Positions 1 through 30,666 of a DNA stretch of 30,666 nucleotides are shown one piece after another. How positions within the stretch are numbered: position 1 is the first letter of the stretch; every line of letters starts with the position of its first letter. Source of the DNA: a virus; the IMG/VR virus record IMGVR_UViG_3300028315_000509, positions 1 to 30,666 of that record; one strand, given 5' to 3'. The translations under genes and the position numbers were made by a program. The notes under the pieces are model-generated. The model worked only from the letters and a program-made list of their open reading frames with translations, ran no database searches and was not told where the DNA came from.

Positions 1-1173
1 ATGAACCCAATTAAGGAACAAAAAACAATTTTTAATCAGGCGCAGGAGTCTATGCGCTCTGAGGAAGCGGCCAGCAGTAATGGCAAGGCTGAAACCGGCA
101 TCATGCTGGGCCTGGCGCTATCTTCGCTCTTTACCATCATTTACATGATCGTGGCGTTGGGCGGCAGCCTGGTGGGTCTGGGTTGGGCCTCGCTGGTGGC
201 CTACATTATCGGCGGGCTGCTGGGCCTGGCGGCAATTATGCCGGGCGAGGCTGCCGTGTGGATTTGGAAAACGAAGCTACAAAGCGATTATGAAATTAAT
301 GGTACACAGGTGACCGTGGCCTGGATTTCTGGCCTGGCTGCGGCCGTTTCTGCGGCTGTGAGTACCGTTTCTTTCTTCGCCTACCTACTCCAGGGCCTCA
401 TGCCCGGCTGGTATAACCCAGACACGGCGGCGGGTGTGAATGTGGCCAATATTGCAGTTGGCTGGGCTATCTTCGGCCTGGCCGTTTTTGTCTACTACGC
501 CGCCGGTGATAGCAGCAAGCGCAACCGGAACCGGGCAAAGGCGCTGCATGTGGCTCGCACGGCCCAAGACCAGATGATCGCGGGCATTGCCCAGGGCACG
601 AAGGACAAAATCGAGGAGCTGATCCAGGGCATGGGTGAGAACAATATCTTTGTGGATGATGCGTTGGAGCAAGTGGCGCGGGCGATGGGGCTGAATGATG
701 AGCGGACGAAGCAGGTACGCGACCTGGCGAAGCCGCAGCAGCAGTCTCGTGGCGATAGCTGGACCGTGGCGTTTCTCAATGCCAGGGGTGAGCCGTGGTG
801 GTTTAACGTTGCTGGTGATTTCGATACCGCAGTTCTTGAGGCAAAACGGACGCAGAAAAAGGATCTGTTTTCTGATGTGGTAGTTAAGGATAGGAACGGC
901 ACCATTGTTTGGCCTAGTCATAAAGATGGTTCTTTTGGCAACTGGTACCTGTTCAGAAGCGACAAGGTAGTAAAGGGGCCGATGTCGGAATCGGAGGCCA
1001 AGCACCAGGCTGAGGAGATGAATGAGGAGAAGGGTTCTACCAGTTATCACGCCAGGTTTGGTTTGGGGCGTCTATATGATAAAGAGCGGCATCTATTTGA
1101 GGAGGGGCCGCAACCCGCCCGCCCTACGTCAGCGCCGGTAAGCTCCAACGGGAGAGATTACCATCGCGGGTAA
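1..1173 (+). CDS. Four-helix membrane protein, unknown function
   Basis: I do not recognise this family. The 390-residue product has four hydrophobic segments at about residues 33-55, 60-82, 104-132 and 147-169, so it probably sits in the cytoplasmic membrane. A soluble C-terminal half of about 220 residues follows, beginning with a basic stretch (SSKRNRNRAK, about 171-180). The tail around residues 250-330 is rich in Trp and aromatic residues (WTVAFLNARGEPWW, then WYLFRSDK) and may be a small beta domain. The ATG is the first base of the window, so its ribosome-binding site cannot be seen and the true start could lie upstream. The reading frame and codon use look coding throughout. It contains no copy of the ACGGCCGT palindrome, unlike the next 3 kb. 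It could be a phage accessory membrane protein or a flanking host gene. Confidence 0.6.
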   Translation: MNPIKEQKTIFNQAQESMRSEEAASSNGKAETGIMLGLALSSLFTIIYMIVALGGSLVGLGWASLVAYIIGGLLGLAAIMPGEAAVWIWKTKLQSDYEINGTQVTVAWISGLAAAVSAAVSTVSFFAYLLQGLMPGWYNPDTAAGVNVANIAVGWAIFGLAVFVYYAAGDSSKRNRNRAKALHVARTAQDQMIAGIAQGTKDKIEELIQGMGENNIFVDDALEQVARAMGLNDERTKQVRDLAKPQQQSRGDSWTVAFLNARGEPWWFNVAGDFDTAVLEAKRTQKKDLFSDVVVKDRNGTIVWPSHKDGSFGNWYLFRSDKVVKGPMSESEAKHQAEEMNEEKGSTSYHARFGLGRLYDKERHLFEEGPQPARPTSAPVSSNGRDYHRG

Positions 1174-1220
1174 ATAACGCAGCGCGTCAAGGTGGCAATG
1201 ATAGAACGGCCGTTCCAGTT

Positions 1221-1688
1221 ATGGAATTGGTGAATGATGGGGAAACGGCCGTTTCTATGGGCGCAGGTGGCAAGGGTTACGTTAAGCCCACTATCACCCA
1301 GAGACCTCCCAAAACCGTTGCCCCTCCCAAAAATAATGACGAGGTGGGAGGGGCAAAAATTGGGAGGGGCAAAAATTGGGAGGGGCAAGAAAAAACCAGA
1401 GGTCGCCCCTCCCAGAAACGGGAGAAAAAGCGAGCTTTGCCCCTCCCAAATGATAGACAACGTTCCCGGCGCTGGATAGAGTTTAAGCCAGGAAAAAAGC
1501 GTAAAGATGGCTCGCGGCTGTATTACCCAAAGTATCGCCGCTGGCTGCCAGGCAATGAAAAAAAAGAATGGCTTGGACCCGTTGCCGATTTAGATCCAAT
1601 GACGGAGGCTCAGAAAAATGATTATGTCAACGCAAGAAGAAAAGCAAAACAGCGCCGCAAACGCGAAAAGCGTCGAGGAAGTGATTGA
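1221..1688 (+). CDS. Basic Lys/Arg-rich protein, possible nucleic-acid binder
   Basis: The 155-residue product is extremely basic and ends in a Lys/Arg run (RRKAKQRRKREKRRGSD). About residues 82-125 form the best-looking part, with the pattern RWIEFKPGKKRKDGSRLYY followed by R-W-L-P-G and EWLGP. That resembles the small Lys/Tyr/Trp-rich modules with a 'K..G..YYY..W' signature found in many bacterial and phage hypothetical proteins, so a DNA- or RNA-binding role is plausible but unproven. The first half is low complexity because the GGGAGGGGC repeat array (1346-1389 and flanks) lies within it. No Shine-Dalgarno is visible before the ATG at 1221, and the next in-frame ATG is at 1257, so the start is uncertain. 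The 3' end overlaps the next gene by 71 nt. Confidence 0.45.
   Translation: MELVNDGETAVSMGAGGKGYVKPTITQRPPKTVAPPKNNDEVGGAKIGRGKNWEGQEKTRGRPSQKREKKRALPLPNDRQRSRRWIEFKPGKKRKDGSRLYYPKYRRWLPGNEKKEWLGPVADLDPMTEAQKNDYVNARRKAKQRRKREKRRGSD
1304..1450. repeat. GGGAGGGGC iteron-like array with inverted copies
   Basis: Three tandem copies of a 16-bp unit, GGGAGGGGCAAAAATT, start at 1346, 1362 and 1378; the third diverges after GGGAGGGGCAA. Three inverted copies of the core flank them: TTGCCCCTCCCAA (about 1318-1330), GCCCCTCCC (1405-1413) and TTTGCCCCTCCCAAA (1436-1450). A weaker CCTCCCAAAA lies near 1305. Six strong cores in about 135 bp, in both orientations and inside a low-complexity part of an ORF, look like a protein-binding or replication-iteron array rather than protein-level repetition. 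The purine strand is G-rich, with runs of four Gs. Confidence 0.75.
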
Positions 1689-1881
1689 GTTTTTGCAGGC
1701 ATGTGGCCTGCCGCTGAAGTCTGTCACGGCGATTTGTGATGTGGTGGCTGGTGTCATCATGGGCGAGGTTGGCAGTGTCGATCATGAGCAAGAACTGGCC
1801 GCCGGTGTGTCTTATGTGGTGCTTGGGTTGGGCAAACTGCCTACTGAGTTGCCACGAGGGATTAACTTTATAGAGGATTGA
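1618..1881 (+). CDS. Small hypothetical protein
   Basis: The 87-residue product is unrecognised. It has a short polar N terminus (about residues 1-18), then an alpha-helical body containing VEEVIEFLQACGLPLKSVTAI and a mildly hydrophobic segment around residues 40-72 that is too polar to call a membrane helix confidently. The ATG at 1618 has GGAGG at 1604-1608 with 9-nt spacing, which favours it over the ATG at 1624 (15-nt spacing). It overlaps the end of the upstream basic-protein gene, suggesting translational coupling. It is followed by a 67-nt gap that carries two copies of the AACGGCCGTT palindrome before the cold-shock gene. Confidence 0.6.
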   Translation: MIMSTQEEKQNSAANAKSVEEVIEFLQACGLPLKSVTAICDVVAGVIMGEVGSVDHEQELAAGVSYVVLGLGKLPTELPRGINFIED

Positions 1882-1948
1882 GTGAGAACGGCCGTTTTCT
1901 CGCTTTTATAAAGGGGTGGGGGAAACGGCCGTTTTCAGGAGAAAGCAA

Positions 1949-2173
1949 ATGACCAGTAACCAACAAACCGGAACCGTTAAATTCTTCAACAACCTAAAGG
2001 GCTGGGGCTTCATCACCAGCGATGAAGGTGATGAGCTTTTTGTCCACTATTCCAACATTCAAACCGACAGCAGCTACGCCCAACTGGAAGCGGGCGACCG
2101 CGTGCGCTTTCGTGAGGCCAATTTCGGCCGTGGGCCTGCGGCTGTTGACGTTGAGCGGATGAGCGGCCAGTAA
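1949..2173 (+). CDS. Cold-shock domain protein (CspA family)
   Basis: The 74-residue product is a single cold-shock (OB-fold) domain that binds single-stranded RNA or DNA, as in the CspA/CspB family. RNP1 is seen as KGWGFI at residues 17-22 and RNP2 as LFVHY at about 30-34, and the protein starts with the typical 'GTVKFFN..KGWGFI' strand order. The length fits the family (65-75 aa). The ORF stays open back to an ATG at 1916, but AGGAG at 1937-1941 just before the ATG at 1949 picks this start. Phage- or prophage-borne Csp genes are known and may act as RNA chaperones or antiterminators. That role is inference here. Confidence 0.93.
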   Translation: MTSNQQTGTVKFFNNLKGWGFITSDEGDELFVHYSNIQTDSSYAQLEAGDRVRFREANFGRGPAAVDVERMSGQ

Positions 2174-2198
2174 CGGCCGTTATTGAGGAGAAACCATA

Positions 2199-2411
2199 AT
2201 GACAGAAGAAGAGGTGTTTACGACCGTATCCGAAGTGTTGCTTGGGACGGATTTCGCTATCCGTTTTGCGATACAAGATGAAGGCTTGTCTATTGATGAA
2301 ACGGAGGCTGAGGAAATTCTGAAGGAAAACGGCATCTCTCAGTGTCCTGGCTGTGGCTTTTGGAGCTACATCGACGACGAGTATTGTGTTGACTGCGAGG
2401 ATGAATCATGA
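2199..2411 (+). CDS. Small zinc-ribbon protein
   Basis: This 70-residue acidic protein has an alpha-helical N-terminal part and a C-terminal zinc ribbon formed by C49-P-G-C52 and C63-V-D-C66 (spacing CxxC-10-CxxC). A zinc-binding nucleic-acid or protein adaptor role is typical of such ribbons, but the exact function is unknown. GAGGAG stands 9-10 nt before the ATG, placed just after an AACGGCCGTT palindrome that overlaps the stop codon of the cold-shock gene. Its stop overlaps the next start (ATGA at 2408-2411), so it is in one operon with the zinc-finger gene that follows. Confidence 0.72.
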   Translation: MTEEEVFTTVSEVLLGTDFAIRFAIQDEGLSIDETEAEEILKENGISQCPGCGFWSYIDDEYCVDCEDES

Positions 2412-2620
2412 CCGAGTTAGACAGACTGCTCAAAATCTATGCAAAAATCGCAAAGTATGTCTGGCCAAACGGGGGCACGCTGCGGTGCCTGAAGTGTGGC
2501 CACGTAGAAATGCTTACGACGGAGCAGGCTGGCAAATATTTGGCTGATGGCTGGCCCCGACATTGCGACTCGGCCATGTTGCTGGAAACGGCCGTTCCCG
2601 AGGAGCAACCTCATGACTGA
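2408..2620 (+). CDS. Small zinc-finger protein
   Basis: The 70-residue product carries a treble-clef-like metal site: C27-L-K-C30 on a beta hairpin followed by H52-C53 near 'GWPRHC'. The rest is a short basic helix at residues 4-18. This C-x2-C...HC arrangement with a GWP turn is common in small phage and bacterial zinc-finger proteins of unknown role. The C terminus (ETAVPEEQ) is encoded by an AACGGCCGTT palindrome. It is linked to both neighbours: ATGA overlap with the gene before and 8-nt overlap with the gene after. Confidence 0.68.
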   Translation: MTELDRLLKIYAKIAKYVWPNGGTLRCLKCGHVEMLTTEQAGKYLADGWPRHCDSAMLLETAVPEEQPHD

Positions 2621-2720
2621 TGAGGAATACAGCGAAACCCAACAAAAACTTATCCTTCTGGCGCAAGCGTTACGGCCGTTTCAACAGGAGATCAAGCGGC
2701 AAATGGAGGAGGCATCATGA
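2613..2720 (+). CDS. 35-residue small ORF
   Basis: This ORF begins with MTDEEYSETQQ and ends with KRQMEEAS. AGGAG at 2601-2605 lies 7 nt before the ATG. Its stop overlaps the next gene start as ATGA (2717-2720), and its start overlaps the previous gene by 8 nt, so it fills exactly the space between two coupled genes. The peptide is strongly helical and charged. RPF in the middle comes from an ACGGCCGT copy at 2672. No function can be given. It is supported by context and ribosome-binding site rather than by homology. Confidence 0.5.
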   Translation: MTDEEYSETQQKLILLAQALRPFQQEIKRQMEEAS

Positions 2721-3082
2721 ACCATCAGGAAACCAGACGCGAGATAATCAAGGCTGCCCGCCGCTATGCAGACGGTGAGCCAGGTAGCGAGGGTGTAAAG
2801 GACGCCTATCGTCAAATGTACCATCTACTGCCCACGAGTTTTGTCATCGAGCGAAATGACATGATTCTCTGGGAGATCGCGCAGTACCTCTACAACGAAA
2901 ACGCGGAGGAAGAGGATATGCTGCAAATGGCCCAGTACGTCAGCCTGCCCGATTGCCCAGTTTGCGGCATCGATGGATCCACCGCTTTCCACCCAGACAG
3001 CACCGAAACCGAGCCGGTTTTGATTTGTATGTTTTGCGGCCATATTGGGTACGGAACGGCCGTTTCCGGACGGGCGTCATGA
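2717..3082 (+). CDS. Zinc-ribbon protein, unknown role
   Basis: The 121-residue product has a helical N-terminal three-quarters (residues 1-75, with Tyr/Met-rich helices) and a C-terminal zinc ribbon with C80-P-V-C83 and C104-M-F-C107. This is the third metal-binding small protein in a row (after those starting at 2199 and 2408). GGAGG lies 7-11 nt before the ATG. The last codons, TAVSG, arise from a palindrome copy at 3056. It overlaps the next gene by 4 nt (ATGA, 3079-3082). Function unknown. Confidence 0.68.
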   Translation: MNHQETRREIIKAARRYADGEPGSEGVKDAYRQMYHLLPTSFVIERNDMILWEIAQYLYNENAEEEDMLQMAQYVSLPDCPVCGIDGSTAFHPDSTETEPVLICMFCGHIGYGTAVSGRAS

Positions 3083-3441
3083 CCACCACCAAAGCCCCAG
3101 CTCTCCCAGACGTACTGGCCCACCTCATCGCCAGCCACACACCCGCGAAACGGCCGTTATCGGGCGGCCTGGTGCTGGCTTACACGCCGGGCAGCTGCAA
3201 CCAGGCCGAGCCTGGCGTATTTCGGCTGACGCTCTCCAGGCGGGGGGTGTGGCCATCGGAGGAGGAGATTGAAACGGTGAAGCGCGATCTGAAGGTGGCT
3301 TTGGGGAAAAGCGGCCGTATCCTGGACGGGGGCCTTTTTGTTGAGCCGTGGCTGAAGGGGAGGCCGACAAGCCGACCCGGACAGCGCGTTTTTTATCATG
3401 TTGTGTTCTGGCGGGAGATGCGCCAGGCGAGTTTATTATAA
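3079..3441 (+). CDS. Hypothetical protein, 120 aa
   Basis: The ORF is open further upstream, but the ATG at 3079 overlaps the preceding stop (ATGA) and begins a sensible protein (MTTTKAPALPDVLAHL). The body looks like a mixed alpha/beta domain: a strand-like GGLVLAYTPG near residue 30, then FRLTLSRRGVWPSEEEI, a helix to about 75, and a C-terminal strand RVFYHVVFWRE. This pattern is seen in small phage proteins of unknown function. I do not recognise a family. It ends 24 nt before the ribosome-binding site of the Sm-like gene. Confidence 0.6.
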   Translation: MTTTKAPALPDVLAHLIASHTPAKRPLSGGLVLAYTPGSCNQAEPGVFRLTLSRRGVWPSEEEIETVKRDLKVALGKSGRILDGGLFVEPWLKGRPTSRPGQRVFYHVVFWREMRQASLL

Positions 3442-3465
3442 ATTCAAACAAAAGGAGATTTCGCT

Positions 3466-3759
3466 GTGTCACACAAGGATAATTTGAACTATTTACAGCT
3501 GCTGAAGAAGCAACTGGGCGATGACCCGGCGGCGGGGAAGGTTGCCACGATAATCAATGAATACGAGAGTGTAATTAACAGCCGGTTGGAGCATAAGTTT
3601 TTGGAGGTTGGTAAGAAGTATCAATTCAACCTGATCACCGAGCAATTTATTGAAGCGACGATTTTAGAGGTTGGCACGTATGCCATTGAGGTGCAAACGG
3701 AGTCGGGTGGTCTGCTGCTGTTCAAAGCGTCTATTGCTTTCGTCCGACCAACCGGTTAA
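3466..3759 (+). CDS. Sm/Hfq-like fold protein (inferred)
   Basis: The 97-residue product starts with GTG, supported by AAAGGAGA 7 nt upstream. Residues 1-45 look helical. Residues 50-95 give a strand pattern close to the Hfq Sm core: Y-x-F-N-L-I-T, then FIEATILEVGTYAIEV (Sm1-like), then LLLFKASIAFVRP, which lines up with the YKHAIS-x-VVP Sm2 motif of Hfq. The order is non-standard because Hfq normally carries only a short N-terminal helix. Family assignment by eye is tentative. If correct, it would bind RNA, in keeping with the nearby cold-shock protein. A small beta-barrel with another role is the main alternative. Confidence 0.6.
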   Translation: MSHKDNLNYLQLLKKQLGDDPAAGKVATIINEYESVINSRLEHKFLEVGKKYQFNLITEQFIEATILEVGTYAIEVQTESGGLLLFKASIAFVRPTG

Positions 3760-3769
3760 CACCACGCTA

Positions 3770-3806
3770 TTAGACAAAGGCTTGGTTATTATGTTAAAAT
3801 GCCACC
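3770..3806 (+). promoter_or_regulatory. Possible leaderless promoter
   Basis: TAAAAT at 3795-3800 lies 6 nt before the ATG at 3807, and no Shine-Dalgarno is present. A weak -35-like TTAGAC sits at 3770-3775 with 19-nt spacing. This spacing would put the transcription start at or next to the ATG. The 47-nt gap before 3807 is one of the few intergenic spaces in the window, which fits an operon start. Confidence 0.4.
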
Positions 3807-4214
3807 ATGTTCACGAACGGCCGTTCTACCAGCGCCCCCGGCGCATTCATTCGGACCAGCGACAAGAGACGCCAGAATGTCTGGCTGCACGTCTTTGGCA
3901 CTGATACGCTGCCGGTGCTGGCCAGCAAACCACGCTGGCAGGCGATTCAGGGCAAGACCTTCGACATGTTGGCCTATGACCTGGCGATGGGTGAGCTGAC
4001 ACCTGCTCAGCGTGCGCGGTTTGCCGGGTATCTGTCGCGTAAGTATCGGATGGAGTATGCAGCGATATTGGCGGAGTTGGAAACGGCCGTTTCCTGGCCG
4101 ATCAAGTCGACGTTTGATGTGAAAGTTGTCGAGCCAGCGGAGGAAACAAGTCCGCTGGCTTCTTTGTTGCGGCGGATTGGGAGGAAACGGCCGTTGCTGA
4201 GGTTGGCGACATGA
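3807..4214 (+). CDS. Hypothetical protein, 135 aa
   Basis: I do not recognise this protein. It begins MFTNGRSTSAPGAF, where NGR is read from a palindrome copy at 3817. It then shows a beta-rich part (NVWLHVFGTDTLPVL), a helix with MGELTPAQRARFAGYLSRKYRMEYA, and a variable C terminus that contains two more palindrome-derived patches (ETAVS and KRPLL). The LTPAQRARFAGYL pattern resembles a small helical module seen in other phage hypothetical proteins. The start has no ribosome-binding site but a -10-like box at the right distance for leaderless translation. It overlaps the next gene by 4 nt. Confidence 0.58.
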   Translation: MFTNGRSTSAPGAFIRTSDKRRQNVWLHVFGTDTLPVLASKPRWQAIQGKTFDMLAYDLAMGELTPAQRARFAGYLSRKYRMEYAAILAELETAVSWPIKSTFDVKVVEPAEETSPLASLLRRIGRKRPLLRLAT

Positions 4215-4615
4215 ACAAAGCGATCAAGATAATTGAAAAAGGCTTCACAATTAAGCGGCGCTTGCCAGAAGTGGAAATCGATCCCGCGAAGCTGGCGATG
4301 GCCGCAGAAGCTGTCGCCGCCTCTATAGAGCGTCGTTTGTTCGCAGGCATCAATGAGGCAATCTGCCAAAACGCAGCTGAAAACGTTGCGACCCAAATGC
4401 TAAAATTTCAATGGCAAATGAATGATGATCAGCTCGCGGCTAGGTTAGAGCAGATTCGGTCTACTAATCCGGGTGAATGGGAAAGCGTCACGCTGGCTCA
4501 ATTATGGCAATTCGTTTTTGCTGGCTTGACATTTGATGAGTCCGGGAAACTGGAACCGGAGAGCCTGCCATTCGTCCGGGGTTCGTCGCGCTCTCCTACA
4601 AATTACTTCGGATAG
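4211..4615 (+). CDS. Hypothetical helical protein, 134 aa
   Basis: The 134-residue product is mostly alpha-helical, with an Ala-rich region at residues 28-60 (KLAMAAEAVAASIERR) and no recognisable motif. It is coupled to the preceding gene by ATGA (4211-4214) and is the last gene before the packaging block. The C terminus (VRGSSRSPTNYFG) is short and polar. It could be a phage regulatory or DNA-metabolism accessory protein, but nothing in the sequence shows this. It contains no copy of the iterated palindrome. Confidence 0.55.
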   Translation: MNKAIKIIEKGFTIKRRLPEVEIDPAKLAMAAEAVAASIERRLFAGINEAICQNAAENVATQMLKFQWQMNDDQLAARLEQIRSTNPGEWESVTLAQLWQFVFAGLTFDESGKLEPESLPFVRGSSRSPTNYFG

Positions 4616-4651
4616 TGATACAAAAGGGGTAAAAACAACCTCCTGAAACGA

Positions 4652-4673
4652 CTAGAGTTTCCTAGAGTTTTTA
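4652..4673 (+). promoter_or_regulatory. Direct repeat and -10-like box before terminase
   Basis: CTAGAGTTTC and CTAGAGTTTT stand back to back at 4652-4661 and 4662-4671, directly before the ATG at 4674. The second copy supplies TAGAGT 5 nt before the start codon, a leaderless-type spacing, and there is no Shine-Dalgarno. The repeat could be an operator, part of a promoter, or a packaging-site element, since small-terminase recognition sites often lie in or near this gene. Confidence 0.4.
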
Positions 4674-5297
4674 ATGGATTCACCACTGGAAAAGCCCCCA
4701 GGACGTAAGGTAGTTAAACCAAAGCTGCGCGGCATGCAGAAAGATTGGACCCTGTACTATCTAGCCGACCCCCGCCGTAACGCCACCGAAGCCGCCCGCA
4801 AAGCTGGCTACAAAAACCCCGAACAATCCGGCTGGGAAAACCGGCATAATCCCAAAATTCAAGAATACATCCGCGAACACTTTCTCGACCGTCACATGAT
4901 GGCTGAAGAAGTGACCGCCCGAATTTCCGAAATTGCCTCCGCTCCTTATGCTGCTTACCTGAAGCTTGACCCAGAAACCCGCGAATTGGCTGTGGATTTA
5001 GAGCGGCTGTTAGCCGATGGTCTGGGCCACCTTATTAAAGGCATCAATTACGTTCGGACCGGCCAGGATACGGCCGTTCAGGTTGTAGAGTTCTTCGATG
5101 CCTACAAAGCGCAGGTGGATATGGGACGGATCCATGGGCTATTTGGTGTTAAGGGCACCGAGGACGATCCCGTCCACAGCGTCGGCATGACCCTGGAAGA
5201 GTGGCGGGCTGAGCGTAACAAACGACACCAGCAGGCAGCGGAAACGGCCGCTCTCTTCGACGACGACACGGACGCCGATGTGGACACCGAAGACTGA
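4674..5297 (+). CDS. terS: Terminase small subunit
   Basis: The 207-residue product matches the DNA-recognition subunit of a phage packaging motor. An N-terminal helix-turn-helix covers about residues 20-65 (MQKDWTLYYLADPRRNATEAARKAGY, then a second helix NPKIQEYIREH), as in terminase_2-type small subunits, where NATEAARKAGY is the usual HTH core. A helical oligomerisation region follows, and an acidic C-terminal tail (DDDTDADVDTED) probably contacts the large subunit. It lies immediately upstream of the large terminase gene and overlaps it by 20 nt. It would form a ring that binds the pac or cos site and loads the large subunit. Confidence 0.88.
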   Translation: MDSPLEKPPGRKVVKPKLRGMQKDWTLYYLADPRRNATEAARKAGYKNPEQSGWENRHNPKIQEYIREHFLDRHMMAEEVTARISEIASAPYAAYLKLDPETRELAVDLERLLADGLGHLIKGINYVRTGQDTAVQVVEFFDAYKAQVDMGRIHGLFGVKGTEDDPVHSVGMTLEEWRAERNKRHQQAAETAALFDDDTDADVDTED

Positions 5298-6756
5298 GCG
5301 CTGCGCCTTCCTGGTAGACAACCTGGACTTGCCAGAAGCGGCCCAATTCGAGGGCGCACGCTGGGAACATTTCCAGTTAGCACATTTACAAGACGACGCT
5401 ACATTCCGCACCGAAGTCAAAAGTCGTCAAATAGCATGGTCTTTTTTAAGCGCAGCTGAAGCCGTAGCCGATGGCATCTTGACCGGAGCGAGTAGCGTCT
5501 TTGTTTCCATCAACCTCGACGAAGCCAAAGAGAAAATACGCTACGCCCACAATGTGCGCCACGCCCTGCCCCGCTCGATGCGCCCCAAACTCATCACCGA
5601 TAATAAGCAGGAAATCGAATTCGATAACGGTGCCCGGCTTATCTCCCTACCCTCGACGGCCCCGCGTGGTAAGGCCCAGATGAATGTCTACCTGGACGAA
5701 TTCGCCCACGTGCGCGATGACAAGGTGATTTACACCGCCGCCCTGCCCATGATGACCAAAGGCGACCGGAGGCTACGCATGGCCAGCAGCCCGATGGGTG
5801 GCAGCGGCCGTTTCTGGGAAGTCTACACTCAGTCATTACAGCCGTTTCCAGGCTACCGGCGCAAGGCGACGCCCTGGTGGGAAGTACAGGCGTTTTGTCG
5901 CAATGTGAAAGCAGCCAGGCGCATGGCCCCCAGCATGACCACCTTTGAACGGGTGGAGATGTTTGGCAATGACCGCATTAAGGCGCTGTACGCCAACATG
6001 CCGGAAGAGGATTTCCAGCAGGAATACGAATGCAAATTCGTAGATGAATCCACCGCCTGGATCACCTGGGACGAAATCAAAGCCAACCAGGCAGCGCACA
6101 GCGGCCCGGTCATTATGGCCGAAGCCAAAGACAGCGTCATCGACCGTGCGCTGGAAGCCATTGGCGAGCTGGCCGACCTGGTGGCCAAAAACGCGGTGGA
6201 ACTGGTCTTTGCGGCTGGCTACGACGTCGGCCGCACACGCAACACGTCCGAGCTGTACGTGGTGGGGGTCTCGACGCTAAAGAGTTACCCGGTCCGGCTG
6301 GCCATCAGCCTGGACAACTGCGATTTTGACAGCCAGGTTGCTGTTCTGACGGCAGCCCTGACCAAACTGCCGCTCATGGGTCTACTTATCGACCGCAACG
6401 GCATCGGCCGCAACCTGGCCGAGACAATGGAGCGGCTTTTCCCTGGTAAAGCGGCCGGGGTGGACTTTACCAACCAGAGCAAGGCGCTCTGGGCTACGGA
6501 TGGCAAAATGCTTTTCCAGCAGCGCCGGGCACCGATTCCGACCGACAAGGATCTGGCCTACCAGATTCACAGCATCAAGCGGAAAGTGACGGCCGCTAAG
6601 AACCTGGTCTTTGACACGGAACGCAACGAAAAACACCATGCTGATCGATTTTGGGCCTTAATGCTGGCTCATTCGGTGGCAATAATGATCGAGACACCGG
6701 CATTAGATGAGGGTGTCGTTATCGACGAGGAAGCCGTCACGATTTCACCATATTAG
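5278..6756 (+). CDS. terL: Terminase large subunit (ATPase and nuclease)
   Basis: The 492-residue product is the packaging motor and DNA-cutting enzyme. The ATPase part has a degenerate Walker A (KSRQIAWS, residues 48-55, without the usual GK-S/T), Walker B MNVYLDE (135-141, catalytic Glu 141) and a coupling motif MASSPMG (168-174). The RNase H-like nuclease half shows the expected acidic residues in AGYDVGR (D316), LIDRNGIG (D372) and HHADRFWALMLA (D456). Length and order fit the family. The ATG is inside the small-subunit gene, so translation is probably coupled. No perfect ACGGCCGT occurs in the gene, only imperfect forms near 5803 and 6592. It ends in ISPY. Confidence 0.95.
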   Translation: MWTPKTERCAFLVDNLDLPEAAQFEGARWEHFQLAHLQDDATFRTEVKSRQIAWSFLSAAEAVADGILTGASSVFVSINLDEAKEKIRYAHNVRHALPRSMRPKLITDNKQEIEFDNGARLISLPSTAPRGKAQMNVYLDEFAHVRDDKVIYTAALPMMTKGDRRLRMASSPMGGSGRFWEVYTQSLQPFPGYRRKATPWWEVQAFCRNVKAARRMAPSMTTFERVEMFGNDRIKALYANMPEEDFQQEYECKFVDESTAWITWDEIKANQAAHSGPVIMAEAKDSVIDRALEAIGELADLVAKNAVELVFAAGYDVGRTRNTSELYVVGVSTLKSYPVRLAISLDNCDFDSQVAVLTAALTKLPLMGLLIDRNGIGRNLAETMERLFPGKAAGVDFTNQSKALWATDGKMLFQQRRAPIPTDKDLAYQIHSIKRKVTAAKNLVFDTERNEKHHADRFWALMLAHSVAIMIETPALDEGVVIDEEAVTISPY

Positions 6757-6766
6757 CGAGGTAACT

Positions 6767-6970
6767 ATGGCAACAATAAGCGAATATCCAGAGGATGACG
6801 CAAACCAATTCACCGACGGCGGCGAATGGGAAGAGAGCGATGTTGTCTGCGAACATTGCGGACGCCTTATGTGGCAAGCCGAGTGGTGGGATGATCCACC
6901 AGAAATCGGCGGTGCGAATATTGGTTGGCGGTACAAATGCGGCACATGTGGCCACTATGAGGAAAGATAA
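6767..6970 (+). CDS. Small zinc-ribbon protein between terminase and portal
   Basis: This 67-residue protein has C28-E-H-C31 and C58-G-T-C61, a zinc ribbon separated by a Trp-rich acidic loop. The open frame extends into the terminase gene, but GAGG before the ATG at 6767 and the sensible N terminus set this start. Its first 19 bases, ATGGCAACAATAAGCGAAT, are identical to the first 19 bases of the portal gene at 6971, so both proteins start MATISE. This suggests that the ORF was inserted by recombination at, or duplication of, the portal translation start. Role unknown. Zinc-ribbon ORFs are not a standard part of the terminase-portal junction. Confidence 0.75.
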   Translation: MATISEYPEDDANQFTDGGEWEESDVVCEHCGRLMWQAEWWDDPPEIGGANIGWRYKCGTCGHYEER

Positions 6971-8683
6971 ATGGCAACAATAAGCGAATTAACCGAATCC
7001 ATAGCCGACCGGCTCACCGGCGGCAAACTGAGCAACCTACAGGAAACGGCCGTTTCCCAATCCAACCAACTGTGGCAGCTCACCGAATCCTTGCAACGCC
7101 TGGAGCAGTTGCTCTACAGCTCCGAATGGCGGATGCTGTCCATGCAGGCCGATCAGGAGTTTACCCGCGCTGGCTTAAGGCAAATCACAGAGCTGGCCCG
7201 CATCATGCGCCTAAAAAATCCAGTCATTAAGCGCGGGGTTAAAATCCAGCGCCTGTACGTTTGGGCACAAGGCGTCAACATTTCGGCCACCGAGCCAGAA
7301 ATTAACGACGTGGTCCAGGCATTCATCGACGATGAACGTAACAAAGCGGAGCTGAGCAGCCACCAGGCGCGGGGCGAGCGGGAAGTGGATTTGCAGCAGG
7401 ACGGCAACGTGTTTTTCCGCTTTCACGTCAACCAGGTAAACGGCCGTATCCGCATCAGCACCATTGACCCGCAGGAAATAGACGACATCATCTGCAACCC
7501 GGAGGATAAGCGGGAGCCCTGGTTCTACAAGCGCACCTGGGTACAGCAATCGCTCGACGGCGGCACCAAGCAGCACGCTGCCTATTACCCTGATTGGCGC
7601 TTCACGCCCCGCCCCGACCTGCGCGGCCGAATCACGAATCAAATTAGCCGCAGCGGGGGAACGGGCGTTCCTGTCGAATGGGACACGCCTATCTACCATG
7701 TAGCCACTAACAAAATGGGTCGCTGGGGCGTGCCTGAATTTTACGCGGCAAACGATTGGGCGCTGGCTTACAAATCATTCCTGGAGCAGCTGGCGAGCGT
7801 GTGGCAGGCGCTGGCCCGTTGGGCTGCCAAGCTCACCACCAAAGGCGGCAAGCGAGGCGTGGCAGCGGCTAAAGCCAAACTGAACACGACGCTGGCCGGC
7901 GGTGGCGATGAAACCAACCCACCGCCGGTGACAGGCAGCACGTTTATTGCCTCCGAGGGCGTAGACCTGCAACCGTTCCGCACCGCCGGGGCTACCATGA
8001 GCGCCGAAGACGGCCGTCGGTTGCTGCTCATGTCGATTATGGATTTTGGCTTTCCTGAAACCTTTTTTGGAGACGCCAGCGTAGGTAGCCTGGCCACGGC
8101 GAAATCATTGGACCGGCCGACAGAGCTGCAAATTATGGACCGCCAGACGCTGTGGCGGGATGTTCATAAGGACATTATCGGTTACGCGCTGTTGTGGGCA
8201 GTGAAAGCGCCGCAGGGGATGTTGCGCGGCTTAGGGCGGGTCATGCCAGAAAAAGACGGCGAACAGGTACGCGAGGTGCTGACCTGGAATGATGACATTG
8301 ACTCGACGGTTAACATCGAATTCCCGTCAATCATCCAGCACGACACTAAGGAAGCCATCAGCGCGATCATCGATGCGCAGACGCTGGCCGGTCGCTCTGA
8401 GGGTACAGGCATTCCGCTGGAAACGGCCGTTCGCCGGTTACTTTCCGAATTAGGCATCAACGACATCGACGCCGTGATGGACATCTGGCAGACAGCACAA
8501 GAGGAGCGCCAGGCGCGGGCTGAGGAGATGGCGGCGCGGCTAAACAATGCCCCTGCTACGGCCGGTAGCGATGAGGAAAACGACGAAGAAGCCACAGAGG
8601 CGATTTGGCAACGGCAAGTAACGGCCGTTTCTGATTTGCTGGTGGATATTCGGGAGGCGATGGGGGCAAATGGCCACAGCTGA
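6971..8683 (+). CDS. Portal protein
   Basis: This 570-residue protein forms the dodecameric portal at one capsid vertex, through which DNA enters and to which the connector binds. The diagnostic part is the C-terminal third, with MDFGFPETFFGDASVG followed by LATAKSLDRPTELQIMDRQ, a combination typical of phage portals of this class. The N-terminal half contains the clip and wing region, including WYKRTWV-like and DPQEIDDII stretches. Position directly after the terminase also supports the call. It has no strong ribosome-binding site of its own (GAGGAAAGATAA just before the ATG). It overlaps the minor head protein gene by 14 nt. Palindrome copies at 7046, 7440, 8010, 8423 and 8621 are tolerated in the gene. 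Confidence 0.93.
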   Translation: MATISELTESIADRLTGGKLSNLQETAVSQSNQLWQLTESLQRLEQLLYSSEWRMLSMQADQEFTRAGLRQITELARIMRLKNPVIKRGVKIQRLYVWAQGVNISATEPEINDVVQAFIDDERNKAELSSHQARGEREVDLQQDGNVFFRFHVNQVNGRIRISTIDPQEIDDIICNPEDKREPWFYKRTWVQQSLDGGTKQHAAYYPDWRFTPRPDLRGRITNQISRSGGTGVPVEWDTPIYHVATNKMGRWGVPEFYAANDWALAYKSFLEQLASVWQALARWAAKLTTKGGKRGVAAAKAKLNTTLAGGGDETNPPPVTGSTFIASEGVDLQPFRTAGATMSAEDGRRLLLMSIMDFGFPETFFGDASVGSLATAKSLDRPTELQIMDRQTLWRDVHKDIIGYALLWAVKAPQGMLRGLGRVMPEKDGEQVREVLTWNDDIDSTVNIEFPSIIQHDTKEAISAIIDAQTLAGRSEGTGIPLETAVRRLLSELGINDIDAVMDIWQTAQEERQARAEEMAARLNNAPATAGSDEENDEEATEAIWQRQVTAVSDLLVDIREAMGANGHS

Positions 8684-9530
8684 CCTAATCGCTCCCCTCA
8701 CTCGATTCCTGGAAGCAAGCCAGGCCATTCGCCGCGACCGGCTGGTGGCCCGGCGGCGCAAGGGGCTGGAAACGGCAGTTTCTGCCATGTTCCAAAAGCA
8801 GAGCCGGTTGTTTCTGCGCAGCCTGGGCCAGCTCAAGGGCGAGTTTGACAAAAACGCGCAAAAGGTAAATGAATCGGGAAACGACCGTTTGCACGAAGCC
8901 GTTTCCCCCGCCGACTGGCTGCCCTTCTGGGACGCGGCGGCGCGGGATGCCAAACTCGACCTACAAGACCCCCTACAAGCCGCCATCCTGGATATGCTCA
9001 TTCTGGGCGGCGGCGATCTCATCAAGGGGCTGGGCATTGCCGCTGATGAGCAAGATGAGCTGGGCGTATCCTGGAACCTAAAGAATCCGCGTGCCGTGGC
9101 CTACGCCAAACAACACGCGGCCGAACAGGTGACAAAAATCAACGACACAACACGATTCTACCTCAACAGCATGATCAGCCAGGCTACGGACGAGGGTTGG
9201 AGCTATGACCGTTTGAGCCGGGCTATTGGCGACCGCTTCACCAAGTTTGCCACCGGCGGGCCGAATCCGAGATCGCGGCGCGTGGCGGTGTTTGAGCTAG
9301 GGGATGCTTACGAAGCTGGCAATGAGGTGATGGCGGGCGAGTTGAAAGCCGCCGGGCTAGAAATTGAGAAAAAGTGGCTGACGGTCGGTGATGACAATGT
9401 ACGGCCGTCTCATCGAGCGAACCAGGCGCAGGGCTACATCCCCTTTGATGATGATTTCAGCAGCGGTGATAGCAGGCCGCCGTCCGATCCGGGTTGCAGA
9501 TGCACGACTTTACATAGACGCAAAAAATGA
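8670..9530 (+). CDS. Minor head morphogenesis protein (Mu F-like)
   Basis: The 286-residue product matches the Mu F/SPP1 gp7-like minor head proteins that associate with the portal during prohead assembly. The C terminus carries the family hallmark: KKWLTVGDDNVRPSHRAN followed by GYIPFDDDF and RPPSDPGCRCT, the conserved W-x-x-x-x-D...R-x-x-H...P-x-x-P-x-C-R-C pattern. The N-terminal half is helical and may bind the portal or scaffold. Position after the portal fits. It overlaps the portal by 14 nt and the HTH gene by 4 nt (ATGA). Confidence 0.9.
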   Translation: MATADLIAPLTRFLEASQAIRRDRLVARRRKGLETAVSAMFQKQSRLFLRSLGQLKGEFDKNAQKVNESGNDRLHEAVSPADWLPFWDAAARDAKLDLQDPLQAAILDMLILGGGDLIKGLGIAADEQDELGVSWNLKNPRAVAYAKQHAAEQVTKINDTTRFYLNSMISQATDEGWSYDRLSRAIGDRFTKFATGGPNPRSRRVAVFELGDAYEAGNEVMAGELKAAGLEIEKKWLTVGDDNVRPSHRANQAQGYIPFDDDFSSGDSRPPSDPGCRCTTLHRRKK

Positions 9531-9757
9531 CCCTACTCTCCGAGTCCACCCGCATCGAGCGCGTGGTCTACCTCACTAAAGTTTTTTTGACGCAGCGGGA
9601 AATCACAACCGCTAGAGCTGCACAGCTTACCGGCGTCAGCCAACGCACAATCCAGCGGGATTTTGCGGCAATGGCCCGGACGTTGGAGATTTACCCAGAA
9701 AACGGCCGTTGGGTGTATCTGGATGAGGATACGGCCGTTTCTATTTCGCCTTATTGA
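9527..9757 (+). CDS. DeoR-type helix-turn-helix protein
   Basis: This 76-residue protein is a single winged HTH of the DeoR/HTH_11 type. A helix at residues 7-20 precedes TTARAAQLTGVSQRTIQRDF, the clear HTH with its recognition helix, followed by a wing with ENGRWVYL. There is no sensor or effector domain. It probably binds DNA as a dimer and may regulate phage genes. Such a gene is unusual between the minor head protein and protease genes. It is coupled to the gene before by ATGA. Its last residues (AVSISPY) nearly match the end of the large terminase (AVTISPY). Confidence 0.82.
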   Translation: MTLLSESTRIERVVYLTKVFLTQREITTARAAQLTGVSQRTIQRDFAAMARTLEIYPENGRWVYLDEDTAVSISPY

Positions 9758-9769
9758 AAGGTCAAAATA

Positions 9770-9967
9770 ATGAGGATTTGCATAAGTCACAAGGCTGTCG
9801 TTTGGTTATGGGCATTCATTTGGCGACGCCGGTTAGATAAAGATGAAAAGGTCGTTTTTGTTCGCGGCTGGCGCAGCGCCTCAGTGGATCGTCCATCTGG
9901 ACGACATTACATCACTTTTATTTTTGATTGGGAGTGGGAACTTAAGAAGCGGTTCAATCTGCTGTAA
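9770..9967 (+). CDS. Small hypothetical protein, 65 aa
   Basis: I do not recognise this ORF. It follows the HTH gene by 12 nt with AAAGG about 8 nt before the ATG. The peptide has an aromatic N-terminal segment (AVVWLWAFIWRRR, residues 9-21) that could touch membrane, and a basic-aromatic C-terminal part (HYITFIFDWEWELKK). It is more AT-rich than its neighbours and carries no palindrome copy. It is followed by a 48-nt gap with a promoter-like box. It could be an acquired small gene or a non-functional ORF. Confidence 0.42.
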   Translation: MRICISHKAVVWLWAFIWRRRLDKDEKVVFVRGWRSASVDRPSGRHYITFIFDWEWELKKRFNLL

Positions 9968-10003
9968 AACCCAAAACGACATACCCCCGTCGCACACCTG
10001 TGC

Positions 10004-10015
10004 TATTTTGGCCGT
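10004..10015 (+). promoter_or_regulatory. Possible leaderless promoter before protease gene
   Basis: TATTTT at 10004-10009 stands 6 nt before the ATG at 10016, and no Shine-Dalgarno is present. No good -35 is seen at 17-nt spacing. This is the same geometry as at 3795-3807 and 4663-4674. The 48-nt intergenic gap here separates the packaging block from the capsid block, which would give the capsid genes a separate transcription start. Confidence 0.4.
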
Positions 10016-11404
10016 ATGGCCGAAAAACTATCCGAATTTGTTCCTCTCTCCGAGCGTGCCGTCCGGCGTGATGGCACTATCAGCCTGAAACTAATCCAGC
10101 CTGGCTGGGGCAGCAGCGGCTATTACCCCCGCAACGTTTTAGAGCGCGACATCCCCAAAGTTTTCCCCGCCGGTACCAAAATGTACTGGAACCATGCCAC
10201 CCCTACCGAAGAAATGGAGCGGCCCGAAGGCGACCTGCGCAATCTGGCGGCCGTGACCGTTTCTGACCCCATTTGGTTGGATGGCGGTCCCAATGGGCCG
10301 GGCATGTATGCGGAAGCACGGCCGTTCACCGGCTATGCTGAAACGATTGACGAAATCGGGTCACATATTGGCGTCAGCATTCGTGGCATGGGGCAGCATA
10401 CAACCGGGGAGGCGGAGGGTAAATCCGGCCGTATTATCCAAGAGATTGTGGCTGGCAAATCGGTCGATTTTGTGACCGAGCCAGGCGCAGGCGGGGCGGT
10501 TGTCTCTATTTTTGAATCTGCCCCCAACGCTGGCAAGCTGCCAGACCCCACGATCCCCAAAGACGTGGAAACCTTCCTGGCCGAAGCTGGCCGGGTTCTC
10601 TCCAAGGCCAATGAAACCAAGCTGAAAGCGGCCCTGGAGCAGCTAACGGCCGTTTTGTCGCTGCTGGACAGTGAAGCAACCAGCGAATCATTCAAGAAGC
10701 TGGCCGAAGCCCGCAATATTGGCGAGTGGTTGGAGAGTCGCCTACACCTCCATCTAACAATGGTTGGTGATGAAATGTATGGAGACGGCCGTGTGAGCCG
10801 GGAAGAGCGTAAGGCCATGAGTAGCGCCATCGGTGCCGCCCTAGATGCCTACCGTGCCGACCTGATGAGCAACGCGCCGCAATTATTCAAACGTGATACG
10901 TGGGCCAAAAGCCCGGAAAGTGACGACATCGCCGCAATGGGCGGCATGATGCAAGAATCGGAGGACGCTATGAGCGAACAAGAATTACAAGAGGCCCAAG
11001 CTGCGCTTAAAACTGCGAATGAGGCTAAAACCGCCGCCGAAACCGAGCTGGCCAAAACACGCGAGCAGCTGCTTTTCCGCGAGGCGGGCGATTTTGTGGC
11101 CGCGCAGCTGGTGGAAGCCGAGCTGCCCGACGTGACAAAACAACGCCTGGCCAAAAGCCTGACGGCGAATCCGCCGGTGAAGGAAGGTGCCTTAGACAAG
11201 GAAACCTTTAAGGCCCGCGTGGAAACGGCCGTTACCGAGGCCCAGACCGAAATCGCCACGTTGTTGGGCAAAACCGGCAAAGTCACTGGCAACGGTGAAA
11301 GCGCCAACGGTGGCGGCGGCGAGCAGCCCACCATCGAGGCGGCCCGGACGCGGCTTAATGAATCATTAGCCACAATGGGCTACGCCAATGGAGGTAACAG
11401 CTAA
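10016..11404 (+). CDS. Prohead protease fused to scaffold domain
   Basis: The 462-residue product combines a capsid-maturation serine protease with a C-terminal scaffold. The protease part (about residues 1-170) carries MYWNHATPTEEMERPEGDL (H60) and HIGVSIRGMG (S121), the His and Ser motifs of the herpesvirus-assemblin-like phage proteases. The C-terminal 145 residues form an Ala/Glu/Lys coiled coil (EAQAALKTANEAKTAAETE) followed by a Gly-rich linker, typical of phage scaffolds. It would guide capsid assembly, then cut itself and the scaffold. It has no ribosome-binding site but a -10-like box 6 nt upstream. An internal start (10970) may produce the scaffold alone. It overlaps the decoration gene at TAATG. 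Confidence 0.88.
   Translation: MAEKLSEFVPLSERAVRRDGTISLKLIQPGWGSSGYYPRNVLERDIPKVFPAGTKMYWNHATPTEEMERPEGDLRNLAAVTVSDPIWLDGGPNGPGMYAEARPFTGYAETIDEIGSHIGVSIRGMGQHTTGEAEGKSGRIIQEIVAGKSVDFVTEPGAGGAVVSIFESAPNAGKLPDPTIPKDVETFLAEAGRVLSKANETKLKAALEQLTAVLSLLDSEATSESFKKLAEARNIGEWLESRLHLHLTMVGDEMYGDGRVSREERKAMSSAIGAALDAYRADLMSNAPQLFKRDTWAKSPESDDIAAMGGMMQESEDAMSEQELQEAQAALKTANEAKTAAETELAKTREQLLFREAGDFVAAQLVEAELPDVTKQRLAKSLTANPPVKEGALDKETFKARVETAVTEAQTEIATLLGKTGKVTGNGESANGGGGEQPTIEAARTRLNESLATMGYANGGNS
10970..11404 (+). CDS. Internal in-frame scaffold protein (nested gene)
   Basis: Inside the protease-scaffold gene, an ATG at 10970 begins MSEQELQEAQ, exactly where the coiled-coil scaffold domain starts (residue 319 of the full product). 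GGAGG at 10960-10964 lies 5 nt before it, which is a better ribosome-binding site than the full-length gene has. Translation from here would give a 144-residue scaffold lacking protease, the same arrangement as lambda C and Nu3 (established). The existence of the separate protein is inference. Confidence 0.6.
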   Translation: MSEQELQEAQAALKTANEAKTAAETELAKTREQLLFREAGDFVAAQLVEAELPDVTKQRLAKSLTANPPVKEGALDKETFKARVETAVTEAQTEIATLLGKTGKVTGNGESANGGGGEQPTIEAARTRLNESLATMGYANGGNS

Positions 11405-12378
11405 TGGCAACTAATTTAGTGCAAAACGATGGGGAGATTCTGGCCAATATTGCCGCATCTGCCCCAGCCACCCCCACCAGCGGCTCCCCCGTTCGGTACG
11501 GGGCACTGACCGGTATCGCTCTCACCGATGAAGGCGAGGGCGGCAATGATTCCGGCAAGATCACAATGGACGGCGGCTACCGCATTTGGGATTTGGTGGT
11601 CCACGACAGCGCGGGCGGCGGCATCGCTGTCGGCGATGCCATTTTCTTCGATGACACCGCGACCGGTTCGCCCACAACCAACCTGAATACCGACAGCGCC
11701 AACGGCTATTTCTTTGGCTTTGCCCTGGAAGCGATTAGCGCAGGCAATCAGGACACGATCAACGTCCTGCATGTGCCTAGCCCTGGCGCGGGCACGCTGG
11801 CCAACGACTCAGTGACGGCCGCCAAGATTGCGGCCGGTGCGGTCGGTGTCTCCGAATTAGCGGGCAACCTGAAAAAGGGAACTATTCAACTGGACATCAC
11901 CGCCTTGCGCGAAATTGCCAGTAATGACATTCAAAACCTGGCAGCACATGGCGGCTTACTGGCCTCTGACAGCGCCCCCAACCTAGCCCGCGTTAATGGC
12001 GCGACCGACAAGGCGCTACGCGTAACCTGGACGGCCGAAGCCGATACCGACGAAGCGCAGTTCCCACCCGTGGCTAAACCAGTTGACCTGGACGAAGGCA
12101 CCGACCTGACGATCCACCTGCTAATGGCGATGGAAGGCGCGACTGACACACCTACTGTTGATGTGCAGGTGTTTGACGGCCTCGGAGACACAGAAATGGG
12201 TGGCGCGACCGGCGCGGTAACGGGCACAACCATCACGGAATACACCGTCACAATCGCCAACGCTAACATCGCCGCCGCGCCTGGCTTCCTCAACATCTCA
12301 CTCGTTCCCGGCGTGCATGATACAGACGATCTCTATCTGTATGCTGCCTGGATTGAGTACACACGAGCGGAGAGCTAA
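11404..12378 (+). CDS. Capsid decoration protein (DUF2190-like) with C-terminal beta domain
   Basis: Residues 1-125 of this 324-aa protein resemble the DUF2190 capsid-decoration fold, with GSPVRYGALTGIALTDEG, then strands with DLVVHDSAGGGIAVGDAIFFD and FFGFALEAI. A short linker with VTAAKIAAGAVG (as in many phage tail- and head-fibre proteins) leads to a beta-rich C-terminal domain (about 190-324) with RVTWTAEADTDEAQFPPV and LYLYAAWIEYTRAES. It may stabilise the capsid surface and project a beta-sandwich outward. It sits between the protease/scaffold and the major capsid genes, the usual place for decoration genes, and overlaps the former at TAATG. Confidence 0.72.
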   Translation: MATNLVQNDGEILANIAASAPATPTSGSPVRYGALTGIALTDEGEGGNDSGKITMDGGYRIWDLVVHDSAGGGIAVGDAIFFDDTATGSPTTNLNTDSANGYFFGFALEAISAGNQDTINVLHVPSPGAGTLANDSVTAAKIAAGAVGVSELAGNLKKGTIQLDITALREIASNDIQNLAAHGGLLASDSAPNLARVNGATDKALRVTWTAEADTDEAQFPPVAKPVDLDEGTDLTIHLLMAMEGATDTPTVDVQVFDGLGDTEMGGATGAVTGTTITEYTVTIANANIAAAPGFLNISLVPGVHDTDDLYLYAAWIEYTRAES

Positions 12379-12380
12379 CC

Positions 12381-13619
12381 ATGACTGAAATTAAAGAAAC
12401 CTATCAACTGGAAACGGCCGAATTCCCCACCGAAGGCTACCGCTCCGTTGTTCGCGAAGCTAACGGCCGTTGGCAACAGGGCCCGGATGCGGCCTACATG
12501 AACCGCGTAGCCGCTGCTGCTGAGTTTTTGTCTGAGGCGCTAAATGGCACGATGCCCATCTGGGTCCTGAAAGAAGCCATGAAGCCTACCAGCCCCCAGG
12601 CGGTACAGATTATCCGCAGCAACTACCCGGAACTCTTCACCATGCGTGAAGCCTATTCAACCAGCGATTTCCCCTTCTTGTTGGGGGACGTGCTGGATCG
12701 CATGATGCTGATGAATTACAACAGCCTGGGCCACAACTGGCGGGCCTATTGCAAAGTTTCCCGCCCGCTGCGCGACTTCCGTACCGTTCGTCGTTTGGGC
12801 TTCAATGGGGCCGAAGGGCAGTATCAAAAAATCACCGAGCAGGAACCGCTGAAATACTCCAAGACCCTTGACGAAGACAACTACACCTACGCCCCGGATT
12901 TGTACGGGCTGGGTGTCAAACTCTCCTTCCGGGCCATCATGAATGATGACCTAGACGCCTTCGACACCATCCCCAACCGTTTGGGCAAGGGCGGACGGCG
13001 CACGGTTGAGAAGTTCGTGACGCAGCTCTTCTTTGATTCCAGCGGCCCGGACGCGACGTTTTTCAGCGCCGGAAACGGCAATCTGCTGACCAATAACCCA
13101 GATTTCGCCATTGACAGCCTGGGCACGGCGATTCAAACGCTGTTGGGCCTGACGGATGCCGACGGCGAACCGATCCTGGTTGAGGGTGTGACGCTGGTTT
13201 ATGGCCCCGGCCTGCATGTGACGGTTAACAATGTGCTGAATCAGTTGACCGTTGACGTGGCTACGGCGGGCGGTGTGACGAATCAGACCATCCGCGTGAA
13301 TAACTGGATTGTGTCGAATATCAACCCGGTCATGAATCCCTATATCCCCATCGTTTGTACCAGCAATGGGACAACGACGTGGGCGCTGTTTGCTAATCCA
13401 TCTGTGGGCCGCCCAGCTGGTGAAGTTGGCTTTCTGGCTGGCTACGACCAGCCGCGCTTGTTCCAGAAAGGCGGCAATGCTGTGGCTATTGGCGGCGGGG
13501 TTGACCAAATGGCAGGCGACTTCGAGACGATGGAACAACATTACAAGGGTGTTATCGGCTTGGGCGGCGCGGTACTTGATCCTAAATCGGCCGTGGCCAG
13601 CAACGGCAGCAACGCTTAA
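12381..13619 (+). CDS. Major capsid protein (Mu gpT-like, HK97 fold)
   Basis: The 412-residue product is the main shell protein, inferred from its place after the protease and decoration genes and from its sequence. Residues 85-215 contain YPELFTMREAYSTSDFPFLLGDVLDRMM, a region typical of Mu gpT-like and related major heads, followed by the E-loop-like segment (EQYQ-like, FNGAEGQYQKITEQEP). The ALFANPSVGRPAGEVGFLAGYDQPRLF part near 325-355 fits the P-domain end. The N terminus (residues 1-70) is helical with no clear cleavage site. It carries only one full palindrome copy (12463, reading NGR), so the bulk of the gene is nearly free of it. Confidence 0.88.
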   Translation: MTEIKETYQLETAEFPTEGYRSVVREANGRWQQGPDAAYMNRVAAAAEFLSEALNGTMPIWVLKEAMKPTSPQAVQIIRSNYPELFTMREAYSTSDFPFLLGDVLDRMMLMNYNSLGHNWRAYCKVSRPLRDFRTVRRLGFNGAEGQYQKITEQEPLKYSKTLDEDNYTYAPDLYGLGVKLSFRAIMNDDLDAFDTIPNRLGKGGRRTVEKFVTQLFFDSSGPDATFFSAGNGNLLTNNPDFAIDSLGTAIQTLLGLTDADGEPILVEGVTLVYGPGLHVTVNNVLNQLTVDVATAGGVTNQTIRVNNWIVSNINPVMNPYIPIVCTSNGTTTWALFANPSVGRPAGEVGFLAGYDQPRLFQKGGNAVAIGGGVDQMAGDFETMEQHYKGVIGLGGAVLDPKSAVASNGSNA

Positions 13620-13628
13620 GGCGATCCA

Positions 13629-13973
13629 ATGAGCGATAGACCCTTACCCCGGCCGGTGTCAACGACGGACATTTACCTGAAGGCTGTACTCGATGAGCTG
13701 AAAGGCTTGCGATCTGACCTGACGGCGAAACCGGAGACTGCACCGGCCGGAACGATTGAGCTACGCGAGACTCTGGTGATCGAAGCACCGCCACCAGCCG
13801 AACCGGAGGCAACGCCGCTGCCAGATGATTTTCCGGGGAAAGCCGCCCTAGAGGCGGCGGGCATTGTCACCCTGGAGGATGTGCCCAGGAGCGGCAAGGC
13901 GTTAACGGCCGTTTCTGGCATTGGCAGCGTAACGGCCAACCAGATTTTGAGCTGGTTTAAGGTGAACTCGTAA
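13629..13973 (+). CDS. Helix-hairpin-helix protein, likely head-completion accessory
   Basis: The 114-residue product has a short helix (KAVLDELKGLRSDL, residues 18-31), a Pro/Ala-rich linker (35-68) and a C-terminal helix-hairpin-helix: FPGKAALEAAGIVTLEDV followed by LTAVSGIGSVTANQIL (about residues 68-110). The VSGIGSVTA loop is the standard HhH hairpin, which binds DNA non-specifically in other proteins. Proteins of this type are often found after the major capsid gene in siphoviruses. A role at the portal-connector interface is inference. The ETAV-like patch comes from a palindrome copy at 13905. Confidence 0.65.
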   Translation: MSDRPLPRPVSTTDIYLKAVLDELKGLRSDLTAKPETAPAGTIELRETLVIEAPPPAEPEATPLPDDFPGKAALEAAGIVTLEDVPRSGKALTAVSGIGSVTANQILSWFKVNS

Positions 13974-14363
13974 ATGGCAGCTATCACCGGCTACTCCACC
14001 GACGTGGCCAAGGTGCGCTTGTTGATCAGCGACATCGACGACGCATCTCAGATTTTCAATGACCAGGCCATTAGCGCCTTTCTGTCGATGGCCCTTGATG
14101 GCAATATCAAGCGGGCAGCCGCCCAGGCGCTGCTGGTGATGGCCACCAATGAGGTGCTAGTCCAGAAGCGGATTAAGCTGCTGGATCTGTCCACCGATGG
14201 CCCGGCCGAAGCGGAGGCGCTGCGCAAGCTGGCCCTGCAATATCGCGCTGAAGCCGACGAAGAAGAAATTACAGACGCTTTCGATTGGGCGGAGCAAATC
14301 AACACCCCGGCCCAATACGACGAGTTTTTGTATAAGGATAGGTTGCGTAATGGCTCTGGGTAA
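13974..14363 (+). CDS. Head-tail connector/adaptor protein
   Basis: This 129-residue protein is mainly helical and begins with a short strand-turn (TDVAKVRLLISDIDDASQIF), then Ala-rich helices (IKRAAAQALLVMATNEVLVQ) and a charged C-terminal helix. The pattern and the place between the capsid and stopper genes match the HK97 gp6 / SPP1 gp15 adaptor group that docks on the portal and extends the DNA channel. It starts directly after the stop of the HhH gene and overlaps the next start by 14 nt. Family assignment by eye is likely rather than certain. Confidence 0.78.
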   Translation: MAAITGYSTDVAKVRLLISDIDDASQIFNDQAISAFLSMALDGNIKRAAAQALLVMATNEVLVQKRIKLLDLSTDGPAEAEALRKLALQYRAEADEEEITDAFDWAEQINTPAQYDEFLYKDRLRNGSG

Positions 14364-14775
14364 CGGCGGTTTAGGCGACGGTGGTGTCCTGGACACCATT
14401 ATGCACCCTGATTTGCTGGCCAGCCTGGACCGGTTCTACCCGGCAGCGGTCACGATTCAGGTCGCAACTGAAACCAGACGACCGAACGGTGAAATTATCA
14501 ACACCTGGGCGGCTGTATCCACCGCCTTGACCGACCTTTCCGGCATTCTAGCCAGCGCCAGCGCCGCCGAAAAACGCGGTGTGGTGTTGACTGTGCAGAC
14601 CGCTACGCATGTGCTGGATTTGCAGGGCTATTACTCGGCAATTGTTGTGACAAACCGCGCTTTGGTGGTAACGGCCGTTTCTGGCGGTCTCACCGTCGCT
14701 TTTAACATCGTGGCCGTGAAACATGACAGCCAGGCCAACCAAACGCGGTTGGAATTGGAGGAGGTCAGTCACTAA
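14350..14775 (+). CDS. Head closure (stopper) protein
   Basis: The ATG at 14350, which overlaps the adaptor gene by 14 nt, gives a 141-residue protein. An upstream ATG in the same frame would produce a basic N-terminal extension that only reads through the adaptor gene, so it is rejected. The body is a beta-barrel-like pattern (YPAAVTIQVATETRRPNGEIINTW, then GVVLTVQTATHVLDLQGYY and a C-terminal strand RLELEEV), as in SPP1 gp16/HK97 gp7-type stoppers that seal the head before tail attachment. Position between adaptor and HK97 gp10-like gene supports the call. Confidence 0.75.
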   Translation: MALGNGGLGDGGVLDTIMHPDLLASLDRFYPAAVTIQVATETRRPNGEIINTWAAVSTALTDLSGILASASAAEKRGVVLTVQTATHVLDLQGYYSAIVVTNRALVVTAVSGGLTVAFNIVAVKHDSQANQTRLELEEVSH

Positions 14776-15137
14776 TGGCCAGCGGCGCGGACGTGAAAGG
14801 CGTAGAGCAGTTGAATGCCACGCTTAAGGGGCTAATCCAAAAGGCCAGCGGGTCCAATCTGGAAACGGCCGTACTGGCTGGACTCCTGCCCATCTCCAAC
14901 GCCGCCAAAGAGATTGTTCACAAAGTCTCTGGCAACCTGGCCCGCTCAATCCACAACGAAGCCAGCTCCAGCGGCAATACAGCGGAAGGCCGCAGCGGTA
15001 CAAATGCTGAGTATGCGGCTGCTGAAGAATTCCGGCCCGGCGGCGATCATGCCTACATGCGGCCCGCCTATGACAAGAAAAAGAAAGCGGCGCTGCAAGA
15101 GGTGGCGGACGTGCTGGAGGAGTTGACCCGCCCATGA
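14775..15137 (+). CDS. HK97 gp10-like neck/tail protein
   Basis: The 120-residue product matches the HK97 gp10-like family of head-tail joining proteins. It begins ADVKGVEQLNATLKGL, followed by a helical region with LLPISNAAKEIVHKVSGNLARSIH and ends with EFRPGGDHAYMRPAYDKKKKAALQEVADVL, where the PxxP/R-P-A-Y-D signature near the C terminus is typical. It overlaps the stopper gene (TAATG) and the tail terminator by 4 nt. The family probably organises the joint between the connector and tail, though its exact role varies. Confidence 0.83.
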   Translation: MASGADVKGVEQLNATLKGLIQKASGSNLETAVLAGLLPISNAAKEIVHKVSGNLARSIHNEASSSGNTAEGRSGTNAEYAAAEEFRPGGDHAYMRPAYDKKKKAALQEVADVLEELTRP

Positions 15138-15550
15138 CCACCGAGCTGCTTTCGCCTTTCGTCGATTTAGACGACGAATTGACGGCCTTTTTACTGCAAT
15201 TTCCTGCCGTAGTGGATGAAATTGTCGACCGGCTGACGCCCGCCCCCCTGCCCCAGACCGAAACGCTGCCAGCTGTCACCATAGGTGACAGCAGCGACGT
15301 GGGCGACCACACTGGCCCAGAGGGTCGCGGGGCCTATCACCAGCTGCGCTACCAGCTCGACAGCTGGGCCGCCAGCAAACACGAGGCCAGGCGCGTCGAT
15401 GGCAAAATCCGCGTCGTTTTAGATGGCTATCGCGGGGCAATGGGCGGCCGGTCCGTCGTGGCCCTGCGGAAAAACACACAATCATTTTATGAGCCAGAAA
15501 CACAGCTCTGGCGCGTGATGTCGGATTACATAATCCATATCGAAAAGTGA
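15134..15550 (+). CDS. Tail terminator / tail completion protein
   Basis: This 138-residue protein has the DUF3168-like pattern of phage tail terminators, which cap the tail tube at the head side. Helix ELTAFLLQFPAVVDEIVDRL (about 15-35) is followed by LPAVTIGDSSDVGDHTGPEGRGAYHQLRYQLDSWAAS, a strand-helix core common to these proteins, then ARRVDGKIRVVLDGYRG and a C-terminal strand RVMSDYIIHIEK. It stands between the gp10-like gene (4-nt overlap) and the tail-protein block, the expected location. Confidence 0.8.
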   Translation: MTTELLSPFVDLDDELTAFLLQFPAVVDEIVDRLTPAPLPQTETLPAVTIGDSSDVGDHTGPEGRGAYHQLRYQLDSWAASKHEARRVDGKIRVVLDGYRGAMGGRSVVALRKNTQSFYEPETQLWRVMSDYIIHIEK

Positions 15551-15560
15551 GGTAAACATA

Positions 15561-15923
15561 ATGGCACCAACAGCAATATCTCCCCAAGAAGTTGCCGGGC
15601 CGTATATCAGCGAGGCGCTCACACAGTTGACGACTGTCACCTGGACGGCCGGTGATGCAACCAATAGCAATAAAATCGTCATGACGACGCGGCGCATTTT
15701 GCTGCTCTTCCGCAACGATAACGTTGCGGCGCAGTATGTGACGATTGCCGCCAGCAATGACCCATACGGCCGTACCGCGCCCATCACCCAACTCGACATC
15801 GGTGCCAGCGCCTACGCCGCCCGTATCTTTGAGGCGGTGGGCTGGGAGCAAACGCTTGGCGGGCGCGATTTGCTCATCACCCCGGAATCCACAGACATTA
15901 ATATTTTAGCAATTCCGCTATAA
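15561..15923 (+). CDS. Small structural protein, beta-rich
   Basis: I do not assign this 120-residue protein to a named family. It is beta-rich, with TVTWTAGDATNSNKIVMT, RRILLLFRNDNVAAQYVTIAA, PYGRTAPITQL, and GWEQTLGGRDLLITPE, and looks like a compact virion beta-sandwich. GAGGTAA lies near the ATG. Its place between the tail terminator and the tail tube gene fits a small tail or decoration component. The palindrome copy at 15766 is read as YGR in the PYGRT loop. Confidence 0.55.
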   Translation: MAPTAISPQEVAGPYISEALTQLTTVTWTAGDATNSNKIVMTTRRILLLFRNDNVAAQYVTIAASNDPYGRTAPITQLDIGASAYAARIFEAVGWEQTLGGRDLLITPESTDINILAIPL

Positions 15924-15935
15924 GAGGAGGCGACC

Positions 15936-16379
15936 ATGACAACGCCATGCGTACCGCCTGAAGAACTTGTCGGCTTTGGGGCTATGCTCCAATACTACGA
16001 CACCATTGATACAACGTGGGTGACTGTGGGCGGAACCAAAGACCTGGACTTTCCAGACGACACAACCGAATCCATTGACACCACCAGCAACGACAGCGAG
16101 GGCGGGTACAAAACAAATATCCCGTCGGCACTGTCCGAATTGTCTCAAACCTCGTTTGGTATGAATTTTCGCTGGTCTCAGTGGTCAAAGCTGGTCAATA
16201 TCAAGGCCAACAAAACTATTTTGAGCTGGCGAATTGTGCTAATGAATCCACAGCAAACCTATATGGAGTTTTGTGCCTGGATCATGACCATTACTGGCTC
16301 GATCCCGATGGAGGATTTGGTGCAAGGCGAGATCACTCTCTCTCCTACTGGTGCGCCGGAATGGGGCCAATTACTGTAA
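15936..16379 (+). CDS. Major tail tube protein
   Basis: This 147-residue protein would polymerise to form the non-contractile tail tube. The beta-strand pattern (FGAMLQYYDTIDTTWVTVG, KDLDFPDDTTESIDTTSND, GYKTNIPSALSELSQTSFGMNF, then SWRIVLMNPQQTYMEFCAW and a final VQGEITLSP) matches phage tail-tube proteins, where the 'D-F-x-x-E-x-I-D-T-T' segment is usual. GAGGAGG lies before the ATG. It is followed by the chaperone pair and tape measure, the fixed order in siphoviruses. No sheath or baseplate-wedge genes are seen, in keeping with a siphovirus. Confidence 0.87.
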   Translation: MTTPCVPPEELVGFGAMLQYYDTIDTTWVTVGGTKDLDFPDDTTESIDTTSNDSEGGYKTNIPSALSELSQTSFGMNFRWSQWSKLVNIKANKTILSWRIVLMNPQQTYMEFCAWIMTITGSIPMEDLVQGEITLSPTGAPEWGQLL

Positions 16380-16388
16380 GGTGATTTT

Positions 16389-16589
16389 ATGCCTAAGAAA
16401 AAAGAGGAAACGGTTGACGAAACGGCCGTTTCTGAACCAAAAAACCTGATCGGCGCAGCAATCGAACACATGCGCCTGGCGGCGGAAACACTGCGCAGCA
16501 AGGGCGGTAAACACGCCGCCTCGTGTGCCCTGGTTGCCGCCGAACTGGAAAAACGCGCTGAGCAATTGGAGCGATTAGAAAATGAGTGA
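16389..16589 (+). CDS. Small helical protein, unknown
   Basis: The 66-residue product starts with a Lys/Glu-rich stretch (MPKKKEETVDETAVS, its TAVS from a palindrome copy at 16422). It continues as two helices (LIGAAIEHMRLAAETLRS and ALVAAELEKRAEQLERL). It lies between the tube and chaperone genes and overlaps the next by 8 nt. GTGATTTT precedes the ATG, so the ribosome-binding site is weak. It might be a chaperone accessory or a small coiled-coil protein. No family is recognised. Confidence 0.55.
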   Translation: MPKKKEETVDETAVSEPKNLIGAAIEHMRLAAETLRSKGGKHAASCALVAAELEKRAEQLERLENE

Positions 16590-17100
16590 AAGCCTGACCT
16601 TATCTGCCGTTGATTTCTTGAACCTGGCTGAGCAGCGGCGCGTGGCCCGGATTGACCTGGCCGACGTGGGCTATAGTGGCATCGTGTACGTTTGCGACCT
16701 GTCCACCGCCAAGCAGCAAAAAATTGCGGTAGGGCCAAAGGGCAAAACCCGCGTCTACAAAGACAGCAGCATGGAAGTGGATTTTTCTAGCCTGCCCAAA
16801 GACGCCCCACTAAAGATGATGATGGAGTGCCTGGTAACGGACGCAGCAAACGGCCGTTTGCTGGAAAGCGCCTTCGAGGACCTGGAAGAGGGCAGCGAGC
16901 CGTACATCGTCTGGCCAGAGGACAAGCTGGTGCGGATGTACGATTTGATGCGCGGCGAAAACGGCCGGGATATGAAGCATAGCGAGGTCGAGGAAGCGCT
17001 GGGCCGGATGGCTAACGCCGTTTCCAACCTCATTGTAAAAACAGTGCGTGAAATTTCTGGCACGGCGGAGGACGCTGTAGACAACGAAAAAAAAGATTGA
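16582..17100 (+). CDS. Tail assembly chaperone, G-type
   Basis: This 172-residue protein sits just before the tape-measure gene and is the likely equivalent of lambda gpG. It has an N-terminal beta part (ARIDLADVGYSGIVYVCDL), a charged middle with PEDKLVRMYDLMR and a helical C terminus (EVEEALGRMANAVSNLIVKTVREI). The last codons, GAA AAA AAA GAT TGA (17086-17100), form a run of eight A that is a -1 slippery site. Shifting there fuses it to the ORF at 17097. The NGR patch is from the copy at 16850. The call rests mainly on gene order and the slippery end. Confidence 0.78.
   Translation: MSESLTLSAVDFLNLAEQRRVARIDLADVGYSGIVYVCDLSTAKQQKIAVGPKGKTRVYKDSSMEVDFSSLPKDAPLKMMMECLVTDAANGRLLESAFEDLEEGSEPYIVWPEDKLVRMYDLMRGENGRDMKHSEVEEALGRMANAVSNLIVKTVREISGTAEDAVDNEKKD
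17086..17097 (+). promoter_or_regulatory. Probable -1 ribosomal frameshift site (A-AAA-AAA)
   Basis: The end of the G-like gene reads GAA AAA AAA GAT TGA in frame, giving A_AAA_AAA (17088-17094) with a downstream G. A -1 slip would continue as AGA TTG ACC GAC, entering the T-like ORF without an intervening stop. Lambda G/GT and many siphoviruses use the same arrangement between tail chaperones (established). A downstream RNA structure was not evaluated. Confidence 0.75.
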
Positions 17101-17444
17101 CCGACAGCCCGAACTTGTTGCTGGCTCACAGGCTTGTACGCTATGGAATCGGAGGCCGCACGGTGCAGGAATTGAGTGACACCATGACAGTTACCGAATT
17201 CCTCCGCTGGGCGGCTTTTTCGTCGCTGGAGCCGTTTGGGGACGAACGCAACGATTGGCACTTTGCCCGGCTCATGGAGCAAAACTACAACATGCACCGG
17301 GGCAAGGGTAAGGCCAGCAAACCCGCTAAGGCGTTTCTGCTGCAATTCCGCCAGCACAGCCGGGAAATGACGCTAGAAGAAATGGAAATGGCGCTCATGA
17401 TGCAGTACGCGGCAATGGGTGGCCGCTTCCCAGAACCTAACTAA
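17097..17444 (+). CDS. Tail assembly chaperone, T-type (likely GT fusion part)
   Basis: The ORF opens with only a TTG (17097) that overlaps the G-like stop (TTGA). It more likely is read by -1 frameshift, giving a fusion of about 287 residues. The 115-residue segment is helical (SPNLLLAHRLVRYGIGGRT, then LSDTMTVTEFLRWAAFSSLEPFGDE and a C-terminal LEEMEMALMMQYAAMGG), as in the T part of GT chaperones that link the tape measure to the tube protein. It overlaps the tape-measure start at TAATG. An independent protein from TTG is possible. Confidence 0.8.
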   Translation: MTDSPNLLLAHRLVRYGIGGRTVQELSDTMTVTEFLRWAAFSSLEPFGDERNDWHFARLMEQNYNMHRGKGKASKPAKAFLLQFRQHSREMTLEEMEMALMMQYAAMGGRFPEPN

Positions 17445-19933
17445 TGGAAATCCAGAAGCTTTTTGTCTCCCTACTTCTCGATGCCGCCGACTACACGGGC
17501 GGTTTGGACGACGCGCAAAAAGAGGCGTCGTCTTTTCGGGATCGCATTGGGAAGACAATTGGCGCGGGCTTTGAGGCCGCGCAAGTTATCGCCGTTTCTG
17601 CGGCGGCGGCTGTGGCAGGTGCCGTCGTTGGTATTGGGCTTGCTGCTTTCAGTGTCTCCAATGATGTGGCCACAGCGACGGCCAATATCAAGGCGGAGCT
17701 AGGCACAACGGCCGAAGAAGCTGAGCGCCTGGGTGACATTGCCACCGACGTGTGGGGGAATAACTTCGCCGGGTCGATCACCGAAGCGGCTGGGGCCGTG
17801 GGCCTCATTCGCCAGCAGATGGGCGACTTGTCCGACAATGAGCTACAACGAGCCACAGAAAACGCCTTCCGCCTGCAAGACGTGTTTGGCGTCGAAGTGC
17901 CAGAGTCGGTGGACGCGGCCAAAACGCTCATGGAGCAGTTTGGGCTCACCAGCGAAGAGGCTTTTGATTTCATCGCCAAAGGGTTTCAGAGCGGTCTAAA
18001 CCGCAGTGACGATTTCCTAGACACCATTGGGGAATACAGCGTCCAATTCGCGTCAGGCGGGGCGGATGCCGGGCAGTTCTTTAGCCTGTTGGAAAGCGGG
18101 ATGCAGGGTGGCATGTTGGGCACCGATAAGGCCGCTGACGCTTTTAAGGAGTTCCGGGTCAGAATCCAGGACGGCAGCACAGCTACGGCGGACGCCCTAG
18201 AGATGATCGGCCTCTCCGCTGAGGAAATATCGGAGCAGATGGCCGACGGCAGCCTGACGGCGGCGGATGCCTTCACGCTGGTGACAGATGCCCTGGCCAA
18301 TGTCGATGATCAAAACATCCAAATGCAGGCCGGTGTGGGATTGCTGGGCACGCAGTTTGAAGATTTGGGCACCGAGGGTGCCTTAGCCCTGTCCCTGGTT
18401 GGCACCGAATTAAGCGATATGACCGGGGCCGTGGGTAGCCTGGATGCCAAATATGGCACGTTGAGCAGCGCCGTTGAAGGCTACAAGCGGCGGGCCTTGC
18501 TTGCCCTACAGCCCATCGGTGATGTGCTGCTGAACCTGGCCAATAGCGCTATGCCGTTGGTTGACCAGGCTTTTGCCGTCTTTGAGACAACTATCGCCCC
18601 GGCAATTGAAACGGTGGCGGGCCTGGTGCAATCCTTCATTAACAATCTTTCTGAGGGAATGACGCCATTGAATGCCTTCATCGAGGCCGTTTGGGACATT
18701 GCCCCGCCTGAGCTGCTGGCGTTCCTGATCCAGCTGCGTGACGAGATTTTACCGGCGCTGTTTGACTGGTTTGCCGCTAACGTGCAACCCCTTTTGGATA
18801 CAGCCGCTGGTTATGTGAGTTGGCAGGACGTGTTGATTGCGCTGGGCGTATTGTTGGCCAGTGTTATCCTGCCCATCCTCGCCTCTCTCATCGGCTCTAT
18901 CCTGGCCATTGCCGCGCCCGTGCTGGCTATCATTGCCGTCGTTGCCCTGCTGCGCACAGCCTGGGAGGAAAATTGGGGCGGCATTCAAGAGAAAACGGCT
19001 GCGGCGATGGAATTCATACGAGGCGTGATTACGGCCGTTTCTCAGGGCATCCAGGCATTCTGGGCCGCACACGGGGCCGCCATCCTGGCCAGCGCGGCAG
19101 CCATCTGGGAAGGGATCAAGGCCGCTATCAGTACGGCAATCTCTACCATTCAATCCATCATCCAAACCATTTCGACGGCAATCCAGACATTTTGGCAGCA
19201 GCACGGCGAAACCATCATGGCGGCTGCGCGAACGGCCTGGCAATTCATCCAGAACTACATCGACACGGCGCTGCAAGTCGTCTCCTCTGTGTTTGCTGCT
19301 TTTAAATCCGCCTTTGAGGGTGATTGGCACAGCTTTGGCTCGAATTTGCGTGAAGCAGCAATCACTGCCTGGGAGTTTATAAAAACAACATTTAGCGAGG
19401 CGGGCACAGCCCTACTGGGCTGGCTGAGCCAGTTCGTGCTAGACATCCTGGCCAAGTTTAATGCTACCGATTGGGGTGAAGTCGGGCGCAACATCATCCA
19501 GGGCATCGCCAACGCCATCATGAACGGCATCGGCATCATCACGGATGCGGCCCAGGCAGCAGCGCAAGCGGCCCTCGATGCCGCCAAAGGGCTCCTGGGT
19601 ATCGAATCGCCGTCGAAGGTCGCAGCGGCCGAGATTGGTCTGCCATTTAATGAGGGACTGGCCCTGGGCCTGTCTGACGTTGCCCCGGTTCAACGCAGCG
19701 TAGCCGATTTGGTGAACGAACTGACTCTACCCTTTACCCAGCCGGTGATTAGCGCAGAAACGGCCGTTTCCGCAGCTCCATCTCCAACCACAACGGCGGG
19801 CGGGTCCCCAACCACAATCAACATCGACGCACGAGGCACGGACGCGCCAACGGTTGACCGGTTGCGCGGCATCATCCGTGACGAATTAGCACAAAGCGGC
19901 CGACGCGCAGACGTGCGGATTAGAACAGGATAG
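17444..19933 (+). CDS. Tail tape measure protein
   Basis: This 829-residue protein is the largest in the window and sets tail length. It has a hydrophobic segment at residues 45-70 (Ala/Val-rich), a TP901-1-like minor tail region at about 70-330 (ATATANIKAELGTTAEEAERLGDIATDVWG) and a strongly hydrophobic block at about 462-505 (LIALGVLLASVILPILASLI). Helical repeats with Trp (WEENWGGIQEKT, FWAAHGAAI, FWQQHGETI) run from about 505 to 640. The end has SPSKVAAAEIG and a Ser/Thr/Pro-rich tail. At about 1.5 angstrom per residue (established rule), the tail would be about 120 nm. It overlaps the previous gene at TAATG. It holds only palindrome copies at 19031 and 19760. Confidence 0.93.
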   Translation: MEIQKLFVSLLLDAADYTGGLDDAQKEASSFRDRIGKTIGAGFEAAQVIAVSAAAAVAGAVVGIGLAAFSVSNDVATATANIKAELGTTAEEAERLGDIATDVWGNNFAGSITEAAGAVGLIRQQMGDLSDNELQRATENAFRLQDVFGVEVPESVDAAKTLMEQFGLTSEEAFDFIAKGFQSGLNRSDDFLDTIGEYSVQFASGGADAGQFFSLLESGMQGGMLGTDKAADAFKEFRVRIQDGSTATADALEMIGLSAEEISEQMADGSLTAADAFTLVTDALANVDDQNIQMQAGVGLLGTQFEDLGTEGALALSLVGTELSDMTGAVGSLDAKYGTLSSAVEGYKRRALLALQPIGDVLLNLANSAMPLVDQAFAVFETTIAPAIETVAGLVQSFINNLSEGMTPLNAFIEAVWDIAPPELLAFLIQLRDEILPALFDWFAANVQPLLDTAAGYVSWQDVLIALGVLLASVILPILASLIGSILAIAAPVLAIIAVVALLRTAWEENWGGIQEKTAAAMEFIRGVITAVSQGIQAFWAAHGAAILASAAAIWEGIKAAISTAISTIQSIIQTISTAIQTFWQQHGETIMAAARTAWQFIQNYIDTALQVVSSVFAAFKSAFEGDWHSFGSNLREAAITAWEFIKTTFSEAGTALLGWLSQFVLDILAKFNATDWGEVGRNIIQGIANAIMNGIGIITDAAQAAAQAALDAAKGLLGIESPSKVAAAEIGLPFNEGLALGLSDVAPVQRSVADLVNELTLPFTQPVISAETAVSAAPSPTTTAGGSPTTINIDARGTDAPTVDRLRGIIRDELAQSGRRADVRIRTG

Positions 19934-19935
19934 AT

Positions 19936-21279
19936 ATGACAACACAACTTTACTTTTCCGGCGTCAACGCCATGACCACAGATGGGGTCCTGAACTTGAA
20001 CGGGGCCAATATTGAACTGCTGCCTGGCTGGCGACCGCGTGTAGCCAAACGGCGGCGCGGTTTGCTGGGGGGGCAGCTGTATGAGGATGTGGTGGAATCC
20101 ATTCCGCTCCGGGTTTACGGGGCCAGCCCGGCCGACTGCGTACAGTTTTTGGAGCTGATGGTGGCGGCGATGGACCAGGCGCGGACATGGAAAGACGGCG
20201 CGGCCGTTGGCGCTGTTAACTTGAATTATGCGATTAACGGCACGGCGCTGAGTAACCCACTGCGAGCGGCCGTTTTGGGCACACCTGCGGACGCAGCAGA
20301 TATTTTGAGCTTGCCGGTGACATTCAACCAAAACTTGCAGGTATTCGAGGTGAACCCCGTGACGCTCCCTCTAGAGCGGCGGGGGCAATGGCTGGGAGAC
20401 GAGGAGACGGTGAGCCGGGCCACATCGACGAGCTACAGCCCTGGTGTAATTACCCCCAGCTCGAACTTCACTGACACCCTGGTGCTACCAAGCCCCTACA
20501 AATTAACCATCAACTACGACGATTTAGCCGGGTCGCCTGCCGATACAAACATAATGCTATTGACTGCGAGGTCAAGCGGTAGATTGTTGTTAATTGAAGG
20601 CGAGGACGAAACGGGCGGCGAGCCAAACTTTGCGTCCGCAACTGATTCAGATGCCAGCGGCGGCGACGTGGGGAGGTATACGCCAAACGATACAGACGAT
20701 AATAGGCTGTTTTGGTCAACATCTCTTGACAGTGATGTTCGTGCTGTGTTTGTGATTTTCCACCTAAAAAACAGATCCTCGACGATTTCCTATGATCTGA
20801 AAGCAAAGGCAAGGGGGCGTTTTAGTCCAGTCCAGCAAATCGGCACCGACGATAATGACCCGCAGCTAATCGCGTTTGGGCCGCTTATATCTCCATACGG
20901 AGCAATCACGCAAATAGAATTGAGTATTACCGCGTCGGGCACAGGCAGCGCGTCCGAGTCGCTAGATATAGATACGATTGGCGTGGTGGCAGTTGAGGGA
21001 ACCAGCAACGTGCTGGCAGCCTTTGAGGTAGGAAATGCAACCTCCGATCCCGTCATCAATCATGAGTTGCTTACCCTGCCCCGACCCACCGTGACAAGTA
21101 ACGAGTCCTCCGGGCTGTCTTACAGGGGCATAGCTTATCTGTGGAATACGGGCAACACGGCCGCAGCCCTGGTGATGGGCGGATCAGGAACAAGTTGGCT
21201 GCTACGTAATGATGTGAGCGATCAATTAGAGGTCGGGGCGTCGTGGGTTCGACGCCCTGCCTACCTGGTGCCGAGGTAA
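19936..21279 (+). CDS. Distal tail (Dit)-like protein with inserted beta domain
   Basis: The 447-residue product follows the tape measure directly, the normal place of the distal tail hub. The N-terminal about 165 residues (YFSGVNAMTTDGVLNLN through RVAKRRRGLLGGQLYEDVVESIPLRVYG and LPVTFNQNLQVFEV) match the Dit core ring pattern. Residues about 170-355 form a beta-rich insertion (LPSPYKLTINYDDL, RLFWSTSLDSDVRAVFVIFHLKNRSS) that looks like a carbohydrate-binding sandwich and is richer in A+T than its surroundings. The end (AAALVMGGSGTSWLLRNDVSD) is beta again. Insertions with binding modules are known in evolved Dits and could adhere to the host surface. Confidence 0.75.
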   Translation: MTTQLYFSGVNAMTTDGVLNLNGANIELLPGWRPRVAKRRRGLLGGQLYEDVVESIPLRVYGASPADCVQFLELMVAAMDQARTWKDGAAVGAVNLNYAINGTALSNPLRAAVLGTPADAADILSLPVTFNQNLQVFEVNPVTLPLERRGQWLGDEETVSRATSTSYSPGVITPSSNFTDTLVLPSPYKLTINYDDLAGSPADTNIMLLTARSSGRLLLIEGEDETGGEPNFASATDSDASGGDVGRYTPNDTDDNRLFWSTSLDSDVRAVFVIFHLKNRSSTISYDLKAKARGRFSPVQQIGTDDNDPQLIAFGPLISPYGAITQIELSITASGTGSASESLDIDTIGVVAVEGTSNVLAAFEVGNATSDPVINHELLTLPRPTVTSNESSGLSYRGIAYLWNTGNTAAALVMGGSGTSWLLRNDVSDQLEVGASWVRRPAYLVPR

Positions 21280-21283
21280 AGAG

Positions 21284-21622
21284 ATGGCTATCGTCACGTT
21301 TAAGAGCGTCACCTTCCACAAAGGATCGCCTGGCGAGGTGTTTGTCGGCTTCAACTACCAGGATGCAAACGACGGCATGACGGCCGTTTCTGTGTCCAAA
21401 GGCCAGGCGGGCAACGTGACGATTTTTGTTTCGGATGGGGTGACAACGGAGCAGAGTCAAAACGCAGGCTTTTCCCTGGCCCCATTTGGCTCTGTACTGA
21501 AATTCACCGACGAACTGGGCGAGTATGTCACCTTCCCCGTGGGTCTGTCCTTCCTGGTGCAATACGAAGGCCCGGCCGGGTTCATGAGTGTGCAGAGCGG
21601 CGGGCCTGGGGGTGGCAAATGA
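21284..21622 (+). CDS. Small tail-associated protein, beta-rich
   Basis: The 112-residue protein begins MAIVTFKSVTFHKGSPGEVFVGFNYQD and consists mainly of predicted strands, ending in a Gly-rich tail (GGPGGGK). GAGG is 7-8 nt before the ATG. It is coupled to the next gene by ATGA (21619-21622). Its place between the Dit-like and the repeat-rich fibre-like gene suggests a virion component, such as a small tail-tip subunit. I do not recognise the family. Confidence 0.55.
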   Translation: MAIVTFKSVTFHKGSPGEVFVGFNYQDANDGMTAVSVSKGQAGNVTIFVSDGVTTEQSQNAGFSLAPFGSVLKFTDELGEYVTFPVGLSFLVQYEGPAGFMSVQSGGPGGGK

Positions 21623-22893
21623 CAGTCCCGACCGTCAACGGCTCGATTACTACGGCCGTAAACTCTTCCAACAGCACCGGCGAAACAATCAGCACGCACA
21701 ACGTAGCTGGCTCAGATATTACCCTGGTCGTCATTGTCAAAATGTTTAGTGTTGCCTCGAATGGGGTCGATTCCATTACCTGGAATGGCACCAGCATGGG
21801 CACGGCCGTGGCCAGCGATGAGTACAACTATACGATCAACCGTTATTTTAACCTGCTGACCTTCACTCTCGACGGGGCCGATACAGGCACCAATGACCTG
21901 GTGGTCTCCTTCTCTGGCACGGCCGCAGCCAACTCGATCACCCTCATCACCCTGAACAACGCCAATAACGGCAACAACAGCAACACCGGCAGCAGCACGG
22001 GCAGCGACGACAACCCAGCGGCAACATTCACAACTGACGACAGCAATAGCCTGATTGTCTGGACGGGCGTCATGTTGGGGGCTGACAGCGACCCGTTTAC
22101 GCCGGACGGCTCAGAAACCGAGCGCGTGGACGGCGATACGGGCGGCGGCTCAGCCACTACCGATTTTGGCTACCACGTCATGACGCTGCCTGCCACAGGG
22201 GGTGCGGATACCCTGAGCAGTACGGCTTCAGTTAGTGATGAGTGGCTGACGCAGGCCATTGCGGTATCTGGCACGGCGGCGGGTACTGCTATTGGCCTCA
22301 ATTCCGAAACCGATACAGCCCTGGGGTTGACGGCCGAGAAATCCAAAACAACCGGGCTGCCAACCGAGACCGATACGGCGCTGGCCTTGACAGCGCAAAA
22401 AGCAAAGGACACCGGACTAAGTAGCGAAACAGACACGGCACTGGCGCTGACCCGCGTCAAGAGCAAGGAGTTGGGCATTGTCACCGAAACTGGCACACCC
22501 CTACCCGTGACGCCAGCAGGAGGGATGCCCATAGGCATCGCGGCCGAAACGGATGCTCCGCTGGGTTTGGCACGGGTCAAGAGCAGGGCAATAGGGATTG
22601 TGACGGAAACGGCCGTTCCGCTAGGGTTGACGGGGCAGAAGAGCCGGACGCTGGGCCTGTTGACGGAAACAAACACGCCTCTGGCCCTGACCCGATTTAA
22701 AACGCTGGCCGTCGGCCTGGTGAGCGAAACGGACACGGCGCTGGCCTTCGTGGTGCAATCAGGCAGCGTTGTGCGTTACCTGACGTTAGAAGGCGAGTTT
22801 GAAACGGCCGTTTCCCTTGAGGGCGAGTTTGAAACGGCCGTTTCTCTGGCCGGTGAATTTGCCCCGGCGATCACCCTGGAAGGTGAATTATGA
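21619..22893 (+). CDS. Tail fibre-like protein with 20-aa and 10-aa tandem repeats
   Basis: This 424-residue protein has an N-terminal beta-sandwich region (residues 1-220, with TLVVIVKMFSVASNGVDSITW and DTGTNDLVVSFSGTA), a Ser/Thr/Asn-rich stretch near 115-130 and then eight tandem 20-residue repeats (22294-22773) of the form G-[LI]-x-x-E-T-D-T-A-L-x-L-T-x-x-K-x-K. Three 10-residue units (LEGEFETAVS) and a partial one close the protein. The first two of these units carry the GAAACGGCCGTTTC palindrome. Repeats of the 'ETDTALALT' kind occur in surface-exposed phage and bacterial proteins. A spike or fibre role is inferred from position and repeats. Confidence 0.7.
   Translation: MTVPTVNGSITTAVNSSNSTGETISTHNVAGSDITLVVIVKMFSVASNGVDSITWNGTSMGTAVASDEYNYTINRYFNLLTFTLDGADTGTNDLVVSFSGTAAANSITLITLNNANNGNNSNTGSSTGSDDNPAATFTTDDSNSLIVWTGVMLGADSDPFTPDGSETERVDGDTGGGSATTDFGYHVMTLPATGGADTLSSTASVSDEWLTQAIAVSGTAAGTAIGLNSETDTALGLTAEKSKTTGLPTETDTALALTAQKAKDTGLSSETDTALALTRVKSKELGIVTETGTPLPVTPAGGMPIGIAAETDAPLGLARVKSRAIGIVTETAVPLGLTGQKSRTLGLLTETNTPLALTRFKTLAVGLVSETDTALAFVVQSGSVVRYLTLEGEFETAVSLEGEFETAVSLAGEFAPAITLEGEL
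22294..22773 (+). repeat. Eight 60-bp tandem coding repeats
   Basis: Eight in-frame 60-bp units run without gaps from 22294 to 22773. Each encodes about GLxxETDTALALTxxKxKxx. Units 2 and 3 are the most alike and unit 4 the most divergent (PLPVTPAGGM). The repeat count could vary between relatives. Confidence 0.85.
22786..22890 (+). repeat. 30-bp tandem coding repeats, two carrying the palindrome
   Basis: Units of 30 bp start at 22786, 22816 and 22846, with a partial one at 22876. Each encodes L-E/A-G-E-F followed by ETAVS or APAIT. Units 1 and 2 contain GAAACGGCCGTTTC, spaced 30 bp. Unit 3 has lost it (GCCCCGGCGATCAC). Confidence 0.85.
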
Positions 22894-23255
22894 CAAAACT
22901 GGCGCAAAACATAACTATGTGGCAGGGCGAGGATACGGTTATTACTGTGTCCGTGACCGACAGCGCAGGCGACCCGGTGAGCTTGACCGGGGCCACGGCC
23001 GTGCGCTGGTCGGTCTACCAGAAACTAGAAAGCAGCAGCGCGGCGCTTGCGTTGACGCTGGGCAGCGGCGTTGCGCTGGTGAGTGTCAACGATACCAATG
23101 ACGGGGTACAGATTACCGTCGATACAGATGACACCGACGATTTGGCTGCTGGAACATATGAACATCACGAGTGTCGAGTGGTGGATGCTTCAAACCAGGA
23201 GCAGGTGATTTTTATCGGGAAACTCTATCTAAATCGTTCACGCACGAATGACTAG
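22890..23255 (+). CDS. Beta-sandwich tail/baseplate accessory protein
   Basis: This 121-residue protein starts MTKLAQNITMWQGEDTVITVSVTDSAGDPVSLTGATAVRW..., a pattern common in phage baseplate upper-protein (BppU-like) N-terminal domains: 'G-x-D-x-x-x-x-x-V-x-D-x-x-G-x-P-V-x-L-T-G-A' and then a YEHHECRVVD strand. The domain anchors receptor-binding modules to the tail tip in other phages. It overlaps the fibre-like gene by ATGA. It contains no receptor-binding part of its own, so a partner is expected. The neighbouring proteins 21619-22893 and 23265-23738 are candidates. Confidence 0.68.
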   Translation: MTKLAQNITMWQGEDTVITVSVTDSAGDPVSLTGATAVRWSVYQKLESSSAALALTLGSGVALVSVNDTNDGVQITVDTDDTDDLAAGTYEHHECRVVDASNQEQVIFIGKLYLNRSRTND

Positions 23256-23264
23256 GAGATTATC

Positions 23265-23738
23265 ATGGCTGATTTTATTTTCAATATTGCAAAGGGGCGC
23301 GTAGCCGAACTTTACAACCGAGTCCAGACCAACGATCCCACAAACTCGGCGCTGGTTGTTGTGGCCATTAATACCACGGAGACGGATGACACGCTGGGCG
23401 ATCTGGACACGCTGGCGGCGGTGTTGGCCAATGCCAACACCGCAGAGGTGGCAAACACCGGCTACGCCCGGATCGTGCGCACCGACAGCGACCTGTCGGC
23501 ATTGTCACCAGATGATTCTAATAACCGGATGGATTTAGACATGGCCGATTTTGAATTCGGGGCGATCACGGATGATGACGTGGACTGGACAGATTTAATC
23601 CTGTGCTACGACGGCGATACTACCGCTGGCACGGATGCCAATATTATCCCGTTGGCTCAATATGATTTCCCTATCACCATTGACGGCAGCAACGTGACGG
23701 CGACCTTAAACGCCGCCGGATTCTACCGGGCCAGCTAA
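23265..23738 (+). CDS. Virion-associated beta-rich protein
   Basis: This 157-residue protein has an N-terminal MADFIFNIAKGRVAELYNRVQTNDP, followed by Asp/Ala-rich stretches (DTLGDLDTLAAVLANANTAEVANTGYARIVRTDSD in part) and a strand-rich end (IPLAQYDFPITIDGSNVTATLNAAGFYRAS). This pattern of a FNxAKGRxxEL start and GFYRAS end is frequent in phage structural proteins of unknown role. GGAG precedes the ATG. It sits next to the BppU-like gene and the baseplate-type gene, suggesting that the three make up the tail-tip module. Confidence 0.65.
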   Translation: MADFIFNIAKGRVAELYNRVQTNDPTNSALVVVAINTTETDDTLGDLDTLAAVLANANTAEVANTGYARIVRTDSDLSALSPDDSNNRMDLDMADFEFGAITDDDVDWTDLILCYDGDTTAGTDANIIPLAQYDFPITIDGSNVTATLNAAGFYRAS

Positions 23739-23739
23739 T

Positions 23740-25500
23740 ATGATCCCGCTCGCCCTGCAGCTCTACGAATCGCGCGGCGGCGCTTTGATTGCCGACTTCT
23801 CCGACGCGACCAGTTGTCAGATTGACAACGGCCGTCACGGTTTCCGCTCGCTGACCGCCTTCATCCCCATGCCGTTGGAGCTGGCTTTTAGCTACTCCGA
23901 ACAGAGCAAGGGTAAATGGCTCTCACTCAATTACGGCTGTGGCGTGGCCTGGGAGGGCCGGGTGGAAGACCCGACGGTGGTTATTGCCGAGGATGGCACG
24001 GGGTTGGGGTTGACGGCGTTCGGCGCGTGGCGGGCGCTGCTGGATGTGCCGTATACGGCACTGTGGAGTGCGAGCGGGACGGCGGGGTGGCGGACGGTGA
24101 CGGCGGAGGATCGCGCCAGTTCAAAATCTGAGATGTATCAGATTGACAACAATAATCGACTGCAAGTTGGCTTAACAAAAAACACCGCTTACACCACAAC
24201 CTCATACGGCCGAATAGGTTACATCGCCCCTGATGGCGGCGGCCGTCGGATAGTCGGCATCCAATTCGATTTTGCCGTGAATTATTCAAGCAATCACAAA
24301 ATAACGCTTTATGCACTGGCCGGTGGCTTCGGCGGCACAACCTCTTCTATGTGGACATACACCGGAACGGGATCGCTGGTCAGCGGGTGCATACATGCTA
24401 CAACCGCGCTGGCCGATTGTAACGCACTGTTTTTTCAAGTTGAGGGAACGGGCAGCGCGACATACACAGGGGAGAGTGGGGATAGCTACGCCAAAATAAC
24501 AAACATTCGCATTGTGACCAGGACAACAAACAGGGTAAACACCACCACCACCACCACGATCAGCGCGGGCAGCCAAGCGGTGACCCCGGCCAGTATGACG
24601 GGCATTTATTTAGGCCAGCGGCTTTTTATTGATTCTGGTTCTACACCTTCGGAGAGCGTGGTTGTAACAGCCGTTACCGCTTCCACATTCACAGCAACGT
24701 TTGTTAATGCGTACAGCGGCACCACAACGGTGCAGGCGCATGTTATCTATGCCGATGAGATCGTGTCTAATCTGGTGGCATCTGTTAGCGGCAAAAACCC
24801 CGCCCAGCTCTCCACCAGCACCGCACTGATCGAATCCCCCGGCCTGGACCTCCTCGACGAATCCTATGAAGACGAGCTTCCCGGCGACATTGCCACGAAG
24901 CTGGCGGCGCTCGGTGACAGCGAAGACCCGCCGCGCCTGTGGGAAGTAGGCGTTTGGGAAGGGCAAAAGCTACACTTCCGGCCAAAGGGCAGCGATACCC
25001 AGATGTGGGCGGTGGATGCTGACGAATTGACGGTCAACAGCACCCTAAACCTGCTGTACAACTCGTTTTATGCCAGTTATCAGGATGCCAACAACCGGAC
25101 GCTTAGAACGGCCGTGGCCGATGACGCCACCAGCCAGGCGCAATATGGCATTGTGCGGCGCGGTGTGGTGAGTGCCAGCACCACCAGCAGCACACAGGCC
25201 GGAAAACATCGGGACGCGGCGCTAAACGACGGTAAAACGGTGAAGCCGCGCAGCCAGTTGCAGCCGGATTATTTAATGGACCAGGTCGGGGCGATTTCCC
25301 CCAAATGGCTGGCGCGGGCCGGGCAGACGATGAATATCCGCAATCTACCGCCGACGCTGGGCAGCGAAGTGGACCGTGTGAGAACATTTTTACTGGAAGA
25401 AAACAGCTATGACCCGCTGGAAGACGCCCTGACGCCTGTACCCGAAGAGCCACCGGCGAGCCTGGAGTTTTTGGTAGCGCGGAGGAGTGAGGGGGTTTAA
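23740..25500 (+). CDS. Tail-tip/baseplate-type protein with inserted beta domain
   Basis: The 586-residue protein begins with a region like tail hub proteins (MIPLALQLYESRGGALIADFS, then FRSLTAFIPMPLELAFSYSEQ and ...VAWEGRVEDPTVVI). Residues about 127-270 are a Thr/Gly/Ser-rich, A+T-richer beta insertion (YGRIGYIAPDGGGRRIVGIQFDF, MWTYTGTGSLVSG) that looks like a carbohydrate-binding jelly roll. From about 340 the hub-like part resumes (SPGLDLLDESYEDELPGDIATKL, then NLLYNSFYASYQDANN and RAGQTMNIRNLPPTLG). This second half fits gp37/gp27-type tail proteins. Together with the Dit-like protein it likely builds the tail tip. Palindrome copies lie at 23828 and 25108, on either side of the insertion and not in it. 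Confidence 0.7.
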   Translation: MIPLALQLYESRGGALIADFSDATSCQIDNGRHGFRSLTAFIPMPLELAFSYSEQSKGKWLSLNYGCGVAWEGRVEDPTVVIAEDGTGLGLTAFGAWRALLDVPYTALWSASGTAGWRTVTAEDRASSKSEMYQIDNNNRLQVGLTKNTAYTTTSYGRIGYIAPDGGGRRIVGIQFDFAVNYSSNHKITLYALAGGFGGTTSSMWTYTGTGSLVSGCIHATTALADCNALFFQVEGTGSATYTGESGDSYAKITNIRIVTRTTNRVNTTTTTTISAGSQAVTPASMTGIYLGQRLFIDSGSTPSESVVVTAVTASTFTATFVNAYSGTTTVQAHVIYADEIVSNLVASVSGKNPAQLSTSTALIESPGLDLLDESYEDELPGDIATKLAALGDSEDPPRLWEVGVWEGQKLHFRPKGSDTQMWAVDADELTVNSTLNLLYNSFYASYQDANNRTLRTAVADDATSQAQYGIVRRGVVSASTTSSTQAGKHRDAALNDGKTVKPRSQLQPDYLMDQVGAISPKWLARAGQTMNIRNLPPTLGSEVDRVRTFLLEENSYDPLEDALTPVPEEPPASLEFLVARRSEGV

Positions 25501-25760
25501 TGGCCAAGCGACCCGACAGACTAGCGAGTATAGAAGCCCGCCAAGTCCAGATCAAAAACGACATAGACGCTATCAATGAAATGCTGGCCACATTGATCGA
25601 AAGGAGCAACCAGTCCAACCAGCAGAAATTTTGTAGCCATCGAGATAGCTTTGGCGGCTATGGGGCAAGAAATCTCGCAGCTAAGCTGCGCAATAGAGGA
25701 AATAAAAAAAGCGCGGCAAGCCTCAGAAAAGCTAACGGACACCGGCGAGCTGCGCCGTAG
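25500..25760 (+). CDS. Coiled-coil N-terminal ORF, possibly part of the next gene
   Basis: The ATG overlaps the stop of the gene before (TAATG). Residues 1-42 (MAKRPDRLASIEARQ, then IKNDIDAINEMLATLIERSN) are a good helical coil. From about residue 44 (KFCSHRDSFGGYGARN...) the composition changes to Arg/Gly/Ser-rich, which looks like out-of-frame translation. The +1 frame from this point continues the coil (VAIEIALAAMGQEISQLSC) into the downstream death-like-domain ORF. The two ORFs are therefore probably halves of one protein, divided by a frameshift near 25629-25633 (AAATTTTG). As drawn, the 86-residue form may be incomplete. Confidence 0.5.
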   Translation: MAKRPDRLASIEARQVQIKNDIDAINEMLATLIERSNQSNQQKFCSHRDSFGGYGARNLAAKLRNRGNKKSAASLRKANGHRRAAP

Positions 25761-25977
25761 TCGGCACTATCTACATGTGCAGATTAATGAGCATTTTGAC
25801 AATGGGGAGTTGATTGATTTGATTTACTCATTGGGTGTTGACCCGGAGAAGATTATGGGCAACACGCGAAACGAAAAAAGCTTGCAGTTTGTGTTTTATG
25901 CGCAGAGACACGGGCGCATGGCTGAATTGTTGGAACGGCTGGCGGAACTACGGCCGTTGGTCGAATGGAAACAATAG
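25651..25977 (+). CDS. Effector-associated (bacterial death-like) domain protein
   Basis: This 108-residue ORF (TTG at 25651, ATG at 25660) has a coiled N-terminal part and, at about residues 41-106, a domain matching bacterial effector-associated/death-like domains: LHVQINEHFDNGELIDLIYSL, LGVDPEKI, EKSLQFVFYAQRHGRMAELL and a final RPLVEW. The signature 'F-x-x-x-E-L-x-x-L-x-x-x-L-G-V-D' followed by 'R-x-G-R-x-x-E-L' and 'R-P-x-x-x-W' is that family's (established). Such domains recruit partners by homotypic contact in bacterial conflict and apoptosis-like systems. A free-standing copy in a phage suggests an adaptor or decoy. No effector is fused. Start and frame are uncertain because of the preceding ORF. 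Confidence 0.75.
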   Translation: MAAMGQEISQLSCAIEEIKKARQASEKLTDTGELRRSRHYLHVQINEHFDNGELIDLIYSLGVDPEKIMGNTRNEKSLQFVFYAQRHGRMAELLERLAELRPLVEWKQ

Positions 25978-25984
25978 GAGATGA

Positions 25985-26227
25985 ATGATGAACGTAAAAC
26001 CAGGATACAAGACAACAGAGTTTATTGGTGTGTTAATCAGCGCGGTACCCACGGTGCTGGCCTTGCTAGTGATTCTTGGGGTCATTGGTCAGCATGAGGC
26101 CCAGTCGCTGCAAGAATCAATCACGGCGGGCCTGACGGCCGTTGGCGCATTTGTGACCAATGCGCTCGTGATTTGGAAGTACATTGAAAGCCGCACGCGG
26201 GTCAAGGAGGCGGCGAACGGGAAATGA
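25985..26227 (+). CDS. Holin-like two-helix membrane protein
   Basis: The 80-residue product has two hydrophobic segments, about residues 12-35 (TEFIGVLISAVPTVLALLVIL) and 46-66 (ITAGLTAVGAFVTNALVIW), then a charged basic tail (KYIESRTRVKEAANGK). This fits a class II-like holin that forms the lysis hole at a set time. It sits immediately before the putative endolysin and peptidase genes. Two adjacent ATGs (25985 and 25988) follow AGGAG at 25976-25980, and the second has the better spacing of 7 nt. Two possible starts are a known dual-start feature of some holin genes (holin/antiholin), but the difference here is a single Met. It overlaps the next gene by ATGA. Confidence 0.8.
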   Translation: MMNVKPGYKTTEFIGVLISAVPTVLALLVILGVIGQHEAQSLQESITAGLTAVGAFVTNALVIWKYIESRTRVKEAANGK

Positions 26228-26754
26228 TGCCCCTGGTTGATGTTTGCGCGCAAACGGTAGCTTGCTTGGCCCTGGTGTGGGCGGGTACGCTGGATACCAT
26301 GCAGCCGCCACCGCTGGAGCAGATGGCGCTCTCGCTGACCAATTACTGGTTTTTTGACAGCGACGGCCGTCCGATTGCCTGGAACGGTCAGGCCAATGGA
26401 GAGCCGGATAAATACGCCAACCTCTACCCCACCAGTGCCGATCACGAATGGCTAGTAGCTGGCTGTATTAACGACTGGACTAAATTGTACATCGAGCCGG
26501 ACGAGGACGAGGAGCCTTTTGATAGTTACACCACGGCCGTTTCTTTTTGGTGGAATGGTGAGCCACGGGAACTGGCTTGCTACGACAATTTTGGCGATCC
26601 GGATTACCGACGGCCGTTTTTTCATGACCGGTATGGCGAGTGGGTTATTCCGGTAGATGTGCTGAGTGACGAGGTGGTTTACGGGCTCGTGTGGGACTGG
26701 TCGCTGGATACGGCCGTTATTGGGGAGGTGGATAGACCACCCACGAGCAACTGA
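26224..26754 (+). CDS. Hypothetical protein in lysis cassette, hydrophobic N terminus
   Basis: This 176-residue protein is coupled to the holin by ATGA. Residues 3-22 are hydrophobic (VDVCAQTVACLALVWAG) and may be a signal or anchor segment. The body is aromatic and acidic (NYWFFDSDGRPIAWNGQ, LYIEPDEDEEPFDSY, YDNFGDPDYRRPFFHDRYGEWVIPVDVL). The FGDP...FFHDRYG stretch with several Asp and His might be an enzyme active site, but no family is recognised. It holds four palindrome copies (26363, 26533, 26610, 26710), the highest density in a single gene. Position suggests a lysis accessory or secreted host-surface factor. Confidence 0.6.
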   Translation: MMPLVDVCAQTVACLALVWAGTLDTMQPPPLEQMALSLTNYWFFDSDGRPIAWNGQANGEPDKYANLYPTSADHEWLVAGCINDWTKLYIEPDEDEEPFDSYTTAVSFWWNGEPRELACYDNFGDPDYRRPFFHDRYGEWVIPVDVLSDEVVYGLVWDWSLDTAVIGEVDRPPTSN

Positions 26755-26779
26755 CGCGGCGAGCGTCGAGGAGATTGAA

Positions 26780-28030
26780 ATGATTGGATTTCATGGGCAG
26801 CGACCTATTGATGGCTGGTTGCAGCCGGTGTCGCTGCTGCCTAAAAATACGCCTTTTTTATCGACGAATGATTTACACATGTTGCGCGATGCCAAAGGGG
26901 TGAATCCTGGTCTGCGCACGGTTTTCCGCAAAGAATGGAACGGCAAGCAGCATTTCACGCCTGATTACCAGGCCGCAAAGCAGAACGCCCGCGACTTTTT
27001 TAATTCCTTCATCGATGGGACCTGGCAGCAACAGGAATTATGGGCCCACATCGATACTATGAAGGAGTGGAATGAGTACGTGGCCACTACCAACAATGAG
27101 GCAGAGCGCCAACTAATCATCACCTGGTTGCAGGCAGTGACAACCGTGTGGAATACGGAATATCGAGGCAAGCCGATTTGCGGCGGCCGGGATATTCCGC
27201 TGGCGTGCCTTTCCATCGCCATTGGTAACGACATCGATGCGCGCTATGCGGAAATCATCCAGGCTTCAGGCAATATTGCCAGCTACCACAACTACACTCA
27301 TTTCATTAATGGGGTCCGCGATCCTTTGGATTGGGCCAACCACAGCGGCCGGTGGACGGTGATGGATGCGCAGCTGAGGGCGCAGGGGATTCAGCTGAAA
27401 TGGATCTCGACCGAAGGCGGGCCTTATGCCGGGGTGCTGGATGGCTGGAAGTCTAGCAAGGTGCTGAGCGGCAACCTTCAGCGTTACATTGATGAGTGTG
27501 TGAAGTATCAGATTGATCATATATCCGCCTGGAATGCGGCCAATAACGGCCGTTATCTGGGCGGGGTCTTATTCACTTTTGGTAATTTGGGCTGGGATAT
27601 GTACGAGCTTAATTCCTCTGAAATGACCCAGATTGCCCAAGTAGTGCGTGATTACAGTCCGGTAATCCCAGGAGATGATATGAGCTGGAAAAATGAAATT
27701 TGGTCGGAGAGCGTTCAGGAGCAGATTGATCGAGGAATTCCTTTGAACCCTAATGCTGGGTTGCAGCAGCTGATTCTAGCGCGGCCAGGCTACACGCCGG
27801 TGCATCGTGAGCGCACGGTGACCACCAGCGACGGCGTGAGCCGGGGGTTTATGTCGGCCGAGGATACAACAGGCCAGGGGCCACGCCTGGTGTTTAGCTT
27901 TGTGAAGCCATGGGCCGGGCCGGATAAGGTCGAGGTGTTTGCTGAGCCTGGCGGAACGGCCGTTGCAACCAAGTTTGCCGCGCCGGTGGGCACGGCCGAA
28001 GAGCGGGCAGCTGGCGAGCTGTGGGATTAG
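26780..28030 (+). CDS. Putative glycoside hydrolase endolysin, TIM-barrel (clan GH-A-like)
   Basis: The ORF is open from 26666, but AGGAG at 26769 and the ATG at 26780 give the likely 416-residue start. A barrel is suggested by the strands MIGFHGQRP, NIASYHNYTHF, KWISTEGGP and HISAWNAAN. The best acid/base candidate is E99 in EWNEY and the best nucleophile is E212 in ISTEGG, the Glu pair expected in clan GH-A enzymes. Residues about 300-416 form a second region with a helix (SWKNEIWSESVQEQIDRG) and beta strands, possibly a cell-wall-binding part. It would cut cell-wall glycan during lysis. Context between holin and M23 peptidase supports this. The GH family was not determined, and another secreted glycosidase is possible. 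Confidence 0.65.
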   Translation: MIGFHGQRPIDGWLQPVSLLPKNTPFLSTNDLHMLRDAKGVNPGLRTVFRKEWNGKQHFTPDYQAAKQNARDFFNSFIDGTWQQQELWAHIDTMKEWNEYVATTNNEAERQLIITWLQAVTTVWNTEYRGKPICGGRDIPLACLSIAIGNDIDARYAEIIQASGNIASYHNYTHFINGVRDPLDWANHSGRWTVMDAQLRAQGIQLKWISTEGGPYAGVLDGWKSSKVLSGNLQRYIDECVKYQIDHISAWNAANNGRYLGGVLFTFGNLGWDMYELNSSEMTQIAQVVRDYSPVIPGDDMSWKNEIWSESVQEQIDRGIPLNPNAGLQQLILARPGYTPVHRERTVTTSDGVSRGFMSAEDTTGQGPRLVFSFVKPWAGPDKVEVFAEPGGTAVATKFAAPVGTAEERAAGELWD

Positions 28031-28033
28031 ATC

Positions 28034-28513
28034 ATGGGCCAATGGATTGACGCAAACCCGTATCTAACGCTCTACTCGTTCGGGGACCCGGTGCGCACGG
28101 CCTACCATACAGGTGCCGATCTCAATCTCAACGATCCCCACTGGGACGCCGACAAGGGCCAGCCAGTGCATTCCTGCGCCGATGGTGTGGTGACTTTCGC
28201 TGAGCTGGTGCCTGCGCCGTCTAGCTGGGGCCGCCTGGTGGTGATTTGCCACGAGCTGCCAGATGGGTCAGTCATTCATAGCCGGTATGGCCACCTAGCG
28301 GAGCTGGCAGTACGGGCGGGTCAACTGGTGCTACTGGGCGATGTGCTGGGCACGATTGGCGGGGCTGAATATGGCCTGGCTAATCATCTACACTTCGACA
28401 TCAGCCACAGCGGCATTTTGGAAACGAATCCAACGCACTGGCCTGGCAGTAATAAACAGGCGGTCCTTGATAACTATCTGGACCCGAAAGGATTTTTGCA
28501 GGCTAATTTGTAA
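28034..28513 (+). CDS. M23 family metallopeptidase (LytM-like endolysin)
   Basis: This 159-residue protein is a complete M23 domain with zinc-binding residues H25-x3-D29 (HTGADLN) and H120 in HLHFD (H118-x-H120), plus the third conserved His in SRYGHL (H87). The order and length match single-domain LytM enzymes that cut peptide cross-links in peptidoglycan. There is no signal peptide, so it would need the holin to reach the wall, like an endolysin. It begins 3 nt after the glycosidase stop, so glycosidase and peptidase probably act together. It contains no palindrome copy. Confidence 0.92.
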   Translation: MGQWIDANPYLTLYSFGDPVRTAYHTGADLNLNDPHWDADKGQPVHSCADGVVTFAELVPAPSSWGRLVVICHELPDGSVIHSRYGHLAELAVRAGQLVLLGDVLGTIGGAEYGLANHLHFDISHSGILETNPTHWPGSNKQAVLDNYLDPKGFLQANL

Positions 28514-28523
28514 GGAGAAGAAA

Positions 28524-30113
28524 ATGCGTAAAGTTATGATGATTTTGTCCTTGTTATTGCTGGCTCTCTCCGCCTGCGGCCCGGCCGCGCCGACCCCCGT
28601 ACCCGACCGGGTGATCGGCATCGAGGTCGCGGCCGACAGCCAGCCTATCACCATCACGCTCAACGACGGCGACAGCGCCGAGGTTTTTTGCCGCAGTCGG
28701 GAACGGCCGTTTGTGACCGAAACCGAACGCGGTCAGCTGCTCACCTGCGGTACGGCCGTGCCTGAGACGCCAACGCCACGGGCCACGGAAACGGCAATTG
28801 CCAGCGCCACAGCACCACCGACCGAGACGCCGACATTGGAGCCAACGATAACAGCAACGGCCGTTTCCGGTCCCATCGATCCCTTTGTTGGCGCGCCAAT
28901 GTGTGAGGACATCGCGGTGGAGCATGACAACAATGCCTGGCATGGCGTTTGGAATTATGACAATGGGTGTAAGTGGGACCATGACCACAAAGCAAATTTG
29001 CACGTAGCTGATGATATTTTCGGTACGTCGCTTTATGAAATGATGCAGGGCGAATTGTCGCCACCCTGGCAAACGTTCGCCGGGGCCAATGACAACCTGG
29101 AATCGTATGTCGAAGGAACCTGCACCGAAAACGAGTGCAAGCATGAGGGTTACGGGGGCTTTGTCATCCTGAACCGTGGCGACGTGGTTGATCGGGATGA
29201 TACGCTGACCTTGAACCGCACGGCCTACATTGTCCACGGCCGTGGCGTCTATCATGCCGTTGGCGGCAATGTGGGGGCGCACACTCGTTTCCACTCGCTG
29301 ACCTACGAGGGGATCGCCTGCGTAGCAAATGTGACGCTGGAGCTGGGGCCAGACGGTGAGACAAACGGCCGTATGATCAATGACGCTTTTGTGCCGCTGA
29401 CCGTAGCCACCCTGAGCGATTTCCCCGGCTGTGGTTACTGGCAGCAGGGCGGCTGGCTGGATTTCGGGCGGCTGAACTATCCGCGCCGGGGCGTTCACGC
29501 CCCACTGCCAAATGACACAAATTTGGCTGAGTGTTTGGGTGATTCACCCGTCGAGGCTGCCCCCTATCGCATCCACGCCACGGGCCAGAACTCACTCGAT
29601 AGCTGGCAGAGTGAGGGGAATGTGTGCAATTACCCACCAGGTACGCCTGATTTTAGATTGCAGATGGGGATTGGCCTGCACTTCCCCCAGGGCGAAAGCC
29701 CTGGTGAAACAGTGCCCAGCGACGCCACCAGTATCCCGCTATGGTGCGTCGATGAGCAGGGATTTTTTACCTGCGACAATGACAACTCCGCTTCAGCGCC
29801 GTTCCGTTTGTGGGTGACAGTGCCAACGGCGGTTGACGGCAGCCGCCATGATAAAGACGGGCTGGTGAATGGATTCTTTGACTTTAGCGGCTATGTCAAC
29901 CGGTACGGCGACATTGTGGACGGCTGCACCGATGTGGGTCTGGACTGCATTCCGACTACCTACAGAAACATGCCGGTAACGCGCTCAGGCTATCGGGGCA
30001 GCACGGCCGAGGATTGCTATGACAGTATGACGGTCGGCGGCGGTGATGGTACCTGCTCCGGGCCGGACAACCTGTTGCCAGCAGGTGAGCGGGCGCTGAA
30101 GTACCCTAACTAG
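28524..30113 (+). CDS. Secreted lipoprotein with Thr/Pro-rich linker
   Basis: GGAG before the ATG at 28524 selects this start over the upstream in-frame extension. Residues 1-18 are a lipoprotein signal with lipobox L-S-A-C18 after a hydrophobic core (MMILSLLLLALSAC). Two short beta stretches follow, then a Thr/Pro-rich linker at about 75-115 (ETPTPRATETA), as in many Chloroflexota surface proteins. The 410-residue C-terminal part has Cys pairs and His/Asp-rich stretches (CEDIAVEHDNNAWHG, CKWDHDHKANLHV, RGVYHAVGGNVGAHTRFHSL) and may bind metal. Family unknown. It is the last gene of the plus-strand run, so it could be a lysogenic-conversion or surface-exclusion factor. That is inference. Confidence 0.72.
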   Translation: MRKVMMILSLLLLALSACGPAAPTPVPDRVIGIEVAADSQPITITLNDGDSAEVFCRSRERPFVTETERGQLLTCGTAVPETPTPRATETAIASATAPPTETPTLEPTITATAVSGPIDPFVGAPMCEDIAVEHDNNAWHGVWNYDNGCKWDHDHKANLHVADDIFGTSLYEMMQGELSPPWQTFAGANDNLESYVEGTCTENECKHEGYGGFVILNRGDVVDRDDTLTLNRTAYIVHGRGVYHAVGGNVGAHTRFHSLTYEGIACVANVTLELGPDGETNGRMINDAFVPLTVATLSDFPGCGYWQQGGWLDFGRLNYPRRGVHAPLPNDTNLAECLGDSPVEAAPYRIHATGQNSLDSWQSEGNVCNYPPGTPDFRLQMGIGLHFPQGESPGETVPSDATSIPLWCVDEQGFFTCDNDNSASAPFRLWVTVPTAVDGSRHDKDGLVNGFFDFSGYVNRYGDIVDGCTDVGLDCIPTTYRNMPVTRSGYRGSTAEDCYDSMTVGGGDGTCSGPDNLLPAGERALKYPN

Positions 30114-30136
30114 CCAGACAGCTCAAACTGAGACAC

Positions 30137-30168
30137 AAAAAGCCCCTGGAAATTTCCAGGGGCTTTTT
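30137..30168. terminator. Bidirectional Rho-independent terminator
   Basis: A perfect 32-bp inverted repeat, with arm AAAAAGCCCCTGGAAA from 30137 and its mirror ending in TTTTT at 30168, gives a GC-rich stem and a T run on each strand. It lies 24 nt after the lipoprotein stop and 36 nt from the convergent minus-strand gene, so it can end transcription from both sides. Confidence 0.92.
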
Positions 30169-30203
30169 GCTATGTCGTGCCGTATTGGGGGGATGAATCT
30201 ATT

Positions 30204-30398
30204 CTACTCTGGCCCGTCTCTGGGCGCAAACAACGCCCGCGCCATTTCGTCAGGACTGGCCTTTGCTTCTTCCCCGCCCTGGCCCAGCTGGGCCAGGATG
30301 AGCTGGAGCTGCTGCCGCCGGTGGTCATGCAGCCACTCGTCGAGCGGGGTGATTTCGCCGGTTTGCAGGTTGATGATTGCCAGGCTGGGATCAAGCAT
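30204..30398 (-). CDS. Small hypothetical protein (minus strand), 64 aa
   Basis: The ATG at 30398 overlaps the stop of the upstream minus-strand gene by 8 nt, with AGAGGT 8 nt before it. The peptide is sensible (MLDPSLAIINLQTGEITPLDEWLHDHRRQQ), followed by helical Gln/Leu-rich stretches. A longer alternative frame (30170-30439) lacks this coupling and looks like shadow. The gene reads towards the terminator at 30137-30168. Function unknown. The compact helical sequence could be a small regulatory or packaging protein. Confidence 0.58.
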   Translation of the reverse strand: MLDPSLAIINLQTGEITPLDEWLHDHRRQQLQLILAQLGQGGEEAKASPDEMARALFAPRDGPE

Positions 30399-30666
30399 TG
30401 GGTTCTACCTCTTCGATAATGGTAGCCATCCAGGACCACTGGTTTTTTGGGGAATCGAAACTGATACAGCCCCGGCCGGAAATGTCTGTGGCGTTTTGGT
30501 CTTTTTGGGTCTTGGTGATGATGGCCTTCGCGTCAGCGAGGGCGATCCGTGTGGCGTCGTCGATGATACGGCCGTTTTTCTTCTGATTTAGAAAACAAAA
30601 CGCCCCGTCCCAAACAATATGAATTTCGGTTGTAATGCGTTGTGGTGTTATGATTATGTCTGTCAT
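30391..30666 (-). CDS. Hypothetical protein (minus strand), at window edge
   Basis: The 91-residue ORF begins with an ATG at the last base of the window, so the true start could lie outside. It has a beta-rich start (MTDIIITPQRITTEIHIVWDG), a KNGRIIDDATRIALADAKAII helix region (NGR from the palindrome at 30568) and a C-terminal strand (NQWSWMATIIEEVEP). It is coupled to the smaller gene at 30204-30398. It is not recognised. Its convergent orientation and the shared terminator set it apart from the plus-strand phage block, so it may belong to a different module. Confidence 0.55.
   Translation of the reverse strand: MTDIIITPQRITTEIHIVWDGAFCFLNQKKNGRIIDDATRIALADAKAIITKTQKDQNATDISGRGCISFDSPKNQWSWMATIIEEVEPNA

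Follow-up and report, generated by a model that had tools for sequence, protein, structure and literature searches.

A repeat array within a phage gene as a putative site cluster for the product of the same gene in Anaerolineae phages and prophage-like loci

The window analyzed here, a stretch of 30,666 bp from an IMG/VR record with terminase, capsid and other tailed-phage genes, contains a small gene (ORF1) whose coding region carries an array of direct and inverted copies of a short unit. We consider it likely, on the comparison of eight loci, that this array is a DNA site cluster for the product of the gene containing it. The comparison gives good support for a real, self-contained specificity module in phages and prophage-like loci of Anaerolineae.

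Six exact copies of the core GGGAGGGGC were found within 128 bp (1320-, 1346+, 1362+, 1378+, 1405-, 1439-), following one another in the orientations - + + + - -, whereas only 0.50 copies would be expected in the whole 30.7 kb window. None of 100 dinucleotide shuffles contained six cores, and in 300 same-length Markov contigs no 9-mer exceeded four occurrences within 150 bp, compared to six in the window, so that chance is excluded. The three tandem cores follow each other at exactly 16 bp (TRF repeat 1345-1388, 100% match), with one inverted core to their left and two to their right, which bears out the geometry described in an earlier sequence-only reading. The unit common to the array copies is longer than the core, about TTGGGAGGGGCAA. 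On the plus strand, the direct units 2, 3 and 4 occupy 1345..1357 (tandem copy 1/3), 1361..1373 (16 bp past unit 2) and 1377..1389 (16 bp past unit 3), each identified by repeat, TRF and core match. The inverted units, on the minus strand, are unit 1 at 1318..1330 (TTGGGAGGGGCAA), unit 5 at 1404..1416 (CTGGGAGGGGCGA, with weaker flanks) and unit 6 at 1437..1449 (repeat and core match); a partial inverted unit of the same repeat family with an inexact core lies at 1305..1312 (minus strand; CCTCCCAA on the plus strand). There is no copy of GGGAGGGGC outside ORF1 in the 30,666 bp window, and the random spread of the core over the genome, named beforehand as speaking against a functional array, did not occur.

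Homologues of ORF1 were found in the same slot of seven relatives, namely three IMG/VR phages and four Anaerolineae genomes; together with the window these make eight members, which is a lower bound. At these loci a membrane-like protein is followed by ORF1 with its array and by an overlapping small ORF2, and in all eight ORF1 genes the array precedes a basic C-terminal domain. Searching related genomes for an array near the same gene had been proposed as a check, and it turned up an array in 8/8 homologous slots; the opposite case, a conserved protein with no repeat, was not encountered. Among the phages, G001 (IMGVR_UViG_3300037470_000663) has TAGGAGGGGCAA in three direct copies, spaced by 22, and in two inverted ones, G002 (IMGVR_UViG_3300037518_000469) has the unit CTACCGCAAAA, and G003 (IMGVR_UViG_3300037515_000543), whose terminase large subunit is 92% identical, has CTAGTGGCAAA. 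The locus G010, found by a search with the conserved leader, has the unit TTCAGTCGGAAA, and G095, found with the class-C domain profile, carries the palindrome TTGCCACTAGTGGCAA three times in full and once as a half site. The ORF2 profile led to G009 (unit TTCAGTCGTTT) and G019 (four direct units, GTACCGCAAAA). The contigs that led to G009, G010 and G019 carry the MAG titles Ardenticatenaceae CFX1, Anaerolineae SJ142 and Chloroflexota USCA_metabat.78, and G095 is of the same order. Based on neighbours such as an O-like gene and a DNA methyltransferase, we infer that the loci in the four Anaerolineae genomes are prophages. An integrase is present in G001. Apart from chance matches, no unit is found away from the ORF1 slot to which it belongs and the ORF2 that overlaps it; the latter contains most of the copies that lie outside ORF1 in G002, G003 and G009. 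A dispersed genome-wide repeat was ruled out, as the units occur only in the ORF1 slot. In G002, a stretch of ~45 bp with a unit copy is present twice, once in ORF1 and once in ORF2 (L025:about 5976-6018, 6452-6497).

The units fall into four classes: A, T[G/A]GGAGGGGCAA; B, TACCGCAAA; C, CTAGTGGCA; and D, TTCAGTCG. The C-terminal domains of ORF1 form the pairs window-G001 (class A, 69% identity), G002-G019 (B, 42%), G003-G095 (C, 56%) and G010-G009 (D, 73%), and the similarity of ORF2 yields the identical four pairs. The same pairing is also the best of the 105 perfect matchings based on 8-mers shared between the array regions, although each class has two members and the sample is therefore small. 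The two members of a pair have the same unit core or cores that differ at one base, although their C-terminal coding DNA is only 62-75% identical, and the arrangement, frame and count of the units differ; in class D only the half TTCAGTCG is shared, followed by GGAAA in one member and TTT in the other. Unit and C-terminal domain covary as expected of a reader and its sites, and each gene seems to include the sites at which its product would dock. The covariation of ORF2 is just as good, and ORF2 may itself be the reader or a co-reader. Weak domain matches between classes B and C (G019-G095, E 3e-6; G003-G019, E 1e-3) point to one superfamily; a profile comparison of class against class, with so few sequences, gave no match.

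In the window, ORF1 (1221..1688, plus strand) encodes 155 aa; its start is tentative, the frame being open from 1170. It consists of a short N-terminal part, a linker encoded by the array, which is probably disordered, and the basic C-terminal domain (1467..1685, plus strand), the putative site reader, whose class pairs with that of the unit. The nearest homologue, in G001, keeps the N- and C-terminal parts. Over 60 C-terminal codons, the two genes show a dN/dS of ~0.12 (dN 0.20, dS 1.75) and 13/10/27 differences at the three codon positions, and judged by this comparison ORF1 is truly coding. The open reading frame across the array is as the sequence-only reading had described it, including the very basic C-terminal part (pI 11.0). 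For the class-A domain, AlphaFold2 (AF2) predicted, from an alignment of two rows, a beta-beta-beta-alpha layout with a pLDDT of 86, and the class-C prediction resembles it (pLDDT 86); such a layout is found in several DNA-binding folds. Foldseek returned nothing significant for the predicted domains (best E 1.1 for class A and 0.12, to Pur-alpha, for class C), and the resemblance to arm-type or AP2-like DNA-binding domains is one of topology, with no significant fold or sequence match. No known family for ORF1 was found in Pfam, PHROGs or PDB sequences, and phage GenBank records contained no relatives of ORF1 or of the upstream membrane protein; by the libraries searched, the ORF1 family is undescribed. 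The class-A domain and the membrane protein of the window had no match in sampled Anaerolineae genomes either, in a search run without a positive control. All eight ORF1 proteins have a basic C-terminal domain and all eight ORF2 products are acidic to neutral, and we take ORF1, rather than ORF2, as the putative reader.

The acidic ORF2 of the window (85 aa; 1624..1881, plus strand, alternative start 1618) shares 65 nt with the end of ORF1, and its class covaries with the unit. Upstream, the membrane-like protein (1..1173, plus strand), at whose ATG the contig begins, shows hydrophobic stretches in its sequence; such a protein, recognized by stretches of this kind, precedes ORF1 in 8/8 loci and is of several unrelated sequences. 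Over its N-terminal 244 aa, the protein of the window shows 92% identity in G001 and G002. Despite this, the C-terminal tail (window 733-1173; L026:3600-3872) differs sharply among relatives, and the tails of G003 and G010 have a small module in common (YYVQ.ED..EESGWHTVN.RPF.TLDQAD), so the tail seems to be exchanged too. A leader (1174..1256, plus strand), 84-86% shared with L025, L026 and G010, contains two AACGGCCGTT palindromes. ORF2 is followed in the window by a gene for a cold-shock-domain protein (1949-2173, PF00313), with a similar one in G010 (L123:7679-8014). This gene occupies the place of an RNA and a T5orf172-type gene in the others. Downstream of ORF2 in G001, G002 and G003, and not in the window, we observed a conserved promoter-like TGGTATAAT/TATACT (L006:5428-5612, L025:6583-6766, L026:4518-4664), after which an RNA with strong, pseudoknot-like folding (z -3.6 to -6.3) lies ahead of the T5orf172-type gene.

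The palindrome AACGGCCGTT occurs 30 times in the window against 0.06 expected (e.g. at 1205, 1244, 1887 and 1924), often inside genes as ETAV(S), and GAAACGGCCGTTTC reaches up to 276 copies per genome in many Anaerolineae MAGs. Because AACGGCCGTT is also highly iterated in many genomes of Anaerolineae (Chloroflexota), the host probably belongs to that class. The palindrome recalls the cyanobacterial HIP1; Chloroflexi are absent from the HIP account in PMC4390886.

At which level the array acts was judged from its frames, folds and spacing. The six copies in the window are read in three frames and on both strands (VGGAK, GRGKN, WEGQE; APPKN, RPSQK, LPLPN), so the peptide is not what constrains them. 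By frames and spacing, an ordinary in-frame coding repeat was rejected for the window and G001. In G002, G003 and G095 most copies share one frame, so a peptide role may exist there. Other viral GGAGGGGCAA arrays were apparent in-frame coding repeats and unrelated (L014 being G001 again). Alternatively, opposite copies could form mRNA hairpins that control the mRNA or bind a protein, and the array mRNA does fold strongly in six of the eight loci (z -4.2 to -9.0). However, the fold is absent in G019 with its four direct units (z -0.7) and slight in G010 (z -2.5), the flanks of opposite copies lack the match of nested stems, direct tandem copies are in excess, and different hairpins would need no common sequence, yet they share one. 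As direct repeats are universal and hairpins are not, double-stranded DNA sites are favoured, and we regard an RNA-level element as improbable. It is even harder to credit that the array has no DNA function and arose by slippage and duplication in a tolerant linker. The linker is indeed of low complexity, and the near-perfect tandem copies at 16 bp and 22 bp indicate that recent duplication did occur, but this would leave unexplained why arrays occupy 8/8 slots, why most include inverted copies and why units are kept in distant relatives of the same class; the class covariation largely refutes it.

In the reading that we prefer, a DNA site cluster for the ORF1 product, the linker codons would double as sites and the basic C-terminal domain would be the part that reads them, as DNA. 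Unit and C-terminal domain would match each other in specificity as a cognate pair and would be passed on and swapped along with ORF2, which is probably a partner or modulator of ORF1 to which it is coupled. Several copies in both orientations would let several ORF1 molecules build one nucleoprotein complex at one place in the genome. Such a complex might mark the phage genome for a phage-specific step, most likely the control of replication or segregation in the manner of an origin or a centromere; its own operon would then be somewhat repressed as a side effect. An origin-, centromere- or tether-like locus would agree with the presence of one cluster in each genome, with units specific to their class and with a membrane-like protein encoded alongside.

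Two narrower functions were weighed against this. The sequence-only reading had proposed a DNA-level site array with the basic part of ORF1 as its binder and autoregulation as the consequence; the array and the probable, putative binder stood, whereas autoregulation is a less supported possibility, the sites lying 100-230 bp inside the gene and not at a promoter. Repression of the operon purely by roadblock binding within it is consistent with genomic sites found only in the own operon, including the stray copies in ORF2; nevertheless, the sites are internal to the gene, several inverted copies exceed the need of a roadblock, no promoter-like site beyond chance was detected at the array, and we hold this account to be rather doubtful. 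A similarly unlikely option is a lambda O-type origin with ORF1 as the initiator and the array as its iterons. The lambda O and P genes overlap, as ORF1 and ORF2 do, and the array is near the replication module in G001. The lambda design is also alike in that ori lies inside the initiator gene and specificity covaries (PMC7466680). On the other hand, ORF1 is without similarity to initiators, with no PF04492 or PHROG O-like match for ORF1 of the window, G001, G002 or G003, and G001 carries, 3-5 kb upstream, DnaB next to a genuine O-like gene (PF04492), with weak O-like matches in a comparable place in G003 and G095. The O-like gene of G003 even has its own clear array of about seven copies of TTATTGGTACAA and variants. 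Small arrays of this kind were seen in O-like genes of the relatives at G003 rc contig 4021-4150, G002 rc 20244-20390, G001 3449-3498, G095 rc(L128) 1765-1848 and L123 2847-2943, and the O-like gene unit of G002, AAGTCGGAAAA, resembles the class-D ORF1 unit TTCAGTCGGAAA. Since the O-like genes are separate, some with internal repeats of their own, the main lytic origin probably lies elsewhere than in the ORF1 array. An origin visible by GC skew, as the earlier reading had suggested looking for, did not emerge, as there was no skew signal. The AT content around the arrays is 0.46-0.59 vs 0.43-0.44 overall, with no clear AT-rich tract.

A further observation links the module to nucleases. Adjoining ORF2 in G001 (L006:5611-6114) is a gene for a T5orf172/MUG113 protein (PF13455, PF10544), whose C-terminal part is 59% identical over 44 aa (E 1e-13) to the ORF1 domain of G003, which is of class C, and unlike G001's own class-A domain. 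The proteins encoded at this place in G002 and G003 are longer, of GIY type, and differ in their C-terminal part. In the phage ICP1, the T5orf172 nuclease Odn, which has a domain resembling RepA, cleaves the origins of rival satellites, and this may be what causes satellite origin and reader to be replaced (PMC8263062). We put forward, as a speculative extension with a low chance of being right, that array and reader turn over together as rival phages aim array-directed T5orf172 nucleases with the same reader domains at the module; this would amount to an Odn-like arms race among Anaerolineae phages, together with an undescribed reader family that has its sites in its own gene.

With a small domain and its short site encoded on one gene in each of four natural and seemingly distinct pairs, these loci would allow direct tests of how protein-DNA specificity evolves. 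Besides lambda O, they would be another example of a phage gene whose coding region contains the putative sites of its reader. They may also be the second example of a replicon-type module whose turnover is driven by nucleases, here in phages from a class of bacteria that has received little study.

Compared to known systems, the module combines features of several. Chromosomal parS sites form a cluster next to or inside the reader gene, and ORF1 is alike in having putative sites inside the gene of the putative reader; it differs in having a number of different units where parS is a single conserved site. Neither ParB nor ParA similarity was found in those ORF1 and ORF2 proteins that were compared with Pfam and PHROG, and a ParB-like gene in G010 lies elsewhere, outside the ORF1/ORF2 module. 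In lambda O, the ori iterons lie inside the O gene, and extra iterons add residues to the protein (PMC7466680). Like it, all eight ORF1 genes have an array of putative reader sites inside the gene of the putative reader and a small overlapping gene for a putative partner, whereas ORF1 is unrelated in sequence, much smaller and has its basic domain at the C end; as far as sequence comparison tells, this is a known design principle, lambda O/ori-like, in a protein unrelated to O. In the PLE, the RepA/ori iterons are semi-palindromes of about 30 bp in a noncoding region (PMC8263062), while the units of the phage loci, known from sequence alone, are 9-12 bp long and lie inside a gene. The phage loci nevertheless resemble the PLE/Odn system in that the site array varies, and is exchanged as one module, with its putative reader domain; moreover, a copy of that domain is found on a putative T5orf172 nuclease.

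Follow-up and report, generated by a model that had tools for sequence, protein, structure and literature searches.

The open reading frame (ORF) at positions 10016–11404 of the window, i.e. the whole stretch of 30,666 bases from an IMG/VR virus record that was analysed here, very probably encodes two 3'-coterminal head-assembly proteins: a long protease–scaffold protein and a short scaffold protein. The short product would be initiated at an ATG codon (ATG 10970) that is located inside the gene and is preceded by a strong Shine-Dalgarno sequence, and this internal start is conserved in most of the homologues that we collected. The coordinates of the features discussed below are listed in Table 1.

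Table 1. Head-assembly genes of the window and the features identified in and around the protease–scaffold gene.
Feature	Position	Strand	Description
Terminase	5278–6756		
Portal gene	6971–8683	+	phrog_10963, E 2e-77
Mu F-like minor head protein	8670–9530	+	PF04233
Putative extended -10 (TGcTATTTT), possible leaderless promoter	10001–10009	+	TATTTT (10004–10009) at -12 to -7 of ATG 10016
Full-length protease–scaffold gene	10016–11404	+	462 aa; starts at ATG 10016
Assemblin-fold protease domain	10037–10525	+	Residues about 8–170; from predicted model and alignment
Helical accessory domain	10706–10903	+	Residues about 231–296; domain HMM E 2e-34
Internal Shine-Dalgarno sequence GGAGG	10960–10964	+	Spacer ACGCT (five bases) to ATG; kept in most homologues
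Internal start codon ATG	10970–10972	+	In frame with ATG 10016
Predicted separate scaffold	10970–11404	+	144 aa; shares 3' end with full-length gene
Cement/decoration protein gene	11404–12378	+	PF09956; start overlaps scaffold stop by one base
Major capsid protein	12381–13619	+	PF25209, E 2.5e-32

The head genes of the window are arranged in the order terminase, portal, Mu F-like protein, protease–scaffold, cement, and capsid. A small ORF (9770–9967) without a match in PHROGs lies between a helix-turn-helix gene and the protease gene, and the stretch immediately preceding the protease gene is not the same as in loci L002, L003, L019, and L097. For the capsid protein, matches were found to the C-terminal part of NF045541 (NCBIfam; a protease/capsid fusion) and to phrog_29592, which is also matched by the protease–scaffold protein of L015; as judged by sequence matches, split and fused forms of one protease/capsid module exist. 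Relatives of the protease–scaffold protein were found in Chloroflexota, Actinomycetota, Bacillota, and methanogen sequences. The window contains 57 copies of the palindrome ACGGCCGT, where base composition predicts 0.7, and 641 copies are present in 446 kb (80 contigs) of a Chloroflexota MAG (5.3 expected); the sequence resembles the highly iterated palindrome of cyanobacteria. It was also noted for L002, L003, L019, L022, and L097, and no copies are present in L009, L010, L011, L012, L013, L025, and L026; this palindrome likely marks the host of the phage clade to which the window belongs.

The original prediction had placed a GGAGG motif and an in-frame ATG opening a 144-residue product at the positions given in Table 1, and these coordinates proved to be exact. 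It had further held that the internal start possesses a better ribosome-binding site than the full-length gene, and this statement stands because the energy of the duplex with the anti-Shine-Dalgarno sequence is -9.5 at ATG 10970 compared with -1.5 at ATG 10016. The internal ATG was also said to lie exactly at the beginning of a coiled-coil scaffold; in the predicted model of the full-length protein, a long helix spanning residues 321–366 begins two residues past Met319, which agrees with this placement. RNA folding around both ATG codons yielded nothing decisive. Such a motif could in principle arise by chance, the codons of a Ser-Glu-Asp tripeptide happening to spell GGAGG ahead of a Met codon. 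In the genes of the window, strong sites are located 4–11 nt upstream of 6 of the 181 in-frame internal ATGs, as against 10 of the 43 gene starts, and in 12% of trials, protein-preserving (synonymous) codon shuffling of ORF 10016–11404 produced a site close to where the scaffold starts. Judged from the window alone, GGAGG and ATG 10970 thus stand only weakly above chance, and because this signal was suggestive at best, relatives were gathered for comparison.

The relatives comprised 16 viral-contig loci retrieved with the protein, 80 retrieved with the alignment, and 41 loci from bacterial and archaeal genomes, some of the collected loci being repeats of one contig. The sources numbered 137 (136 loci and the window), and an ORF matching the protease profile was present in 136. 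In total, 122 ORFs matched both the protease and scaffold profiles, and 15 protease-only ORFs (no match to the scaffold HMM) were excluded before counting; clustering gave 86 representatives sharing <80% identity. A strong site was defined as AGGAGG, GGAGG, or AGGAG located 4–11 nt upstream of an in-frame ATG, GTG, or TTG, and was sought from the end of the protease domain to 25 residues inside the scaffold, or in a narrow region from -20 to +12 residues around the start of the scaffold profile. As a control, codons were permuted in 300 runs in which each protein and its codon usage were kept. This control is strict because the residues encoded at the motif, often Lys-Glu or Glu-Glu, by themselves favour the motif; the 14 rows of the profile seed had already been inspected ahead of the shuffle test.

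Strong sites were identified in 74 of the 86 representatives, which are related and hence are not independent trials, compared with 38.8 ± 3.9 in the shuffles (a maximum of 50 in the 300 runs). In the narrow region, the corresponding numbers were 63 of 86 and 27.3 ± 3.6 (maximum, 38). The site is present in 109 of all 122 ORFs containing both domains and was retained in stricter representative sets, i.e. in 46 of 56, 13 of 15, and 8 of 10 representatives at 60, 50, and 45% identity, respectively. The original prediction was to be refuted if related phages sharing the domain order did not conserve the internal start; the site was found in 8 of the 10 representatives, window included, that share the order protease, helical accessory domain, and scaffold. 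In 73 representatives with an internal start, the remaining length has a median of 148 aa (quartiles, 144–153), the start codon is ATG in 53, GTG in 19, and TTG in one, and the motif occurs in either of two codon phases (64 and 9 cases). The tripeptides encoded at the motif are also variable (SED, TED, KED, KEN, QEA, and others), and such varied residues in two codon phases indicate that the bases, and not the peptide, are conserved. The sequence GGAGGACGCTATG is shared without change by the window, L002, L003, L022, and L097 and contains one different base in L019, whereas the sequence just upstream of it differs in L003, L022, and L097.

The positions of the motifs relative to start codons bear on what the site does. 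The junction region contains 125 strong Shine-Dalgarno sequences in 10,458 nt, of which 51 precede an in-frame ATG, 22 an in-frame GTG, and only one an out-of-frame ATG; the protease domain contains 130 in 41,637 nt, none preceding an in-frame ATG and seven preceding an in-frame GTG. Counted by codon, strong sites are associated with 46 of the 75 in-frame ATGs in the junction, with 0 of 218 in the protease domain, and with 4 of 163 in the rest of the scaffold. Together with the excess over the shuffled homologues, this frame bias contradicts a chance origin, which we regard as extremely improbable. The same counts led us to reject a second reading, in which the motif serves to stall the ribosome, giving the protease domain time to fold ahead of scaffold synthesis, and is not an initiation site. 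The location of the motif at a domain boundary in most relatives would suit a pause, but a pause needs no start codon, and this reading therefore seems very unlikely. Equally improbable, in our judgement, is that the short scaffold arises by proteolytic cleavage of the fusion only, internal initiation being minor. A precedent exists in herpesvirus pUL26, which is likewise cut at a release site between protease and scaffold; however, cleavage alone would leave the conserved Shine-Dalgarno sequence and start codon without a reason, and protease and scaffold would come out one to one. Internal initiation thus remains our preferred reading of the site.

Strong sites are absent from 12 of the 86 representatives. 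Among these, L026, L067, and L136 carry GGAG at a distance of 9–10 nt, and L023 carries GGAGG 13 nt before an ATG, whereas no site was detected in L016, L070, L080, and L106 even with a relaxed rule. Ten annotated phage or virus records were also inspected, and six of them (Methanoculleus virus L4768, Brevibacterium phage LuckyBarnes, Nonagon, Arthrobacter phage Kukla, MinS1, and BIM BV-113) contain a strong site with 131–167 codons remaining; at the corresponding place, Thunderclap has only GAGG, a weak site, and Yappy, Frankenweenie, and CMP1 have none. The match in Methanoculleus virus L4768 is the same as that in Blf4, and the accessible part of the Blf4 paper mentions neither a protease nor a scaffold. 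No paper describing the internal start of this protease–scaffold family was found in the openly licensed portion of PubMed Central, an absence that constitutes weak evidence. Nested in-frame scaffold starts are of a kind already known from lambda, Mu, and herpesviruses, but the family-wide conservation of the internal start appears to be new.

The protease domain was assigned by structure prediction. When folded alone with 70 sequences (the window and 69 homologues), it yielded a model with a pLDDT of 88.7 and a pTM of 0.83, and structural alignment ranked T4 gp21 (5jbl_A) first (Z 10.3, 3.0 Å, 127 residues, 20% identity), followed by the herpesvirus assemblins (varicella-zoster virus, Z 7.6; pseudorabies virus, 7.4; others, 5.2–6.8). 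The first 19 rows consist of gp21 and herpesvirus proteases, and lipid-transport MCE domains appear at 6.1 and below. The fold of the whole protein had been ambiguous, lipid-transport beta barrels ranking first and the KSHV protease reaching Z 5.2; this was settled by folding the protease domain alone. In Foldseek searches, the best match among predicted viral structures was an uncharacterized phage protein (E 2e-17), annotated capsid maturation proteases came next at E 3e-14 and weaker, and no PDB entry matched at E ≤ 0.001 (best, E 0.11; pseudorabies virus pUL26N, E 0.23 and 0.42). No S49/ClpP fold was among the structural matches listed, a listing that does not suffice to exclude that family. 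At the sequence level, residues 19–214 match phrog_15531, a head maturation protease (E 6e-26); no significant family was found in Pfam or NCBIfam for the protein of ORF 10016–11404, and profile searches against the PDB gave chance matches only (E 0.14 and worse), although relatives known by fold alone escape such searches. Residues H60, S121, and D151 are invariant in the 70-row alignment, and H60 and S121 are candidates for the catalytic His and Ser. The predicted model indicates that the protease domain has the assemblin fold, and the original prediction of a scaffold joined to an assemblin-type protease is borne out to that extent.

The C-terminal part is conserved and is located before the cement and capsid genes, and we infer from this position and from the parallels in lambda, Mu, and herpesviruses that it probably functions as a scaffold. 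Two accessory domains occur in the family, one helical and the other, as judged by eye, beta-rich; searches of Pfam gave no significant family for proteins with either of them. Among the 86 representatives, 29 have only protease and scaffold, 23 have the helical domain first, 12 have the beta domain first, 10 (including the window) have the helical domain in the middle, 9 have the beta domain in the middle, and 3 have both in the middle. The two domains switch between the N-terminus and the middle and substitute for each other in close relatives (e.g. L003, L019, L022, L115, and L118), and in near relatives of the window the helical domain is missing or replaced by another domain. In the protease tree, the window forms a clade with L019, L003, and L097 (100/97 support), in which the middle slot holds the helical domain in the window, the beta domain in L019 and L003, and nothing recognized in L097; the internal-start motif persists in near relatives across these swaps just upstream of it. 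An accessory domain after the scaffold start was not observed in any of the 86 representatives, and the short product would thus never carry one. The Sphaerisporangium locus L115 contains a 1446-codon open frame (5173–9513) in which both accessory domains occur and hundreds of additional residues separate the protease from the scaffold.

The full-length start, ATG 10016, has no Shine-Dalgarno sequence, and a TG is present one base upstream of the TATTTT that precedes it. Eleven near relatives, including the window, were read for a -10-like box, and Shine-Dalgarno sequences were sought at -16 to -5. In seven of them (the window, L002, L003, L019, L021, L022, and L097) a TANNNT box is located 12 nt ahead of an in-frame ATG, and in L025 and L026 the distance is 13 nt; all nine lack a Shine-Dalgarno sequence. 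The upstream sequences include near-copies (L002, L003, and L097; L019 and L021), so that the nine cannot be counted as independent, but they represent at least three dissimilar forms (TGcTATTTT, TAGCGT, and TGcTATNCT). L023 and L024 lack the box, and L024 has AGGAGG instead. The statement that the full-length gene has no ribosome-binding site consequently holds for the clade of the window but not for the family; for example, L004, L006, L007, L009, L010, L011, and L013 have an AGGAG or AGGAGG motif ahead of a plausible start of the full-length protein. According to one study (PMC3160421), leaderless genes are marked by a TANNNT located about 12 bp ahead of the start and were found in 4 of 12 Chloroflexi genomes, at about 5% of genes. 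In 446 kb (partly N-masked) of the Chloroflexota MAG that holds L097, TANNNT is located 11–13 nt before 20 of 260 predicted starts, compared with a background that we calculate as a mean of 3 starts per offset at 17–39 nt, an excess that is only modest, given that counts of 6 and 7 occur at offsets 35 and 36.

The missing Shine-Dalgarno sequence and the box 12–13 nt upstream suggest leaderless initiation in the clade of the window, and we lean slightly towards the full-length protein being translated there from a leaderless mRNA, for which the -10-like box (10004–10009) would serve as promoter. An alternative to this part only is that no leaderless mRNA exists and that the full-length protein is produced by rare non-Shine-Dalgarno initiation, the scaffold start alone being efficient. 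The lack of a Shine-Dalgarno sequence at 10016 is also expected in that case, TANNNT at any one offset occurs in about 1% of host starts by our own arithmetic, and several of the upstream sequences in the clade nearly copy each other; against it stand the recurrence of the box in unlike contexts, always where a Shine-Dalgarno sequence is missing, and its modest enrichment at 11–13 nt in the host MAG. This alternative has a considerable chance of being correct, albeit one somewhat below even. In addition, gene 3807–4214 has no Shine-Dalgarno sequence and has TAAAAT at -12 to -7 (upstream region, 3787–3806), and it is a second leaderless candidate.

With internal initiation at ATG 10970, head assembly may proceed as follows. 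Initiation at ATG 10016 would yield the 462-residue fusion of protease, accessory domain, and scaffold in a few copies per prohead, and initiation at ATG 10970 on GGAGG would supply the 144-residue helical scaffold more abundantly. Through the scaffold part common to both products, the protease would be brought into the prohead as the fusion co-assembles with free scaffold and capsid protein, and after assembly, the protease would digest the scaffold and itself. More tentatively, and with the balance of probability slightly against us, the protease-to-scaffold ratio could be set by two kinds of initiation, a leaderless AUG for the protease–scaffold protein and an internal Shine-Dalgarno sequence that would serve the scaffold on any transcript, whether leaderless or read through from the portal genes. 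As the accessory domains all precede the internal start, these swappable domains would be present only on the scarce protease molecules and might direct them to some partner within the prohead. Across a broad family of assemblin-type head proteases of phages, the scaffold thus appears to have its own conserved start, as in UL26/UL26.5, and a structural protein would be overlooked wherever only one 'capsid maturation protease' is annotated. The internal start also provides a simple rule for locating the scaffold and a testable idea for how the scaffold:protease ratio is set.

Several known systems share parts of this arrangement. The prohead protease gp21 of T4 is the best structural match of the protease domain of the window, and the T4 scaffold proteins are encoded by separate genes. 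The lambda protease gpC has a different, S49/ClpP-like fold. The original prediction described the window as a mirror of lambda C/Nu3; this is apt for the genetic arrangement, in which protease and scaffold are encoded by one gene, but lambda is not the closest parallel, since the protease here is an assemblin and UL26/UL26.5 of the herpesviruses is therefore closer. According to PMC8508860, lambda protease and scaffold are produced from the overlapping genes C and Nu3, and gp5 of phage MD8 is proposed to be a fusion of protease, scaffold, and capsid. In NF045541, and in MD8 gp5 as proposed, the capsid is part of a fusion, whereas the capsid protein of the window is encoded by a gene of its own that follows the cement gene. 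Nested protease/scaffold starts with Shine-Dalgarno sequences are described in PMC4378225 for Mu and for gene 27 of the Pseudomonas Mu-like phage PaMx73, which are different phages from that of the window, and a nested scaffold start has also been reported for KS10. In herpesviruses, UL26, which encodes assemblin protease and scaffold, overlaps UL26.5 in frame with an identical 3' end (PMC4498786). An assemblin-fold protease is there fused to a scaffold that is also made from an in-frame, 3'-coterminal gene, as is predicted for the window, and with this precedent, joining a nested start to an assemblin is not in itself new. The two systems differ in that the window protein contains an accessory domain, unlike UL26, and in that the short gene of herpes simplex virus is transcribed separately from a promoter of its own within UL26, as indicated by titles in the reference list of PMC4498786, whereas the short start of the window is recognized here by its ribosome-binding site.
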